Shown: positions 1 through 64,000 of the stretch, one piece after another
How positions within the stretch are numbered: the stretch's first letter is position 1
How the letters are laid out: the number at the start of each line of letters is the position of its first letter
Source: Arcobacter roscoffensis
Lineage (GTDB): Bacteria; Campylobacterota; Campylobacteria; Campylobacterales; Arcobacteraceae
Length of the DNA stretch: 64,000 bases
Reading direction: 5' to 3'
NCBI RefSeq assembly: GCF_024267655.1
Contig: NZ_CP100595.1
Location: 62,001-126,000 of the forward strand
Translations under genes and position numbers: made by a program
Notes under the pieces: generated by a model
Told to the model about the DNA's origin: nothing
The model's database searches: none
Seen by the model: only the letters and a program-made list of their open reading frames with translations

Positions 1-527
1 AATGTTTATTATCTACAAATACTTCTAGTATGTCTATTACTAAATTAGCAGCTGCTACAAATAGACCAGAAAGGTTTATCGGATTACACTTTATGAATCC
101 AGTTCCAGTTATGAAATTAGTTGAACTTATTCCAGGAATTGCTACAAGTGATGAAATGTTAACAATTACAAAAGAATTTGCTCAGTCTTTAGGTAAAACA
201 GTTGCTACTTCAAAAGATTACCCTGCTTTTATTGCTAATCGTATTTTAATGCCTATGATAAATGAAGCTATATGTGCTTTATATGAAGGGGTAGGAGATG
301 TTGAATCAATTGATACAGCGATGAAACTTGGTATGGGTCATCCTATGGGACCTTTAGCCTTAGCAGATTTTATAGGCCTTGATACTTGTTTAGCCATTAT
401 GAATGTATTACATGAAGGCTTTGGCAATCCAAAATATAGCCCTTCTCCATTGTTAGTTAAATATGTAGAAGCTGGATGGTACGGTGTTAAATCAGGAAAA
501 GGTTTTTACGAGTACCCTAAAAAATAA
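1..527 (+). CDS. hbd: 3-hydroxybutyryl-CoA dehydrogenase, 5'-truncated
   Basis: C-terminal part of an NAD(P)-dependent 3-hydroxyacyl-CoA dehydrogenase, which interconverts 3-hydroxybutyryl-CoA and acetoacetyl-CoA. The frame is open to the window edge. The residues before the ATG at 30 read LLSTNTSS, the conserved segment ahead of the catalytic histidine, so 30 is not the start and the NAD-binding Rossmann half lies outside the window. Visible motifs are [16 protein letters not shown] (catalytic His region) and the all-helical C-terminal domain with [16 protein letters not shown]. It is followed 16 bases later by a thioesterase gene and, after a terminator, by atoDAB, so the whole block handles C4 acyl-CoA and ketone chemistry. 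Paralogous names (paaH, fadB-like) cannot be separated on this fragment. Confidence 0.93.
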
Positions 528-543
528 CTTCTAGGAGAAATTT

Positions 544-966
544 ATGAGTATTTGGAATAAAAAACTTAGCTTAGATGATCTTAATTCAATGGCTAAGAAT
601 ACAGCTATTGAGAATTTAGGTATTAAACTTACTAAAATGGGAGATGATACTTTAATAGGTGAAATGCCAGTTAATTCAAAAAGTCACCAAATTCATGGAA
701 TATTACATGGTGGAGCTTCTGTATTATTTGCTGAAACATTAGGAAGTTTAGCAGGAGTAATGGCATGTAAAGAAGGTTTTACAGCTGTTGGTTTAGAGAT
801 TAATGCAAATCACTTAAAAGGAGTAAAAGATGGTGTTGTTGTAGGTGTTGCAAGTGCTATTCATATAGGAAGAAGTACACATGTATGGGATATTAAAATT
901 AGCCATAAAGAAAGTGGGAAAATAGTGTGTGCTTCAAGATTAACAGTAGCAGTTATAAAAGAATAA
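544..966 (+). CDS. PaaI-type hot-dog acyl-CoA thioesterase
   Basis: A 140-residue single-domain hot-dog fold thioesterase of the PaaI/YdiI type, expected to hydrolyse an acyl- or aryl-CoA in the cytoplasm. The signature HGGASVLFAETLGS (HGG followed by the acidic catalytic residue on the long helix) lies near residues 57-70. The later strand pattern AVGLEINANHLKGV is typical of the family. The start has a clear AGGAGA site six bases upstream. It is sandwiched between the hydroxyacyl-CoA dehydrogenase and a second thioesterase with tiny gaps, so it is in the same transcript. The substrate cannot be told from sequence; a 1,4-dihydroxy-2-naphthoyl-CoA role is possible for the family, but the neighbours favour short-chain or aromatic acyl-CoA. 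Confidence 0.85.
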   Translation: MSIWNKKLSLDDLNSMAKNTAIENLGIKLTKMGDDTLIGEMPVNSKSHQIHGILHGGASVLFAETLGSLAGVMACKEGFTAVGLEINANHLKGVKDGVVVGVASAIHIGRSTHVWDIKISHKESGKIVCASRLTVAVIKE

Positions 967-969
967 AAT

Positions 970-1344
970 ATGAAAATTAGAATATATTACGAAGATACAG
1001 ATGCCGCAGGAATCGTCTATCATACAAACTTTATAAAGTTTTGTGAGAGAGCTAGGTCTGAAGTATTTTTCAAAGAAGGTTTATCCTCCCACGATGAATC
1101 AAAAAAAGAACACTTTGTTGTAAGAAATATAATTTGTGACTTTGTACAAGTTGCATTTTTAGGAGATCTACTAGAAGTAAGGACTCAAATTCTAGAGAGA
1201 AAAAACTCCTCAGTAATACTAAAACAAGATATATTAAAAGACACAGAACTTATTTGTTCTTTTGAAGTAGTATTAGTCTATGTAAAAGATTATAAAGCTA
1301 TAAAAATACCGGATAATATCTTTAATATATTAAAAAAAATCTAA
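970..1344 (+). CDS. ybgC: YbgC/4HBT-type acyl-CoA thioesterase
   Basis: A 124-residue hot-dog thioesterase of the 4-hydroxybenzoyl-CoA thioesterase/YbgC branch. The N-terminal motif YYEDTDAAGIVYHTNF carries the catalytic aspartate in the classic D-x-x-G-x-V-x-x-x-x-Y pattern, followed by FCERARSE. It starts three bases after the stop of the PaaI-type gene and has no strong ribosome site of its own, which suggests translational coupling. YbgC proteins are usually linked to tol-pal, but no tol gene is visible here. The context of acyl-CoA genes suggests clearing of acyl-CoA intermediates. The gene is followed by a convincing hairpin terminator, so it closes the first operon. Confidence 0.85.
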   Translation: MKIRIYYEDTDAAGIVYHTNFIKFCERARSEVFFKEGLSSHDESKKEHFVVRNIICDFVQVAFLGDLLEVRTQILERKNSSVILKQDILKDTELICSFEVVLVYVKDYKAIKIPDNIFNILKKI

Positions 1345-1357
1345 CAATACAATTAAT

Positions 1358-1396
1358 ACAATAGCTATGAAATGCCTCCACATAGCTATTGTTTTT
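1358..1396 (+). terminator. Rho-independent terminator after ybgC
   Basis: Perfect 12-base inverted repeat (1358-1369 with 1381-1392), loop of 11 bases, ending in a run of T. It separates the hydroxyacyl-CoA dehydrogenase/thioesterase operon from atoDAB, which then needs its own promoter in 1397-1525. Confidence 0.8.
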
Positions 1397-1525
1397 ATAA
1401 AAACTTTAATCTAAAAAATTATTTTATAAATTAATCTTTTAGTCTTGTTATTGCCATAATTTTATCATTATTTACTCATATACTTTCATTGTAAACAAAT
1501 CTGATTTATAAAAGGAAATACTAGA

Positions 1526-2173
1526 ATGGATAAGAAAATAGAAATAAGTGAAATTGGAAAGTTTCTTACAGACGGTATGACAATTTCCATTGGTGGATTT
1601 TTAGGATGTGGAAATGCTCATAATATTATTGATGAGATATTAAAAACAGATGTAAAAGATTTGACATTAGTTGCAACTGATACTTTCTTTGAAGGAAAAG
1701 GAATTGGTAAGTTAATAACAAATAAAAGAGTATCTAAATTAATGGCTAGTCATATAGGTACAAATAAAGATACACAGCAACAAGTTAATGATGGCTTTAT
1801 TGAAGTAGAGTTAGTTCCACAAGGTACTTTAGCTGAGAGATTAAGATCTGCTGCTGCTGGACTGGGAGGTGTTTTAACAAGAACAGGTTTAGGAACATTA
1901 GTTCAAGAAGGAAAAGATGTAGTTACAGTTGATGGTGTAGAGTATATTCTAGAAAAACCAATACATATTGATTTAGCAATTCTTAAAGCATATAAATCAG
2001 ATAAGGCAGGGAATTTACTATATAAAGGGGCAACAAGAAATTTTAATGTTCCTATGGCAGGTGCTGCAAAAGTTACAATTGCAGAAGTTGAGGAAATAGT
2101 TGAAAATGGAGAACTTGATCCTAGTATTGTGCATACTCCATTTGTATATATTAATCATATCGTAAAGGTTTAA
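1526..2173 (+). CDS. atoD: 3-oxoacid (acetoacetate) CoA-transferase subunit A
   Basis: Alpha subunit of a two-subunit family I CoA-transferase that moves CoA between acetyl- or succinyl-CoA and acetoacetate or another short-chain acid. The 215-residue length is normal. The N-terminus has the glycine-rich segment GMTISIGGFLGCGNAHNIID, then ASHIGTN, VPQGTLAERLR and a GLGG loop typical of AtoD. The start is well set by AAAGGAAA ten bases upstream. The next gene, encoding the beta subunit with the catalytic Glu, begins two bases after the stop, so the subunits are co-translated. With atoB downstream this forms the acetoacetate degradation (or butanoate/acetoacetate) operon. Confidence 0.95.
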   Translation: MDKKIEISEIGKFLTDGMTISIGGFLGCGNAHNIIDEILKTDVKDLTLVATDTFFEGKGIGKLITNKRVSKLMASHIGTNKDTQQQVNDGFIEVELVPQGTLAERLRSAAAGLGGVLTRTGLGTLVQEGKDVVTVDGVEYILEKPIHIDLAILKAYKSDKAGNLLYKGATRNFNVPMAGAAKVTIAEVEEIVENGELDPSIVHTPFVYINHIVKV

Positions 2174-2175
2174 AA

Positions 2176-2811
2176 ATGTTAGTGAAAGAATTAATTGCAA
2201 AAAGAGTCGTAAAAGAGTTTAGAAGTGGGGATTTTATCAATTTGGGAATAGGCCTTCCTACTTTAGTTCCAAACTATGTACCCTCTGATGTAGAAATAAT
2301 TCTACATTCAGAGAATGGTTTTGCAGGAATATGGGATAAGGCTAATGAAGAAAATAAAGATGAAAATGTTATAGATGCAGGTGGAACACATGTAAATTTA
2401 AAACCAGGTGGTGTTTTCTTTGATTCTTCCACATCTTTTGAAATTATTAGAGGTGGACATATTGATATTACTGTTTTGGGAGCTTTAGAGGTTGATGAAA
2501 ATGGAAGCTTAGCAAGTTGGAATATTCCTGGGAAGTTTGTGCCAGGGATGGGTGGTTCAATGGATTTAGTAAGTGGTGTAAAAAAAGTTATTGTAGCTAT
2601 GCAACATACTGCAAAAGGACTTCCTAAAATACTAAAGGAGTGTACATTACCTCTTACTGGAAAAAACGTAATTGATATGATTATTACTGAATTAGGTGTT
2701 TTTGAATATATTGATGGAAAATTATATTTAATAGAATTAATGGGTGATACATCTTTGGAACAAATAAAAGAGCTTACCCCAGCAACTTATACAGTTGCTC
2801 TTAAAAAATAA
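2176..2811 (+). CDS. atoA: 3-oxoacid (acetoacetate) CoA-transferase subunit B
   Basis: Beta subunit of the CoA-transferase, 211 residues. It carries the catalytic glutamate in the SENG motif (HSENGFAG, Glu46), which forms the glutamyl-CoA thioester in this enzyme family. The glycine loop NLGIGLPTLVPNYV precedes it, and RGGHIDITVLGA and GKFVPGMGGSMDLVSG follow as expected. All key elements are present, so the enzyme should be active with AtoD. It lies between atoD (two-base gap) and atoB (17-base gap with a GAAGGA site), giving the order D-A-B without the AtoE permease seen in enterobacteria. Confidence 0.95.
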   Translation: MLVKELIAKRVVKEFRSGDFINLGIGLPTLVPNYVPSDVEIILHSENGFAGIWDKANEENKDENVIDAGGTHVNLKPGGVFFDSSTSFEIIRGGHIDITVLGALEVDENGSLASWNIPGKFVPGMGGSMDLVSGVKKVIVAMQHTAKGLPKILKECTLPLTGKNVIDMIITELGVFEYIDGKLYLIELMGDTSLEQIKELTPATYTVALKK

Positions 2812-2828
2812 TAAATAGAAGGAACTAA

Positions 2829-4025
2829 ATGAAAGTTTATATAGTTGAAGCAAAAAGAAGTGCAATAGGTAGTTTTTTAGGAACACTAAAAGATGTTAAA
2901 CCTGGTGATTTAGCTGGACAAGTAATAAAAGATTTAACTAAAAACATTGATAATACAATAGTTGATGAGGTTATAGTTGGAAATATTTTATCAGCAGGTC
3001 ACTCTCAAGGTATTGGAAGACAGGCATCTATTTATGGGGGCTTACCTGAATCTACAGTTGCATATTCTGTAAATATGTTATGTGGTTCTGGTATGAAAGC
3101 TGTTATGAATGCAATTTCTGAAATAAAAGCTGGTGAGAAAGATGTAATTATTGCAGGTGGTGTTGAAAATATGTCTTCAGCACCTTTTTTAGTTTCTTCA
3201 AAAGTAAGAGCAGGAACAGCCTTAGGTGATAGTAAATTAATCGATTCAATGAGTGATGCTTTAGTTGATGCCTTTGAAGGCTATCATATGGGAATAACAG
3301 CTGAAAATATAGCTCAAAAATTTCATATTACAAGAGATATGCAAGATGAATATGCAATATTTTCTCAAGAAAAAGCTGCAATAGCAGATGATGCAGGAAA
3401 ATTTATTAATGAAATTACTCCAATTAAGGTTAAAACTAGAAAGGGTGATATTCTTTTTGATAAAGATGAATATATAAATAGAAATACTTCAATTGAGAAA
3501 TTAAAAAAACTTAGACCTGCATTTAAAAAAGATGGAACAGTTACAGCTGGTAATGCATCAGGAATAAATGATGGGGCTAGTTTTACATTAATTGTCTCAG
3601 AGGATGCTATTAAGAAATATAATTTAACTCCTTTAGTAGAAATAGTTGATGTGTCTCAGGTAGGTATTAGTCCTTCTATTATGGGACTTAGTCCTGCATA
3701 TGCTATTGAAAAACTTTTAGAAAAAAATAATATGTCAATTGATGAAATTGATCTTATAGAAATTAATGAAGCTTTTGCTTCACAAATTCTAGGAGTATTT
3801 GAGTTATTGAAAGAAAAAGTGAATTTAACTGATGAGATACTTCAGGAAAAAATTAATGTAAATGGTAGTGGAATTGCTTTAGGTCATCCAGTAGGTGCTA
3901 GTGCTAATAGAATAATTGTTTCCTTAGTACATCAAATGAAAAAAGAAAATTCAAAGTATGGATTAGCTTCATTATGTATCGGTGGAGGAATGGGTACAGC
4001 AATTTTAGTCAAAAATATAGAATAA
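2829..4025 (+). CDS. atoB: Acetyl-CoA C-acetyltransferase (thiolase)
   Basis: Thiolase of 398 residues that cleaves acetoacetyl-CoA to two acetyl-CoA, or runs the reverse condensation. The acylated cysteine lies in VNMLCGSGMKAV (Cys85). The second half has GNASGINDGA, the NEAFA motif, GIALGHPVGAS with the catalytic His, and CIGGGMG with the C-terminal catalytic Cys. Length and motifs match biosynthetic/degradative type II thiolases. It completes the acetoacetate pathway after AtoDA, and with the hydroxyacyl-CoA dehydrogenase at the window start would allow growth on 3-hydroxybutyrate-like compounds or polyhydroxybutyrate cycling. A kinase gene starts within 50 bases of its stop with no terminator between. 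Confidence 0.95.
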   Translation: MKVYIVEAKRSAIGSFLGTLKDVKPGDLAGQVIKDLTKNIDNTIVDEVIVGNILSAGHSQGIGRQASIYGGLPESTVAYSVNMLCGSGMKAVMNAISEIKAGEKDVIIAGGVENMSSAPFLVSSKVRAGTALGDSKLIDSMSDALVDAFEGYHMGITAENIAQKFHITRDMQDEYAIFSQEKAAIADDAGKFINEITPIKVKTRKGDILFDKDEYINRNTSIEKLKKLRPAFKKDGTVTAGNASGINDGASFTLIVSEDAIKKYNLTPLVEIVDVSQVGISPSIMGLSPAYAIEKLLEKNNMSIDEIDLIEINEAFASQILGVFELLKEKVNLTDEILQEKINVNGSGIALGHPVGASANRIIVSLVHQMKKENSKYGLASLCIGGGMGTAILVKNIE

Positions 4026-4071
4026 TTTTATGTATAATGATATAATTTTTATAAATTATTTAGGAATTGAT

Positions 4072-5181
4072 ATGAATAAAGAATATTATCATGCTTTAGA
4101 GAAAAAATTAAATTTTGAGGATGTTTTATTGGATGCTTTACCTAATCCTATATATTACAAAGATATAAAAGGTGATTTTATAAGATGTAATACTAGATTT
4201 TCAGAGCTTACAAATACTTGTAAGAAAGAAATCATAGGCAAATCTGCTTATGAATTCTTTCCTAAAAGTGCTGCAGATAGAAACAAATTAATCGATAAAG
4301 AAATAATGAAAACTCTTCAACCTTATGAAGATGAAGTACATTTTATTAAAGATAATGGTGAAGTTAGATACTACAATTTAAGTAAAGCTGTTTGTCAAGA
4401 TAAATCAGGTGTTGTAAAAGGTATTGTTTGCATTATGACAGATATAACACAAAGAATTAAAGAAAAAGAGATTCTAATACAACAAAGTAAGTTCGCTGAA
4501 ATGGGTGAGATGATTGCTTCTATTGCTCATCAATGGAATGAACCTTTGGTTGAACTCTCAGCTCAAGTGCAAAAAATGGAACTTTTTTATTCAACCAACC
4601 AAATTGATAAAGAGAAAATTTCCAATTTTGTAGAGGATTCTATGATTCCTATTCAATATATGTCTGAAACATTAAGTGATTTTAGAAATTTTTTAAAGCC
4701 TTCAACTGTTAAGAATGAGTTTGACTTAAAAAAAGCAATTAGAGAGATCTTTGACATTGTTGGTAAACAAATATTTTATTTTAATATAAAAGTTAATTTT
4801 GACTATGATAAAAATGAAACATTTATGATTTTAGGTTATAAAAATCAGTTAAAACAAGTAATACTTAATATTATTAATAATGCAAAAAATAAAATAACAG
4901 CTGCCTATGAAAATATTGATTTTGAAGGGGTTATTACAATCAAACTAAGAAATAAAAAAAATTTAACAGTTATCGAAATTATAGATAATGCAGGCCCTAT
5001 AAAAGATGAAATAAAAGGACAGATATTTGATCCTTTTTTTACCACTAAAGAGAATGGTACAGGCTTTGGTTTATATATGGTGAAAACCATTATAGAAGAT
5101 AAAATGTCAGGTAAAGTTTCGGCAAGAAATAATGGTAATAATGTAATTTTCTCTATTGAAATACCACATAAAGAAGTATAA
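4072..5181 (+). CDS. PAS-domain sensor histidine kinase
   Basis: Soluble histidine kinase of 369 residues. The N-terminal PAS domain spans about residues 15-125 (LLDALPNPIYYKDIKGDF). The phospho-acceptor H-box is AHQWNEPL (His153). The ATPase part has an N-box around NIINNAKNKI, a DNAGP turn, and the G-box GTGFGLYMVK. There is no membrane segment, so it senses a cytosolic signal or partner. An upstream ATG at 4030 exists, but TTAGGA sits correctly before 4072, so I place the start there. It follows atoB without a terminator and its stop lies one base from the response regulator, so a role in sensing the ato substrates is plausible. It is a close paralogue of the C-terminal half of the kinase at 7006-9198. 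Confidence 0.88.
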   Translation: MNKEYYHALEKKLNFEDVLLDALPNPIYYKDIKGDFIRCNTRFSELTNTCKKEIIGKSAYEFFPKSAADRNKLIDKEIMKTLQPYEDEVHFIKDNGEVRYYNLSKAVCQDKSGVVKGIVCIMTDITQRIKEKEILIQQSKFAEMGEMIASIAHQWNEPLVELSAQVQKMELFYSTNQIDKEKISNFVEDSMIPIQYMSETLSDFRNFLKPSTVKNEFDLKKAIREIFDIVGKQIFYFNIKVNFDYDKNETFMILGYKNQLKQVILNIINNAKNKITAAYENIDFEGVITIKLRNKKNLTVIEIIDNAGPIKDEIKGQIFDPFFTTKENGTGFGLYMVKTIIEDKMSGKVSARNNGNNVIFSIEIPHKEV

Positions 5182-5182
5182 T

Positions 5183-5830
5183 ATGAAAATATTACTCTTA
5201 GAAGACAATCAAACTCTAAATGAAACAATCAAACTTAGATTAGAGCTAAAAGGTTATAAAGTACACTCTTATTCTTGTGGACAAGATGCTTATGATAATA
5301 TAACAAATGGTTATTCTTGTTTTCTTTTAGATATTCATGTCCCAAATGTTGATGGAATAAAAATACTGAAAAAAATCAGAGATTTTTATGCGGATTGTCC
5401 TGTAATCATAATTTCATCAACAGTAGAACTTGATATCATTAAGGAGTCATATAGTTTTGGATGTAATGATTATTTGAAAAAACCTTTTTTTATAGATGAA
5501 CTTGAAATTAAAATTGATAAATTATGTAATATTCCTACTAATGAGATTATATTAGGAAGAAGTTGCATTTTTAATTTCAAAGAAAGTGTTTTAACAGTAG
5601 ATAATAAAAGAAATGATCTAACTGAAAAAGAAAGCTTATTAGTTAATCTTTTCGCAATAAATCTAAATAAATTAGTTACTTATGAGAATATACAAAACTA
5701 TGTTTGGAAAGGTGAATATGCTTCTATTGATGCTATTAGAACATTAATTAGAAGATTAAGAAAAAAAATGCCTCTTACAATTAAAGCTTCATCTAATAGA
5801 GGCTATTATTTACTGCTAACTGAAAATTAG
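5183..5830 (+). CDS. OmpR-family response regulator
   Basis: DNA-binding response regulator of 215 residues. It has a receiver domain (LLEDN acidic pocket, phospho-Asp50 in FLLDIHVPNVDG, conserved Lys100 in YLKKPF) and a C-terminal winged helix with TIRR-like helix IRTLIRRLRKK. The start is the ATG one base after the kinase stop; a longer frame beginning at 5156 would add nine residues inside the kinase and disrupt the normal MKILLLEDN beginning. It is the cognate partner of the upstream PAS kinase. Its receiver is nearly superimposable on that of the regulator at 6353-7003, which shows recent duplication. Confidence 0.92.
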   Translation: MKILLLEDNQTLNETIKLRLELKGYKVHSYSCGQDAYDNITNGYSCFLLDIHVPNVDGIKILKKIRDFYADCPVIIISSTVELDIIKESYSFGCNDYLKKPFFIDELEIKIDKLCNIPTNEIILGRSCIFNFKESVLTVDNKRNDLTEKESLLVNLFAINLNKLVTYENIQNYVWKGEYASIDAIRTLIRRLRKKMPLTIKASSNRGYYLLLTEN

Positions 5831-5837
5831 GAGTTTT

Positions 5838-6356
5838 ATGACTTTATCTATTGTAGATTTAAAAAATAATGATTTATTTTATAAAGCTTGGAGTTTGTAT
5901 GAAACATCTTTTCCTTCAATTGAAAGAAGAAGTTTAGAAGAACAAAAGCAAATTCAAAATGATTCTAGATATAAAATGCATGCTTACTTAGATGATAAAA
6001 CTTTTGTAGGAATAGTATTTTATTGGGACTTTGATAAATTTAGATTTATTGAGCACTTTGCTGTTGATTTAGGCTTTAGAGGGAAATCATATGGTTCAAA
6101 AATTTTGAATAGCTTACTAAGCTCACATAAAGAAGTAGTTTTAGAAATTGAGTTAATAAATGATGAAATTAGTAAAAAAAGATTAAGGTTTTATGAAAAA
6201 TTTGATTTTAAAGTAAATGATTTCAAACACTATCAAGTGCCTTTTAGACAAAAACAAGAGAGTTTAGAACTTCTTTTTTTATCCCATAAAAGAGTATTAA
6301 CTAATGAGGAATATGAAGAGTTATATACTCAAATGAAAGCTTCTTTAGGAATCTAA
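5838..6356 (+). CDS. GNAT-family N-acetyltransferase
   Basis: Acetyltransferase of 172 residues with the GNAT acetyl-CoA loop RGKSYGSKIL (motif A) after the strand FIEHFAVDL, followed by VVLEIELINDE and an RFYEKFDFKV segment. A strong AGGAGT ribosome site sits seven bases before the ATG, and the gap from the response regulator is only seven bases, so it is the last gene of the ato-kinase-regulator transcript. Its 3' end overlaps the convergent response regulator by a few bases (stop codons interleave at 6353-6356), and no hairpin separates the two strands. The acetyl acceptor is unknown. Confidence 0.85.
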   Translation: MTLSIVDLKNNDLFYKAWSLYETSFPSIERRSLEEQKQIQNDSRYKMHAYLDDKTFVGIVFYWDFDKFRFIEHFAVDLGFRGKSYGSKILNSLLSSHKEVVLEIELINDEISKKRLRFYEKFDFKVNDFKHYQVPFRQKQESLELLFLSHKRVLTNEEYEELYTQMKASLGI

Positions 6357-7003
6357 GAAGTCTCTACTTTGAATATATAGCCTGTATCTACTACTGTTTG
6401 GATGTAGTCCCTTTGAAGTACTTTTCTTAATCTTCTTATTAAACTTCTTATAGATTCTAAAGAAGCAAAGCTTCCTTCCCATACGTAGTTTTCAATACTT
6501 TCATAAGATAGAACTTGATTTTTCTTAGTTAAAAACAGGTTCATTAAAAGTCTTTCTTTTTTTGTAAGTCTATGCTCTTGCTTATCTATTACAACTGTTG
6601 AGGATTTATAATCAAAATAACAATCCTTGTCAAAATGTAAATAATCATCCTGAATGTTACATAACTTCTCAATTTTGATTTCAAGCTCATCTATAAAGAA
6701 GGGTTTTTTCAAATAATCATTACATCCAAAATCATAAGACTCTTTAATTACATCTAGTTCTACACTTGCTGAAATGATAATTACAGGAATAGTTTCATAA
6801 AACTCTCTGATTCTTTTTAGAATTTTTATTCCATCAATATTTGGAACATTTATATCCAAAATAAAACAGCTATATCCATCTGTAATTTTTTCATAAACTT
6901 CTGCCCCATCCATATAGGCTTCAACAGTATAACCTTTTAGCTTTAGTCTTTTTTTTATTGTTTCATTTAGTTTTTTATTGTCTTCTAAAAGTAAAATTTT
7001 CAT
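6353..7003 (-). CDS. OmpR-family response regulator (paralogue)
   Basis: Response regulator of 216 residues. The receiver has phospho-Asp50 in FILDINVPNIDG and the YLKKPF lysine. The C-terminal winged helix contains SIRSLIRRLRKV. The ATG at 7003 has AAGG eight bases upstream and directly follows the kinase stop at 7006; a TTG two codons earlier is less likely. Over the receiver it matches the regulator at 5183-5830 almost residue for residue in long blocks (for example CNDYLKKPFFIDELEIKI), so the two are duplicates in opposite orientation. It is the partner of the membrane kinase just upstream and is probably co-transcribed with lutABC. Confidence 0.92.
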   Translation of the reverse strand: MKILLLEDNKKLNETIKKRLKLKGYTVEAYMDGAEVYEKITDGYSCFILDINVPNIDGIKILKRIREFYETIPVIIISASVELDVIKESYDFGCNDYLKKPFFIDELEIKIEKLCNIQDDYLHFDKDCYFDYKSSTVVIDKQEHRLTKKERLLMNLFLTKKNQVLSYESIENYVWEGSFASLESIRSLIRRLRKVLQRDYIQTVVDTGYIFKVETS

Positions 7004-7005
7004 TT

Positions 7006-9198
7006 TCAAACCTTTTTATGAGGAAGTTTTATTGTAAAGATAACATTATTATGGTCATTTTTAACTGTAATAGAACCTCTCATTTTATCTTCTATTATAA
7101 CTTTTGCCATATAAAGCCCAATTCCTGTACCGTCTTTTTTAGTGGTAAAATAAGGCTGGAAGATTGAGCTTATAATTTTATCTTCAATAGCTCCACCATC
7201 ATCACATATTTCTATTATATTATAATTATCATCTCTTTGGATATTTATATCAATATTTCCTTTTTGCGTGTGGGGATTATCTTGTTCAAGAATCTTGTTT
7301 TTAGAGTTATTGATAAGATTTAATAAAACTTGTTTAAACTCATTTTCATAACCATATATTAAAAGCTCTTCATTTTTATTTTTGTAGTTAAATGACATAT
7401 TAATATTTGAGTAGAATATCTGTTTTCCTATAATTTCATTTATCTCATTTAAAGCTTTAGAAATCGAGAACAGTTTCTTCTTTGTTGATGGTTTTAGGAA
7501 GTTTCTGAAATCATTTAGCGTTCTTGACATGTATTTTATTTGAATCATTGAGTCATTTACAAAGTCTTTTACATCTGTATCTTTTAGTTCATTTAATAAA
7601 TAAGAAGTTTGAATATCCTGAACTTGCGCTGATAACTCTATTAGTGGTTCATTCCATTGATGAGCAATTGCAGCAACCATATCACCCATTTCAGCTAATT
7701 TACTTTGTTGGATTAAAAACTGCTTTTGTTGAACTCTTTCAGTAATATCATCCATAATACAAACTATTCCACCAACACTTCCATCGATATTTTTATAAAC
7801 TGCTTTGTTTAAGATTATATGTTTCATATGACTAGATGAAGTATAAAAAGTAAATTCAGAAGTACTTGTACTAAAGGTTTGCATTAGTTCTTGGTCGATA
7901 TTTGTATTTTTTAAAGCAACTTCATAGGGAAAGAAATCAAAAGCACTTTTCCCAATTATCTCATCTCTATCTTTACTTACAAGATTTGCAAAACTTAAAT
8001 TACATCCTTGAAATTTACCTTCTACATTTTTATAGTAAATAGGGTTTGGTATAGTGTCAAGTAGTACTTTATCAAATTCAAGTTGATTTGATAAGGCAAG
8101 TTCTAGTTTTTTTCTTCTTTTTATATTTGCCCTTAAAACCACAACAATAATACTTAAAACCATAATTATAATAATCGCTAAGACAATGAATTTTATAAAT
8201 TTTCTATAAACAGAGTTTGGTTCATTTATCAAAATATAATCGCTTAAATGATTATCTACTTCTATATCAAATCTTTCAAGTTCATTGTAATCAAACATAT
8301 ATCTATTTGGTGATTTATCAATAACTGGAATATCTTGTATCTTTTTACCATTTAAAACATCAATAGCCATTTTTGATACAGATTCACCTTGTGCTATTGC
8401 TGATGTTAAAAGTCCTCCTGCAATTCCATAGTTTAAATAAAAGTCCCAAAGCCCATATATAGGAACATTACTTACAGCTTTAACCTCTAAAAAGCTTTGT
8501 TTATATGTGAAGTATTTACCTGTTGTATCTTTAAATAAAAGTACAAACAAAATCACATCATTCTCCCCAAGTTTAGAGACTTTATCCTTTAGGGTTTGAA
8601 TTTCCATTTTATCTACGTACTCTATTGTAAACTCTTTTTGATACTTTTTTATGATGTTTCTTAGGTCTCTTTTTACAGCTAAACCAGTTTTTGATCTATC
8701 ATTTATAATTAGAAGTTTATTGATATTTGGATGTAAATCTTTTATAAGTTCAAAGTTTTTTTCTAAATCTACTTGTTCAACTACTCCTGTCATATACTTT
8801 TTCATATTATTTTCATCAAGTAAGGCTTCATCAAAATTATTTATTCCACAAAAAAGTACAGGTAGGTCTTTGAAAAGATAGTCATGGTATCTAATTGTAA
8901 AATCAAAAGCATTATTATCACTTGCAATTATTAAATCAAAATCTCTTGTTTTAAATTGCTCTTTATAAAGTGCAGCTAGTTTATCTAAATAAATGGGATC
9001 TGCTATATGTTTAGTATCCATATAAACTGTTGTAAGCTCGATATTATTGTGTTTTGAAAAAGCTTGTTCTATAGTTTTTGAAATATCATCACTCCAAACA
9101 TATCCTTTATGATATGAGTGAAGTAACAACACTTCTTTTGCATTATTTGCATATAAAAAATTAATTATTAGTAAGCTAAATAGTATAAATTTCTTCAT
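7006..9198 (-). CDS. ABC-substrate-binding-like sensor histidine kinase
   Basis: Membrane histidine kinase of 730 residues. A signal peptide or first membrane helix (residues 1-18) is followed by a periplasmic domain of about 300 residues resembling ABC transporter substrate-binding proteins (start EVLLLHSYHKGYVWSDDI). A membrane helix near 335-357 (FIVLAIIIIMVLSIIVVVL), a PAS domain (LLDTIPNPIYYKNVEGKF) and a kinase core with AHQWNEPL and GTGIGLYMAK come next. From the PAS on it parallels the soluble kinase at 4072. It starts 28 bases after lutC on the same strand, so it may sense lactate-related or other organic substrates for the lut operon; this is inference. Confidence 0.9.
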   Translation of the reverse strand: MKKFILFSLLIINFLYANNAKEVLLLHSYHKGYVWSDDISKTIEQAFSKHNNIELTTVYMDTKHIADPIYLDKLAALYKEQFKTRDFDLIIASDNNAFDFTIRYHDYLFKDLPVLFCGINNFDEALLDENNMKKYMTGVVEQVDLEKNFELIKDLHPNINKLLIINDRSKTGLAVKRDLRNIIKKYQKEFTIEYVDKMEIQTLKDKVSKLGENDVILFVLLFKDTTGKYFTYKQSFLEVKAVSNVPIYGLWDFYLNYGIAGGLLTSAIAQGESVSKMAIDVLNGKKIQDIPVIDKSPNRYMFDYNELERFDIEVDNHLSDYILINEPNSVYRKFIKFIVLAIIIIMVLSIIVVVLRANIKRRKKLELALSNQLEFDKVLLDTIPNPIYYKNVEGKFQGCNLSFANLVSKDRDEIIGKSAFDFFPYEVALKNTNIDQELMQTFSTSTSEFTFYTSSSHMKHIILNKAVYKNIDGSVGGIVCIMDDITERVQQKQFLIQQSKLAEMGDMVAAIAHQWNEPLIELSAQVQDIQTSYLLNELKDTDVKDFVNDSMIQIKYMSRTLNDFRNFLKPSTKKKLFSISKALNEINEIIGKQIFYSNINMSFNYKNKNEELLIYGYENEFKQVLLNLINNSKNKILEQDNPHTQKGNIDINIQRDDNYNIIEICDDGGAIEDKIISSIFQPYFTTKKDGTGIGLYMAKVIIEDKMRGSITVKNDHNNVIFTIKLPHKKV

Positions 9199-9225
9199 TA
9201 AAAACCCTTCTATTTAGCTATTATA

Positions 9226-9816
9226 TCAAGATTTTGTAAAAATTACATATCCAGATTTTGGTCCATGAGCACCAATTACTAATGATTGTTCAATATCAGC
9301 AGTTTTTGATGGTCCTGAAATAAATACACCATAACCATTGTCTTCAAAATTGATTTTAGTGTATGCCTCATGCATATTATTTAAAATATCTTTCTCATCT
9401 AAAACTGTTACGATATTTTGTGCTATAAAGTATAAAGCTCTATGTCTATTGTCTTCATTTTTCATCCATACAGCACCATTTTCTGCAATTGCAAAATTAC
9501 CTTTTACAACCGCTAAATCAATATCTTTTAGTTCATAGGCTGTTTCTTTTTCATTTGCATCAAAGTTTTTTAATGAAAAACCTTCAACATTTGAAGCTAT
9601 GATTTTTTCATCAGGATAAAGTTCACTTATTGTTTTTTCTAAATCTGCTTTATCAATAAGTAAAGCTTTTCCTCCCACTGATTCAATCATTGTAGAGAAT
9701 TTTTCAAATTTATCTTCAAAAGTTAGACCAAAGTTTTCATATGAATTTGGAAGTTCAACATTTTCAACTACATTATTTTTTCTAATACTATTTAGAATTT
9801 TTTCTTTACTAGTCAT
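9226..9816 (-). CDS. lutC: L-lactate utilisation protein LutC (LUD domain)
   Basis: LUD-domain protein of 196 residues, third subunit of the LutABC L-lactate oxidation complex that converts L-lactate to pyruvate. Family features visible are the segment DLAVVKGNFAIAENGAVWM and the C-terminal ISGPSKTADIEQSLVIGAHGP, which is the most conserved LUD signature. It overlaps lutB by eight bases, consistent with translational coupling in the order lutA-lutB-lutC on the minus strand. Length is close to the usual 200-240 residues. No lactate permease is adjacent in this window. Confidence 0.93.
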   Translation of the reverse strand: MTSKEKILNSIRKNNVVENVELPNSYENFGLTFEDKFEKFSTMIESVGGKALLIDKADLEKTISELYPDEKIIASNVEGFSLKNFDANEKETAYELKDIDLAVVKGNFAIAENGAVWMKNEDNRHRALYFIAQNIVTVLDEKDILNNMHEAYTKINFEDNGYGVFISGPSKTADIEQSLVIGAHGPKSGYVIFTKS

Positions 9817-11179
9817 CTAATTCTCCTTGTTCAAACATCTCTTTGAAGCTTTTCTCTGGCATTTTAGGTAAGTCTCTTTGTCTTCCCCATACATTTGATT
9901 TATTGTAAACAAGTGAATTTGGAAGTTTTGGAACAACTTTTCTAGCTACTTTTCCAGCTAAATTAAATAGACTTGGTTTACTCATAAGCCAAGCAGTTAC
10001 TTTCATTGCCATTTTTTTCTTTGGATCAATTAAATCCATTTCACTTAAGTCTTGTCTTCTTGCATAAAGTTGAGAATCCAAGTCAATCTTTGCAGGACAT
10101 ACATGAGAACATGAACCACATAATGTACAAGCAAATGGTAAAGTACTGTGTTTTTCTGGCTCTTTTACTGCACCTAAAATAGAACCGATTGGTCCAGGAA
10201 TAGTATATTCATAAGAGTGCCCTCCACTTCTTCTATATACAGGACAAGTATTCATACAAGCCCCACATCTAATACAGTTTAGAGCTTTTTTATATTTTGA
10301 AGAACTTAAGAATTCACTTCTTTTATTATCTACAATAATAATATGCATTTCTCCCCCTTCAACAGGACCATGGAAGTGTGAAGTATAAGAAGTAATTGGT
10401 TGACCTGTAGCACTTCTTGCAAGTAGTCTTGTAAATACTGATAGGTCTTCTAATCTTGGAATAATCTTTTCCATTCCCATTGACGCTATATGTAACTTCG
10501 GAACAGAAGCACCCATATCTGCGTTACCTTCATTTGTACAAACAACAACACCACCTGTATTTGCTATGGCAAAGTTTACACCTGTCATTCCTGCTTCTGC
10601 TGTTAAGAAATCTTCTCTTAAACTTGCTCTTGCTGCTCTTGTTAGATAAGTTGGATCATCATTTCCCTTTTCAGTGCCTAATTTTTCATGGAATGTATCA
10701 GAAACATCCATTTTCTTTAAGTGAATTGCAGGAAGTACAATATGTGAAGGTGGTTCATTTCTTAATTGAACAATTCTTTCACCTAAGTCTGTATCAATTA
10801 CTTCAATTCCTCTTTGCTCTAAGAAAGGGTTTAAGTGACACTCTTCTGTTAGCATTGATTTTGATTTTACAAGCTTTTTAACATTTTTTTCTTTTAAAAG
10901 TTTATAGGCAATTTCATTATGCTCATTTGCGTCATTAGCCCAGTGAACTGTAATACCTTTTGCATTTGCATTTTTTTCAAACTCTAAAAGATACTTATCA
11001 AGATTTGACATTGTATGAGTTTTTATTTGACTTGCATACTCTCTTAATTGTTCCCATTCAGGAATAGATTTAGAAGCTAAGTCTCTTTTTGCTCTTACAA
11101 ACCATAAAGCCTCATCGTGCCAGTGCATTCTTTCATCATTAGCTACGAATTCTTTTGCATTTTGTGGATGTGTACTCAT
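9809..11179 (-). CDS. lutB: L-lactate utilisation protein LutB (Fe-S, LUD)
   Basis: Iron-sulphur subunit of the LutABC complex, 456 residues. The N-terminal two thirds are a LUD domain with GVNFAIANTGGVVVCTNEGN. The C-terminal part has two ferredoxin-type clusters, CIRCGACMNTCP and CTLCGSCSHVCP, each with a full set of four cysteines. It overlaps lutA by four bases (ATGA) and lutC by eight, so the three subunits are coupled. All metal ligands are present, so a working complex is expected. It acts in the cytoplasm, passing electrons from lactate oxidation towards the quinone pool by a route not visible here. Confidence 0.95.
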   Translation of the reverse strand: MSTHPQNAKEFVANDERMHWHDEALWFVRAKRDLASKSIPEWEQLREYASQIKTHTMSNLDKYLLEFEKNANAKGITVHWANDANEHNEIAYKLLKEKNVKKLVKSKSMLTEECHLNPFLEQRGIEVIDTDLGERIVQLRNEPPSHIVLPAIHLKKMDVSDTFHEKLGTEKGNDDPTYLTRAARASLREDFLTAEAGMTGVNFAIANTGGVVVCTNEGNADMGASVPKLHIASMGMEKIIPRLEDLSVFTRLLARSATGQPITSYTSHFHGPVEGGEMHIIIVDNKRSEFLSSSKYKKALNCIRCGACMNTCPVYRRSGGHSYEYTIPGPIGSILGAVKEPEKHSTLPFACTLCGSCSHVCPAKIDLDSQLYARRQDLSEMDLIDPKKKMAMKVTAWLMSKPSLFNLAGKVARKVVPKLPNSLVYNKSNVWGRQRDLPKMPEKSFKEMFEQGELDD

Positions 11180-11925
11180 AGTTCTTCTCCTGCTAAAATT
11201 TGTGCAATATGCATTACTTTTATTGGATAGTTGTTTCTATTTATTAGCCCATCCATGTGCATAAGACATGACATATCTGCACCTGTCATAACTCTTGCTT
11301 CTGAGTCTAAATGATCTTTAATTCTATCTTTACCCATAGCAACAGATATATCTTCTTCTGATACTGCGAATGTACCACCAAATCCACAACACTCATCTTT
11401 TCTTTTAAGCTCAACAAGCTCTATATCTTTTACTATATTTAATATATTTTCTAATTTTGAGTTATATGGAACATTAAGTTCACTTGCAGTTCCAAGCTTT
11501 AAGGCTCTATGCCCATGACATGAGTTATGAAGACCAACTTTGTGAGCAAAACTTACATCTATTTTTAGATTCTCTATACCTATTACATCATGTAAAAATT
11601 CACAAACTTCATAAATAGAAGCTTTTACTTTATTGTAATCAGAGTCATTATCGAAAAATGGTGCATAATGTTCTTTTACCATCGCAACACATGATCCACT
11701 AGGGGCAACTATATAGTCATAGTCTTTGAAGTTTTTAACAAACTGTTTTGCTAAAGTTTCTATACTTTTTGAGCATCCAGAGTTTGCCATAGGTTGACCA
11801 CAGCAAGTTTGACTCATAGGATAATCAATCTCTAAACCTTGTTTTTTTAATACTTTATATGTTGCTTTACAAATGTCTGGGTAAAGTTCATTCATAAAAC
11901 ATGGAATAAATAGACCAACTTTCAT
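11176..11925 (-). CDS. lutA: L-lactate utilisation protein LutA (CCG domains)
   Basis: LutA/GlpC-tail-like protein of 249 residues made of two cysteine-rich CCG domains, seen as CCGQPMANSG and CCGFGGTF, the proposed ligands for a non-cubane Fe-S cluster. The start lies six bases after AAGGAG. It is the first gene of lutABC. The 80 bases upstream (11926-12005) contain no gene and carry a palindrome at 11997-12014, so a promoter and operator could lie there; otherwise it would be read through from the dCMP deaminase and methyltransferase genes on the same strand. Confidence 0.94.
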   Translation of the reverse strand: MKVGLFIPCFMNELYPDICKATYKVLKKQGLEIDYPMSQTCCGQPMANSGCSKSIETLAKQFVKNFKDYDYIVAPSGSCVAMVKEHYAPFFDNDSDYNKVKASIYEVCEFLHDVIGIENLKIDVSFAHKVGLHNSCHGHRALKLGTASELNVPYNSKLENILNIVKDIELVELKRKDECCGFGGTFAVSEEDISVAMGKDRIKDHLDSEARVMTGADMSCLMHMDGLINRNNYPIKVMHIAQILAGEEL

Positions 11926-11996
11926 ACATACTCCTTTATTGTTATAAACTAATTCTATACTTTGCGTATGAAATATGTATGATATTTTGAGTTTTA

Positions 11997-12014
11997 CTTA
12001 ACTAATTAGTCAAG
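11997..12014. promoter_or_regulatory. 18-base palindrome between methyltransferase and lutA
   Basis: CTTAACTAATTAGTCAAG reads as an inverted repeat with one mismatched pair. It spans the methyltransferase stop and lies about 70-90 bases before lutA. On the minus strand it contains TTGACT, which could be a -35 element. It may be an operator for lut or a weak hairpin ending the upstream transcript; there is no T-run to favour a terminator. Confidence 0.35.
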
Positions 12015-12608
12015 TGATTTCTTTAAGTACACACTTATATCATTTTCTAAGTAGCCATTTTGTACTTTTATTTCACATGGAAGTTCCCTGCAAAATTCGA
12101 TTATATCGTTATAGTCTACATTATTAAGAGTGTCTTTTTTTAAAAAGTTAAAGATAAAACCTTTATTTGAGTTATTGAAACATTTACTTATAAAAATAAG
12201 TGTTTCTTCTTTTGTTAATATATTCAAAGCTCCACTACATATATAATAGTCTTTGATTAATAGTGTTTCTTTTAAAATATTTGATACTTTCAAATCTAAA
12301 TGATTAAGTCTTTTTTTTGCAAGTCTAATCATATCTTCTTCCATATCTAAACCTATATACTCTTTAGGTTCTAAAGAGTTTTTCTTAAGATAAACATAGA
12401 ACTCAGCAAAACCACAGCCTGCATCAACAATACTGCTGTTTTTTATATCATCAATTATAAAAGAAGTTAAAATTTCAAATCTTTTATATTGAGTATATTT
12501 TGATTGCCAATGTACTGCTTCATGACTTATTCCATGTTTTTTGATTACATTAGAGTAAAAAGAGTGGTTGTATTTACTACCTATTTTATATTTTGTATTA
12601 AAACTAAT
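12006..12608 (-). CDS. SAM-dependent methyltransferase with ATT start
   Basis: Class I SAM-dependent methyltransferase of 200 residues. Motif I is VDAGCGFAEFYVYL followed by the acidic strand end EYIGLDMEED. The first in-frame ATG (12344) lies after motif I and would destroy the SAM pocket. The frame is open back to 12608 with no ATG, GTG or TTG. The best start is ATT at 12608, giving (M)SFNTKYKIGSKYNHSFYS, with AGCAGG nine bases upstream inside the previous gene. The frame is closed just beyond by a TAA. So either AUU initiation is used or an ATG has mutated. It overlaps the stop of the dCMP-deaminase-like gene. Substrate unknown. Confidence 0.75.
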   Translation of the reverse strand: MSFNTKYKIGSKYNHSFYSNVIKKHGISHEAVHWQSKYTQYKRFEILTSFIIDDIKNSSIVDAGCGFAEFYVYLKKNSLEPKEYIGLDMEEDMIRLAKKRLNHLDLKVSNILKETLLIKDYYICSGALNILTKEETLIFISKCFNNSNKGFIFNFLKKDTLNNVDYNDIIEFCRELPCEIKVQNGYLENDISVYLKKSLD

Positions 12609-13044
12609 TTTTCTGTACCTGCTGTATTACTACATTATTGTCTTTTATAAACTTTGATACAACTTCTGAATTAGTATGCTCATAAGCTCTATCATAAACT
12701 ATTCTTTTTATACCTGCTGCAATTAGATTCTTAGAACATTCACTACATGGCTCTAAAGTTACATAAATAGTAGCATCTTCAATACTAATACCTTTTCTTG
12801 CTGCCCAAATAAGAGCATTCATCTCGGCATGTATCTCATATGTCTTAGACCAATCATGATGATCTTTAGTATATTCACCTTTCCAGTGGTCACTACAGTT
12901 TGTATATCCTGATGGAGTACCGTTGTAACCAGTTGATAAAATTCTTCCATCTTTTACAATTACTGCACCAACTTGTTTAGATACACATTTTGAAGCACTT
13001 GCAATTTCATGTGCTATGTTTATAAATGTTTGATCATTAAGCAT
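12604..13044 (-). CDS. dCMP deaminase / ComEB-family zinc deaminase
   Basis: Cytidine/deoxycytidylate deaminase family protein of 146 residues. The zinc site is complete: HAEMNAL gives the His and the proton-shuttling Glu, and PCSECSKNLIAAG gives the two cysteine ligands. The N-terminal SKCVSKQVGAVIVKDGRILSTGYNG is typical of dCMP deaminases, which make dUMP for thymidylate synthesis. Length fits ComEB/dCMP deaminases rather than tRNA adenosine deaminase TadA. It is divergent from accB and precedes the methyltransferase, with which it overlaps by five bases. Confidence 0.88.
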   Translation of the reverse strand: MLNDQTFINIAHEIASASKCVSKQVGAVIVKDGRILSTGYNGTPSGYTNCSDHWKGEYTKDHHDWSKTYEIHAEMNALIWAARKGISIEDATIYVTLEPCSECSKNLIAAGIKRIVYDRAYEHTNSEVVSKFIKDNNVVIQQVQKN

Positions 13045-13160
13045 TTTATTCCTATAAAATTTTTTGAAATTATAGCAAATTTAATTGAATAATATTAAAT
13101 TTATAAAAAAAATTAGTTTTTTCCTTAAAGGAAGCTTTTATTATATGTTAAAAATTTAGT

Positions 13161-13166
13161 TATAAT
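13161..13166 (+). promoter_or_regulatory. Candidate -10 box for accBC
   Basis: TATAAT in the context TTAGTTATAATCT, about 50 bases before the accB start. Campylobacterota promoters are often recognised mainly by this box, and no clear -35 is seen. The region 13045-13216 is shared with the divergent deaminase gene. Confidence 0.5.
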
Positions 13167-13216
13167 CTAATTTTTGATAATATATCTTAAAAATTTGACG
13201 AATTAAAAGGCTGATT

Positions 13217-13684
13217 ATGGATTTTAAAGAAATAAAAGAACTAATAAGAGTATTTGATAAGAGTGAACTTAACAAACTTAAAGTAAAAGAAGGTGAGTTT
13301 GAAATTGCTATGCAAAAAGGTTTTGAATCAGGTACTGTTGTTACTTCAAGTGAGCCAGTTTATACTCAAACTGTAGCACCAGCTGCGGCTCCTGTAGCTG
13401 CTGCTGCACCAACTGCATCAGAAGCACCAGCTGCAAGTACAGCAGGTGAAAGCATTAAATCACCAATGGTAGGAACTTTCTACGCTTCTCCATCTCCTGA
13501 AGCACCAGCATTTGTAAAAGTTGGAGATACTGTTAAAAAAGGTCAAACTTTATGTATCTTAGAAGCAATGAAGATTATGAATGAAGTTGAAGCAGAGTTT
13601 GATTGTAAAATTGTTGAAGCATTAGTAAAAGACGGTGACCCTGTTGAATATGATATGCCAATTTATGTTGTTGAAAAACTATAA
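13217..13684 (+). CDS. accB: Biotin carboxyl carrier protein of acetyl-CoA carboxylase
   Basis: BCCP subunit, 155 residues. It has the N-terminal helical region, an Ala/Pro-rich flexible linker (APAAAPVAAAAPTASEAP) and the C-terminal biotinyl domain with CILEAMKIMNEVEAE, in which the Lys of AMKIM is biotinylated. It carries carboxybiotin between biotin carboxylase and carboxyltransferase in the first step of fatty acid synthesis. It forms an operon with accC, 12 bases downstream. The carboxyltransferase genes accA and accD are not in the window, which is usual in this group. Confidence 0.97.
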   Translation: MDFKEIKELIRVFDKSELNKLKVKEGEFEIAMQKGFESGTVVTSSEPVYTQTVAPAAAPVAAAAPTASEAPAASTAGESIKSPMVGTFYASPSPEAPAFVKVGDTVKKGQTLCILEAMKIMNEVEAEFDCKIVEALVKDGDPVEYDMPIYVVEKL

Positions 13685-13696
13685 TAAGAGCTAACT

Positions 13697-15049
13697 ATGG
13701 CAGAAATTAAAAAAATATTAATCGCTAATAGAGGTGAAATAGTTCAAAGAGCTATTAGAACTATTAGAGAGATGGGTAAAAAGTCTGTTGCTGTTTACTC
13801 TGCTGGAGATAAAAATGCTTCTTATTTAAAGCATGCAGATGAAGCAGTATGTATTGGTGGCGCTAAGTCATCTGATTCATATTTAAACATTCCTGCAATT
13901 ATTACAGCAGCAGAAATGACTGGATGTGATGCAATTTTCCCAGGTTATGGTTTCTTATCTGAAAACCAAGACTTTGTAGAAATTTGTAAACTTCACGGTA
14001 TTAAATTTATTGGTCCTTCTACTGATGTAATGGAAAAAATGGCTGATAAATCTAAAGCAAAAGAAGAAATGATTAGAGCTGGTGTTCCTGTTGTTCCTGG
14101 TTCTGATGGTGCAGTTCATACACTTGAAGAAGCTAGAAAAACAGCAGAAGAAATCGGTTATCCTATCATGGCTAAAGCATCTGCTGGTGGTGGTGGAAGA
14201 GGAATGAGACTTATTATGGATGAGTCTGAATTCGATCAATTATTCATGGCTGCATCTTCTGAAGCATTAGCTGCCTTTGGTGATGGTACAATGTACCTAG
14301 AGAGATTTATTAACAACCCAAGACATATTGAAGTTCAGGTTGTTGGAGATTCTCATGGAAATGCTATTCATATTGGTGAGAGAGATTGTTCATTACAAAG
14401 AAGACACCAAAAAGTTATTGAAGAGTCACCTGCAATTTTATTAAATGATGAAACAAGAGCTCATTTACATGATGTTGCTGTAAAAGCTACTAAATACTTA
14501 AAGTATGAAGGTGCTGGTACTTTTGAATTCTTAGCAGATGATAAACAAAACATTTACTTTATGGAAATGAATACTAGACTTCAAGTTGAACACCCTGTAT
14601 CTGAAATGGTATCAGGAATTGACATTATTGAATTAATGATTAAAGTTGCAGAAGGTGAAGAATTACCTCCTCAAGAAAAAATCAAATTTAGAGGTCATGC
14701 TATTGAGGTTAGAATTACTGCTGAGGATCCAAACTCATTCTTACCTTGCCCTGGAAAAGTAAAACAATGGTTTGTTCCAGGTGGAAGAAATGTAAGAGTT
14801 GATTCTCATGTATATGCTGGTTATGTAGTACCACCATACTATGACTCAATGATTGGGAAACTAATTGTATGGGGAAGAGATAGAAATAAAGCTATTAACA
14901 TTATGAAAAGAGCTTTAAATGAGTTTGAAGTAGAAGGAATTAAAACAACTATTCCTTTCCACCAAAAAATGATGGAAAATGAAGACTTTATCTCAAATAA
15001 CTATGATACTAAATATCTTGAAGGTTATAAAAGCCTAGAAGACTTATAA
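13697..15049 (+). CDS. accC: Biotin carboxylase subunit of acetyl-CoA carboxylase
   Basis: Biotin carboxylase, 450 residues, an ATP-grasp enzyme that carboxylates biotin on AccB using ATP and bicarbonate. The N-terminal ILIANRGEIVQRAIRT, the glycine-rich ATP loop KASAGGGGRGMR, the ERDCSLQRRHQKVIEESP segment and MEMNTRLQVEHPV are all intact. Its length is the standard 445-450. It lies 12 bases after accB and is followed at once by a strong hairpin terminator, so the operon holds only these two genes. Confidence 0.97.
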   Translation: MAEIKKILIANRGEIVQRAIRTIREMGKKSVAVYSAGDKNASYLKHADEAVCIGGAKSSDSYLNIPAIITAAEMTGCDAIFPGYGFLSENQDFVEICKLHGIKFIGPSTDVMEKMADKSKAKEEMIRAGVPVVPGSDGAVHTLEEARKTAEEIGYPIMAKASAGGGGRGMRLIMDESEFDQLFMAASSEALAAFGDGTMYLERFINNPRHIEVQVVGDSHGNAIHIGERDCSLQRRHQKVIEESPAILLNDETRAHLHDVAVKATKYLKYEGAGTFEFLADDKQNIYFMEMNTRLQVEHPVSEMVSGIDIIELMIKVAEGEELPPQEKIKFRGHAIEVRITAEDPNSFLPCPGKVKQWFVPGGRNVRVDSHVYAGYVVPPYYDSMIGKLIVWGRDRNKAINIMKRALNEFEVEGIKTTIPFHQKMMENEDFISNNYDTKYLEGYKSLEDL

Positions 15050-15051
15050 TA

Positions 15052-15076
15052 AAAAGAGGCTAATTTAGCCTCTTTT
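15052..15076 (+). terminator. Rho-independent terminator after accC
   Basis: Perfect 11-base inverted repeat AAAAGAGGCTA/TAGCCTCTTTT with a three-base loop, three bases after the accC stop and ending in T residues. It ends the accBC transcript. Confidence 0.9.
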
Positions 15077-15149
15077 ACTCTTAAAGCTTAAATTTATATA
15101 AAATTAAGTATAATGAATCCAAATTATACACATTTTATATACCCTATTA

Positions 15150-15219
15150 ATTCTTTTGTACGAAAAGAATATTATAATAAACTGACTTACTCACAAAAAA
15201 ACAACATATTTGTACAAAT
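15150..15219 (+). promoter_or_regulatory. Two TTTGTACRAAA palindromes upstream of helicase gene
   Basis: The 220-base leader of the DEAD-box gene holds two palindromes with the same core. ATTCTTTT-GTACG-AAAAGAAT lies at 15150-15170 and ATTTGTACAAAT at 15208-15219, about 54 bases apart centre to centre. A TATAAT box follows at 15252-15257. The shared core suggests a binding site pair for one regulator; the first could also fold as an RNA hairpin if transcription begins further upstream. Confidence 0.4.
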
Positions 15220-15251
15220 GTTTATGTTAAATTTTATTGAGAAGATAACTA

Positions 15252-15257
15252 TATAAT
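15252..15257 (+). promoter_or_regulatory. Candidate -10 box for DEAD-box helicase
   Basis: TATAAT 38 bases before the helicase ATG, giving a predicted leader of about 30 bases. No good -35 is visible. The placement puts the two palindromes at 15150-15219 upstream of the RNA start, compatible with operators. Confidence 0.45.
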
Positions 15258-15295
15258 CCTGTGTATCAATTTTACAAATTATACTAAGGTAACGA

Positions 15296-16801
15296 ATGAC
15301 ATTTAACGAATTTAATTTAAAAGAAGATTTACAAAAGGCGATAGACAGTGCTGGATTTCAAGAGCCAAGTCCTATTCAAGAGAAAGCAATTCCTGTTGTT
15401 TTAAGCGGTAAGGATATTGTAGGACAAGCTCAAACTGGTACTGGAAAAACAGCTGCATTTGGTCTTCCAATATTAAATATGATGAAGTGTGATGGTTCGG
15501 TTGAAGCAGTTATAATAGTTCCAACAAGAGAGCTTGCAATGCAAGTTTCTGATGAAATTTTTAGGTTTGGAAAATTTTTAGGTATTAATACAGCAACTGT
15601 TTATGGTGGACAATCATATTCAAGACAATTAAAGAACATTTCAAATGCAAGTGTTCTTATTGCAACACCAGGTAGATTTTTAGATTTATTAAGAGACAAG
15701 AAAATAAATATTAAACCATCTTACGTAGTTTTAGACGAAGCTGATGAGATGTTAGATATGGGATTCCTAGATGACATTAAAGAGATTTTCACTTTTATGC
15801 CTGATGCTAGACAAACAGTTCTTTTCTCTGCAACAATGCCTACGGCGATTAAAAATCTAGCTAAAACGATTTTAGTTGAGCCTGAGTTTATTACAATTAC
15901 AAAGAAAGAAGTAACTAACTCAAAAATTACTCAAACATATTATGTAGTTGATGAGCATGAAAGAGATGATGCTTTAATCAGACTATTTGATTTTAAAAAC
16001 CCAGATAAATCAATCATTTTTTGTAGAACAAAAAAAGAAGTTGATAGATTATCTACATTTTTAGTATCTTTAGGATACATGGCTAAGGGTCTTCATGGTG
16101 ATATGGAGCAAAGACAAAGAGAAGAAGCTATTAGAGCTTTTAAAACATCTAAATTAGAAATCTTAATTGCAACAGATGTTGCAGCAAGAGGACTTGATGT
16201 AAGTGATGTAACTCACGTATTTAATTACCATTTACCATTTGATTCTGAGTCTTATGTACATAGAATTGGTAGAACTGGTAGAGCAGGAAAAGAAGGTATG
16301 GCAGTTTCAATTGTAACTCCACACGAATTTAGAATGCTTAAGAAAATTGAAAAAACTACAGGTTCTAAACTTGAAGCAAAACAAGTTCCTAATATCTCTT
16401 CTGTAAAAGAGAAAAAAGTTACTGATTTAAAACAAAAGATTACAAATCAAGATGTTAAAGATCACGCTTTACAACTTGTTGAAGACTTAAAAGAAGAGTT
16501 TGATATTTCAACTATTGCATTTAAATTAGCTTCAATGATTTCTGAATCTACTTATGTTAAAGGTAACAATAAGATAGGTAAATCAGAAAATGATATTGAA
16601 AGATTAATTGAAAGAGCTAAAAATAGTAGCGGTTCTGATAAAAGAGGCGGAAATAGAAACTCAAGAGGTGGACACAGAGGTGGATCAAGAAATGGTTCAA
16701 GAGGTGGAAGCAATGGAAGAAGAGATTCTAGAAATAGAGACTCAAGAGGTCCTAGAGGTGGAAGCTCAAGTGGTGGAAGCAGAAATAGAAGAAGAGATTA
16801 A
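15296..16801 (+). CDS. deaD: DEAD-box ATP-dependent RNA helicase
   Basis: ATP-dependent RNA helicase of 501 residues. In order it shows the Q motif with SPIQEKAIP, Walker A AQTGTGKTAAF, PTRELAMQ, LDEADEMLDMGF, SAT, and the C-terminal helicase motifs ATDVAARGLDV and HRIGRTGRAGK. The last 55 or so residues are an Arg/Gly/Ser tail (GGNRNSRGGHRGGSRNG and similar), a low-complexity RNA-binding extension typical of CsdA/RhlE-type helicases. AAGG lies seven bases before the ATG. In related bacteria such a helicase works with RNase J (present here at 32107) in RNA decay; that partnership is inferred. Confidence 0.95.
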   Translation: MTFNEFNLKEDLQKAIDSAGFQEPSPIQEKAIPVVLSGKDIVGQAQTGTGKTAAFGLPILNMMKCDGSVEAVIIVPTRELAMQVSDEIFRFGKFLGINTATVYGGQSYSRQLKNISNASVLIATPGRFLDLLRDKKINIKPSYVVLDEADEMLDMGFLDDIKEIFTFMPDARQTVLFSATMPTAIKNLAKTILVEPEFITITKKEVTNSKITQTYYVVDEHERDDALIRLFDFKNPDKSIIFCRTKKEVDRLSTFLVSLGYMAKGLHGDMEQRQREEAIRAFKTSKLEILIATDVAARGLDVSDVTHVFNYHLPFDSESYVHRIGRTGRAGKEGMAVSIVTPHEFRMLKKIEKTTGSKLEAKQVPNISSVKEKKVTDLKQKITNQDVKDHALQLVEDLKEEFDISTIAFKLASMISESTYVKGNNKIGKSENDIERLIERAKNSSGSDKRGGNRNSRGGHRGGSRNGSRGGSNGRRDSRNRDSRGPRGGSSSGGSRNRRRD

Positions 16802-16814
16802 TCTCTTCTTTTAT
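16789..16814. terminator. Palindromic hairpin at end of helicase gene
   Basis: AAGAAGAGAT-TA-ATCTCTTCTT is a perfect 22-base palindrome containing the helicase stop, followed by TTATT. It lies between the convergent helicase and 70-residue genes, so it may terminate both strands. Confidence 0.6.
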
Positions 16815-17026
16815 TAATTATAATAGCTTTTTAAAGCTTTCTTAGCTTTTTTGTAAGCTGCTTTTGTATCTTTACCAAATCCTCTAAATACACCATCTTT
16901 ATTAAAAAACTCAATCATATCAAGCTTTTCTCTAGTTTTTACTTTTACTACTCTAAAAATATCAAACTCGTCTTGTATTTTTTCAATATTTGGAAGATCT
17001 TTCTTAGAAAGAATCGTAACTTTCAT
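16814..17026 (-). CDS. Small basic protein, unknown function
   Basis: Protein of 70 residues that I do not recognise. It is rich in Lys, with the segment VVKVKTREKLDMIEFFNKDG and a C-terminal helix KAAYKKAKKALKSYY, no signal peptide and no membrane segment. The ATG has AAGGAG six bases upstream, which supports a real gene. It is convergent with the helicase and divergent from the phosphate transporter. The basic C-terminal helix would be compatible with nucleic acid or ribosome binding, but nothing specific supports that. Confidence 0.65.
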   Translation of the reverse strand: MKVTILSKKDLPNIEKIQDEFDIFRVVKVKTREKLDMIEFFNKDGVFRGFGKDTKAAYKKAKKALKSYYN

Positions 17027-17284
17027 TTTATCTCCTTTATGTATTTTATCTATATTATATGACTATTATATATAAATAAAAAAAATTTGTCAAATGGAAT
17101 GTAACATTGATAAATAAATTTTTTGAAGAAATTTGAAAAAAAATCAGGAATATAATATAGAGATATGTTGTAATATAGGTATTTTAGTCATAATAACTTT
17201 AAGTTTTCTTAAATGATAAGTAAGGAACTATCCATTAAAATATTAGTAAATTTAAGTTACAAAATGGTTACTAAAAGGGTTACA

Positions 17285-18865
17285 TTGGACATTAAAACAT
17301 ATAACAAGCTTGACAAAGCTACAGATAAAACACTTCCTGGTTTTGCAAAAGTTTCATTGGCATTGCTATTCGTAGCATTAGTATTCTTGTGGTCTTATAC
17401 ATCTCATGGGGATGTTCCTAATAATACATTCTTGATTATTGGTGCAGTATTTGGTGCATATATGGCTATGAATATTGGTGCAAATGATGTTGCAAACAAT
17501 GTTGGACCTGCTGTTGGTTCTAAAGCACTTACTTTGATGTGGGCTATTATAATAGCTGCTATCTTTGAAGCAATGGGAGCATTTATAGCTGGTGGTGATG
17601 TTGTAAAGACAATTAAAAAAGGAATTATCGATCCTGCTTTAATTGCTGATCCACAAATTTTTATCTGGGCAATGACTGCTGCATTGTTATCTGCTGCTTT
17701 ATGGCTTAACTTTGCTACTTCTGTTGGAGCTCCTGTATCAACTACTCACTCTATTGTTGGTGGAGTTATGGGTGCTGGTATTGCTGCTGCTGGTTTTGCT
17801 ATTGTTTCTTGGGGAACTATGGGTAAGATTGCTGCATCTTGGGTTATCTCTCCCGTACTAGGTGGTTTAATTGCTGCTGGATTCTTATATTTGATTAAAA
17901 CCAAAATTGTTTTCAAAAAAGATATGATTAATTCTGCAAAAGTTGTTGTTCCTTATTTAATTGCAATTATGACTTGGGCATTTTCTACTTACTTAATTCT
18001 AAAAGGAATTAAAAAAATTATCAAATTAGATTTTATTACAGCTTCAATTATTGGTTTGATTATTGCTGCTATTATTTATTTTGTTGTAAAACCACTGATT
18101 GCAAAATCAGCAGACAAATTGTCTAATGATAGAGAATCAGTTAATAGTTTATTTACTATCCCTTTAATTTTTGCAGCTGCACTTCTTTCTTTTGCTCATG
18201 GTGCAAATGATGTTGCAAATGCAATTGGGCCATTAGCAGCTATTAATGATGCTATTATGAGTAATGGTATTAACTCTAAAGTAGATATTCCTTTATGGGT
18301 TATGGCTGTTGGTGCCCTTGGTATTGCTGTAGGTCTTGCTTTATTTGGTCCTAAGCTTATTAAGACAGTTGGTTCAGAAATTACTGAGCTTGATCAAATG
18401 AGAGCCTTTTCTATTGCTATGGCTGCTGCTATTACTGTTATTATTGCATCACAACTAGGTTTACCTGTATCTTCAACTCATATTGCAGTTGGTGGTGTAT
18501 TTGGTGTTGGTTTTTTAAGAGAGTATTTAGATAACCATGAAACAAGAGCTTTTCAACAAATAAGAAAGAAGTTTAAAAAACATAAAAAAGAGCTAGATTC
18601 TATGACAACTGAGTTAGATGAGTTAGAAACAATTGAGAAAAAGTCTAAATCTGATTATGTAAGAATCGTTGAATTATACAAAGGTATAGAAGAAAAGCAA
18701 GAAGTTGTTAAACAAGAGAAAAAAGATGTAAAAGAAGCTAAAAGTACAAAATATGTAAAAAGAGATGCAGTTAAGAAAATCGTAGCTGCTTGGATTATTA
18801 CAGTACCAGCTGCTGCAATGTTAAGTGCTGCAATCTTCTTTATGATTAAAGGTATTATGGGATAA
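17285..18865 (+). CDS. pit: PiT-family inorganic phosphate transporter
   Basis: Inner-membrane low-affinity phosphate permease. The two PiT signatures are present: MNIGANDVANNVGPAVGS in the first half and AHGANDVANAIGPLAA in the second. Many membrane helices surround them. Near the C-terminus, a charged coiled-coil stretch of roughly 80 residues (KKFKKHKKELDSM onwards) precedes a last helix. The frame extends to an ATG at 17213 without a ribosome site; TTG at 17285 has AAAGGG five bases upstream and gives MDIKTYNKLDK, so I prefer it. No PhoU-like gene is adjacent; the coiled-coil may stand in for a regulatory domain. Confidence 0.92.
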   Translation: MDIKTYNKLDKATDKTLPGFAKVSLALLFVALVFLWSYTSHGDVPNNTFLIIGAVFGAYMAMNIGANDVANNVGPAVGSKALTLMWAIIIAAIFEAMGAFIAGGDVVKTIKKGIIDPALIADPQIFIWAMTAALLSAALWLNFATSVGAPVSTTHSIVGGVMGAGIAAAGFAIVSWGTMGKIAASWVISPVLGGLIAAGFLYLIKTKIVFKKDMINSAKVVVPYLIAIMTWAFSTYLILKGIKKIIKLDFITASIIGLIIAAIIYFVVKPLIAKSADKLSNDRESVNSLFTIPLIFAAALLSFAHGANDVANAIGPLAAINDAIMSNGINSKVDIPLWVMAVGALGIAVGLALFGPKLIKTVGSEITELDQMRAFSIAMAAAITVIIASQLGLPVSSTHIAVGGVFGVGFLREYLDNHETRAFQQIRKKFKKHKKELDSMTTELDELETIEKKSKSDYVRIVELYKGIEEKQEVVKQEKKDVKEAKSTKYVKRDAVKKIVAAWIITVPAAAMLSAAIFFMIKGIMG

Positions 18866-18869
18866 TTTA

Positions 18870-19256
18870 TTATCCTGTAATAACCTCTTCAATAGAGTCT
18901 ATTAAATCTTTGATTTCAATAGGCTTTCTAAGATACATAGTAAATAAACTCTTTGACTCATTTAGCATATTGTCATCATCTGAATATGCTGATACACCAA
19001 TTATTGGTGTATTAAACTCACTAGAACTTCTAAGTTTTTTACACATTTGAATACCTGTTAAAATAGGCATATTTATATCTGTAACTATTGCATCTATACT
19101 ATTTGAATGTTCACTAAATAAAGAAAGACCTTCTTGTCCATTTTCTGCAATGTGAACATTTCCAAATACAACATTTAAAAGGGAAGATGTTTGTTCTCTA
19201 ATAAACTGATCATCTTCAATATATAAAACTGTTTTGTTTTTTAAATTTTCATACAT
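18870..19256 (-). CDS. CheY-like single-domain response regulator
   Basis: Receiver-only response regulator of 128 residues with acidic pocket YIEDDQF, phospho-Asp60 in IVTDINMPILTG, and the Lys in YLRKPIE. There is no output domain, so it acts by protein contact, for example in phosphorelay or chemotaxis-like control. It is not next to a kinase: it converges with the phosphate transporter (four bases between stops) and diverges from the AEC permease. Its target is not indicated by the neighbours. Confidence 0.9.
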   Translation of the reverse strand: MYENLKNKTVLYIEDDQFIREQTSSLLNVVFGNVHIAENGQEGLSLFSEHSNSIDAIVTDINMPILTGIQMCKKLRSSSEFNTPIIGVSAYSDDDNMLNESKSLFTMYLRKPIEIKDLIDSIEEVITG

Positions 19257-19322
19257 TTAGAAAATATAGCTAAGATTATATTACATTATGATAAAATTCG
19301 AAAAAATAATTTAGGATATACT

Positions 19323-20240
19323 ATCGAAGCACTAGTCTCTGTAGCAACTATATACATCTTTATTCTTATAGGATTTACTTTTAAACGTATTTTTAAAAAT
19401 GAAGTAAATGAAAGAAGTTTTGTAATTTTAAACTTGTATTTTTTACAACCAATTCTTATTTTTTGGGGATTAACTAGAGCTCCTATAACTGAAGAGTTTA
19501 TAATTTCACCACTTATATATTTCATTGCTATATTTATTACTATGGGAATAGCTTTTTTTTACTCTTTAAAGCTTTTTAGAAATGATTATCAAGATAAATC
19601 TATATTCATGGCATCAGCTCTTGTTGGAAATACTGGAAATCTTGGTATTCCTTTAGGAATTGCTTTATTTGGGGAGTCAAGTGTTCCTTATACTTCTATT
19701 TTAAATATTGCAAATATATTCTTTATTTATATTTTCTCTGTTTATTTTTTTGCAGGGGATAAGTTTAAATTTAGTGATGCTTTAAAAGAGATATTTAAAA
19801 TACCTGCTATTTGGTTTGCTGTTGCTGCCTTGGCTTTTAACTATAATGGTTTTGAATTAAGTGATAATTTTGATAAAGTATTTACTATGGGCGCATATGC
19901 TGCTATTGTTATGCAACTTGTAATCTTTGGTATATTTATGTCACAAGTTAGAATAAAAACAGCAAATTGGAAGTTGTCATTAAATATCACACTTTTTAAG
20001 CATATAATTTTACCTATAGTTGGTTTATATGTTATTTTATTATTTAAAATGGATCCTTTTGTTTCTGCAATTATCTTTTTAGAGTTAATAGTGCCTCTTG
20101 CTGTGAATAATGTGAATTTATCAGCTTTATATAATTGTAAACCTATTGATACAACTTTTTCAGTATTAGTTAGCTCGTTTTTCTTTGTTGCTTTAATGTA
20201 TTTTTATATTTTAATTATAAATAGTTTTTTTGGATTGTAA
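19323..20240 (+). CDS. AEC-family permease with apparent ATC start
   Basis: Auxin efflux carrier (AEC) family transporter, multi-pass inner-membrane protein, expected to export or move organic acids. The first membrane helix, EALVSVATIYIFILIGFTF, is encoded upstream of the first usable start codon (TTG at 19434). The frame has no ATG, GTG or TTG before that helix. ATC at 19323 lies six bases after AGGA (19313-19316) and gives a 305-residue protein, the usual AEC length. A TATGATAAAATT promoter-like box at 19287-19298 fits. Conserved GNTGNLGIPLG is present. AUC initiation, a mutated ATG or a sequencing error are the options. Its stop is one base from asnB. Confidence 0.8.
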   Translation: MEALVSVATIYIFILIGFTFKRIFKNEVNERSFVILNLYFLQPILIFWGLTRAPITEEFIISPLIYFIAIFITMGIAFFYSLKLFRNDYQDKSIFMASALVGNTGNLGIPLGIALFGESSVPYTSILNIANIFFIYIFSVYFFAGDKFKFSDALKEIFKIPAIWFAVAALAFNYNGFELSDNFDKVFTMGAYAAIVMQLVIFGIFMSQVRIKTANWKLSLNITLFKHIILPIVGLYVILLFKMDPFVSAIIFLELIVPLAVNNVNLSALYNCKPIDTTFSVLVSSFFFVALMYFYILIINSFFGL

Positions 20241-20241
20241 T

Positions 20242-22032
20242 ATGTGTGGAATTTTAGGAACAAATTTTTTAAACAATAATTTTGCTGCTTCTTTGAAGAT
20301 GTTGAATAATAGAGGACCAGATTATCAAAATTCAATAAAAATTGAAGATAAGCAGTTTGGACATACAAGGCTTGCTATTATTGATTTAGAAGAAGAAGCA
20401 AATCAGCCTATGGTTTTTGATGATATAGTTTTAGTTTTTAATGGTGAGATTTATAACTATAAACAACTTATACTTGATGAGCAATTAGAGTGTAAGACAA
20501 AAAGTGATAGTGAAGTTCTAATAAGACTTTATCAAAAGTATGAATTTGATTTTTTAAATAAATTAAATGGTATGTTTGCTTTTACTCTTTATGATATAAA
20601 AAAGAATAGATATTTTTGTGCAAGGGATAGATACGGTAAAAAACCATTCTTTTATTACTTTAAAGATAAAAAGTTTATTTTCTCTTCTTCTATAAAATCA
20701 GTAGTAAACTTACTTGATAATAAACCAAAACTAAATAAAGTAGCTCTTTCAAAATATATGCAGTATTTTGTCTCTTTTGGTGAAGATACTTTCTTTCAAA
20801 ATATTTTCAAGCTAGATGCAGCTACATATATGGTTTATGAGCCAGATAAAGCCAATGAGCTTAAAAAGAAGCGTTTCTACAAGATAAACACTTATAAAGC
20901 TGTAAAAGACGAAAATGAGGCTTTAGAGAAGATTGAAGAGCTTTTATTTAATTCTATTGAGTCAAGACTTACATCTGATGTAGAAGTTGCATCACTTTTG
21001 AGTGGTGGAATTGATAGTTCATTAGTATCAGCACTTTATACAAAAATCTCAGGAAAAAAAATAAATACTTTTTCTGTTGGATACAATGAGTATAAAAACT
21101 ATTGTGAGTTAGATTATGCAAAGATTACAGCAGAACATATAGGTTCAAATCATAATCCAGTTGAGATATCTAAAAAAGACTTTATAGAGCATTTTGAAGA
21201 TAGTTTAGATGCTTTAGAAGAGCCACATGGTGATTCTGCTGCCATTCCTTTAAATATATTAACTAAAAAAATTCATAAAAGTGGTATAAAAACTGTTTTA
21301 TCAGGTGAAGGTAGTGATGAGATTTTTTTAGGTTATGATAATTATGCTAAGTTTTTAAAATATTATAGTTTTGAGAAAACTTTATCAAGTGATCAGAATG
21401 AATTTCTAGATGATATTATTGGTGCATTGCAAAACAATACTAAAGAGAGTGAGTATTTAAGAAGAATAGTTAAGAAGCAAAATCTTTATAACTCTTTTGG
21501 GGAAATATATACAGATATTCAAAAGAAGAGACTTTTTAAAAAAGTTCCAACTTTTAAAAATGAAAAAGCAAAAAAAGATCCAGTTGATTGGATGAGTTAT
21601 ATTGATTTAAAAATTTGGTTAGGTGAAGGATTACTTTCAAAAGTAGATAGAATTTCTATGAGAAACTCTTTGGAAGTTCGAACGCCATTTTTGGACTATA
21701 ATCTCGTAAACTATATGTTTAGTATTCAATCAGATATTAAAGTTGGAAATACAAATAAATATTTATTAAAGAAAATTGCTTCAAAGTATATCCCTGAACA
21801 AATTATAAATAGAACAAAAAAAGGTTTTAACTCTCCTTTTAATGAATGGCTAAATCAAGAGTATGGAAACTCAATTTTAGAAACTATTCTTGATGTAAAT
21901 AAACATACAAATCTATTTAATGATGAATATGTAAAACATATTTATGACTTATCAAAACAAAGAAAATTTAAACAGCATCTTTACTCATTATTTGTTTTTT
22001 CTTTATGGTACAAAAAAGAGTTTTTATCTTAA
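20242..22032 (+). CDS. asnB: Asparagine synthase (glutamine-hydrolysing)
   Basis: AsnB-type enzyme of 596 residues that makes asparagine, or amidates another carboxylate, from glutamine and ATP. The mature N-terminus begins at Cys2 of MCGILG, the class II amidotransferase nucleophile, so the start is 20242 and not the TTG four codons earlier. NRGPD, FNGEIYNY, the PP-loop LLSGGIDSSLVSAL and SGEGSDEIFLGY are all present. It is one base downstream of the AEC permease. In this phylum AsnB-like proteins can also serve surface polysaccharide modification; no such genes flank it, so asparagine synthesis is the simpler reading. Confidence 0.93.
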   Translation: MCGILGTNFLNNNFAASLKMLNNRGPDYQNSIKIEDKQFGHTRLAIIDLEEEANQPMVFDDIVLVFNGEIYNYKQLILDEQLECKTKSDSEVLIRLYQKYEFDFLNKLNGMFAFTLYDIKKNRYFCARDRYGKKPFFYYFKDKKFIFSSSIKSVVNLLDNKPKLNKVALSKYMQYFVSFGEDTFFQNIFKLDAATYMVYEPDKANELKKKRFYKINTYKAVKDENEALEKIEELLFNSIESRLTSDVEVASLLSGGIDSSLVSALYTKISGKKINTFSVGYNEYKNYCELDYAKITAEHIGSNHNPVEISKKDFIEHFEDSLDALEEPHGDSAAIPLNILTKKIHKSGIKTVLSGEGSDEIFLGYDNYAKFLKYYSFEKTLSSDQNEFLDDIIGALQNNTKESEYLRRIVKKQNLYNSFGEIYTDIQKKRLFKKVPTFKNEKAKKDPVDWMSYIDLKIWLGEGLLSKVDRISMRNSLEVRTPFLDYNLVNYMFSIQSDIKVGNTNKYLLKKIASKYIPEQIINRTKKGFNSPFNEWLNQEYGNSILETILDVNKHTNLFNDEYVKHIYDLSKQRKFKQHLYSLFVFSLWYKKEFLS

Positions 22033-22040
22033 GATAAAAA
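22021..22040 (+). terminator. Perfect palindrome over the asnB stop
   Basis: TTTTTATCTTAAGATAAAAA is a perfect 20-base palindrome that includes the asnB stop codon. As RNA it would form a short AT-only hairpin, so it is at best a weak terminator. Confidence 0.35.
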
Positions 22041-22079
22041 ATTGTAAAATCCAATGATATAAAAAAGAAAAGAGGATTT

Positions 22080-22382
22080 ATGACAGTACTAATACCTGTT
22101 GATAATAAAAGTAGACATGAATGTACTATCGCATCTATTGAAGAGAATAAAGCTTGGGCTTTTATTACTTTAGATGAAGGTAAGATTTCAGATGTTGAAT
22201 TTTATGATAGAAGAGAAGATATTTTAGAGTGGATTGATGCTGTTGTTGTAATAAATGATAAAGAGTATGTATGGCCTTTTATGGATGAAGGAATTATTGC
22301 TTTAATTGCTCCAACACAAAAAAGTATAGATGAAATTGTTGAAGCCTTTTTATTTAAAGACTTGCACGATTTTACTGTTTAA
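22080..22382 (+). CDS. NifX/NafY-like small protein
   Basis: Protein of 100 residues whose pattern fits the dinitrogenase iron-molybdenum cofactor (NifX/NafY) fold: start MTVLIPVDN, central ILEWIDAVVVINDKEYVWPF, then MDEGIIALIAP and SIDEIVEAFLFKDL. Members bind metal clusters or act as small cofactor chaperones. No nitrogenase genes are nearby. AGAGGA lies four to nine bases before the ATG. Its stop overlaps the start of the BluB-like gene (TAATG), so the two are co-translated; this is an unexplained pairing. The assignment rests on overall pattern and is tentative. Confidence 0.6.
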   Translation: MTVLIPVDNKSRHECTIASIEENKAWAFITLDEGKISDVEFYDRREDILEWIDAVVVINDKEYVWPFMDEGIIALIAPTQKSIDEIVEAFLFKDLHDFTV

Positions 22383-22999
22383 TGAAATTTACAAAAAAAG
22401 AGCTAAATGCTCTTGAAAAGATTATTGCTTCTAGACGTGATGTTAGAGGCAATAGTTTTACTTCTAAGAAAATCTCCCAAAAAAAACTAAATAGAATTTT
22501 AAACGCTGCATTACATGCTCCATCTGTTGGATACTCTCAACCTTGGAGATTTGTTATTGTTGATGATAAACAAAAACATAAAGTATATAAACACTTTAAG
22601 AACTCATTTGATAAGAGTAAATTAAAATTTAGAGACAGACCTGTATATAACTCTTTAAAGCTTGAAGGTATAAAAGAATCAAATATAAATATTGCTGTGT
22701 ATTACAAGAAACCTAAGAAAAATGTATTAGGACAAACATATATGAAAAGAACTGGAGAATATTCTGTTGTTTGTGCTATTTTAAATATGTGGCTAACTGC
22801 AAGAGCTATGAATATAGGTATGGGTTGGGTATCTATATTAAAGCCAAAAAAAGTAAATAAAATACTTGATATCAATAAAAAAGAGTATAAATTTATTGGA
22901 TACTTATGTTTTGGCTATGTAAAAGAGTTTTATGATGAACCTGAATTTAAAACTATCAAGTGGAATAAAACTAATAAAATAAAAGACTGTATCTTATAA
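22382..22999 (+). CDS. bluB: BluB-like nitroreductase (dimethylbenzimidazole synthase)
   Basis: Flavoprotein of the nitroreductase superfamily, BluB branch, 205 residues. BluB uses reduced FMN and oxygen to make 5,6-dimethylbenzimidazole, the lower ligand of cobalamin. Family segments seen are RRDVRGNSF, the flavin-binding HAPSVGYSQPWRFVIV, YSVVCAILNMWLTARAMNIG and MGWVSILKP. It overlaps the preceding small gene by one base. No other cobalamin genes are in the window. The sequence diverges enough from textbook BluB that a general nitroreductase role is not excluded. Confidence 0.78.
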   Translation: MKFTKKELNALEKIIASRRDVRGNSFTSKKISQKKLNRILNAALHAPSVGYSQPWRFVIVDDKQKHKVYKHFKNSFDKSKLKFRDRPVYNSLKLEGIKESNINIAVYYKKPKKNVLGQTYMKRTGEYSVVCAILNMWLTARAMNIGMGWVSILKPKKVNKILDINKKEYKFIGYLCFGYVKEFYDEPEFKTIKWNKTNKIKDCIL

Positions 23000-23079
23000 A
23001 TAACTCATATTATCACATAAGCTAAATAATATTTCTATAAATATATAATTCAAAACAAATTTTATATATAGGAGTATTT

Positions 23080-24147
23080 ATGAAAAAAATGATAGGAAAA
23101 TTAGGTGTAACATCTGTAATACTTATTGCAATGTCAATGTCAGCACAGGCTAAAGAGAAAGTTTATAAATTAAAGATGGCTACAACATGGGGTAAAGCTG
23201 CTACTCCACTTATTGATACTGCACACAATCTATCTAAAATGGCAGAAGAGATGTCAAATGGAAGACTTTTAATTAGAGTTGATTCTTCAAATAAACATAA
23301 AGCGCCTTTAGGTGTTTTTGATATGGTAAAAGGTGGACAATATGACATGGGTCATACTGCTTCTTATTATTGGAAAGGTAAAGATATAAACACTTTACCA
23401 TTTACTTCAATGCCTTTTGGTTTAACAGCACCTGAACAATATGCATGGTTTTATCACGGTGGTGGTTTAGAACTTATGCAGAAGGTTTATTCTAAGCATA
23501 ATCTTTTATCTTTCCCTGGTGGAAATACTGGTGTTCAAATGGGTGGTTTCTTTAGAAAAGAAATTAAGACACTTGAAGACTTAAAAGGTCTTAAGATGAG
23601 GATTCCAGGATTTGCTGGAGAGGTTATGGCTAAACTTGGTATTCAAGTTACAAATATAGCTCCAGGTGAATTATATACAGCTTTAGATAGAAATACGATT
23701 GATGCACTTGAGTGGGTTGGTCCATCAATGGATATAAATATGGGATTTCATAAAATTGCTCCTTATTACTACACAGGTTGGCATGAGCCAGCATCAGAAC
23801 TACAAGTTATTGTAAATAAAAGAAAGTTTAATAAACTACCAAAAGATTTACAAACTATTTTAACAACAGCTATTAGAGTTAGTGCTTATGATATGTATAT
23901 TCACAACTATGATATGAATGCAACAGCATGGGCAAAAATGAAAAAAGAACAGCCTAATATTAAAGTTAAAACTTTCTCAAAAGAGATTATGGATGCTATG
24001 AAAAAAGCAAATCAAGAGTTAAGAAATGAGATGTCAGCTAAAAGCCCTTTATTAAAAGAGGTATTAGATTCACAAGATGCTTATATGAAAAAAGCTAGAG
24101 AGTGGACTAAAATGTCTGATTACTTATACTTAAAAGATAATTTATAA
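23080..24147 (+). CDS. dctP: TRAP transporter substrate-binding protein (DctP-like)
   Basis: Periplasmic solute receptor of a TRAP transporter, 355 residues. A Sec signal peptide ends near MSMSAQA (residue 24). The mature protein shows KLKMATTWG, the ligand-binding Arg region LKGLKMRIPGFAGEVMAKLG and DALEWVGPSMDINMGF, which resembles receptors for 2-oxo- or hydroxy-monocarboxylates and aromatic acids. No DctQ or DctM membrane subunits lie beside it, so it is an orphan receptor that must dock to a transporter elsewhere. It has a strong AGGAG site and is followed by a bidirectional terminator. Confidence 0.92.
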   Translation: MKKMIGKLGVTSVILIAMSMSAQAKEKVYKLKMATTWGKAATPLIDTAHNLSKMAEEMSNGRLLIRVDSSNKHKAPLGVFDMVKGGQYDMGHTASYYWKGKDINTLPFTSMPFGLTAPEQYAWFYHGGGLELMQKVYSKHNLLSFPGGNTGVQMGGFFRKEIKTLEDLKGLKMRIPGFAGEVMAKLGIQVTNIAPGELYTALDRNTIDALEWVGPSMDINMGFHKIAPYYYTGWHEPASELQVIVNKRKFNKLPKDLQTILTTAIRVSAYDMYIHNYDMNATAWAKMKKEQPNIKVKTFSKEIMDAMKKANQELRNEMSAKSPLLKEVLDSQDAYMKKAREWTKMSDYLYLKDNL

Positions 24148-24152
24148 TATCA

Positions 24153-24180
24153 ATTTAAGAGCAGTTTTCTGCTCTTAAAT
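24153..24180. terminator. Bidirectional terminator between dctP and the Fe-S subunit gene
   Basis: ATTTAAGAGCAG-TTTT-CTGCTCTTAAAT, a perfect 12-base stem with a four-base loop, sits between the convergent genes and is flanked by A/T-rich sequence on both sides. Confidence 0.88.
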
Positions 24181-24181
24181 A

Positions 24182-24922
24182 TTAAAAACCTCCATTTGGA
24201 TTAAATCCAAAATCATTACTATCAAAACTATCAAATCCCATACTATTGTCAAAATTATTCATATAAGGATTAGTATAACCTTTTTGTGAAGATATATTTT
24301 GTAATTGCATAATATCCATTTTAGGATCAATTCCTTGAGGACATACAAAAGTACAGGCACTACATAAAGTACAATCCCAAATACCATTTGCCTGAACACT
24401 ATTTATAATCTCTTCATCTTGTGATTTTAAATCATTTTCATATCTAAGTGCTTTAGTTAATGCAAATGGCCCTAAGAACTCTTTATTTACCTCATACACA
24501 GGACAAGAACTATAGCAGGCATTACATAAAATACAATTACTTTGTGTATCTATTTTTAGTACATCTGCTTGAGATATATTTTTAGAAGCTGACTCTTTTA
24601 TTCCTATATTTGTTTTTTTGATTAGCAATGTTTCATGTGAAACATCTACAACTAAATCTTTTATAACTCTTGAATTTTTAAGAGGTTCTACTAAATCACC
24701 CTCCTTTATATTTGTTCTACAAGCAAGTTTTTCTACTCCATTTACTCTTACTGTACATGAACCACAAACACCACTTTTACAACCACATCTATATGTTAAA
24801 GTTGGATCATCATTTGTTTTTATTTCTTCTAGGGCTTTTAAAAGATTTTCTTGTGATACTGTAAATTCAAAAGTTTTGAAATCATTAGTAGCTGTGCTGA
24901 GTCTATTAATTTTTAATTTCAT
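24182..24922 (-). CDS. Succinate dehydrogenase/fumarate reductase Fe-S subunit
   Basis: Iron-sulphur subunit of 246 residues. The N-terminal plant-type ferredoxin domain has CGCKSGVCGSC for the 2Fe-2S cluster. The C-terminal domain has two motifs, CILCNACYSSCP and CTLCSACTFVCP, each a full CxxCxxCxxxCP. This resembles type E/GlpC-like subunits with two 4Fe-4S clusters rather than the classical 4Fe-4S plus 3Fe-4S set. The last 40 residues are an unusual Asn/Phe/Gly-rich tail (FDSFDSNDFGFNPNGGF). It overlaps the flavoprotein gene by four bases. No membrane anchor subunit follows, so the complex may be soluble or use an anchor encoded elsewhere. Confidence 0.9.
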   Translation of the reverse strand: MKLKINRLSTATNDFKTFEFTVSQENLLKALEEIKTNDDPTLTYRCGCKSGVCGSCTVRVNGVEKLACRTNIKEGDLVEPLKNSRVIKDLVVDVSHETLLIKKTNIGIKESASKNISQADVLKIDTQSNCILCNACYSSCPVYEVNKEFLGPFALTKALRYENDLKSQDEEIINSVQANGIWDCTLCSACTFVCPQGIDPKMDIMQLQNISSQKGYTNPYMNNFDNSMGFDSFDSNDFGFNPNGGF

Positions 24923-26529
24923 TTTATATCCTCAAAATTTAAGTCTATTTGATCATTTTTATATGTAAGTATTGAAGGCTTTTCATAAAGTTTATTTGCT
25001 TTATTGAAGTCTTCTCTATAATGAGAACCCCTACTTTCTTTTCTTTTCATGGCACTAAAAATCAATGTTTTTGATACACAAATAGAGTTTTCTAATTCAA
25101 AATATTCAAGAAGGTTCTTGTTATATATACTTGATTTATCATCAATATGAATTGAATCAAGTGAAGCTTCAAGAGCTTCAAGCTCTTTACTTAATGATAA
25201 TAAAGTCTCTTCCTCTCTAAATAAACCTGCCTTCTTAAACATCAAATCTCCTAGGGTATTTTTTGTTTTGTGTATAGAATAACTTGATTTATCTCTTTGT
25301 AGTAAAGTCTTTATTTTTGATTTATTTTGATTTATATATTTATTTATAGTCTCTTGATTTATAGTTTCAGTACTTAAATTTTTCGTGGCATTTATTCCTG
25401 CGATTTTTCCAAATGTAACTATTTCAAGTAGTGAATTTCCACCAAGTCTATTTGCCCCATGTATATCTGTTTGAGCACACTCTCCACATGCATAAAGTGA
25501 TTTTATTGATGTATTTGTATTTATATCTGTTTTAATTCCACCCATACTATAATGAGCAGCTGGTGTAATAGGAAGTAGTTCTTTTGATATATCAATATTT
25601 GAAAATTCACTTGCAAGTCTCATCTCTTGAGGAATTAGCTCTTCAATTTTTTCTTTTTCTATATGTCTTAAATCAAGATATACTTTTTCTTTTTTTACTA
25701 TTTTTTTAAATATTTCTCTTGAGATTTCATCTCTAGTTGAAAGTTCATCAATAAATCTATTTTCGTTTTCATCTAATAATAATCCACCCTCACCTCTAGC
25801 ACTTTCACTTATAAGAATATTTGTATTTTCTAAAGTAGTTGGATGAAATTGTACAAACTCCATATTAGATAAATCCGCACCTGCTTTAAATGCTATAGCA
25901 ATACCATCAGCAGTTGTAGATAAAGAGTTTGTTGTATGATTTTTATATATACCTGCATACCCACCTGTTGCTAATATAGTGCTTTTTGACATAAACTCTT
26001 TAACTTTACCATCAACTATATCATAGGCAATACAACCAAAACACTCATTATTTGACACTATTAGTTCTAGGACTTGATGTTCATTATAAAACTGTATATC
26101 ATTTGATATACATTGATCATAAAGTGTATGAACTATCTTTAAGCCTGTATAGTCACTACTATAACAAGTACGTATTTTTTTAGTTCCACCAAATTTTCTT
26201 TGAGCTATTTTGTCATTTTTATTTCTATTAAAAGGAACACCTATGCTATCAAGCCACAAAATAGTATCTTTAGCATTTTTACACATATATTCAATATTTC
26301 TTTTATTTGAAATATTATATGAGCCTTTATATGTATCTTCAATATGCTGCTCTACGCTATCATCATCCTCATATAAAACGGCATTAATACCACCTTGAGC
26401 TTGAACTGTTTGTGAGTGAGTAGGAAGTGTTTTTGCTATAACAGCAACTTTTGCACCATTTTTTTTTGCATTCAATGCAGCTGTTAAACCCGAAGCCCCT
26501 GCTCCAATAATAATTACATCATATTGCAT
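24919..26529 (-). CDS. Succinate dehydrogenase/fumarate reductase flavoprotein
   Basis: FAD-containing catalytic subunit of about 536 residues. N-terminal dinucleotide motif is DVIIIGAGASGLTAALNA, followed by SQTVQAQGGINAV. The dicarboxylate site is seen in EFVQFHPTTLE, RGEGGLLLDENENRFI, HYSMGGI and the HGANRLGGNSLLEIVTFG signature. There is no Tat signal, so it acts in the cytoplasm. ATG at 26529 has GGGA upstream; a TTG four codons earlier overlaps the previous gene and is less likely. It is between the Phd-like gene and the Fe-S subunit. Succinate, fumarate or an aspartate-like substrate cannot be distinguished by eye. Confidence 0.92.
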   Translation of the reverse strand: MQYDVIIIGAGASGLTAALNAKKNGAKVAVIAKTLPTHSQTVQAQGGINAVLYEDDDSVEQHIEDTYKGSYNISNKRNIEYMCKNAKDTILWLDSIGVPFNRNKNDKIAQRKFGGTKKIRTCYSSDYTGLKIVHTLYDQCISNDIQFYNEHQVLELIVSNNECFGCIAYDIVDGKVKEFMSKSTILATGGYAGIYKNHTTNSLSTTADGIAIAFKAGADLSNMEFVQFHPTTLENTNILISESARGEGGLLLDENENRFIDELSTRDEISREIFKKIVKKEKVYLDLRHIEKEKIEELIPQEMRLASEFSNIDISKELLPITPAAHYSMGGIKTDINTNTSIKSLYACGECAQTDIHGANRLGGNSLLEIVTFGKIAGINATKNLSTETINQETINKYINQNKSKIKTLLQRDKSSYSIHKTKNTLGDLMFKKAGLFREEETLLSLSKELEALEASLDSIHIDDKSSIYNKNLLEYFELENSICVSKTLIFSAMKRKESRGSHYREDFNKANKLYEKPSILTYKNDQIDLNFEDIK

Positions 26530-26531
26530 AT

Positions 26532-26948
26532 TTATTCCCAAAAGTCTTTAAGTGCTTCTTGTTTTTTTATAGATTCATTCTTTTTATCTAGACTAATATC
26601 AAGTTGTTCAATTTGTGCTAAGGCATTTTCTAATTCATCACTACTTATCGCATCTTCTTTTGGTTGTTTCAAAACAGTAGGTTCACTTGAAGTATTTTGC
26701 TCTGTTCTTAATTCAGTAGTTTTCTTTTTTTCTTTTAATTTTTTATTCTCTTTTTTTAGTTTCTCATACTCTTCAATTATTGATTCATATCTATCAAAAT
26801 CTAAAAGCATAAAACTTGGTTTACCATCTCTTAGTATTACAGCTTTTTCTATTTCTTCATCAGACAATTTATCAAAAACCATTTTACTTTTTCTAATTAA
26901 TTCTGTAGATGAAAACATCTCTTTTGATGTGTATTGTAATAAGTTCAT
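26532..26948 (-). CDS. Phd/YefM-like protein with coiled-coil extension
   Basis: Protein of 138 residues. The first 60 or so (MFSSTELIRKSKMVFDKL, then VILRDGKPSFMLLDFDRYES) match the Phd/YefM antitoxin dimerisation and DNA-binding fold. The rest is a charged coiled coil (EEYEKLKKENKKLKEKKK) with a Gln/Asp-rich tail ending ALKDFWE. No toxin gene is beside it: it is the first gene of an operon with the fumarate-reductase-type subunits, its stop lying two bases before the flavoprotein ATG. An inverted repeat overlaps its promoter, so autoregulation as for Phd is plausible. Confidence 0.75.
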   Translation of the reverse strand: MNLLQYTSKEMFSSTELIRKSKMVFDKLSDEEIEKAVILRDGKPSFMLLDFDRYESIIEEYEKLKKENKKLKEKKKTTELRTEQNTSSEPTVLKQPKEDAISSDELENALAQIEQLDISLDKKNESIKKQEALKDFWE

Positions 26949-26958
26949 TATAACTCCT

Positions 26959-26978
26959 ATACATATTATAGTATGTAT
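26959..26978 (-). promoter_or_regulatory. Inverted repeat and -10 boxes before Phd-like operon
   Basis: ATACATA-TTATAG-TATGTAT, a perfect seven-base inverted repeat 11 bases before the Phd-like gene. On the minus strand two TATAAT-like boxes lie within or beside it (complements of 26965-26970 and 26977-26982). A protein bound here would block the promoter, fitting an autoregulating Phd-type protein. Confidence 0.5.
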
Positions 26979-27167
26979 TATAACACAAATTAAAATATTA
27001 GTTTTATAATTTATTTATCTTTATCATTAGTTAGATACTTACTTGAACAATAGTAACAATAGGTATTTGTTTATAAAAATTGTATTTATATTTGTTTTGA
27101 TTTTGTTTTAATAGTTTTATATGTATTGTAGATTTTATATAAATTTAGAAAATAAATTAAATATATA

Positions 27168-27200
27168 AGATGTATTAATTTGTGTTTTTTAATACACCTT
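27168..27200 (-). terminator. Hairpin after phoH
   Basis: Inverted repeat of 12 bases (27168-27179 with 27189-27200) with one mismatch that becomes a G-U pair only in the minus-strand RNA. It is followed in that direction by a T-rich stretch and starts 12 bases after the phoH stop. Confidence 0.55.
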
Positions 27201-27211
27201 ATATTATGTTT

Positions 27212-28612
27212 TTATTTATTTGAAAAGATTTGTTCAGCCCACTCCGTAATTGGCCCTCTAAGGACTTTTTCTAGTTTGATAGCAAATGTATTAACTAAAC
27301 TATTCTCGTGCCTTGTAGCCTTTAATAGAGTTGTTAATGAGTTAGTATATTTATTAACATAGAAGTTATCTATTTGTTTATTAGAACCTAGTACTACAAC
27401 CTTACATGAATTGTCTATTCTTGATAGAACCATTTGCATAGTTTTATTAGACATATTTTGAGCTTCATCTATTATTACAAAGGCATTAGATAATGTTCTA
27501 CCTCTCATCTCACCTACCCACATAGTTTCAATACTATAGTTAGTAATTAACTGCTCTATTCTTGCACTTACTTCACTTTCATCTAGCTCTTGAATATTTT
27601 CTGGATTCTTTTTTGATTTTTTCTTTTTATAATCACTTCTTATTATATAGTCTAAACTATCCATAAGTGGATGATTATATATTTTAAATTTTTCTTCAAG
27701 TCCAGGTAAATATCCTACATCCTCACCCTTATCTAGTGATTCAACAGAGTTTCTTATATATATGATTCTTTGATAGTTTTTCTGTCTCACTAGTCTTAAT
27801 GCTGCACTTAATGCAAGTAAAGTTTTACCTGAACCTGCTTTAGCTTCAACTATTAGTACATTGTAAAAGTGATTTAATAAAGCATTAGAAAAGAATAGTT
27901 GTTCTTTATTTAAAGGTGTAATTATTTGATTTCTTACATCACCTTCATCTAAAAGTCTAATTCTTTTGTTTTGAATTGTTGCTAAAATTACTTGATCTGA
28001 TGATTTTATTTTAAAGCAATATGAATAATTATGGGCTTCGTGTTCTTTATCAAATTTTATGATTTCTTCATTATCAAGATATTCTTGTTGATTAAAGTCT
28101 ATTGTAAGCTCTTTTACAAACTTATAATCAAACTCCCCTTTTTCAGATGCTGTTAATGAGTCAGTTTTTATATCAAGGGATATAGCTCTTGTTCTAGCCA
28201 TTATATCAAGTGAAATAAACTCTATATCTTTTTGATAATATTCTTTTGCAAAACTTGCTACTTCTAAAATCTTTCTATCATTGATTATATTAAGTGATGT
28301 ACTATTAGTTTTTACATCATAAGTGTCTTTTGAAATTACATCTATATTTGTATTTTCATTTATTGTAAGTCTTATAATCTTGTATTCATCTTGACTTTTT
28401 GAGAAGTTTATTTTAGAGTTTTCTAGAATTCTTGCAAACTCTCTTGCTTGAAAGTTTATCTCATCAAATCCACTTTTTTTAGTATCAATCTCATCTAATA
28501 CTGTTTCAGGAAGTATTATAAGATTGGTTCCATCTTGCGATAATTTAAAGATATTATTTGCATCTTCAAGTAAGATATTTGTATCTAGAACATAGTATTT
28601 ATCGAAAGACAT
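27212..28612 (-). CDS. PhoH-family ATPase with PIN domain
   Basis: Two-domain protein of 466 residues (PhoH2/YlaK type). The N-terminal PIN nuclease domain begins YVLDTNILLEDAN with acidic metal ligands. The C-terminal PhoH domain has Walker A EAKAGSGKTLLALS and Walker B AFVIIDEAQNMS. Such proteins combine an RNase with an RNA helicase-like ATPase. It starts at the base where hemJ stops (28612), so the two genes are coupled. The RNA target is unknown. Confidence 0.9.
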   Translation of the reverse strand: MSFDKYYVLDTNILLEDANNIFKLSQDGTNLIILPETVLDEIDTKKSGFDEINFQAREFARILENSKINFSKSQDEYKIIRLTINENTNIDVISKDTYDVKTNSTSLNIINDRKILEVASFAKEYYQKDIEFISLDIMARTRAISLDIKTDSLTASEKGEFDYKFVKELTIDFNQQEYLDNEEIIKFDKEHEAHNYSYCFKIKSSDQVILATIQNKRIRLLDEGDVRNQIITPLNKEQLFFSNALLNHFYNVLIVEAKAGSGKTLLALSAALRLVRQKNYQRIIYIRNSVESLDKGEDVGYLPGLEEKFKIYNHPLMDSLDYIIRSDYKKKKSKKNPENIQELDESEVSARIEQLITNYSIETMWVGEMRGRTLSNAFVIIDEAQNMSNKTMQMVLSRIDNSCKVVVLGSNKQIDNFYVNKYTNSLTTLLKATRHENSLVNTFAIKLEKVLRGPITEWAEQIFSNK

Positions 28613-29127
28613 TAGCTTTTATCCTTTTTAGGTTTCATTATCATATATCCGATAAAGGCAAATAAGGCGATTGTTCCTACTGTAAAGATTATAGATACTG
28701 ATTTTGTAATAACATACCCTACTACTAAAATTGCAAGCATTGTAGGTATTTCATTATACATTCTAAAGAATTTTCCACTTTTTTTACAAGTGTCATTTTC
28801 AAGTTCTTTTCTATATTTCTCTAAAGAAAATGAATAAGCAATTAAAAAAGCTAAGACAGTTAGTTTTGCGTGCATCCAGCCACCTGAACTTAAAATTGAG
28901 CTATTAAGTCCTAACATTAATGCACCACTTGCTATTGTAGCCCACATAGCCGGAGCACCTATATATTTATAGATTTTATATTCTTGAATTTTCACTATTT
29001 CAACATACTCTTTTTTATCAGAGTTTTCAACATGATAAACAAATAGTCTTGGTAAATAAAATAGCATTGCCATCCATGACATAAATGCTACAACATGAAA
29101 AGTAAGTATCCAAGTATAATATTCCAA
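28612..29127 (-). CDS. hemJ: HemJ-type protoporphyrinogen oxidase
   Basis: Membrane protein of 171 residues, HemJ/UPF0093 family, which oxidises protoporphyrinogen IX to protoporphyrin IX in haem synthesis. The conserved start is YYTWILTFHVVAFMSWMAMLFYLPRLFVYH with the heme-ligand His. Four hydrophobic helices follow. I place the start at TTG 29127, which has AGAAGGA six bases upstream; a GTG or TTG 14 codons earlier would overlap rarA and lacks a site. It lies between rarA and phoH on the minus strand. Confidence 0.88.
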   Translation of the reverse strand: MEYYTWILTFHVVAFMSWMAMLFYLPRLFVYHVENSDKKEYVEIVKIQEYKIYKYIGAPAMWATIASGALMLGLNSSILSSGGWMHAKLTVLAFLIAYSFSLEKYRKELENDTCKKSGKFFRMYNEIPTMLAILVVGYVITKSVSIIFTVGTIALFAFIGYMIMKPKKDKS

Positions 29128-29138
29128 AATGATTCCTT

Positions 29139-30323
29139 CTATTTTATATTTTTGATTTTTTCTAACCAATCATTTAAGGTTTTTTCAAAACCTATATTTA
29201 AACTTTCATATAGTTCTAAGGGTTTATCTAGATATTGTTGTTCTACATATCCACCATAATCATGAGGATATTTATATCCTACATGTTGTGAATCTAAATG
29301 CTTTGGTATTTCTAGTATTCTACCATTTTTAACTTCACTAAGGGCTTTATTTATCGCTTTATATGCACTATTTGACTTAGGAGAGCTTGCTAGGTAAATA
29401 ATACATTGACCCAATATTATCCTTGATTCTGGATAGCCTATTTTATTGCAAGCTTGCATTGTACTTACTGCTAAATTTAAAGCATTGGGATTTGCATTCC
29501 CTATATCTTCACTAGCAAAAATCACAAGTCTTCTTGTAATAAAGTCTACACTCTCCCCTCCATTTATTAGTCTTGCCAAGTAGTATAGTGCTGCATCTAC
29601 ATTTGATCCTCTAATAGATTTTATCATAGCACTTGCTAAGTCATAGTGAGTATCAGAAGATGATACTCCATCCCCTATTACATTCTCTCTTAACTCTTTT
29701 AGTAAAGATACATCAATATTTTTTGATACTTTATATGAAAAGTTTAAAAGTGTAAGCATAGCTCGAGCATCACCACTACTAGATATCATTAGATACTCTT
29801 TAGCTTCATTTGATAAGTTTATATCCACTTCATTTGTAGCAATTAAAAGTATTCTTTCCATTTCAATTTTTGTAAATGCTTTAAATTCATAAAGAAAAGA
29901 TCGTGATCTTATTGCATTTGTAAGAGTAAAAAATGGATTTTCAGTACTAGCACCAATAATAATAGCATCATAGTTTTCCATTATTGGAAGTAAAACTTCT
30001 TGTTGGTTTTTTGATAATCTATGTACTTCATCTATAAAAACTAAGGGTTTAATCAAAGCATTTTTATATCTATCAAATACTTTCCTTAAGTCTTCAACCT
30101 TTATAGATGTAGCATTGAAATAGTAATAATCAGTGTTTATTTCTTTTGCAATAATTTTTGCTAGTGTAGTTTTTCCAGTTCCAGGTTTTCCATAAAAAAA
30201 TAAGTGGGGTATATCTTTTTTCTTGATAAGTTTATAGAGGGCTTTGTCTTTTGATATTATATGAGATTGACCAACAAAAGTTTCTAAACTTGTTGGTCTT
30301 AGTTTATTTGCTAGATCTGTCAT
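29139..30323 (-). CDS. rarA: Replication-associated recombination protein RarA (MgsA)
   Basis: AAA+ ATPase of 394 residues that acts at stalled replication forks. N-terminal LANKLRPTSLETFVGQSHII is diagnostic, followed by Walker A GKPGTGKTTLAK, Walker B LVFIDEVHRLSK and GASTENPFF. The C-terminal half has GSNVDAALYYLARLINGGE and HDYGGYVEQQYL, the tetramerisation domain. It overlaps the pseudouridine synthase gene by 20 bases at its start and leads into hemJ. Confidence 0.94.
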   Translation of the reverse strand: MTDLANKLRPTSLETFVGQSHIISKDKALYKLIKKKDIPHLFFYGKPGTGKTTLAKIIAKEINTDYYYFNATSIKVEDLRKVFDRYKNALIKPLVFIDEVHRLSKNQQEVLLPIMENYDAIIIGASTENPFFTLTNAIRSRSFLYEFKAFTKIEMERILLIATNEVDINLSNEAKEYLMISSSGDARAMLTLLNFSYKVSKNIDVSLLKELRENVIGDGVSSSDTHYDLASAMIKSIRGSNVDAALYYLARLINGGESVDFITRRLVIFASEDIGNANPNALNLAVSTMQACNKIGYPESRIILGQCIIYLASSPKSNSAYKAINKALSEVKNGRILEIPKHLDSQHVGYKYPHDYGGYVEQQYLDKPLELYESLNIGFEKTLNDWLEKIKNIK

Positions 30324-31128
30324 CTTCGTTTAAAAAATGTCTTAGGTTTCTATACTCATCTCTTGTTAAGAATCTTGATTTTCCAGTTGGTAGGTTATTT
30401 AGTGATACTCCACCAAATTCTAATCTTTTTAAATCTAAAACATCTAATCCAAAGTGTCCAAAGAATCTTCTTAATTCTCTATTTTTTCCTTCATTAATTA
30501 CTACTTTAATTCTAGAAAAATTTGATTCATTTCTTTGAATATCATAAGCTAAGAAAGGTTTAAAAGTCATTTCTTTAATTTTTGAGTTTTTGTGTGCCCC
30601 AAGACTTGCATCTTCAAGTTCTAAACCATTTTGCATAGCATCTTCAACTTGTTTGCTGATTTCACCATTTACTTTGATTTTATATACTCTTTCAAGATTA
30701 GAATGTACTAGTGCATTTAAGGCTTCTACAGAGTCCGTTAAAAGCAATAAACCTTCACTGGCATAGTCAAGTCTACCTACAGGTAAAAAGTGTTTATATT
30801 TCTTCCCTAATGAATCAAAAATAGTTTTTCTTCCTTGTGGATCATTTTTAGAAACAATCTCACCTTTTGGTTTATTATAAACTATTGCTGTGATTAATTT
30901 ATCTTTTTCATGTTTAACATTTTGCTTACCAATTTGAACTTTATCACTTGGTAAAACTTTTGTAGCTAAGTTACTTATAACTTTGCCATTAACTTTAACT
31001 TTACCCTCTTCTATTAGCTTATCAGCTTCTCTTCTTGAAAAGTTACTATTATGAGATATAAACTTGTTAAGTCTTACAGGTTCAGTAGATTCTTCTTTCG
31101 TACTGATCCAGTTATTGTTTTCTTTCAT
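30304..31128 (-). CDS. rluB: RsuA/RluB-family pseudouridine synthase
   Basis: rRNA pseudouridine synthase of 274 residues. It has an N-terminal S4 RNA-binding domain (RLNKFISHNSNFSRREADKLIEEGKVKVNG) of which only key parts are quoted, and the catalytic domain with GRLDYASEGLLLLTDS holding the catalytic Asp. The C-terminal EGKNRELRRFFGHFGLDV loop is typical of RluB/RsuA. RluB (23S) versus RsuA (16S) or RluE specificity cannot be assigned by eye; the full S4 domain and length favour RluB-like. It shares its first base with the last base of kdsD. Confidence 0.85.
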   Translation of the reverse strand: MKENNNWISTKEESTEPVRLNKFISHNSNFSRREADKLIEEGKVKVNGKVISNLATKVLPSDKVQIGKQNVKHEKDKLITAIVYNKPKGEIVSKNDPQGRKTIFDSLGKKYKHFLPVGRLDYASEGLLLLTDSVEALNALVHSNLERVYKIKVNGEISKQVEDAMQNGLELEDASLGAHKNSKIKEMTFKPFLAYDIQRNESNFSRIKVVINEGKNRELRRFFGHFGLDVLDLKRLEFGGVSLNNLPTGKSRFLTRDEYRNLRHFLNEDDRSSK

Positions 31129-32087
31129 TATTTTATTCCTGCTTCAATTAGGTCATGTATATGTAATACACCTACAAGCTCATCATTCTCTTGAGTAACT
31201 ACTAATAGTTGAATTTTGTAATCTTCAATAATAGATAATGCATCACTAGCTAATAAGTTCTTGTTTTTTAATGTTCTAGGATTTAGCGTTGCTATGTCTT
31301 CTACATTACAATCTAAACTAAAACTTTCATTCATTAGAGCTCTTCTTAAGTCACCATCACTTAATAAACCTATAACCTTGTTATTATCTATGATAATAAC
31401 ATTTCCAAGTCTTCCTTCACTCATTACAACAATTGCATCTTTTAGTTTAGTTTCACGTGAAACTATTGGAAGATTTTCTTTTCTTAGTAAGTCATCAACT
31501 TTTACAAAAAGTTTTTTCCCTAAGCTACCACCTGGATGAAATGATGCAAAGTCTTCTTTTTTAAAGTCTCTTTTTTTCATAAGACATACTGCAAGTGCAT
31601 CACCCATTGCCATTGTCAATGTAGTTGACGATGTAGGTGCTGTATCAAGTGGACATGCTTCTTTTTCAACACTGATATTTATAAAAATATCTGAGTATTT
31701 AGCTAAAGTAGAGTTTTCATTTTTTGCCATAGCAATTAAAGGAATATTAAATCTCTTTAAATGAGGAAGAATTTGTACAAGCTCTTCACTCTCTCCACTA
31801 TAAGAAATTCCAAGAACGATATCATTTTCACCTATCATTCCTAAATCCCCATGCATAGCTTCTGTTGGATGTAAAAAGAATGATGAAGTTCCTGTACTAG
31901 CAAGTGTAGCAGCAATTTTTGAACCTACAAGTCCTGATTTACCAACACCTGTAATAATTAGTTTACCTTTTGAGTTGATTATCATATCAACGGCTTTATC
32001 AATATCAAAAGATAGATTAGCTGCTGCTTTTTCTATCTCTTTTGCTTCTGTTAATAAAACATCTTTAATAATCTCATTAAAATTCAT
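31128..32087 (-). CDS. kdsD: Arabinose-5-phosphate isomerase (KdsD/KpsF)
   Basis: Isomerase of 319 residues converting ribulose-5-phosphate to arabinose-5-phosphate, the precursor of Kdo in lipopolysaccharide. The SIS sugar-isomerase domain shows GKLIITGVGKSGLVGSKIAA, FFLHPTEAMHGDLGMI and SYSGESEELV. Two CBS domains follow, the last ending HIHDLIEAGI. Start is clear with a purine-rich site. It lies in a minus-strand housekeeping run between rnj and the pseudouridine synthase gene. Confidence 0.94.
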   Translation of the reverse strand: MNFNEIIKDVLLTEAKEIEKAAANLSFDIDKAVDMIINSKGKLIITGVGKSGLVGSKIAATLASTGTSSFFLHPTEAMHGDLGMIGENDIVLGISYSGESEELVQILPHLKRFNIPLIAMAKNENSTLAKYSDIFINISVEKEACPLDTAPTSSTTLTMAMGDALAVCLMKKRDFKKEDFASFHPGGSLGKKLFVKVDDLLRKENLPIVSRETKLKDAIVVMSEGRLGNVIIIDNNKVIGLLSDGDLRRALMNESFSLDCNVEDIATLNPRTLKNKNLLASDALSIIEDYKIQLLVVTQENDELVGVLHIHDLIEAGIK

Positions 32088-32106
32088 ATTGCCCTACTCC
32101 TTATTA

Positions 32107-34053
32107 TTATTGTACAAATATTGTTGGAACAATCATAGGATATTTTTTGTATTTTCTAATACAGTGTTTTCTTACAACTTTTCTTAATTCATCTTCTAAA
32201 ACTCTAGTATTTTTGAAAATACCTGGCTTTGCATTTACTAAGAATGTATTTAATAAGTCTTCAATCTCTTTTGCAAAGAATCTATCTTGTTTATCAGGAA
32301 CAAGACCAAATGAAGCTACTTTTGGTTTTTGTGCTAAAGTTCTGTCATTTTCATTGATTTGTGCAACAATCATAACAACACCCTCGTTTGCCATTGTTTG
32401 TCTATCAATTACAATATCATCAGAGATTTTGTGGTTTAGTTGATTATCAATATAAACCTTACCTGTTTTAACAGATTTCACTTTTTTAAGATATTTAGGT
32501 GATACTTCAACTTGTTCACCATCACTCATAATATATAAGTTTCTTTCTAAAATACCACAATCAATACCTGTTTGACCATGTTTAAGTGCATGGTTATACT
32601 CACCATGTACTGGCATAAAGAATTTTGGTTTAACAAGTCTTAACATTAATTTTTGCTCTTCTTGTGCAGCATGACCTGAAACATGAATATCTGCATAATC
32701 TTGATAAGCAACTTTTGCACCAGCTTTTAATAAGTGGTTGATAATTCCAGATACACTTCCTTCATTTCCAGGAATTGCTTTAGCTGATAAAATAATTTGA
32801 TCAGTTGGCTTAATCTTAATATGTCTATGTTCATGAATAGCCATTCTATAAAGTGCTGACATAGATTCACCCTGAGAACCAGTAGTAACAATAAGTACTT
32901 CATCATCTTTATATTTATTTACTTCATGTGGATCAATAAATTGATCTTTAGGGAATTTGATATAACCTAAGCTCATTGCTAAATCAAGGTTTTTCTCCAT
33001 TGATCTTCCAATAACACAAATTTTTCTATTGTATTTTAAACCCTTCTCAATTGCTTGAGAAACTCTATGGATATTTGAAGAGAATGTAGACATAATAACT
33101 CTTCCTTTTGCACCTGCAAAAATTCTCTCAAATGTAGGCCCTACAGTTTTTTCAGTTTTTGTAAATCCTGGTGAGTGTGAGTTAGTTGAATCTGATGTTA
33201 ATAATAAAACACCCTTCTCCCCATAATGAGCTAATCTATGTATATCAGTTGGATATCCATCAATTGGTGTATGGTCAATTTTAAAGTCACCTGTATGTAT
33301 TATAGTTCCAGCTTCAGTTGTAACAGCGATACATGATGAATCAATAATAGAGTGAGTAATATGCATCCATTCTACTTCAAAGTCCCCTATTTTGATAGGT
33401 GTTCTTTTTTGAATAGCTCTAAATAATTTTCTATGTTCTCTCATTTTATGTTCATCAAATTTTGAACCAATCATTTCTAATGGTAATGATGTTCCATAAA
33501 CAGGGAATTGCATCTCTTTAAATAAATATGGCATTGCACCAATATGATCTTCATGACCATGAGTAATAACAATACCAGCAATCTTATCTTTAATTTGTCT
33601 AATATAAGTAAAATCAGGTATTAAAATATCAACACCGTGCATATCATCATCAGGGAAACTCATACCAACATCAATAATAATTGCAGACTTATCAGTCTCC
33701 ATTACCATCATATTTCCACCAATTTCACCTAGTCCTCCAAGAGGAGTAATTCTAACTTTGGCACTAGTATTTAGATTTAATTTATAGTGTGGATTTAATC
33801 TATCTTTTTGAATTTTTTCATTAATTGCATGTGCTTTTTTAAGATCATTTACCCAACCCTGACCTTTTAATGGCTGTTTAGGCCTAGGCTTTCTTTTTTT
33901 GTTTTGTGGATTTGGTTTTCTTTGTTCTTTTTTTTCTTCTTGATTTTTAGGAGCAGATGTGTTTTCTTCTGATTTAGTTTCTTCAGTTTTAGTTTCTTCT
34001 TTTGCTACAACAGTCTCTTCTTGTTTAGTTTCTTCTTGCTTAGTCTCTTCCAT
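32107..34053 (-). CDS. rnj: Ribonuclease J
   Basis: Metallo-beta-lactamase/beta-CASP ribonuclease with 5'-exonuclease and endonuclease activity. The zinc motif HGHEDHIG is present, then HSIIDSSC, HTGDFKIDH, and the beta-CASP segments STFSSNIHR and HVSGHA. The N-terminal 75 residues are a charged low-complexity arm (EETK repeats, then KPNPQNKKRKPRPKQ), an extension known from Helicobacter-type RNase J. ATG at 34053 has AAAGG upstream and overlaps the rsmA 3' end by 14 bases; a start further upstream would add unrelated residues from within rsmA. Likely the main mRNA-decay enzyme here. Confidence 0.94.
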   Translation of the reverse strand: MEETKQEETKQEETVVAKEETKTEETKSEENTSAPKNQEEKKEQRKPNPQNKKRKPRPKQPLKGQGWVNDLKKAHAINEKIQKDRLNPHYKLNLNTSAKVRITPLGGLGEIGGNMMVMETDKSAIIIDVGMSFPDDDMHGVDILIPDFTYIRQIKDKIAGIVITHGHEDHIGAMPYLFKEMQFPVYGTSLPLEMIGSKFDEHKMREHRKLFRAIQKRTPIKIGDFEVEWMHITHSIIDSSCIAVTTEAGTIIHTGDFKIDHTPIDGYPTDIHRLAHYGEKGVLLLTSDSTNSHSPGFTKTEKTVGPTFERIFAGAKGRVIMSTFSSNIHRVSQAIEKGLKYNRKICVIGRSMEKNLDLAMSLGYIKFPKDQFIDPHEVNKYKDDEVLIVTTGSQGESMSALYRMAIHEHRHIKIKPTDQIILSAKAIPGNEGSVSGIINHLLKAGAKVAYQDYADIHVSGHAAQEEQKLMLRLVKPKFFMPVHGEYNHALKHGQTGIDCGILERNLYIMSDGEQVEVSPKYLKKVKSVKTGKVYIDNQLNHKISDDIVIDRQTMANEGVVMIVAQINENDRTLAQKPKVASFGLVPDKQDRFFAKEIEDLLNTFLVNAKPGIFKNTRVLEDELRKVVRKHCIRKYKKYPMIVPTIFVQ

Positions 34054-34834
34054 TTTTAACCTTTGTATACATTTGGCTATACAAAGATGAACTAACTTCA
34101 TGAGGTCTTATATTAGAATCTATTTCTAGCTCTTCATATATAGAAGATAGAGTTTGTTTGTCAAATACTGATGATAGATTTTTAGAAAGTTTTTTTCTTG
34201 GTTGTGTAAAACAAGATTTTAAAAACTTTTTAAATTCCTTATCAATAGATTTACTCATATCTTTTTTTATATAAAGTATAGAAGACATAACTTTTGGTGG
34301 AGGATCAAATGATTCAGGAGGTACATCAAATAGTATCCTTGACTCACTTGATAAAAGCTCGCTTATAATTCCTAAAGATGAATATTCTTTATCATTTACT
34401 TTTGAAGTAAATTTTAAAGCAACCTCTTTTTGAATCATTACCATGATATGTTCACAGTTGTTATCTTCTAATGCTCTTAATATAATATTTGTCGCAATAT
34501 AGTATGGTAAGTTTGCAATCATGTCATATTTACCATCTTTCAGGGTTCCTTGCTTATCCCAAGCCTCTAAAACGTCAGTGTGGATCAGTTTTAGTTTCCC
34601 CTGCTCTATTTGCTCTTTAAATTTCGATTCTAAAATACCAATTAAATCGGTATCTACTTCATAAGCAGTTGTATCTTTGTACTTGACTAAGTATTTAGTC
34701 AAATCACCTAATCCAGGCCCAATTTCTACAATATCATTACTGTTGTTGGGCATCGATTGGATGATCTTTCCTAAAATCGATGAATCTATTAAAAAATTTT
34801 GTCCGTATTTTTTCTTTGCTTTTACTTTTTCCAT
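34040..34834 (-). CDS. rsmA: 16S rRNA dimethyladenosine transferase RsmA/KsgA
   Basis: Methyltransferase of 264 residues that dimethylates two adjacent adenosines near the 3' end of 16S rRNA. N-terminal [21 protein letters not shown] motif [14 protein letters not shown] and catalytic NLPYYIAT are all seen. It overlaps rnj by 14 bases, a gene order seen in other Campylobacterota. It is divergent from hisF, leaving a 73-base shared promoter region. Confidence 0.95.
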
Positions 34835-34907
34835 TATTCCGAAGAGTATATCTGTTTTTAACTTACAATTAGATAAGATAATTACTAGTTATAGTAAAGG
34901 AATTTAT

Positions 34908-35669
34908 TTGAGTAATTTTGCAAAAAGAATAATACCATGTTTGGATGTTGATAACGGAAGAGTAGTAAAAGGTGTAAACTTTGTAGGTTTAAGAGATGCA
35001 GGTGATCCTGTAGAAGTAGCTAAAAGGTACAACAATGAAGGTGCTGATGAGATTACATTTTTAGATATTACAGCAAGTCATGAAAATAGAGGAACTATAG
35101 TTGATATAGTAAAAGAAGTAGCAAAAGAGGTTTTTATTCCTTTAACAGTTGGTGGAGGAATTAGAAAATTAGATGATATTTATAAACTTTTAAATGTTGG
35201 TTGTGATAAAGTTTCAATCAATTCTTCAGCTGTTACAAATCCTGATTTTATTAATGAAGGTGCTAAAAGATTTGGTTCTCAGTGTATTGTAGTTGCAATT
35301 GATGTTAAAAAAGTAGAAGATGGCTCTTATCATGTTTTTGTAAAGGGTGGTAGAGAAGATACTGGAATTGACGCATTGCAATGGGCTAAAGAGGTTTATG
35401 ATAGAGGTGCTGGTGAAATCCTATTAACTTCTATGGATACAGATGGAGCTAAAACAGGTTTTGAACTTAATATTACAAAACAAGTATCATCATTAGTTGA
35501 TATTCCTGTTATTGCAAGTGGTGGAGCTGGAACTATGGAACATATGAAAGAAGCATTTGATCATGGAGCTAGTGCTGCATTGGCTGCATCAATTTTCCAT
35601 TTTAAAGAGATTGATATTATGGATTTAAAAAGATATTTAAGACAGAACAATATTCCCGTAAGGATTTAA
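34908..35669 (+). CDS. hisF: Imidazole glycerol phosphate synthase subunit HisF
   Basis: Cyclase subunit of histidine biosynthesis, 253 residues, a TIM barrel that joins the HisH-derived ammonia to [23 protein letters not shown] has the first catalytic Asp; the second is in [14 protein letters not shown] and [13 protein letters not shown] are the phosphate-binding loops. The frame runs back to 34677 but that part is antisense to rsmA; TTG at 34908, with AAAGGA eight bases upstream, gives the standard HisF length and N-terminus. Other his genes are not in this window, which fits scattered his genes in this phylum. Confidence 0.96.
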
Positions 35670-35671
35670 TT

Positions 35672-36358
35672 ATGATAAAAAAAATTATGTTAATGGCAAT
35701 ATTTACTTTATTACCATTACAATTATTTGCATATGATATAAGTTTTAATAAAAAGTTTTCAAGTGTAGTGACTCCTGATGTATTAACTACATTTATTTCT
35801 GTAAATATAGAAGGTGATGATGAAAACTTTATAAATAGAAATATAGATAGATTTAACGATTTTATAAAAGATAGTGATAGTGTTACTAAAAAAAATGGTT
35901 CATATATTTTAAACCCTAAATATAGATACTATAAAAATAAACAAGAGTTTATGGGATATGTGGGAACACTAAGATATGAAATACAATCAACTAATGCAAA
36001 AAAAATAAATAAATTTATTGATGAACTTATTGCTTTAAAGAAAATAGTTGATATAAGAAAAGCTAAGGTAAATATTTCAAATTTATCTTGGAAGATTAGT
36101 GAAAGCTTATATGAAAAATCAGTTGATTTATTAAGAATTGAAGTTATTACTTGGGCAAGTAAATATAGTAAAAATTTAAGTGCAAAACTTTTAAAAAGTT
36201 GTGAAGTAAAAAATATAAATATAAACAATATTTCAAGAAACAATTTTTTTAGAAGTGAAGCTATGCCTATGAGTGCTAAAGCGGTTTCAGATTTAGCCCC
36301 TGTAAATAGTGATAAGACTATTTCTTTAAACCCAAACTTTTTAATGGAGTGTAAATAA
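35672..36358 (+). CDS. SIMPL-domain (DUF541) exported protein
   Basis: Protein of 228 residues with a signal peptide ending LQLFA (residue 19) and a SIMPL/DUF541-like body: repeated beta-alpha segments, GYVGTLRYEIQSTNAKKINKFIDEL, and the sequence ISESLYEKSVDLLRIEVITWASKYSKNL near residue 155. Such proteins are periplasmic or outer-membrane linked and of unclear role, often stress related. It begins two bases after hisF and ends next to the nucleosidase-like gene, so it is part of the hisF-rlmN transcript. Confidence 0.72.
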   Translation: MIKKIMLMAIFTLLPLQLFAYDISFNKKFSSVVTPDVLTTFISVNIEGDDENFINRNIDRFNDFIKDSDSVTKKNGSYILNPKYRYYKNKQEFMGYVGTLRYEIQSTNAKKINKFIDELIALKKIVDIRKAKVNISNLSWKISESLYEKSVDLLRIEVITWASKYSKNLSAKLLKSCEVKNININNISRNNFFRSEAMPMSAKAVSDLAPVNSDKTISLNPNFLMECK

Positions 36359-36895
36359 ATGATAATATGTGCTGGAAGAAATGAAGTATTTCCATTTGCA
36401 ACACCAATTGGAGTAGGGCTTGTAGAATCTGCTATAAACCTTACAAGACAGTGTTTATTTGATAAGCCAGATTATTTACTATTTATAGGAAGTGCTGGTT
36501 CGTATGGTGAACATAAGGTATTTGATATTCTTGAGTCAAAAAGAGCTTCAAATATTGAGCTTAGTTTTTTAACTAATAGTTCATACACTCCTTTAGATAA
36601 TGTTTTAGAATCAGAAAATAAGTTTGCAAGAAATGATACTATTGTAAACTCATCAAACTATATCTCTACAAACAGTGAACTTACAAAAAACTTTAAAGAG
36701 TACGGTATAGGTATTGAAAACATGGAGTATTTTTCTGTACTTCAAGTTGCAAAACAGTTTGAAATACCTGTTGCTGGTATCTTTGTTGTTACAAACTTTA
36801 CAGATGAAAATGCCCATGAAGACTTTATGAAAAATCATAAAGTTGCAATGGAAAAACTAACTAATTATTTAGTTGAAAAACAAATTATAAAATAA
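36359..36895 (+). CDS. Short nucleoside phosphorylase/nucleosidase-like protein
   Basis: Purine nucleoside phosphorylase/MTA-SAH nucleosidase superfamily protein of 178 residues. Visible features are LFIGSAGSYG after a buried strand, GIGIENMEYFSV (the E-x-E/M-E ribose-binding signature) and VVTNFTDENAHEDF with the acidic catalytic position. It is clearly shorter than MTA/SAH nucleosidases (about 230), mainly at the N-terminus, where only a brief strand (MIICAGRNEVFPFATPIGVG) precedes. It overlaps the SIMPL stop with its start. Function in purine salvage or the futalosine route is possible but not shown. Confidence 0.72.
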   Translation: MIICAGRNEVFPFATPIGVGLVESAINLTRQCLFDKPDYLLFIGSAGSYGEHKVFDILESKRASNIELSFLTNSSYTPLDNVLESENKFARNDTIVNSSNYISTNSELTKNFKEYGIGIENMEYFSVLQVAKQFEIPVAGIFVVTNFTDENAHEDFMKNHKVAMEKLTNYLVEKQIIK

Positions 36896-36906
36896 GAGTA
36901 GAAAAT

Positions 36907-37989
36907 ATGTCAAAATTTGCAGAACCATCTATATATGATTTTACTTTAGATGATTTAAAAAATACTTTAAAGCCATCATTTAGAGCAAAACAAGTATATA
37001 ACTGGTTATATAAAAACTATGCTTCATCATATGATGAAATGAAAAATATCCCTAATGATTTAAAACAAACATTAGAAAATGAATATCCAATAGATATTAT
37101 GGAAATTGTGAAAAAAGAACAAAGTAGCGATGGAAGTATAAAATATCTATTTAAATTAAGAGATAACCATACGGTTGAGGCTGTATTGCTTCTAATGAAG
37201 AAAAAAAAGATTGATGAAGATGGAAATATCCAAAGAAGTGAGCAGTATACTGTTTGTATTTCTTCACAAGTTGGGTGTAAAGTAGGGTGTACTTTCTGTC
37301 TTACAGCTAAAGGTGGGTTTGTTAGAAATCTTACTGTAGGAGAGTACATAGCTCAAATTGTAAATATCAAAAGAGATAATGATATTCCTGAAAATAAGTC
37401 TTTAAATATCGTATATATGGGAATGGGTGAGCCACTTGATAATTTCAATAACTTTACTAAAGCAGTTGAAATTTTTTCAGATGAAGATGGTTTATCAATA
37501 AATAGAAGAAGACAAACAGTATCAACATCAGGTGTTGCTTCAAAGATTGAAAAACTTGGTGAAAAAGATTTAGGAATACAACTTGCTATTTCTTTACATG
37601 CTGTTGATGATGAGCTAAGAAGTGAACTTATTCCTATGAATAAGGCTTATAATATTGCTTCTATTATTGCTGCTGTTAAAAAGTTCCCAGTTGATACTAG
37701 AAAAAAAGTTATGTTTGAATATCTTGTAATTAAAGGTAAAAATGATTCTATTGAAGCAGCAAGAAAACTTCTTGTTTTACTAAATGGAATTCATGCAAAA
37801 GTAAATTTAATTTACTTTAATCCATATCCAGGAACTACATATCAGCGACCAGAAGAAAAAGATATGATAAAATTCAAAGACTTTTTAAATGATAGGGGAC
37901 TTATTTGTACTATAAGAGAGTCAAAGGGGCTTGATATTTCAGCTGCTTGCGGGCAGTTAAAAGAGAAGGAAACAAATGGCAACACTTGA
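36907..37989 (+). CDS. rlmN: Dual-specificity RNA methyltransferase RlmN
   Basis: Radical SAM enzyme of 360 residues that methylates C2 of A2503 in 23S rRNA and A37 in some tRNAs. The radical SAM motif is CKVGCTFCLTAKGGF. YMGMGEPLDN, RRQTVSTSG and AISLHA follow, and the second catalytic Cys is in GLDISAACGQL. The N-terminal four-helix domain is present. Its last 14 bases overlap a small membrane protein gene in another frame. Confidence 0.96.
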   Translation: MSKFAEPSIYDFTLDDLKNTLKPSFRAKQVYNWLYKNYASSYDEMKNIPNDLKQTLENEYPIDIMEIVKKEQSSDGSIKYLFKLRDNHTVEAVLLLMKKKKIDEDGNIQRSEQYTVCISSQVGCKVGCTFCLTAKGGFVRNLTVGEYIAQIVNIKRDNDIPENKSLNIVYMGMGEPLDNFNNFTKAVEIFSDEDGLSINRRRQTVSTSGVASKIEKLGEKDLGIQLAISLHAVDDELRSELIPMNKAYNIASIIAAVKKFPVDTRKKVMFEYLVIKGKNDSIEAARKLLVLLNGIHAKVNLIYFNPYPGTTYQRPEEKDMIKFKDFLNDRGLICTIRESKGLDISAACGQLKEKETNGNT

Positions 37990-38083
37990 GATAGCACTTT
38001 TAGCTTTTATAGTAGTAGTGGTAGTAGTTTCGGCAGTAGGTTTTTATATAAGTAATAAAGAAGATAAAGAAGAGGAGAATTAA
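37976..38083 (+). CDS. Small single-span membrane protein (35 aa)
   Basis: A 35-residue open frame between rlmN and gltX: MATLEIALLAFIVVVVV at the start, one hydrophobic helix (residues 5-25), then a charged tail ISNKEDKEEEN. AGAAGGA lies six bases before the ATG, one of the strongest ribosome sites in the region, and is placed inside the rlmN coding end. It fills the gap exactly, ending six bases before gltX. Its small size and good initiation signals suggest a genuine small membrane protein; function unknown. Confidence 0.6.
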   Translation: MATLEIALLAFIVVVVVVSAVGFYISNKEDKEEEN

Positions 38084-38089
38084 TTTAAA

Positions 38090-39499
38090 ATGGCAATTAC
38101 AAGATTTGCACCAAGCCCAACAGGATATTTACATATTGGAGGTCTTAGAACAGCTTTATATAGCTATTTATGGGCTAAAAAAACTGGTGGTGAGTTTAAA
38201 TTAAGAATTGAAGATACAGATAATGCAAGAAATAATGAAGATGCAGTAAGAGCTATTCTTGAAGCTTTTGAGTGGGTTGGAATGCCAAGTGACTGTGAAA
38301 TTGAATATCAATCAAAAAGAACAGATATTTATAAAAAATACATCGCTCAATTACTAGAAGAGGGTAAAGCATATAAATGTTATATGAGTAGAGATGAACT
38401 TGATGCCCTAAGAGCTAAGCAAGAAGCTGCAAAAGAAAACCCAAGATATGATGGTACTTGGAGACCAGAGGATGGTAAAGTATTACCTGAAATTCCTGAG
38501 GGAGTTGAGCCAGTAATTAGAATCAAAGCTCCAACTGAGGGAAAAATTGAGTTTGAAGATGGTGTAAAAGGAAAGATGAGTTTTGATGCTTCTCAAGTAG
38601 ATGATTTTGTAATTGCAAGAGCAAATGGTATGCCTATTTATAACTTTGTTGTTGCTATTGATGACCATTTAATGGGAATGACTGATGTATTAAGAGGTGA
38701 TGACCATGTATCAAATACTCCAAAACAAATCGTAATTTATAATGCTTTAGGATTTGATGTACCAAAATTCTATCATATGCCAATGATTAATAATCCATCA
38801 GGTAAAAAACTATCTAAAAGAGATGGTGCTATGGATGTTATGCAGTATAAAGAAGATGGATATTTACCAGAAGCACTTTTAAACTTTTTAGTAAGACTTG
38901 GTTGGTCAAATAAAGATCAAGAGATTTTCTCAATGGATGAGATGTTAGAATTATTTGATCCAAATAATATCAATAAATCAGCATCAGCTTATAATGCAGA
39001 AAAGCTTTTATGGTTAAATGCTCATTATATTAAAAATGTATCAAATGAGAGATTAGCAAAAGAGTTAGAGTATTTTGATTGTCACTTAGAAGGACATGAT
39101 AAAAAAGAGATGTTATTAGACTTATCAAAAGAGAGAGCTCAAACATTAATCGAATTAAAAGATGCAATTTCTAAAATAGTTGAAGTTCCTACATCTTATG
39201 AATCAAAAGGTTCTAAGAAGTTTGTAAAAGAGGGAACTGTTGAGATGTTAGAAAACTATTTAGCTTTATTAGAATCAAATAAAGATAGTTTACATTTAGC
39301 ACCAGATTATGAACTTATAACAAAACCTTTTATTGAAGAAAATGGTTTAAAATTTCCTCAATTATTCCAACCAATTAGAATTGCTTTAACAGGTGGAACA
39401 CAAGCACCTTCTGTATATGATATTATGGCAATATTAGGATTTGATGAAGTAAAAACTAGAATAAACAATGCAATAGCGCAAAATTTTGGAAAAGAGTAG
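38090..39499 (+). CDS. gltX: Glutamyl-tRNA synthetase
   Basis: Class I aminoacyl-tRNA synthetase of 469 residues. It has the HIGH-like motif PTGYLHIGGLRTALYSY at residues 10-26 and the KMSKS-like KKLSKRDGA. RIEDTDNARN and RGDDHVSNTPKQ are typical of GluRS. Organisms of this phylum often carry two GltX copies, one charging tRNA-Gln; which one this is cannot be told here. GAGGAG lies ten bases before the ATG. Confidence 0.95.
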   Translation: MAITRFAPSPTGYLHIGGLRTALYSYLWAKKTGGEFKLRIEDTDNARNNEDAVRAILEAFEWVGMPSDCEIEYQSKRTDIYKKYIAQLLEEGKAYKCYMSRDELDALRAKQEAAKENPRYDGTWRPEDGKVLPEIPEGVEPVIRIKAPTEGKIEFEDGVKGKMSFDASQVDDFVIARANGMPIYNFVVAIDDHLMGMTDVLRGDDHVSNTPKQIVIYNALGFDVPKFYHMPMINNPSGKKLSKRDGAMDVMQYKEDGYLPEALLNFLVRLGWSNKDQEIFSMDEMLELFDPNNINKSASAYNAEKLLWLNAHYIKNVSNERLAKELEYFDCHLEGHDKKEMLLDLSKERAQTLIELKDAISKIVEVPTSYESKGSKKFVKEGTVEMLENYLALLESNKDSLHLAPDYELITKPFIEENGLKFPQLFQPIRIALTGGTQAPSVYDIMAILGFDEVKTRINNAIAQNFGKE

Positions 39500-39567
39500 T
39501 ACTCTTTACTTGATTATTATTTCATAATAGGGCATAATGATTATACTTAAATAAAGGAAGAATTAAC

Positions 39568-39834
39568 ATGAACATTTATGTTGGAAATCTGTCTTACCAA
39601 ATGACAGATAAGAGTTTAGAAGAAGTTTTTGCTAAGTTTGGCGAAGTTAAAAGTGCTAAAGTTATCATGGATAGAGATACTGGAAGATCAAAAGGTTTTG
39701 GTTTTGTTGAAATGAATTCAGCAGACGCTGGAAGTGAAGCTATTGAAGCATTAAACGGTAATGACTGCGAAGGTAGAACTTTAAGAGTTAATGAAGCAAA
39801 ACCAAGAGAAGAAAGACCTAGAAGACAATACTAG
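39568..39834 (+). CDS. RRM-domain RNA-binding protein
   Basis: Single RNA-recognition-motif protein of 88 residues. RNP2 is IYVGNL (residues 3-8) and RNP1 is KGFGFVEM. The short C-terminal tail KPREERPRRQY is basic. Such glycine-poor small RRM proteins are common in Campylobacterota and Cyanobacteria and likely act as RNA chaperones. It has its own TATACT-type promoter box upstream and a strong terminator downstream, so it is a monocistronic gene. Confidence 0.92.
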   Translation: MNIYVGNLSYQMTDKSLEEVFAKFGEVKSAKVIMDRDTGRSKGFGFVEMNSADAGSEAIEALNGNDCEGRTLRVNEAKPREERPRRQY

Positions 39835-39852
39835 TCATTTTTTCTTATCATA

Positions 39853-39889
39853 AAAAAAGCCTTAGATACATTGTATCTAAGGCTTTTTT
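39853..39889. terminator. Strong bidirectional terminator
   Basis: Eighteen-base perfect stem AAAAAAGCCTTAGATACA/TGTATCTAAGGCTTTTTT with a single-base formal loop, ending in T runs on both strands. It sits between the convergent RRM and chemoreceptor genes and should stop both. Confidence 0.95.
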
Positions 39890-39892
39890 ATT

Positions 39893-42304
39893 TTAGAAAC
39901 TTTCCCATTCATCATCTGAACTATTAGTATTACTTTTTATTGTTGTATTACTTGAAGGAGTATGTTTTTTAACCTTGATTGGTTTTACTTCTTTTACTTC
40001 AATAGCAGAAGAATCATAACTAGGCTGTTTTACCTTAGCTGTACCCTTACCTTCAAAGTTGTTTTTATTAACTGCTTCAACAACTTCTTGTGCAATAGTA
40101 TTTGTTTCTTGTGCAATAGAGTTTGTTTTATCTGCAATAGCAGCATTTTGTTGTGTAAATTGATCTAATTGTCCAACTGCATCAGCAATTTGAGTCATAC
40201 CTATTGTTTGCTCATTTGCTGCATGTGTAACATCATCAATAAGTTTACTTGTTTCCACAATCTTTTCATCTAATTGATTAAAGCCTTCAATCATTTTACT
40301 ACTGATGCTTTTACCTGTATTTGCTTTTACAGTTGCTGTTTCAACTAAATCTTTAATCTCTTTAGCAGCTTCAGCTGATCTGCTTGCTAGGTTTCTAACT
40401 TCTTGTGCAACTACGGCAAAACCTTTACCAGCTTCACCAGCAGTAGCAGCTTCAACAGCTGCATTTAGTGAAAGAATATTTGTTTGGAATGCAATTTGAT
40501 CAATAACTGAAATTGCATCGTTTATGGCAACAACAGTATCATTTATCTCATCCATTGATTTTACAGTTTCATTTGCTAGGCTTTGACCCTCTGCAGCAGA
40601 TGATTTTGTCTCATTTGAGATATTAAGCATCTGTTGTGCTTTTTGATTTGTTTGTTCAATATTACTTGTAATCTCGTCAATAGATGCAGCAGTCTCTTCA
40701 AGTGAACTTGCTTGAGAAGTTGCATTATTACTTAAAGTTCTTACATTTTGAGTTAATTCACTTGAACTATTTTGTAATGATATACCATCTTCTTCACTAT
40801 CTTGAAGCATATGTGTAATCATTCTATTCATCTCAATAATCTCATTTCCAATCTTACCACAGCTAGAAGAGTCAAGTTTCGCTGTAAAGTCCCTATTTGT
40901 ATAGCTTCCTAAAACGTCACTAATTTTATTTAAATCTTTTCCTACTAAACTTTCAAGAGTATCAAGCATAGAGTTTAGAAGTTCTTTTAACTCATTTAAT
41001 GATTCAGTTGAAGTTGAATTTGAAATTCTTTTATCTAAATAACCTTGGCTTACAGTATTAGCAACAGTTTTAACATTTTCAATTAATGAATTGTCTTGTT
41101 CAATTCCTACTTTAATTTTCTCTACGTTTGTATTAATTGAATAAGCCATTACTCCAAATTCATCACTACTTTTAACAGCAATGTCATTTGTTGTTGTTGA
41201 TTCTTTATTTAGGTATTTAAAGAATCCTTCAAGCCCAATAGAAATATCACTTAAGTTAGAGTTCAACTTTCTAACTGATAAATAAATAACACCTGCAATT
41301 AAAAGAAGACCTATTAAACTTGCCACTATAGAGAAGTTTCTAATAAATATTGCATTTCCTAAATATTCAGTTGTTGGAGCTAAAACTACAAAATTCCAAT
41401 ATGTATCAGTTCCTTTTAATTCAAAAGGAGTTGAGTAGTAAAATGATTCATTTCCAGTATTTTCAGATATTTTTGTAAATGAATATGGCTTATTTTCCTT
41501 AGAGTTTGATAATAGATTTTTATAGTCTTGAGAATTATTAGTAATATCTAATATATCTTTTCCTAAATAATCTTTATTTTTGTGACCAACCATAATTCCA
41601 TAGTTATCAATTAAGAAAGTATAACCTGTGTCAAATACTTTAATTGAGTTTGCCATTTTAGCAAAAGTATCAAGAACAATATCAACTCCAATAGTACCTA
41701 AAAATAATCCATCTTTATACATAGGAAGAGCAATAGTTGTCATAAGTACTTCAACTCCATCAACAGGATATTTGTAAGGTTTAGTGATGAAAGTTTTTCT
41801 AGCTTCTCTAGGGCCTTTAATCCATTCTAAATCATCACTATACACTGAACCTGTATCTAGTACATACGAGCCTTTTGATCTTACAACATAAGGATTAAAC
41901 TGACCTGTTTTATCATATCCAGCTTTTTTTGTACCTTCTGGGATTAAATCAAAAAAAGTACCTTTTTCTTTAACTTTAAACCAAACACCAATAATACTTT
42001 TGTTGTGTTCTAAAATAGATTCAAAAAACTTGACAGTCTCTTTTTCACTCATTTTAGTATTATGAGCTACTGCTTGCTCAAACCTTGAAGTCAAACCTCT
42101 TGTAACAATAATAGATTGTTCAATTTGACCTTTAATATTTTCAGCATGTTTAGCTGAAAGCTCTTTTAAATATTTCCTTGCATCTTCTTGAGATGTTTTA
42201 TATGAGTAACTTGATACAAAGTACATAGTAATAGAAAATACTAATACCGTAGCACCAAGAACTTGTAATAAAAGTTTCTTTCCAAAGCTAGATTTCTTTT
42301 CCAT
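39893..42304 (-). CDS. Methyl-accepting chemotaxis protein, Cache sensor
   Basis: Chemoreceptor of 803 residues. A first membrane helix (about 12-31) precedes a large periplasmic double-Cache sensor domain ([32 protein letters not shown]); a second helix lies around 325-345. A HAMP-like region and long coiled coil follow, with the signalling tip [20 protein letters not shown]. The protein ends in EWESF, matching the xWxxF tether pattern used by CheR/CheB. The ligand is unknown; dCache receptors often bind amino acids or organic acids. It is divergent from the response regulator at 42542 with a 237-base gap containing only AT-rich promoter-like sequence. Confidence 0.94.
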
Positions 42305-42541
42305 GTTAAATCCTTTTTTTCGCTATATAAAAATTATACCAGTAAAAAGTATCATTTGAGTTATAAAAAGTGTTATAAAACAAACAAATATATAAAATAA
42401 TGAAACTAGATACCATAAATGATAATAATGACAATTATATAATAAAAATCAATAGATAATCTTTAAATTATTTACAAATTTTTAGTATTTATAGAAGTTT
42501 ATTAACTTTTATTTGATAAGATTAAATTTTAAGGATAAATA

Positions 42542-43204
42542 ATGAAAATATTACTTTTAGAAGATGATTTATTGTTAAATGAGATTATCGAAGAGCATTT
42601 AGAAGAAAAAGCTTATGATGTTGATTGTGTTTATGATGGAAATGAGGCTTTAGATTATATTTATGAAAGAAACTATGATATATTTTTATTTGATGTTAAT
42701 GTACCTTCTTTAAATGGTTTTGATCTATTAAAACAAATAAGACAAAGAGGAATAAACACAGCAACTATTTTTATTACTTCTGCAAATTTACTTGAAGATG
42801 TTGAAGAGGGCTTTCGTTCAGGTTGTGATGACTATATAAAAAAGCCTTTTGAGTTAAAAGAATTAGATTTACGAATAGAAAATATTTGTAGATTACATAA
42901 TATCTCTCCCATAAAACTTATCAAAATAGATGAAACAACTAACTTAGATGCGAATAATTTAGAGGTTTTAAAAGAAAATAATAGCTATCATATTACACAA
43001 AAAGAGTGTGATGTTCTTTTATATCTAATAAAAAGAAAAAATGTAGCTGTGAGTGTTGATGAGTTAAGTATGAATGTTTGGGCATATGAAGATACTCCAA
43101 GCGCATCAACTATTAGAACTTATATTAAAAATTTAAGAAAAGTCTTAAATGAAAATATAATATCAAATATTAGAGGAGTGGGTTATAGATTTAACAGTAA
43201 ATGA
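42542..43204 (+). CDS. OmpR-family response regulator of the efflux locus
   Basis: Response regulator of 220 residues with phospho-Asp51 in FLFDVNVPSLNG, the YIKKPF lysine and a C-terminal winged helix ending NIRGVGYRFNSK. It opens a plus-strand run: kinase, YtkA/FixH-like protein, CusCBA-type efflux, YceI and a RiPP cassette. Because of this context I infer a CusR-like role in metal-responsive control. Its stop overlaps the expected kinase ATG (ATGA at 43201-43204). The four OmpR regulators in the window share the MKILLLED start and belong to one lineage-specific group. Confidence 0.92.
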   Translation: MKILLLEDDLLLNEIIEEHLEEKAYDVDCVYDGNEALDYIYERNYDIFLFDVNVPSLNGFDLLKQIRQRGINTATIFITSANLLEDVEEGFRSGCDDYIKKPFELKELDLRIENICRLHNISPIKLIKIDETTNLDANNLEVLKENNSYHITQKECDVLLYLIKRKNVAVSVDELSMNVWAYEDTPSASTIRTYIKNLRKVLNENIISNIRGVGYRFNSK

Positions 43205-44333
43205 AAAAAGTACTTATTATAAATTTGTTGGACTTTTTTTAGGCTCTTCTTTAATTCTAATTTTATTTTTAGCATTTTTTTATTTTCAAAATGAACAAAG
43301 ACTTTATTATGATTTAACAAAATCAAAAATGCAAAATAATTTATCAAAACTCTCATCAAATATCATTTTATCTCATATGTCAAATACTAAGTTTGATACT
43401 AGTAATTTATTAAAAAATCAAGATTACAAAATAGCTTTTTATGATTATAATAAAAAAAAGAGTTTTGGAAACCTAGATAGAGCAATTGATTTAGATAAAA
43501 AAGTTATTGAAATGAACAATAGTCTAATCTTAGTTGATGATTCAACTTTAGGTCATTTAGGAATTTTTTATCTGGCAATAGAGGATAACTCTTATCATAA
43601 AAAAATCTATGATTTAAAAATAGATATCTTACTATTTTTTTGTTTAGTCTATTTATTTATAGCAATTATAGGATTTTATCTAGCAAAGTTATTTTTAAAA
43701 CCTATAAAAGAAGAGAGAATTAAACTAAATAATTTCATCAAAGATACAACACATGAGTTAAATACTCCAATCAGTGCTATTATGATGTCAACTGAAAGCC
43801 CAAATCTAAATGAAAAGAAGATAGAACGTATAAGACTTAGTGCCCAAAGAGTCTCTGAAATATATAAAGATTTAACATATATTTTTTTACAAGATAAAAG
43901 TAAAAATAGAAATATCCAAAGTCATAATTTAAAAACACTAATTGAAGATCAGTTAGAGTATTTTATTCCACTTGCTAATAAAAAACGAGTTGAAATTGTA
44001 TGTAATATAGAAAATTATGCTTATGATATCGATAAAGATGATTTTATTAGAGTTATTAACAACCTTGTCTCAAATGCTTTAAAATACAATAAGGTGAATG
44101 GGAAAATATACCTAAGTTTAAAGGACAATATCTTAAAAGTAGAGGATACAGGTATAGGAATAAAAAAAGAGAAATTAGATGATATCTTCAAAAGATATTA
44201 TAGAGCCACAAACGAACAAGGTGGTTTTGGTCTAGGCTTAAATATAGTAAATGATATTTGCAAGGAATATAATATCAAAATTGATGTATCTTCAATATAT
44301 CAAAAATCTACAACTTTTCAACTAAAGTTTTAA
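43201..44333 (+). CDS. Sensor histidine kinase, start disrupted by A-run
   Basis: Membrane histidine kinase with TM1 (KFVGLFLGSSLILILFLAFFYF), a short periplasmic part, TM2 near LLFFCLVYLFIAIIGFYLAKLF, H-box HELNTPISA and G-box GGFGLGLNIV. The first in-frame ATG (43329) would remove TM1. The ATG expected at 43201 overlaps the regulator stop, but with six A after it the frame closes after 13 codons (MKKVLIINLLDFF). One more A would give MKKSTYYKFVGLFLGSS and a normal kinase of about 378 residues. Another option is AUA at 43185, seven bases after GAGGAG, which needs no frameshift. Pseudogene, phase variation and read error all remain open. Confidence 0.8.
43204..43209 (+). other. A6 run at the kinase start (frameshift site)
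   Basis: Six A residues directly follow the ATG at 43201. Seven would join that ATG to the kinase frame. A homopolymer directly after a start codon is a classic slippage or phase-variation site, and also a common sequencing-error site. Confidence 0.6.
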
Positions 44334-44394
44334 CTCCACACAAACTCCATACAAAAAAGATAAGATTCCTAAAATCAAAAAATAGGAGTCTTAA

Positions 44395-44778
44395 ATGAAG
44401 TCAATTTTCAAAGTAATTGTAGCAATGTTATTTACAGTTGGTATCTTAAATGCCGAACCTGTTTCTCAAACAGGTGAAAAGGGTGGATATACGATAAAGC
44501 TATCATCTGAAAAATCTTTAGTAGTTGGTGAAAATGATATTTTTGTTGAATTATCAAAAGATGGGCAAGTAGTAACAAATGCAAAAGTTAAATCAAAGTT
44601 CTTTATGCCAGAAATGCCAGGTATGCCATATATGGAGTACAAAGATAAAGCAAAACTTGTAAATGGTAAATATAAAATGATGATTAATTTCTCAATGGGT
44701 GGAACTTGGCAGTATCAACTTAAGTTTAAAACTAAAGAAGGGAAAGTTCATACTGTAAGAGGAAGCGTGAACTTATAA
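44395..44778 (+). CDS. Periplasmic YtkA/FixH-like Met-rich protein
   Basis: Exported protein of 127 residues with a Sec signal peptide ending GILNA (residue 20). The body is an immunoglobulin-like YtkA/FixH-type domain: GYTIKLSSEKSLVVGENDIFVEL, then FMPEMPGMPYMEY with five Met in a short loop, and GGTWQYQLKF. The Met cluster suits Cu(I) or Ag(I) binding. It starts 61 bases after the kinase and its stop overlaps the tolC-like start by one base. In related loci such a gene precedes a CusCBA system and is thought to act as a metallochaperone; here this is inferred from context. Confidence 0.8.
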   Translation: MKSIFKVIVAMLFTVGILNAEPVSQTGEKGGYTIKLSSEKSLVVGENDIFVELSKDGQVVTNAKVKSKFFMPEMPGMPYMEYKDKAKLVNGKYKMMINFSMGGTWQYQLKFKTKEGKVHTVRGSVNL

Positions 44779-45971
44779 TGAAAAAGCTAGCTTTAACTTT
44801 AACTCTATGTACCTCTTTTAGTTTTGCTGTATCAATTGATGAGATTGTGTCAAATAGTTTGCAAAATAGTAGTGATTTAAGAAGTTTAAATCAAGCCATT
44901 AAAGTTGCAAACGAGAATATCAAACTTACTTCAAAGTGGAGTGACCCAATACTTAGTTTTGGATTTAATGATATTCATTTTGATGAACCATTTAAAAGAG
45001 ATAAAGAAGCAATGCAAGCAACTTTTATTGGTCTATCACAAGTTATTCCAACAAATGGAAAGTTAGAAATAAAAGAAAAAATTGCTTTAAAAGATATGCA
45101 AATAAAAACACTTGTATTAGAAGATAAAAAGTTAAAGTTAAAAGCTAAAATCTATGAATTAGCTTACTCAATAGTGGTTTTAGAAAATAAACTAAAACTA
45201 CTAAATGAGTATGAAAAAAATATTAAAATATTAGAAGACTTATCTAAATCTCTTTATGAGTTTGGGAAGTCTACACAAAATGAAATACTTGATACAAAAG
45301 TTTTGTTTTTAAATGTACAAATTCAAAAACAAAAACTAAAAAATTTAATTGATAATTTATATTTAAAGTTAGAGCAAATATCTTATATGAATATAGATGA
45401 AATTTCTCAAAAAAGAATAGAAATAGAAAAACTAGTTTTAAATATGAATGTAAAAGAACATCCTTTCATAAAACAAGAGTATGTAAAATCAAAAAGATAT
45501 ATGTATCTTTCAAAACTTGAAAAAGCAAATGAAGTACCAGATATAAAAGTAAATGTAGCTTATTTTAATAGAGATAACAAGTTTGAAGATTATGCAAATA
45601 TTTCTGTGAATATTCCCTTAACCATAAATAATACACAAAGTGTAAAATCTTTAAAAGCAAAGTTTGAATCAAATAAAGTATCTTCAAAACTTGATGATAC
45701 AAAAAGAGTTTTACACACTGAACTTAAAACATATATAAATAGTGCAAATAGTGCATTAGTAAACTATGAACTTATAAAAAATCAAATTATACCCCTTAAG
45801 CAAAAGATTCAGAAGAGTCTTGAAAACTACAATAGTTTTTCAAGTGTAAAACCTCAATCTTTAATCAAAAACCTAAATGAGCTAATCTCTTTTGAGATAA
45901 AAGCCCTTGATGAGAAGTTTGAATACTTTTCAAACTATTCAAAAACAAAATATTATACATTAGAGGATTAG
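44778..45971 (+). CDS. cusC: TolC/CusC-type outer-membrane efflux protein
   Basis: Outer-membrane efflux protein of 397 residues. A signal peptide ends TSFSFA (residue 17). The rest is the repeated long-helix pattern of the OEP family (SLNQAIKVANENIKLTSKWSDPILSF, LYEFGKSTQNEILDTKVLFLNVQIQ). It is the outer channel of the tripartite pump with the next two genes, joined by three- and nine-base gaps. It is short for a TolC protein (usually 420-480), but both halves are visible. Confidence 0.87.
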   Translation: MKKLALTLTLCTSFSFAVSIDEIVSNSLQNSSDLRSLNQAIKVANENIKLTSKWSDPILSFGFNDIHFDEPFKRDKEAMQATFIGLSQVIPTNGKLEIKEKIALKDMQIKTLVLEDKKLKLKAKIYELAYSIVVLENKLKLLNEYEKNIKILEDLSKSLYEFGKSTQNEILDTKVLFLNVQIQKQKLKNLIDNLYLKLEQISYMNIDEISQKRIEIEKLVLNMNVKEHPFIKQEYVKSKRYMYLSKLEKANEVPDIKVNVAYFNRDNKFEDYANISVNIPLTINNTQSVKSLKAKFESNKVSSKLDDTKRVLHTELKTYINSANSALVNYELIKNQIIPLKQKIQKSLENYNSFSSVKPQSLIKNLNELISFEIKALDEKFEYFSNYSKTKYYTLED

Positions 45972-45974
45972 TAA

Positions 45975-46994
45975 ATGAAAAAATATTATTTTAAAAGTGC
46001 AGTTTTTTTATCAATATTTATTTTTACAAGTTTAAATGCAAAGATTATAGAAGTAGAGCAGCTTTTTAATAGAAAAACAGTAAAAGTAAAACAAGAAGAG
46101 CTTTCAATAACAAAAAGTTTTTATGGAAAGATGGCAATTGATGAGTCAAAAGTAGTTGATGTGGTTACTAGATTTGATGGATTTGTCACTAATTTAAAGG
46201 CTAATAAAACTTTTATGAAAGTAAATAAAAATGAAGAGCTTTTTCAAGTTTATTCAGATGAAATTTACTCAACTCAAAAAGAGTTGCAAATTGCAAAGAG
46301 AGTTAATAAAGCACTTTATTTAAGTACTTTAGAAAAACTAAAAGCTTTAGATATAAATAAAAAAGAGTTAGAAAAAATCAAAAGAAATAAACTCTCATAT
46401 AATGGTGTAAAAGTGTACTCACCTATAAATGCAATAGTTTTACAAAAAAATATAAACCACAAAGGTGCCATCAAAAAAGGTAACCTTTTATTGCAACTTG
46501 CAAATATCGAAAAACTTTGGTTTATTGCAAATATTTACCAAAAAGATTTGAACTTTTTAAAAGATGAGATGAAAGCTTTAGTTTATGTAGATGGAATATC
46601 TAATCCTATTAAAACAAAACTTGATTATGTTTATCCAACTGTAGATGAAAAAGATAAAAGTGTAGATGTAAGGTTTGTAGTTGATAACAAAGATTTAAAA
46701 CTTTATCCAAATATGTTTGGAAACATTAAACTAAAATCCATACAAAAAACAATGCTTACTCTTCCTAAAACAGCAGTTTTATCAAAAGGAAGTGAATATT
46801 ATGTATTTAAACCTATTTCTAAAAAAGAGTTTGAGCCTGTGAAGATTGAAGCAAAGAGATTGTCTTCTTATAAGTATGAAATACTTGATGGATTAGAAGA
46901 GGGTGATGAAGTTATAAATAATGCTTTATTCTTATTAGATTCTGATGCGGTTACAAATGCACTTTATGACTCTGATACAGATGATGATTGGTAG
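45975..46994 (+). CDS. cusB: RND efflux periplasmic adaptor (CusB-like)
   Basis: Membrane fusion protein of 339 residues. A signal peptide ends SLNA. It has a lipoyl-like half motif around VTRFDGFVTNLKANKTFMKV and VYSPINAIVLQKNINHKGAIKKG, a helical hairpin (TQKELQIAKRVNKALYLSTLEK), and a beta-barrel with LWFIANIYQKDLNFLK. It links the CusC-like channel to the CusA-like pump. CusB proteins usually carry an N-terminal Met-rich metal site; here only scattered Met are seen (MKV, MAID), so metal capture may fall to the preceding Met-rich protein. Confidence 0.9.
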   Translation: MKKYYFKSAVFLSIFIFTSLNAKIIEVEQLFNRKTVKVKQEELSITKSFYGKMAIDESKVVDVVTRFDGFVTNLKANKTFMKVNKNEELFQVYSDEIYSTQKELQIAKRVNKALYLSTLEKLKALDINKKELEKIKRNKLSYNGVKVYSPINAIVLQKNINHKGAIKKGNLLLQLANIEKLWFIANIYQKDLNFLKDEMKALVYVDGISNPIKTKLDYVYPTVDEKDKSVDVRFVVDNKDLKLYPNMFGNIKLKSIQKTMLTLPKTAVLSKGSEYYVFKPISKKEFEPVKIEAKRLSSYKYEILDGLEEGDEVINNALFLLDSDAVTNALYDSDTDDDW

Positions 46995-47003
46995 GAATAT
47001 ATT

Positions 47004-50000
47004 ATGGTTGAAAGTATAATCTCATATAGTATTAGAAATAAATTTTTAATTCTATTTTCAGTAATAGTTTTAAGTTTTGCTTCTTTTTGGGCAGTAAAAA
47101 ATACTTCTCTTGATGCAATTCCTGATTTATCACCACCTCAGGTTATTGTACAAGTTAAATGGCCAGGGCAAAGTCCTAAAACAATAGAAGAGCAAGTATC
47201 ATATCCTTTGATTTCAAATCTTATGAGTTTACCTGATATTGAAACAGTAAGAGCCATGAGTTCTTTTCAAAATGCTTTGATTTATATCATTTTTAAAGAT
47301 GGCACTGATTTATATGACTCAAGAAATAGAATTTTAGAGCAATTATCACAGCTTCAAGGAACATTTCCTGATGGTGTAAATGTTGCTATTGGACCAGATG
47401 CTACAGGAGTTGGTTGGGCTTATGAGTATGCTTTAAAATCAGATACAAAATCTCTTGATGAGTTAAGAACTTTACAAGATTACTATTATAAATATGCACT
47501 TTTAGGAGTTGATGGAGTAAGTGAAGTTGCTTCAATTGGTGGGTTTATAAAAAACTATGAGATAACACTAAATCAAGATAAATTAGTGCAGTATGATTTA
47601 AGTATAGATGAAATAAAAAAAGCTCTAACTTCAAACAATGATGAACAAGGTGGAAGAATAGTATTAGAAAATGGTTTTGAACATATGATTCAAGCTAAAG
47701 GCTATTTACAAAGTGTTGTTGATATTGAAAATATTACAATTAAAACTTTTAATAGTACACCTTTAAAAATAAAAGATATAGCTGATGTAAATATTACTTC
47801 AACAAACAGAAGAGGTATGGCTGATTTAAATGGAGAAGGTGATACAGTTGGTGGAATAGTTGTTGTAAGATATGGTGAAAACCCTTATGCTGTAATCAAA
47901 GACGTAAAGAAAAAGCTAGAAACTTTAAAAGTAGAGGGAGTTGAAGTAGTTGAGACTTATGATAGAACATCACTAATTGATAAGGCTATTGATACTTTAA
48001 AAAATACTCTTATTGAAGAGTCTATTATAGTTATTATTGTTAGTGCCTTATTTTTATTTCACTTTAGAAGTGCTTTGATTATTATCATTACTTTACCTAT
48101 TACTGTTTTAATTACCTTTTTACTGATGAAACTATTTGGAATGGGCTCAAATATTATGAGTTTAGGTGGTATTGCTATTGCCATTGGAGCAATGGTAGAT
48201 GCAACTATAGTTATGGTTGAAAATGCCCATAAGTATCTTCAAGGAAAAGAGAATATCTCTAATAAAGAGCGAGTAGAGATTATCATAAAATCAGCAAAAC
48301 AAGTAGGGCGTCCAATCTTTTTTGCACTTATTTTGGTTGTGGTATCTTTTTTACCTATATTTGCTTTAACAGGACAAGAAGGAAGACTATTTACTCCTCT
48401 TGCCTTTACTAAAACTTTTGCCATGATAGCAGGAGCTATTTTATCTATTACTTTAGTACCTATTTTAATGGTATTTTTAATAAAAGGAAAAATATTAAGT
48501 GAGAATAAAAATATCTTAAATAGATTTTTCACACTTTTATATTCGCCAATGTTAAAAGCTTCTCTAAAACTAAGATACTTAATAGTATTAGGCTTTATAG
48601 GAACCATCATAGCTGCATATCCAGTTTATAAAAAACAAAACTGGGAATTTATGCCTATGATGAACGAACAAACTTTTATGTATATGCCTGTAACTCCTTA
48701 TGGAATAGGTGTTGATCTTGCAAGAGAGCTTACAAATAAAACAGATAAGATTATCAAGTCTTTCCCTGAGGTAGATACCGTATTTGGTAAAGCAGGGCGA
48801 GCAGATACAGCTACTGACCCAGCACCACTTGCAATGATTGAAACGATTATTACTTTTAAGCCTGAAAATGAATGGCGTGAGGGAATGACATATAAAAAGC
48901 TTATGCAAGAAATGGATGATAAGTTAAGAGTAGCAGGGCTTATAAACTCTTGGACATATCCTATTAGAGGAAGAATTGATATGCTTTTAACAGGTATTAG
49001 AACTCCTCTTGGAATTAAACTTTATGGAAGTGGCCATGAACAACTAGAAACAACAGCTGGATTAATAGAGCAAAAACTAAAAGAGTTTGATAAAACTTTA
49101 TCTGTATCAACTGATAAAATAAATTCGGGATATTATTTAAATATAGAGGTAAAAGAAGAGCTTTTATCAAGATATGGAATTAGTAAAAATGATATTTTAT
49201 CAACTATTAGTTTAGGAGTTGCAGGAAGTAAAATCTCAACTTTTATTGATGGTTTAGAGAGATACCCAATAAGTCTAAGATATGAAACAGCTCAAAGAGA
49301 AGATATTACAGCTTTAAAAAACTTACAAGTTAAAACAAAGCTAGGTTTTCAGCCTTTAGAAATGTTTGCAGAACTTTACTATGAAGAAGGGCCATCTGTT
49401 ATAAAATCTGAGAAGGCTTTAAATGTAAACTTTATTTACATCACACCAAAAAATGGTATTTCATCTAAACAGTACAAAGATGAAGCTGTAAAACTTCTTG
49501 AAGATATTAAACTTCCAGAAGGCTACTATTTTGAGTGGGCAGGGCAGAGTGAATATCTTGAGTCAGCAATGCAAAGACTTGCATATATCATTCCTTTAAC
49601 ATTTGTGCTTATCTTCATTTTGATATATTTTGCACTAAGAAATATCACTTATACAGTAATAATCTTTTTTACATTGCCATTTGCATTAACAGGTGGGATA
49701 TTCTATTTAGATTATCTAAACTTTAATATCTCTATTGCTGTAATAGTTGGTTTTTTAGCTCTTTTAGGAGTTGCTGCTGAAACTTCTATTGTGATGCTTG
49801 TTTATTTACATGAAGCCATGAATGAGCTAGTTAAAAAACAAGTAAAGTTTACAAAAGAGCATATATTCAATGGTATATATAAAGGTGCTGTTTTAAGACT
49901 AAGACCTAAACTTATGACACTATTTGCTATTTTGGGTGGACTAATTCCTATTATGTATATAGATGGAGTAGGAAGTGAAGTTATGCAAAGAATTGCAGCA

Positions 50001-50120
50001 CCTATGATTGGAGGTATGATTAGTTCAGCTTTATTAACGCTTATCATTATTCCGGCAATATTTTATATATATGCAATATACAAGGGTGATAAGTTAAAAG
50101 ATATTACAGTTAGTCACTAA
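47004..50120 (+). CDS. cusA: Heavy-metal RND efflux pump (CusA/CzcA-like)
   Basis: Inner-membrane proton-driven pump of 1038 residues, HME subfamily. N-terminal helix and SLDAIPDLSPPQVIVQVKWPGQ are typical of CusA/CzcA. The proton-relay helix is LGGIAIAIGAMVDATIVMVENAHK, with the acidic residues of the HME branch. The repeated second half has ALLGVAAETSIVMLVYLHEAMNE. Many Met in the periplasmic domain (FMPMMNEQTFMYMPVTPYG) fit a monovalent copper or silver substrate. It ends the cusCBA set; a hairpin follows in the gap before yceI. Confidence 0.93.
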   Translation: MVESIISYSIRNKFLILFSVIVLSFASFWAVKNTSLDAIPDLSPPQVIVQVKWPGQSPKTIEEQVSYPLISNLMSLPDIETVRAMSSFQNALIYIIFKDGTDLYDSRNRILEQLSQLQGTFPDGVNVAIGPDATGVGWAYEYALKSDTKSLDELRTLQDYYYKYALLGVDGVSEVASIGGFIKNYEITLNQDKLVQYDLSIDEIKKALTSNNDEQGGRIVLENGFEHMIQAKGYLQSVVDIENITIKTFNSTPLKIKDIADVNITSTNRRGMADLNGEGDTVGGIVVVRYGENPYAVIKDVKKKLETLKVEGVEVVETYDRTSLIDKAIDTLKNTLIEESIIVIIVSALFLFHFRSALIIIITLPITVLITFLLMKLFGMGSNIMSLGGIAIAIGAMVDATIVMVENAHKYLQGKENISNKERVEIIIKSAKQVGRPIFFALILVVVSFLPIFALTGQEGRLFTPLAFTKTFAMIAGAILSITLVPILMVFLIKGKILSENKNILNRFFTLLYSPMLKASLKLRYLIVLGFIGTIIAAYPVYKKQNWEFMPMMNEQTFMYMPVTPYGIGVDLARELTNKTDKIIKSFPEVDTVFGKAGRADTATDPAPLAMIETIITFKPENEWREGMTYKKLMQEMDDKLRVAGLINSWTYPIRGRIDMLLTGIRTPLGIKLYGSGHEQLETTAGLIEQKLKEFDKTLSVSTDKINSGYYLNIEVKEELLSRYGISKNDILSTISLGVAGSKISTFIDGLERYPISLRYETAQREDITALKNLQVKTKLGFQPLEMFAELYYEEGPSVIKSEKALNVNFIYITPKNGISSKQYKDEAVKLLEDIKLPEGYYFEWAGQSEYLESAMQRLAYIIPLTFVLIFILIYFALRNITYTVIIFFTLPFALTGGIFYLDYLNFNISIAVIVGFLALLGVAAETSIVMLVYLHEAMNELVKKQVKFTKEHIFNGIYKGAVLRLRPKLMTLFAILGGLIPIMYIDGVGSEVMQRIAAPMIGGMISSALLTLIIIPAIFYIYAIYKGDKLKDITVSH

Positions 50121-50140
50121 AGTTATAAATTTAGTGACTA
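50111..50140 (+). terminator. Hairpin between cusA and yceI
   Basis: Perfect 11-base inverted repeat TAGTCACTAAA/TTTAGTGACTA with an eight-base loop, overlapping the cusA stop. No T-run follows, so it may be a partial terminator or an mRNA-stabilising hairpin. A TATAAAAT box at 50166-50173 could give yceI and the RiPP genes a separate promoter. Confidence 0.55.
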
Positions 50141-50215
50141 CTTAACATTAACTACACAAAAAACATATAAAATTCTTTTATCAAAACAAATAAGGGTTAA
50201 ATAAAAGGAGACAAA

Positions 50216-50794
50216 ATGGGATTTTTTAGTAAGCTTTTAGGTACAGCAGTATTAACAGCAGGTGTAGCATTTGCAACACCATATAACTTAGATGGCTCAC
50301 ATACAAATGTAGGTTTTTCAGTAAAACACCTGATGATTACAAATGTAAAGGGTGATTTTAAGAAATATGATGCAAAAATTGATTTTGATAATAAAACAAA
50401 AAGTTTCAATACTTTTGAAGCAAATATAAATACAGCTTCAATTGATACAGGTATTGAAAAAAGAGATAATCACTTAAAAAGTGGAGATTTCTTCTTATCT
50501 GAAAAATTTCCTAAAATGACTTTTGTGATGAAATCATATAAAGCAAATGGTGATGAAGGAAAAATGCAAGGTGATTTAACTATCAGAGGTATTACAAAGC
50601 CAGTTACATTAGAAGTTGAAGATTTAGCAACAGTTAAGGACTTCAAAGGAAATAATAGAGTTGGGTTTACTTTAAAAGGTAAAATCAATAGAATGGACTA
50701 TGACTTAAAATGGAACAAAGCTTTAGAGTTTGGTGGTGTTGCAGTTAGTGAAACTGTTAAGATTATCGTAGATGTTCAAGCAATTGAAAAATAA
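50216..50794 (+). CDS. yceI: YceI-family periplasmic protein
   Basis: Exported lipocalin-like protein of 192 residues. A signal peptide ends GVAFA (residue 19). The YceI pattern is complete: YNLDGSHTNVGFSVKHLMITNVKG, FNTFEANINTASIDTG, RDNHLKSGDFFLSEKFPKMTF, GDLTIRGITKPVTLEV and GVAVSETVKIIVDVQAI. YceI proteins bind polyisoprenoid or similar lipids in a barrel. The gene has AAAGGAG upstream and lies 33 bases before the RiPP precursor gene, tying it to the metal-stress region. Confidence 0.94.
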   Translation: MGFFSKLLGTAVLTAGVAFATPYNLDGSHTNVGFSVKHLMITNVKGDFKKYDAKIDFDNKTKSFNTFEANINTASIDTGIEKRDNHLKSGDFFLSEKFPKMTFVMKSYKANGDEGKMQGDLTIRGITKPVTLEVEDLATVKDFKGNNRVGFTLKGKINRMDYDLKWNKALEFGGVAVSETVKIIVDVQAIEK

Positions 50795-50827
50795 ATAAAA
50801 ATTTAAATTAAACAAAAGGAAGAAAAA

Positions 50828-51166
50828 ATGAGTAAGAAAATGAAATTAGCAGGAATTATGCTAGGAGCGGCACTTTCAACATCTGCTGCGTTTGCAGGAA
50901 GTGGATCTTGTGGAGCTGGAAAATGTGGTGGTGAAACTAAGAAAATGGAAAAGAAAGGTGCTTGCGGTGCTGGTAAGTGCGGTGGTGAAGCTAAAAAAGA
51001 TATGAAAAAAGGTGCTTGTGGAGCTGGAAAATGTGGTGGTGACATGAAAAGCGACATGAAGAAAGATATGAAAAAAGGTGCTTGTGGTGCTGGTAAGTGT
51101 GGTGCTGACAAGAAAAAAGTAGAGAAAAAAGCAACTGGTGCTTGTGGCGCTGGTAAGTGTGGATGA
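50828..51166 (+). CDS. hvfA: Cys-rich RiPP precursor (HvfA/bufferin-like)
   Basis: Exported precursor peptide of 112 residues. A Sec signal peptide ends TSAAFA (residue 23). The rest is a Lys/Gly-rich chain with five CGAGKCG blocks at residues 28-34, 46-52, 64-70, 86-92 and 106-112, ten Cys in all, separated by Lys-rich spacers (KKDMKKGA and similar). It is followed 18 bases later by the MNIO oxidase gene and then its DUF2063 partner, the arrangement of HvfA/bufferin-type RiPPs. In those, Cys in a GKCG context are oxidised to heterocycles that bind copper. Here the residue before GKCG is Ala, not the Glu I recall for HvfA. Confidence 0.9.
   Translation: MSKKMKLAGIMLGAALSTSAAFAGSGSCGAGKCGGETKKMEKKGACGAGKCGGEAKKDMKKGACGAGKCGGDMKSDMKKDMKKGACGAGKCGADKKKVEKKATGACGAGKCG
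50909..51163 (+). repeat. Five CGAGKCG-encoding repeats in the precursor gene
   Basis: Five degenerate copies of about 21 bases encoding CGAGKCG, spaced 54-66 bases apart. Codon choices differ between copies (ggagctggaaaatgt versus ggtgctggtaagtgt), so the protein sequence is kept by selection rather than by very recent DNA duplication. Confidence 0.88.
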
Positions 51167-51184
51167 AACGGAGAAGATGATTAG

Positions 51185-52006
51185 ATGATAAATTTAAAAG
51201 GCTGTGGCTTAGGACTTCGAAGCGATTTTCTGCTTGATTTAAAAGATACAAAGTTTAGACCAGATTTTTGGGAGGTGACTCCTGAAAACTGGATGCATAT
51301 GCCAAAACTTTTTGAAAAAGCTTTTGAGGAAGCAGTTTTTGAAAGACCAACTATAGCCCATGGTTTATCTCTATCAATTGGATCTGTTGACAAACTTAAT
51401 AAAAAGTTTGTCAAACAGATCAAAACTTTTTTAGATAGATATAATATTGAATACTATTCTGAACATCTAAGTTTTTCATCACTGGATAACAGACAGTCTT
51501 ACGAATTATTACCTGTTCCTATGACTAAAAAAATGATTGAAGTTATAAGTGATAGAGTTAAAGAGGTTGAGGATATTATTCAAAGAAATTTGATACTTGA
51601 AAATGCTACTTATTATTTAGTGCCTTATAGTGAAATGGCAGAAGTTGACTTTATAAATGAAGTTATGGAAAAATCAGGTGCTAAAATGCTTCTTGATGTA
51701 AACAATGTATTTGTAAACTCAGTAAATCATGGCTTTAAAGCAAGAAAGTTTATTGACCAAATAGATAAAAGTAAAGTTGCTTACATGCACATGGCAGGGC
51801 ATTATTTTGATGAAGAAGCAAATATGAAGATAGACTCACATGGAATGCCAATAGACAAGGGTGTATGGAAGCTTTTAGATTATACTTTAAAGCAAGTAGA
51901 TGCTCCTGTTATGATTGAAAGGGACAATAATATTCCTCCTTTAGAAGAGTTGATAAGTGAATATAAACAAATGAGAAAAATTTGTAAAGAAGTTAGAAAT
52001 GGCTAA
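51185..52006 (+). CDS. hvfB: DUF692 multinuclear iron oxidase (MNIO), HvfB/BufB-like
   Basis: Multinuclear non-heme iron oxidative enzyme of 273 residues, TIM-barrel DUF692 family, which modifies Cys in a partner RiPP precursor. Candidate metal ligands in the expected order are His59 (IAHGLSLSIG), Glu93/His94 (SEHLSF), Glu139/Asn140 (LENATYY), Asp171/Asn174 (LLDVNN), His182, His202/His206 (HMAGH), Asp217/His219 (DSHG) and Glu245 (MIERDNN). All are present, so it should be active. It overlaps the DUF2063 gene by eight bases. Substrate is inferred to be the CGAGKCG protein just upstream. Confidence 0.93.
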   Translation: MINLKGCGLGLRSDFLLDLKDTKFRPDFWEVTPENWMHMPKLFEKAFEEAVFERPTIAHGLSLSIGSVDKLNKKFVKQIKTFLDRYNIEYYSEHLSFSSLDNRQSYELLPVPMTKKMIEVISDRVKEVEDIIQRNLILENATYYLVPYSEMAEVDFINEVMEKSGAKMLLDVNNVFVNSVNHGFKARKFIDQIDKSKVAYMHMAGHYFDEEANMKIDSHGMPIDKGVWKLLDYTLKQVDAPVMIERDNNIPPLEELISEYKQMRKICKEVRNG

Positions 52007-52685
52007 ATTAGAAAGAGATGTAGAAAATAGATTTTTTGATATTATTTCTAATCAAAAAGAAAATCCAAGTTCTAATGCTTTTGGGATTTATCAAAAGTTG
52101 GTATTTTATAGATATGAAGAGATTATCAATAATACCTTTCCACTTTTTTTAGAATATATCTCACCAAAAGAGTTAGAAGAAACTCTATACTTATTTATAA
52201 AAAATCCACCTTCAACTCCTTTTGTTTGGCAAATAGCAAATGATTATAGAAAAATGGTGAAAAAGAATAAGCTATTTCATGATAGAAAATATCTATATGA
52301 ACTTTTATATTTTGACTGGATAGAGTTAGAACTTCTAATGAAAGAGTATAAAGTAAAAAAGCCAAAAGAGTTTTCATGGGATAGTTCACACTCTTTAAGT
52401 AAAAGCTCTAGAATCAAGAGATTTAAATATGATATTATAAATGCTAATTATGAAGAAAAAAGAGAAAACTTCACAGTAATATACTACGACTTTTCAAGTG
52501 ATGAGGTATTATTTAGAGAGGTAAATGAGTTTCTATATGCTCTTTTAAAAAATCTAAATAAAAAAGAATCAATCAAAAAAACACTTAAAAAACTTTGTAA
52601 ACAAAATGATATAGATTTAAATGAAGCTATAGAGGTTTTACAAGAGCCTTTAAAAGAGCTGCTTTATAATAAAGTTATACTTTAA
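51999..52685 (+). CDS. hvfC: DUF2063-type RiPP partner protein (HvfC/BufC-like)
   Basis: Protein of 228 residues. The N-terminal 95 residues match the DUF2063 domain, which recruits the precursor to the MNIO enzyme (FGIYQKLVFYRYEEIINNTFPLF). The C-terminal part forms a second helical/winged region ending LQEPLKELLYNKVIL. Coupled to the oxidase gene by an eight-base overlap. Together with the two upstream genes it makes the minimal A-B-C cassette. The fourth gene of Haemophilus-type clusters, a DoxX membrane protein, is missing; the next gene is flgE. Confidence 0.86.
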   Translation: MAKLERDVENRFFDIISNQKENPSSNAFGIYQKLVFYRYEEIINNTFPLFLEYISPKELEETLYLFIKNPPSTPFVWQIANDYRKMVKKNKLFHDRKYLYELLYFDWIELELLMKEYKVKKPKEFSWDSSHSLSKSSRIKRFKYDIINANYEEKRENFTVIYYDFSSDEVLFREVNEFLYALLKNLNKKESIKKTLKKLCKQNDIDLNEAIEVLQEPLKELLYNKVIL

Positions 52686-52745
52686 TTGCCACATCATTGA
52701 CACATAGATTTGTTAAACTTCAAAAAATATTTGGAGTTATAAATC

Positions 52746-55700
52746 ATGATTGGCGCACTATGGACGGGGATATCTGGACTATCTTCACAACAACAAGCAT
52801 TAGACAATGAATCAAATAATATTGCCAATGTAAATACAATCGGATTTAAGTCATCAAGAATATCATTTGCAGACCAAATGTACCAAGATAGAATTGGTAA
52901 AGGTTCAAAGATATTAGATGCAGAGAAACTATACACACAAGGTAACCTAAAATTAACAGGTGTTGATTACGATATGGCCTTAAGTGGTGAGGGTTTCTTT
53001 ACAGTTGCAAATACAAGAGCAACAGGAACAACTGAGAACTTCTATACAAGAGCTGGAAACTTTAGAATGGGTGATAATGGAACCCTTCAAGATTCAGCTG
53101 GAAATGAAGTACAAGGTTGGATGATGACTTCAATTGATCCACAAAAAGATGTAACAAGTACAAATCCAAATGTAAATGTATTTACAAATGATTATACTAA
53201 ACTTTTATCATCGAAAATCATAAAACATAGTACATATGTAGAAACAATTACAGCAAAAGCCACTGATTATACTCAAACAGCAAAGGGTGACTCAGAAACA
53301 GTATTTGACGGAGCAGGATATAAAAGTAAATCTGCAAAAGTATCAGATATTGAAGCTGCAATAAAAGATTATGCTACGTGGCTACAAAGATTATCAGAAG
53401 AGCCAGATGGAGCATCAGCAACATCAACAGCACAAGTATCACATATTAACTTTAAAACATCAGATGCAGACTCACTAGTAAGTAAAGAGGGTGAAGAAAT
53501 ATATGTATTTATAGATGGTGTAAAAAAATCACAAACATATATATCAACAACAGCAACTGAACAATGGATTAAAGACTTTTATGTAGATGCAGCTGCAAAT
53601 ACACCATTTGGAGATACATACCTAGCAGATTATAGTTTACCTGCAACAGGAACATTATCATCACCTCCAACAGATGCAGAAATTGATGCTCTAACAAGTG
53701 CACAAAAAGATACTTTAAATATGATAGCAAGTAGAATTGAGACATATAAAGGTTTAGCAAATAAGATTTCTGATGAAGTACCAGGCTTAGTAGCACATAT
53801 ATCAGATGAGGGTGGAGGAACAAATAATGATGTATTAGAATTAGATGATACATTAAGTCCAAATTCTCATGATTTATACCAAATGTCAAAAGGTATAATA
53901 CAGATTAAATCACTTATACCAGGACAAGAGTTTACAATATCAGAAGTGGGTGAAAGTTCAGGTAATACAACAGTACAAGGTAACTATTTAACAACAATTG
54001 CAGCTAAAAAAGGTGAGGGTATTGGAGCATTAGAATCATCAAAAGATGCTTTATCTAAACTTATTACTGGTAAGCAAAGAGATGTTTATACTACTAGTGA
54101 TTTACAACTTGGTAAATCAACTGTTTTTAATTATAATATAACTATATACGATAAAGAGTTAGAACAAAGTATTCCAGTTCCAAATGATGGAGCAACACCA
54201 CCAAATCCTGTACCTATGTTTATTGATGCAACTGCCAGTAGTCCTTCTGGATCAATAGACAAATTTGTAGAAAATTTTAATAAAGGTTTAGATGCAGATG
54301 GAAACCCTCTTTCTCCTGCTATAAGTGATTATGTTGTTGCAAAAAATATTAATGGAAGCTTAGTAATTGAAACGTTAGATGAGAATTATGATGTTGAGTT
54401 TACTAGTTCTCTTAAGCATGTACCTTCTATAAAGATTGACTTGAATGAAGTGGTAGACAATTCAATATATAATTTTGATTTAGTTGTTGATGGTACTAAT
54501 ATCTCAATAGGGCATGATTTTACAGGAAATAACATATTAACAAGTAGTGATGTTTTTAATGAAATACAAACCAACTTCTTAACTTCTTTCCCTAATATTC
54601 CTGGTCAAGATATTAAAATAAGTAGCTTATCTGATGATACTTTTGTTATTTATTCTACAAATGAGGATACAACTTTTGCAAGTTCAAGTTCAGAAATAGT
54701 ATCTGAACAAAAGATTACAGGTGTATTAACACCTTCTACTACACCTTCAACTCAGATGCAAATTGGTAATATTGAAATAGCCTCATCCGGACCATTTGTC
54801 GGAGGGGAGGTTTTTGACTTTGAAATATTGGGCCAGACATTTTCTTATACGGCAGTTGCAGGCGATACTCAAACTACAGTTAGAGATGAATTATATAATC
54901 AAGTTTTATTAAATAATAGTGTAACTGATTATAGTTCTATTTCAACAGTGGGTTCAAATGGGATTAGATTTAATCAAACAAGTTTAAATTTATCACCTTC
55001 ATTACCAGACTATACTTTAAATATAAATGGTGGAAGTAATACTAATAATTCTGGCGATACTCAAGCTTTTATTCTTCGTTCCGCACATGTTGATAGTTAT
55101 ACTTTAGATCTAGCTAATAAATCAGATTCAACTTTAACATTAAATGTTGAAGGAGTATTATTTACAGTTAGGACTACTCAAGATGCTACAAATGCAATAT
55201 CACAAACTTTAATAAACACACAATTAAGTGATCAACTTGCAAGTAGTACTTTATCCTCAAGAGTAGATAGTATAGTTCTAAGTGGTACAACACTTACAAT
55301 TACAGAAAAACTTGATGAAAATGGATATAGACCTTTTTCTTCTAATACTATTTCTGTTCAAGATTTAGATAATCCAAATGATGGTTATGAAACAATGACA
55401 TACTCTGTTTCAGAAACATTACCTCTTGATAAAAATAATAACTTCAGTGGTAGACAAGGAGCAGGTGCAGAGTTTATTGAGCTTATAAATAAAGTAGATC
55501 AAACTGCTACAAAAGGGTCATTACAATTAAGACTTGATACTTTAGGTATTTCTGATTCTGCCTTTGGTGAGTTCTCAGTTGATAGTACGGGTCTTATTAT
55601 GATGAAACAAGATGGAGCTGATTTTGCAATTGGTCAAGTAGCAATTGCTTTATTTAATAATAATAGAGGTTTAAATCCATCAGGAGATAACTTACTTGCT

Positions 55701-55907
55701 AAAACAAATGATTCTGGTGAGCCAATTTATAACTTAAATAATGATAAAACTGCAAAAGTTGAAGGAAGTACTTTGGAGTTAAGTACAGCTGATTTAAGTG
55801 AGAGTTTAGTAAATCTTATGGTATTTCAAAGAGCTTTTGAAGCAAATGCTAAGTCAATTACAACATCAGATCAGTTATTGAACACTTTAATAAATTTAAA
55901 AAGATAG
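52746..55907 (+). CDS. flgE: Flagellar hook protein FlgE
   Basis: Hook protein of 1053 residues, larger than the usual 400-850. The N-terminal D0 segment is MIGALWTGISGLSSQQQALDNESNNIANVNTIGFK (quoted in part) and the matching C-terminal one is NLMVFQRAFEANAKSITTSDQLLNTLINL. Between them lies a long Thr/Ser/Asp-rich region with several variable surface domains. It assembles the extracellular hook linking basal body and filament. TTGGAG lies nine bases before the ATG. It is 60 bases downstream of the DUF2063 gene, with no terminator seen between, and its stop is two bases from the convergent flagellin stop. Confidence 0.93.
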   Translation: MIGALWTGISGLSSQQQALDNESNNIANVNTIGFKSSRISFADQMYQDRIGKGSKILDAEKLYTQGNLKLTGVDYDMALSGEGFFTVANTRATGTTENFYTRAGNFRMGDNGTLQDSAGNEVQGWMMTSIDPQKDVTSTNPNVNVFTNDYTKLLSSKIIKHSTYVETITAKATDYTQTAKGDSETVFDGAGYKSKSAKVSDIEAAIKDYATWLQRLSEEPDGASATSTAQVSHINFKTSDADSLVSKEGEEIYVFIDGVKKSQTYISTTATEQWIKDFYVDAAANTPFGDTYLADYSLPATGTLSSPPTDAEIDALTSAQKDTLNMIASRIETYKGLANKISDEVPGLVAHISDEGGGTNNDVLELDDTLSPNSHDLYQMSKGIIQIKSLIPGQEFTISEVGESSGNTTVQGNYLTTIAAKKGEGIGALESSKDALSKLITGKQRDVYTTSDLQLGKSTVFNYNITIYDKELEQSIPVPNDGATPPNPVPMFIDATASSPSGSIDKFVENFNKGLDADGNPLSPAISDYVVAKNINGSLVIETLDENYDVEFTSSLKHVPSIKIDLNEVVDNSIYNFDLVVDGTNISIGHDFTGNNILTSSDVFNEIQTNFLTSFPNIPGQDIKISSLSDDTFVIYSTNEDTTFASSSSEIVSEQKITGVLTPSTTPSTQMQIGNIEIASSGPFVGGEVFDFEILGQTFSYTAVAGDTQTTVRDELYNQVLLNNSVTDYSSISTVGSNGIRFNQTSLNLSPSLPDYTLNINGGSNTNNSGDTQAFILRSAHVDSYTLDLANKSDSTLTLNVEGVLFTVRTTQDATNAISQTLINTQLSDQLASSTLSSRVDSIVLSGTTLTITEKLDENGYRPFSSNTISVQDLDNPNDGYETMTYSVSETLPLDKNNNFSGRQGAGAEFIELINKVDQTATKGSLQLRLDTLGISDSAFGEFSVDSTGLIMMKQDGADFAIGQVAIALFNNNRGLNPSGDNLLAKTNDSGEPIYNLNNDKTAKVEGSTLELSTADLSESLVNLMVFQRAFEANAKSITTSDQLLNTLINLKR

Positions 55908-55909
55908 GA

Positions 55910-57226
55910 TTAATTTTTAAGAAGTTCAAGAACTCTTTGTTGGGTTTCGTTACCTTTTGCTTGGGCAAAAGAGCCCCCTTGACTCATTACATTAAGTTTA
56001 GAGAAGTTTGCACTCTCTTGTGCGTAGTCAACATCTCTAATAATGCTTTCGGCATTTTTTGTATTAACATAATCTGTCATAAGATTTCTTGTAGTAGATT
56101 CAAGTTGGTTTGTAGATGAACCAACATCACTTCTTATGGAGTTTAATTGGCTTAATGAATGGTCAATTATATCTAGTAAATCAATTGCTTGCTGTTTTAA
56201 GTTATCATCATTTCTAAATTCTTCAGAAATGGGCTTAGAAATAGGATTTGTATTATCATAAGTAAAGTTAAATGGACCAATTTTTTGTTCATTAACTGGA
56301 ATAGAGACTTTTCTTTCAATAATATTATCACCTCTTTTTAAAGTTACAGTAATATCTATAGGCTCGTTATTAGGCCAATTATTTGAATAGTTATTTATCC
56401 AATATTTATACTCTCCATTTGGAGCTACTGTATCCCAATAAAAATTTTCTTGATTAGGATTATTCATTGAAGTTGAATTGTTTCCAGTGTCATCAATATC
56501 CCATATACCTAAAGATGGTGATCCATTAGAAGTATCATGGGTTGAAGAATTAAAGCCAATAGCATTACCATTAGGGTCAGCTACAATAGGGTCTATATCT
56601 AAATCTTCATTCCAAGAAAAATTAACTCTTATCACTCCTGATGAGCCTGCTAAGTTTCCTTCTTCTTCTAAAGGATTAATGACTTCATTAAAGCCAGTAA
56701 TAAAGCCTACTACTTTCTGAGGAATATTTAAACCTAAATCATGGGAGTATGATGAGTCGATTTGTGCAGTAACAATATCTGACTCTTTATTTCCAACATG
56801 AAAATGAAAAGGGGTCAATTCTCCTGTTAATAAAGGCATATTATTATAATTCGTTTGTCTTACAATTGAGTCATAATTATCAATTAGTTTTAAAATCTCT
56901 GTTTTTATAATTTTTCTACCTTCTTCTGAGGTAGTATCTGTAGCCATTTGAATAGATTTTGTTTTTATAATATCTAATATATTACTTAATTCATCCATTG
57001 CTTTATCAGCAATATTTAGCATAGCAATACCACTATTTGCATTTGCAATACTTTGTTTTATTCCACTTGCATGAGTTCTAAGTTTATCTGCTATAGCAAT
57101 ACCTGATGCATCATCACTAGCTTTATTTATTCTAAGTCCTGAAGATAGGTTATTTAATGATTTAGTTGTCTTTTTAGTGTTGTTTGTATAATTTTCATTT
57201 ATTGCAGAAATTATATTAAGATTCAT
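55910..57226 (-). CDS. Flagellin with inserted YfaP-like beta domain
   Basis: Flagellin of 438 residues. The D0/D1 N-terminus is MNLNIISAINENYTNN onward with LNNLSSGLRINKASDDASG, and the C-terminus has VDYAQESANFSKLNVMSQGGSFAQA. Residues about 190-330 hold an extra beta-rich domain: VIRVNFSWNEDLDIDPIVAD, PNGNAIGF, LGIWDIDDTGN, APNGEYKYWINNYSNNW. This resembles the YfaP/DUF2135 beta sandwich. Its start lies inside the last codons of the response regulator gene, 11 bases of overlap, so it is translated from the two-component operon. It may be a minor or specialised filament protein. Confidence 0.92.
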   Translation of the reverse strand: MNLNIISAINENYTNNTKKTTKSLNNLSSGLRINKASDDASGIAIADKLRTHASGIKQSIANANSGIAMLNIADKAMDELSNILDIIKTKSIQMATDTTSEEGRKIIKTEILKLIDNYDSIVRQTNYNNMPLLTGELTPFHFHVGNKESDIVTAQIDSSYSHDLGLNIPQKVVGFITGFNEVINPLEEEGNLAGSSGVIRVNFSWNEDLDIDPIVADPNGNAIGFNSSTHDTSNGSPSLGIWDIDDTGNNSTSMNNPNQENFYWDTVAPNGEYKYWINNYSNNWPNNEPIDITVTLKRGDNIIERKVSIPVNEQKIGPFNFTYDNTNPISKPISEEFRNDDNLKQQAIDLLDIIDHSLSQLNSIRSDVGSSTNQLESTTRNLMTDYVNTKNAESIIRDVDYAQESANFSKLNVMSQGGSFAQAKGNETQQRVLELLKN

Positions 57227-57878
57227 TTCCTGAATGCCTTAACTGATATCCCTCTTCTAAAACATTTTCTATTAAGTCATAAGGTATTTTTTTTCTTAGT
57301 CTTTTTACCATACTTCTTATCGCATCTGAGCTTTTTGATTCACCTTGATAAACAAAGTTTTCTATTTGCTCGTGATTTATGATATCTGCTTTATTTGAAA
57401 CTAGTAAGTATAAGAAATTTTTTTCATTTTTTGTTAGGCTACATTTTTGATTTTCTATTACTAGCTCTTTTTTATTTCTGCAAAAGTGTATTGATGAGTT
57501 GATTTTAAAAATACTTTTGTTTAGGTTTGTTTTTTCTAATCTTTGAATTTTAAATAAAAGTTCATCTATTTCAAAAGGCTTTTTTATATAGTCATCACAG
57601 CCTAAATCATAGGCTTCTTTTATCTTAAGAATATCTATTATTGCACTAATCATGATAACATTTGAGTTTGTATTGATTGACTTTATATGAGATAGAATAT
57701 CTAAACCTTCAATTGAAGGTGTATTTATATCTAAAATAAATAAATCATAATCATTTGATATATTTGAATAAGCTTCAAGTCCATCATAAAAACTTTCAAC
57801 TATATAATTCTGGCTTTCAAGAGTCTCTTTTATAGCTTCATTCAAACTATAATCATCTTCTAATAATAATATCTTCAT
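57216..57878 (-). CDS. OmpR-family response regulator upstream of flagellin
   Basis: Response regulator of 220 residues with phospho-Asp50 in LFILDINTPSIEG, the YIKKPF lysine and a winged helix with AIRSMVKRLRKK. It lies 15 bases after the kinase gene and overlaps the flagellin start by 11 bases, making a kinase-regulator-flagellin operon. It is related to the other three OmpR regulators here. Control of the flagellin or of the operon itself is plausible but inferred. Confidence 0.92.
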   Translation of the reverse strand: MKILLLEDDYSLNEAIKETLESQNYIVESFYDGLEAYSNISNDYDLFILDINTPSIEGLDILSHIKSINTNSNVIMISAIIDILKIKEAYDLGCDDYIKKPFEIDELLFKIQRLEKTNLNKSIFKINSSIHFCRNKKELVIENQKCSLTKNEKNFLYLLVSNKADIINHEQIENFVYQGESKSSDAIRSMVKRLRKKIPYDLIENVLEEGYQLRHSGNES

Positions 57879-57893
57879 TTTTTAATTATATAC

Positions 57894-59528
57894 TTATGAA
57901 ATGTCATCGCTGTGGCAATTAAATGTATACTCAAATATATTTTCACCATTTTTAGATGAGACATCTATAGATATACTATTTTTTAAAGCCACATCTTTTA
58001 CTATACTTAGTCCTAAGCCATGTCCTCCTGTTGAATTGTCATATCTTTTGTATTTTTCAAAAATTGCTTTTGTGTTTTCTATTTTTTTACCTTGCGAGGT
58101 AAAGATTAAACTATTTTCTTTTAACTCTACTTTTATAGTGGATTTTATTTTAGAGTATTTTATAGCATTTGATAGGTTATTATCTATAAGTCTGGATATT
58201 TCAGTTTTTGAAATGTTTAAAAATAAATCATTATTTACTTCAAGCGATATTTCTCTTCCTTGTTCAATAGCAATAGATTTAAAGTAATCAACTCTGTTTT
58301 TTAGAAGCTCTTTTATATTTATTATTTCTTTGTCATAATCAATATAATTTTGTGAAATGAAAAATGACATATCTTCATATGAGTTTTTTAGGGTTTTTAT
58401 TGCACTATTTATTTTTTTTGTGTACTTATCTTCTCCTAAAGTTTTTTCTCTTAATTGATTATTTAACGAAATTATAGTTAATGGTGTTTTTATTTCATGT
58501 ACTGAGTATTTTATAAATGTATCTTTTTGAGTTAATGATAACTCTTTATCTCTCATCTTTAATAAAAAATAAATAGAAATTAAAAAAATAGTTACTAGAA
58601 AAATAGTTAAAATATTTATAGTTTTTATCTCTTTGATTAGACTTTCTTGATCAAACTTAACACTATAAACTATTTTTGCATCTTTAAAAATAGGATTTTC
58701 ATGTCTAAAGTAGTAGTTTTTATATATTTTATTTTCTATAGTTACTTTTTCTATATGTAAATCAAGATTTTTCAACTTTGAGGATAACTCTTTTGCTTTT
58801 GAAATAGTATCTTTGATAGCTTTTTTATTTATTTTTTTTGATTCAAACTCTTTAAACATAAAAGCACTAACATATCCATCTTCAAATACAATGTAAGCAT
58901 TACTATCAGCTATAATTTCATTTTGATTTATGATATCTTTAATATCTTTTTGAAGCTTATTTGTGTCGTCATACCTATAACTTACTTGCATTAGTCTTGA
59001 ACTATTTTTTAAATAAGCATCTGTAAAACTAAAAAATTTTTTTGAATAAGTTTCAAATACAGGTGCTGAAATTCCTATAATATTATCTTTTTTATGTTTA
59101 TCAAACTCTTTCTTTGCAAAACTTAAGTCAAAACCTATATCAGGTTTAAATGTAGTATTGACTATTTTTAAACTTTCATCAGTAATGTAAATATTATAAG
59201 GTTTGTTCTTTATACCTTTATTTATTTCTTCATAAATATTTTCAAGGTTTACATCAGGATTATTTTGATTTATGTATGTTTGAACTTTTTTATGTACTTG
59301 CAGTAGAGGTTCTTTATTTTTTGAGTACTCATATAGTAAATAAGATAGCAGTTTACTTGATTGGGTTTGTATCTTATAAAAAAGTATTTGCTCATCTTTA
59401 TGGTGTTTTGCTTTTATATTACTAATTAAATTTGTATATCCTATATAAATTATAATACTGATTAAAAATAGAATTATAAACATAAGAGTTGATATGTTTT
59501 TTTTGCTTTTAGATATTAAAATACTCAA
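57894..59528 (-). CDS. Membrane sensor histidine kinase upstream of flagellin
   Basis: Histidine kinase of 544 residues. TM1 is near residues 14-32 (STLMFIILFLISIIIYIGY); a periplasmic sensor of about 270 residues follows; TM2 is ILTIFLVTIFLISIYFLL. The H-box is SVHEIKTPLTII and the G-box GGHGLGLSIV. The start is unclear: TTG at 59528 is only one base after AAGG, whereas ATT at 59522 has the same site seven bases upstream. Its promoter lies in 59529-59839. It is the first gene of the operon leading to the regulator and the flagellin. Confidence 0.9.
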   Translation of the reverse strand: MSILISKSKKNISTLMFIILFLISIIIYIGYTNLISNIKAKHHKDEQILFYKIQTQSSKLLSYLLYEYSKNKEPLLQVHKKVQTYINQNNPDVNLENIYEEINKGIKNKPYNIYITDESLKIVNTTFKPDIGFDLSFAKKEFDKHKKDNIIGISAPVFETYSKKFFSFTDAYLKNSSRLMQVSYRYDDTNKLQKDIKDIINQNEIIADSNAYIVFEDGYVSAFMFKEFESKKINKKAIKDTISKAKELSSKLKNLDLHIEKVTIENKIYKNYYFRHENPIFKDAKIVYSVKFDQESLIKEIKTINILTIFLVTIFLISIYFLLKMRDKELSLTQKDTFIKYSVHEIKTPLTIISLNNQLREKTLGEDKYTKKINSAIKTLKNSYEDMSFFISQNYIDYDKEIINIKELLKNRVDYFKSIAIEQGREISLEVNNDLFLNISKTEISRLIDNNLSNAIKYSKIKSTIKVELKENSLIFTSQGKKIENTKAIFEKYKRYDNSTGGHGLGLSIVKDVALKNSISIDVSSKNGENIFEYTFNCHSDDIS

Positions 59529-59839
59529 ACCTTCAATATATTATTTTATTTATAGTATATAATTATTATATTTTTACTAATAGAAACTTTGTAAAAGATG
59601 AAATAACAAAGAAAAATAATAATAGCTAATAAAGATACTAAAAAAGTATCATTTTATACATATATTATAACTAAAATTATGTATTAAAAACTCTATATAG
59701 TATTAATTATTGAAAAAATATTAAAATAAATTTATTTAATCTAAAGAAATGACAAATGACACATGGCTGACATTTTAATAATATATTATTTTAAGTAATA
59801 ACACAGGCTAAGAAAATTATTTAGCTCAAAAGGAATATT
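59529..59839. other. Intergenic region between divergent kinase and exported-protein genes
   Basis: 311 bases, very AT-rich, no gene found on either strand. It holds promoter-like boxes for the minus-strand kinase (TATAAT complements near 59550-59570), a small hairpin GATACT-AAAAA-AGTATC at 59634-59650, and a perfect 14-base palindrome AATAATATATTATT at 59777-59790 about 50 bases before the plus-strand gene. A short repeat AATGACAAATGACAC precedes that palindrome. In such AT-rich DNA these may be chance. Confidence 0.5.
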
Positions 59840-61003
59840 ATGAAAATAAACAAAAAGCTTACAGGTTTAGTAGCATCAGCATTATGTGCTAGTTCATTAA
59901 GTGCAGGTGTATCGCTTGCGACAGATGGTACAGGAGATTTTTTAATAGCTCCATTCTATGAAGCTAAAAATGATGTTTGTAGTGAAATAAAAGTATTTAA
60001 TACAAATGAAACTAACTCAATTTTAGCAAAAGTAGCTATTAGAGAACAAATTAGTTCGCAAGAAGTAGATTTACCAATCTTCTTATCTCCAGGTGATGCA
60101 TGGTCAGGAACGCTATGTGAAGTAGAAGGAAAGGTTCTATTAAGAAGTACAGATGATTCAAATCATCCTATAGTAAAAGATATTTTGGCTAATGGTAAAG
60201 ATTTAAATGCTCATAGTTTAAATGCAGGACATAAAAATGTAGATTTTAGAAATGGATATGTGGAAATTTATCCTATTGCACAATTTAATGAAAAAAGCAC
60301 AGCAAAAGTTAAAAAAGATATCTTAGTTAAAAGATGGGACGCTTTAATAAATGGTAGTTTAAATGTTAGAAATTTAAAAAGAGATGGTGTTGATAACGAT
60401 AGTTTAAGTGGAAGTATATCTTTTAGAACAAATAATAAAGAAACTAGTACTCAACAAATGAAAGCTTTTGAAAATGCTCACTCTAAACAAAGAGTAGGAG
60501 GTAGTATCGCTTATGCAGAAGATACTAGTCCTGAAGTATTATTAGGTCAGCAAGAGAAGTTTGATATTTTAAGATTACTTCAAAACAGTACAACATCAGT
60601 TATGTATGAAGACTTTGGTAAAAACCAGTTTATATACTTTAGTTTTCCATTTGGTTACACAGAAGGACAAGAGAGAAGTTTTGAATTTGTAGTAAGAGAT
60701 ATGAGTGAAAATAAAGATTTAGAAAAAACTGTTGTTTTTTCTCCAAGACCAAGACAAATGAATTATGTCCTAGAAAATGAGCTATATATAATGCCAGTTA
60801 GTGAACTTATTAGTAAAACTCAAGATTCTACTATGTATAAAAAAGGAATGATTCAAATAAAAAATATTAGAAATAGATCTAATCATCAATTAGGTATTGG
60901 TAGATATGCATCTTTCTTACCAACTTCAGTTATAATAGAGAAAAATGGACTAAAAGGTACAGAAAGTTATATTAGTTCTGTAGTTGAAACACCTGTTAAG
61001 TAA
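59840..61003 (+). CDS. Exported protein, unknown function
   Basis: Exported protein of 387 residues with a Sec signal peptide ending SSLSAG (residue 23). The mature N-terminus, LATDGTGDFLIAPFYEAKNDVCSEIKVFNTNE, continues as ILAKVAIREQISSQEVDLPIFLSPGDAW and looks like a beta-rich domain; I have a weak memory of similar exported proteins with 'LSPGD-W' in Gammaproteobacteria, of unknown role. Two Cys (DVCSEI, GTLCEV) could form a disulphide. AAAAGGA precedes the ATG by six bases. It is followed five bases later by a Sel1-type gene, so the pair is an operon. Confidence 0.75.
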   Translation: MKINKKLTGLVASALCASSLSAGVSLATDGTGDFLIAPFYEAKNDVCSEIKVFNTNETNSILAKVAIREQISSQEVDLPIFLSPGDAWSGTLCEVEGKVLLRSTDDSNHPIVKDILANGKDLNAHSLNAGHKNVDFRNGYVEIYPIAQFNEKSTAKVKKDILVKRWDALINGSLNVRNLKRDGVDNDSLSGSISFRTNNKETSTQQMKAFENAHSKQRVGGSIAYAEDTSPEVLLGQQEKFDILRLLQNSTTSVMYEDFGKNQFIYFSFPFGYTEGQERSFEFVVRDMSENKDLEKTVVFSPRPRQMNYVLENELYIMPVSELISKTQDSTMYKKGMIQIKNIRNRSNHQLGIGRYASFLPTSVIIEKNGLKGTESYISSVVETPVK

Positions 61004-61008
61004 AAAAT

Positions 61009-62130
61009 TTGCAAAAAATTAACTTTTTAAAACAGAGTAAAAGAGCTATTCTTTTACTTTGTTTATTATCAACATTTTTGTATTCAAAGTATAAACCCAT
61101 ATATAATTTTGAAGATTCTAATTTCTCTTATAATATTGTAGACGGTAAATACAAAGTAATTTTAAGTGATGTTGATACTATCTCTAAAAATGCTTATGGC
61201 TTTAAACTATACTTACCAGTTTTTTTAGAAGATTTTTCCTTAGAGATATTAAGAGTTGGTTCAATTGGAAACTTTTCAGGTCTTTTATTTAAAAACTTTA
61301 AAAGAGCAAATATTTTAACTGTAAACTCTTATGATTTAAAGTATTATGTAACTAATTATAAACAAAAAAATTTAAGACAGTTAGATTATCTTTTAGAAGA
61401 TAAAGTCATACCTTATAAAAAAATGACCTCAATGGTTTTAGAAGCTTATAGTATTCCTAAGAGAGTTAGTAAAAAACTTGATAAATTGATATATTTTAAG
61501 TTCTTAAGACAAGAGAATATTAGAGGTTTATCTTATGCCTTTTCGATGACTTTTGATAAAAAAACTATTGACTCTTTTGTTAAGAAAAAAAGACTTGAAC
61601 TTATAAAAGATACTAAGTCTGAGTATTTTTATATTAATACTTTTATGAAAAATCTATCAATGAAAAAAAGATATTATAAGAGTAAAAAAACTGATAAAAA
61701 AGTTTATAAACAAAAAGAGAAAAAAGCTGAAAAAAAAGTAGTTAAAAGTACTCTTTCATATAGTCTTGATATAAAAAGAGTATATCAAGCAAAAAAAATA
61801 AATGGTAGATATTTATCAAAAAAAGAACTTCTAGAGTTTATAAAGCATACTGATTTAAAAGAGCAAAAAGCAATTGCATTTTATAATCTAGGGGTTTTTT
61901 ATGCAAAAATAAACACAAACAGTGCAAATAGAAAAGCAATAGAGTATTTCAAAAAGTCAAATATAAAAGAAGCAAATTTTAATTTAGGTATTTATTACTA
62001 TATAGGTTTATCAATAAAAGAAAATGATAAGCAAGCTTATAAATATTTCAAAAGGTCATCATCTCAAGGCTTTTTAAGAGCTTCCCAAAATGTTGAAATT
62101 ATGGAAAAATATAAAATAGGTATTTATTAG
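61009..62130 (+). CDS. Exported protein with C-terminal Sel1 repeats
   Basis: Protein of 373 residues with a signal peptide (AILLLCLLSTFLYS, residues 13-26). The middle is unassigned, followed by a highly basic Lys-rich stretch (YYKSKKTDKKVYKQKEKKAEKK) near residue 225-245. The C-terminus has Sel1-like helical repeats (KAIEYFKKSNIKEANFNLGIYYY, QAYKYFKRSSSQGFLRASQN), which mediate protein contacts in the periplasm. The start is TTG five bases after the previous stop with no clear ribosome site, so translation must be coupled to the upstream exported protein. Function unknown. Confidence 0.72.
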   Translation: MQKINFLKQSKRAILLLCLLSTFLYSKYKPIYNFEDSNFSYNIVDGKYKVILSDVDTISKNAYGFKLYLPVFLEDFSLEILRVGSIGNFSGLLFKNFKRANILTVNSYDLKYYVTNYKQKNLRQLDYLLEDKVIPYKKMTSMVLEAYSIPKRVSKKLDKLIYFKFLRQENIRGLSYAFSMTFDKKTIDSFVKKKRLELIKDTKSEYFYINTFMKNLSMKKRYYKSKKTDKKVYKQKEKKAEKKVVKSTLSYSLDIKRVYQAKKINGRYLSKKELLEFIKHTDLKEQKAIAFYNLGVFYAKINTNSANRKAIEYFKKSNIKEANFNLGIYYYIGLSIKENDKQAYKYFKRSSSQGFLRASQNVEIMEKYKIGIY

Positions 62131-62131
62131 C

Positions 62132-62153
62132 CATAGAACTATAAAGTTCTATG
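62132..62153. terminator. Hairpin between Sel1 and MATE genes
   Basis: CATAGAACT-ATAA-AGTTCTATG, a perfect nine-base stem spanning the end of the convergent MATE gene. It may terminate both strands although no long T-run is present. Confidence 0.45.
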
Positions 62154-63494
62154 ACAATGTTTTTTAAGAAGATTGTTTGTATAAAAGTATGCAAATATTG
62201 CAGCTGAATTTATCACTATAAAAATACCTATCCAAAGTGAAGCAAAGCTCATTTCAAAATATTTTACTATGATAAATGCAACTATAAGTTTTGCAAAAAT
62301 TTGTCTATATAAGGCTATGTATAAAATCATTTTTGGCTTTTTGATTCCTTGAAGTGTTGATACACAAATAAATAAAACCACATAAGCATAGAAAATCCAA
62401 ACTTCAATAAGTAAATAATCTAAACCATAGTTTACAACTATTTCATTTGAGTCAAATTGGGAGATAATAAGTCTTCCAAATATACTTAAAAAGATTATTC
62501 CAAAAGTAGAGATTATAAAACCATATTTAATAGCAACTTTTAAAGTCTCAATTACTCTATCATATTTTTTAGCACCATAGTTATTTGATACTAGCGTTAA
62601 AACAGCTGTATTAAGACCAAGTGCAGGCAAAAGCATAAGTTGTTCAACTCTAAAACCAATACCATATCCAGCTACTGCTTCCATACCATAGTGTGATACA
62701 AAATATGTAAGTATAAGTGAACCTATAGACATAATAAGCATATTTAAACTTGCTGGCAATCCTTGATTTAAAAAGTCTTTATATACTCTAAGGTTTGGTA
62801 AAAAGTAATCAAGTCTATCATAGTTTATGATGTTTGTTTGATTTACTTTATAAAGCATGTAAAACATAGTTATTACTTGGATTAAAACTGTAGCTATTGC
62901 TATACCTTGAAGCCCCATTTCTGGAATAAATAAAAATCCATATATAAATAAAGGGTTTAGTACAAGGTTTGCAAAGAAACCAAAAATCAAAGTATTTCTG
63001 TATGTTTTTGTATCACCCTTTGCTACAAGTATTGCATTTAAAGCAAAGTTAATCATAAAGAAAATACTTCCATATAAAATAGGATTTATATATGTCATAG
63101 CATCTTGTAAGTAGGCTTCTTTTGCTCCAAGTAATATAAATAAACTAGGGGAAAAGATAATCCCTAATATAGTTAAAACAATTCCTATTAAAGGAATAAA
63201 TACTAAACCTTTTTGGGCATAAAGCGAAGCTAGTTTGTATCTTTTTTTTCCAAAGTGATTTCCGATAAGTGCAGTTGTTGCAGATGAAAACCCATATCCA
63301 AAGCCAATAATAGTAAAAAATATCATAAAAGATAAAGATAGTGCTGCAACTGCTTGTGTTGAGATAAGACCTGCATAAAATGTATCAACTACATTATACA
63401 TAGTATTAAAAAACATTCCAGTACTTGCTGGAATTGCTAGTTGTCTTATTAAAGAGGGAATCTCTTTAGTTGTTAATTCGTTTGTTTGTTTCAA
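62139..63494 (-). CDS. MATE-family multidrug efflux transporter
   Basis: Inner-membrane transporter of 451 residues with about twelve helices in two related halves. The family start is PSLIRQLAIPASTGMFFNTMYNVVDTFYAG and the second half holds GLPASLNMLIMSIGSLILTYF. MATE pumps export cationic drugs or metabolites using Na+ or H+. The start is TTG at 63494 (TTGAAACAAACAAAC), with AGGA about ten bases upstream; no ATG fits better. It sits between the Sel1 gene and hom, both with their own end signals. Confidence 0.92.
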   Translation of the reverse strand: MKQTNELTTKEIPSLIRQLAIPASTGMFFNTMYNVVDTFYAGLISTQAVAALSLSFMIFFTIIGFGYGFSSATTALIGNHFGKKRYKLASLYAQKGLVFIPLIGIVLTILGIIFSPSLFILLGAKEAYLQDAMTYINPILYGSIFFMINFALNAILVAKGDTKTYRNTLIFGFFANLVLNPLFIYGFLFIPEMGLQGIAIATVLIQVITMFYMLYKVNQTNIINYDRLDYFLPNLRVYKDFLNQGLPASLNMLIMSIGSLILTYFVSHYGMEAVAGYGIGFRVEQLMLLPALGLNTAVLTLVSNNYGAKKYDRVIETLKVAIKYGFIISTFGIIFLSIFGRLIISQFDSNEIVVNYGLDYLLIEVWIFYAYVVLFICVSTLQGIKKPKMILYIALYRQIFAKLIVAFIIVKYFEMSFASLWIGIFIVINSAAIFAYFYTNNLLKKHCHRTL

Positions 63495-63587
63495 AATAAA
63501 ATATCCTGTAATATTGAATAAAAATGGATTATAGTGTAAAAAGTTTGATTTAAAAAGAAAAAAAGAAGTAAATAATAAAAATTATAA

Positions 63588-63610
63588 AATAGAGGAATTA
63601 ATCCTCTATT
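63588..63610 (-). terminator. Terminator after hom
   Basis: Nine-base inverted repeat AATAGAGGA/TCCTCTATT with a five-base loop overlapping the hom stop. On the minus strand it is followed by a T-rich run, so it ends the hom transcript. Confidence 0.75.
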
Positions 63611-64000
63611 CTAATCATCATAGGTTTTCTAGTAACTACACTAGCATCTTCTAAAGTTTTGATAGCATCATTTATATCTTTTTCAATAGAAGTATGAGTT
63701 GAAAGTAAAATATGTGCTGTTTCATCATCAATTGGTTTTTGAATCATTTTTTCAATAGAGATATTTCTATCTCCTAAAATATTTGCAATTTTTGCTAAAA
63801 CACCAGCTTTATCTTTAACTGTAAGTCTTAGGTAATATTTTGTTTGAATATCATCTTTTGCCATTAGTGAAAGTTTTTCACTATTTGGAGTTTTAAATCC
63901 AAGCATTGGTGAACCTTTACCACGTCTTGCAACATCAATGATATTTGCAATTACAGCAGAAGCTGTAGCATCACCACCAGCTCCTGGTCCATAATACATA
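63598..64000 (-). CDS. hom: Homoserine dehydrogenase, C-terminal part
   Basis: C-terminal 133 residues of homoserine dehydrogenase, cut by the window edge; the NAD-binding and catalytic domains are outside. YYGPGAGGDATASAVIANIID is the conserved end of the catalytic domain. It is followed by an ACT domain (KAGVLAKIANILGDRNISIEKMIQKP), the regulatory part that binds threonine. The enzyme reduces aspartate semialdehyde to homoserine for threonine and methionine synthesis. Confidence 0.95.
   Translation of the reverse strand, partial: MYYGPGAGGDATASAVIANIIDVARRGKGSPMLGFKTPNSEKLSLMAKDDIQTKYYLRLTVKDKAGVLAKIANILGDRNISIEKMIQKPIDDETAHILLSTHTSIEKDINDAIKTLEDASVVTRKPMMIRIED

Follow-up and report, generated by a model that had tools for sequence, protein, structure and literature searches.

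A predicted HvfABC-type copper peptide cassette with a glutamate-less repeat at a Cus locus of an Arcobacteraceae bacterium

What is made by a small exported protein with five CGAGKCG blocks, a DUF692 enzyme and a DUF2063-type partner, and does a repeat with Ala in place of Glu signal unusual chemistry? An earlier note on the 64,000-nucleotide stretch of DNA analyzed here (the window) recognized an HvfABC/bufferin architecture, considered the AGKCG core, the paired upstream Cys and the lack of a following DoxX gene unusual, and proposed a different or double modification per repeat. The reading favored here, with a probability of about 0.7, is an HvfABC-type cassette at a Cus locus, in which an MNIO tuned to a Glu-less repeat makes a thiooxazole copper-buffering peptide and maturation is optional.

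The Cassette and Its Setting

The host, a marine Arcobacter-like bacterium, belongs to the Arcobacteraceae, judging by its relatives, and has a 3.15-Mb genome in one contig. The cassette closes a Cus-type copper-efflux locus (Table 1), and the same-strand two-component, YtkA-like, CusC/CusB/CusA-type and YceI genes upstream indicate that the setting is export of copper or a related metal. The YceI gene is a common neighbor of the precursor in Arcobacteraceae, with or without an MNIO. The precursor and MNIO genes are 18 nt apart, and the MNIO and HvfC-like genes overlap by 8 nt. A promoter and terminator scan of 49900-53000 gave a result near chance.

Table 1. Features of the cassette and its upstream neighborhood (window coordinates)
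Feature	Position	Strand	Evidence
Two-component response regulator and sensor kinase	42542..44333	+	
YtkA-like periplasmic protein	44395..44778	+	
Outer-membrane efflux protein (CusC-like)	44778..45971	+	
CusB-type periplasmic adaptor	45975..46994	+	
CusA-type RND heavy-metal efflux pump	47004..50120	+	TIGR00914 over cut-off
YceI-family periplasmic protein, 33 nt 5' of precursor	50216..50794	+	
Precursor, 112 aa, Sec-like signal (residues 1-23) and five CGAGKCG blocks	50828..51166	+	NF050137, 35.3 bits (cut-off 19.5)
CGAGKCG block 1	50909..50929	+	
CGAGKCG block 2	50963..50983	+	
CGAGKCG block 3	51017..51037	+	
CGAGKCG block 4	51083..51103	+	
CGAGKCG block 5, exact C-terminus of precursor	51143..51163	+	
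MNIO (DUF692, HvfB-like), 273 aa	51185..52006	+	PF05114, E=2e-87
MNIO Ser13, equivalent of FonB Arg16 (reader of substrate Glu1)	51221..51223	+	
MNIO Asn248, equivalent of FonB Phe250 (beside catalytic base)	51926..51928	+	
HvfC-like partner, PME1/DUF2063-type with RRE-like domain, 228 aa	51999..52685	+	

The host genome contains no second MNIO. The nearest counterpart of the enzyme shares 93% identity with it, Poseidonibacter, Halarcobacter and Arcobacter are among the named relatives, and a plasmid search with the MNIO returned nothing over 60% identity among 349 records. A sequence search of the PDB matched it to 3BWW (E=3e-51), and the candidate iron ligands proposed earlier are borne out, since ligand and catalytic residues, including the catalytic base, are kept across a 75-row MNIO alignment (conserved residues E30, H59, H94, E139, N173/N174, H182, H202, D217, H219 and D247). 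Its score lies under the NCBIfam equivalog cut-off (318.8 versus 360 bits), as does that of the HvfC-like protein (NF050145, E=3e-19, 69.8 versus 142 bits). The latter is over cut-off for PF22106 and just under it for DUF2063. A sequence search of the PDB led nowhere for this protein, and its family was settled by fold: the AlphaFold model (pLDDT 89) has 3DEE (NGO1945) as its top Foldseek match (E=3e-7), followed by TglHI. The overlapping DUF2063 gene of the earlier note is thus a PME1/DUF2063-type partner with an RRE-like domain.

At the locus, no DoxX (HvfX) gene adjoins the cassette; the next gene encodes a flagellar hook-type protein. The earlier note was right about this absence, which is nevertheless ordinary: DoxX lies beside the MNIO cassette in 11 of 24 Campylobacterota MNIO loci and is missing in the close relatives L041-L048. 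The hook-type protein is very long (1053 aa) and is accompanied by a flagellin (52746-57226). In relatives, the peptide or HvfC gene has a MATE gene next to it; here this gene is found about 10 kb further on, at 62139, so that the window has an insertion or rearrangement behind the cassette.

The Precursor Repeat

The precursor is, as first described, an exported protein with exactly five CGAGKCG blocks and ten Cys. Its signal, Sec-like as judged by eye, is MSKKMKLAGIMLGAALSTSAAFA. Shuffling the residues of the mature part 100,000 times never gave the motif more than once, and the CGxGKCG DNA pattern has six sites in the genome, five in the precursor and the other in a PCuAC copper chaperone tail. 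The precursor has repeated KCGxxKCG-type motifs behind its Sec-like signal and scores over the NF050137 cut-off; with the NCBIfam HvfA model it scores 23.7 bits, under the cut-off of 95. A Pfam search of the precursor gave no match at all, including to DUF2282, the Buf1 precursor family. What stands of the proposed architecture is the HvfABC-type RiPP cassette and its copper context, and not the Buf1/Buf2 bufferins proper.

Each block is made of two half-repeats, xG[S/A]CG followed by AGKCG, for ten half-repeats in total. The first halves read SGSCG, KGACG or TGACG and all five second halves AGKCG, so that, compared with the canonical repeat, Ala replaces Glu in the second half and Ser or Ala replaces Lys in the first. 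EGKCG cores, with Glu at repeat position 1, do not occur in the host precursor; EGKCG is the most frequent motif of the Lys-Cys repeat class and not a strict requirement (PMC13097082). The paired upstream Cys is present but canonical, because the EGKCGEGKCG double repeats of HvfA and FonA have the same Cys-x4-Cys spacing; its interpretation as an extra residue was rejected, as it belongs to the first half of the double repeat.

A scan of the whole collection for two nearby CGAGKCG motifs returned 67 contig stretches, mostly from Campylobacterota (Arcobacter, Poseidonibacter, Aliarcobacter, Halarcobacter, Sulfurimonas, Sulfurospirillum and others); a few came from Gammaproteobacteria and from Saprospiraceae MAGs. 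At the Campylobacterota MNIO loci sampled, the repeat usually reads AGKCG or TGKCG, and AGKCG is present too in one gammaproteobacterial clade. AGKCG is thus ordinary in one phylum, and the suggestion that it is a rare form was rejected. No mention of it was found in the published surveys consulted, which center on Pseudomonadota, and literature searches found no experiment on any AGKCG precursor and nothing on MNIO in Campylobacterota. In Saprospiraceae MAGs (L124, L133, L105 and L130), KCG repeats form chimeras with an EF-hand; L124 and L133 adjoin a Gluconate_2-dh3 homologue, and an MNIO is absent from the L105 and L124 genomes.

Enzyme-Substrate Covariation

In FonB, Arg16 contacts the repeat Glu and Phe250 contacts residues around the Cys (PMC13097082). 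FonB numbering was carried over through 3BWW motifs (GYRRDL and ERDFN) rather than through the FonB sequence itself, and MNIOs were paired with their own upstream precursors. The Arg16 equivalent is Arg in 27 of 28 gammaproteobacterial EGKCG loci and is lost, to Gln, Leu or Asn, in all six gammaproteobacterial loci with a second-half AGKCG. Campylobacterota MNIOs all have Asn at the Phe250 equivalent, and the second half of their repeats begins with Ala or Thr, occasionally Ser. Arg16 is mostly kept in this phylum when the first half is [D/E]xKCG, and residue 16 is Ser when the first half is xG[S/A]CG (the window clade and L111). In a maximum-likelihood tree, Campylobacterota MNIOs form one clade (100/98) and the sampled gammaproteobacterial AGKCG enzymes another (100/99), nested in EGKCG enzymes; the tree forces two origins of Ser16.

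Taken together, these comparisons are suggestive of joint change in MNIO residue 16 and the repeat, with about three independent changes and with exceptions (L063/L064, L093, L119 and L168). The covariation looks new, and it agrees with the behavior of FonA E6A, which re-creates a second-half AGKCG and is a poor substrate of FonBC (PMC13097082). Given this poor turnover, processing of the host precursor would rest on an adapted MNIO. If it holds, the covariation could serve as a substrate code that is open to testing across thousands of MNIO clusters.

The same positions bear on how many Cys are modified. Since each block matches EGKCG-EGKCG, a single ring on every Cys is to be expected by default. 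Modification might instead be confined to the second-half AGKCG Cys, leaving the first-half xG[S/A]CG Cys as a free thiol and giving five thiooxazole-thiol pairs: in the window clade the Lys before Cys is kept in the second half alone, the first half has Ser or Ala in nearly all repeats, the Arg16 equivalent is Ser, and FonBC modified some altered motifs just once (PMC13097082). This outcome is unlikely, though a real contender, as FonBC also processed EAACGEGACG, making Lys before Cys dispensable for FonBC (PMC13097082), and all six Cys of HvfA can be modified (PMC13419390).

Peptides without Enzymes

Among 397 Campylobacterota genomes, NF050137 is found in 39 and PF05114 in 25 above cut-off, and the MNIO is absent from 21 of the 39 peptide genomes; in one of these 21 (G249), the match is a tagged YtkA protein and not a free-standing peptide. 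All 15 MNIO-less peptide genomes tested lack HvfC as well. The MNIO accompanies the peptide in 75 of 76 gammaproteobacterial genomes (1/76 without versus 21/39, Fisher p=2e-11, comparing two samples with kinship ignored). An assembly artifact was rejected as the cause, as nine of the 21 genomes have no more than two contigs and gammaproteobacterial drafts still have the MNIO at the rate given above. An overlooked divergent MNIO was likewise rejected: PF05114 at E<=0.001 over the 397 genomes added two sub-cut-off matches, both in peptide-less genomes. Frequent occurrence of the peptide without MNIO in Campylobacterota looks new. It also corrects current naming, because the NF050137 label 'oxazolone/thioamide-modified' is applied even in genomes without any MNIO.

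Arcobacteraceae loci share Cus genes and/or YceI followed by the peptide. In some (L041, L043 and L047), MNIO-HvfC comes next and a MATE gene follows about +1530 nt from the peptide; in others (L033-L039) the MATE gene is already reached at +30 to +54 nt, and nothing but a hairpin-like stretch separates it from the peptide. The otherwise same locus with or without MNIO-HvfC marks these enzymes as a clean two-gene presence/absence module. Such loci are matched pairs with which the benefit of a thiooxazole over plain cysteine could be measured.

The enzyme-less relatives L033-L039, with the same peptide at the same locus, would also suit a plain periplasmic metallothionein, with MNIO and HvfC acting elsewhere or dispensable. 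That explanation is improbable, because the MNIO, when present, starts within about 50 nt of the precursor in the tabulated loci and goes together with tighter conservation of the repeat. With an MNIO, 81 of 82 repeats (20 loci) have Ala at position 1, versus 24 of 33 (9 loci) without, where the residue drifts to Thr or Ser (Fisher p=4e-5 counting repeats and p=0.005 counting loci). This is the pattern expected if the MNIO reads repeat position 1, and the enzyme thus appears to constrain the motif.

Single genomes can hold more than one such protein. One (G329; L052, L049) has an enzyme-less peptide at a Cus-type locus and, at another site, a peptide-MNIO-HvfC-DoxX cassette. Two different CGxGKCG proteins per genome, one with a lipoprotein-like signal (LLLSGC or LLLSAC), occur at L072 and L197/L198 (G037 and G009).

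CGxGKCG Tags and the GMC Neighborhood

The motif is also found as a tag. The PCuAC chaperone of the host genome (L212 4107-4637; C1:581110) has a C-terminal CGxGKCG tail in one copy, and that of G329 (L068 4978-5574) has three copies. In G249, a genome without MNIO, a YtkA-like protein (L202 4268-4717) of the same family as the YtkA-like protein in Table 1 has the N-terminal tag MKCGAGKCGASM, which includes CGAGKCG. Tags on PCuAC and YtkA-like proteins suggest that the bare motif binds copper.

Outside Arcobacteraceae, the enzyme-less peptide is often accompanied by DoxX, a Gluconate_2-dh3-type protein and a GMC oxidoreductase. A GMC neighborhood within about 5 kb is present at 10-11 of the 19 enzyme-less loci counted there and at 0 of 24 MNIO loci (p=1e-5 for 11/19). 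The most compact arrangement is a row of four genes in L204 (1728-4493); the peptide is also in a row with Gluconate_2-dh3 and GMC genes in L040, L069, L207, L208, L203 and L199, and these rows, with that of L204, mostly include HvfX/DoxX. The DoxX beside the enzyme-less peptide belongs to the HvfX family; the single example tested scores above the NCBIfam cut-off. In non-adjacent cases, the GMC protein is in 3/3 enzyme-less peptide genomes, and it was found in 0/8 peptide-less genomes of one genus and in 0/6 MNIO genomes.

A tentative generalization, held at somewhat below even odds, is that CGxGKCG is a portable element for periplasmic copper binding in Campylobacterota without MNIO, with the MNIO-HvfC pair as an upgrade and the GMC pair as a Sulfurimonas-like replacement. 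If so, the motif would work as a stand-alone peptide or as a PCuAC/YtkA tag, MNIO-HvfC would be an upgrade module gained and lost, and a GMC flavoprotein and Gluconate_2-dh3-type small subunit with HvfX/DoxX would replace MNIO-HvfC in Sulfurimonas-like lineages, possibly as an unrecognized maturation or recycling system. The points worth following are how MNIO and repeat covary and how the maturation module is gained or lost.

Proposed Pathway

From the genes, motifs, synteny, family memberships, covariation and co-occurrence described above, we infer the chemistry, copper binding and enzyme-free function as follows. The product of the host cassette is very probably a thiooxazole copper peptide. 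Before export, HvfC would bind the precursor through its signal peptide as leader and present it to the MNIO; HvfBC prefers a precursor bearing its signal peptide (PMC13419390). The mixed-valent iron center of the MNIO, tuned to the Glu-less repeat by Ser and Asn at the Arg16 and Phe250 equivalents, would oxidize the Cys of each half-repeat (up to ten), each becoming a 5-thiooxazole with a loss of 4 Da. FonBC accepts Ala at repeat positions 1 and 3 (PMC13097082). The peptide would then enter the periplasm via Sec, where thiooxazoles and any unmodified Cys pairs may hold Cu(I), buffering copper for the Cus pump; products of FonABC/HvfABC-type pathways bind copper (PMC13097082; PMC13419390). Because the peptide persists at the same locus in many relatives that lack the enzymes, the bare CGxGKCG peptide probably binds copper without maturation, and the MNIO-HvfC pair would be an optional upgrade.

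The different or double modification per repeat proposed earlier, for example a bicyclic or crosslinked product, finds some room in the changed Phe250 and Arg16 equivalents, which could alter regiochemistry, and in the S/A-C-G rather than K-C-G context of the first-half Cys in the window clade, but is very improbable, given canonical Cys-x4-Cys spacing, full conservation of the MNIO catalytic residues, continued 5-thiooxazole formation by FonB Ala variants at Arg16 and Phe250, and acceptance of substrates with Ala at positions 1 or 3 (PMC13097082).

Comparison with Known Systems

By its genes and motifs, the host cassette is best classed as a Campylobacterota variant of the HvfABC (oxazolin/captophorin) cassette. 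The bufferins Buf1 (DUF2282) and Buf2 share with it the MNIO and DUF2063 partner, Sec export and the copper buffering predicted for the host, but their precursor families are unrelated to the host precursor. The Buf_EGKCG/oxazolin family (Antoine et al. 2025, PMC12452194) likewise has exported precursors with MNIO and DUF2063 genes, although its repeats are of the EGKCG type and it was reported mostly from Pseudomonadota. A precursor without MNIO was seen in only 67 of 2583 genomes in that survey, versus 21 of 39 in Campylobacterota here.

The captophorins fontiphorin and gonophorin (FonABC and NgoABC; PMC13097082) share with the host the Lys-Cys repeat class and the PME1 partner, and FonA has paired repeats, as in the host precursor. 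The Glu at repeat position 1 in FonABC and the cognate FonB Arg16 are both lost in the host. A close comparison may also be made with oxazolin HvfABCX of nontypeable Haemophilus influenzae (PMC13419390), which has the same precursor-MNIO-HvfC order, precursor Sec signal, paired Cys-x4-Cys half-repeats, iron ligands and catalytic base. In contrast to oxazolin, the host has AGKCG instead of EGKCG with a first half of xG[S/A]CG, Ser and Asn at the Arg16 and Phe250 equivalents of its MNIO, no adjacent DoxX (HvfX), and a cassette placed behind a Cus efflux locus.
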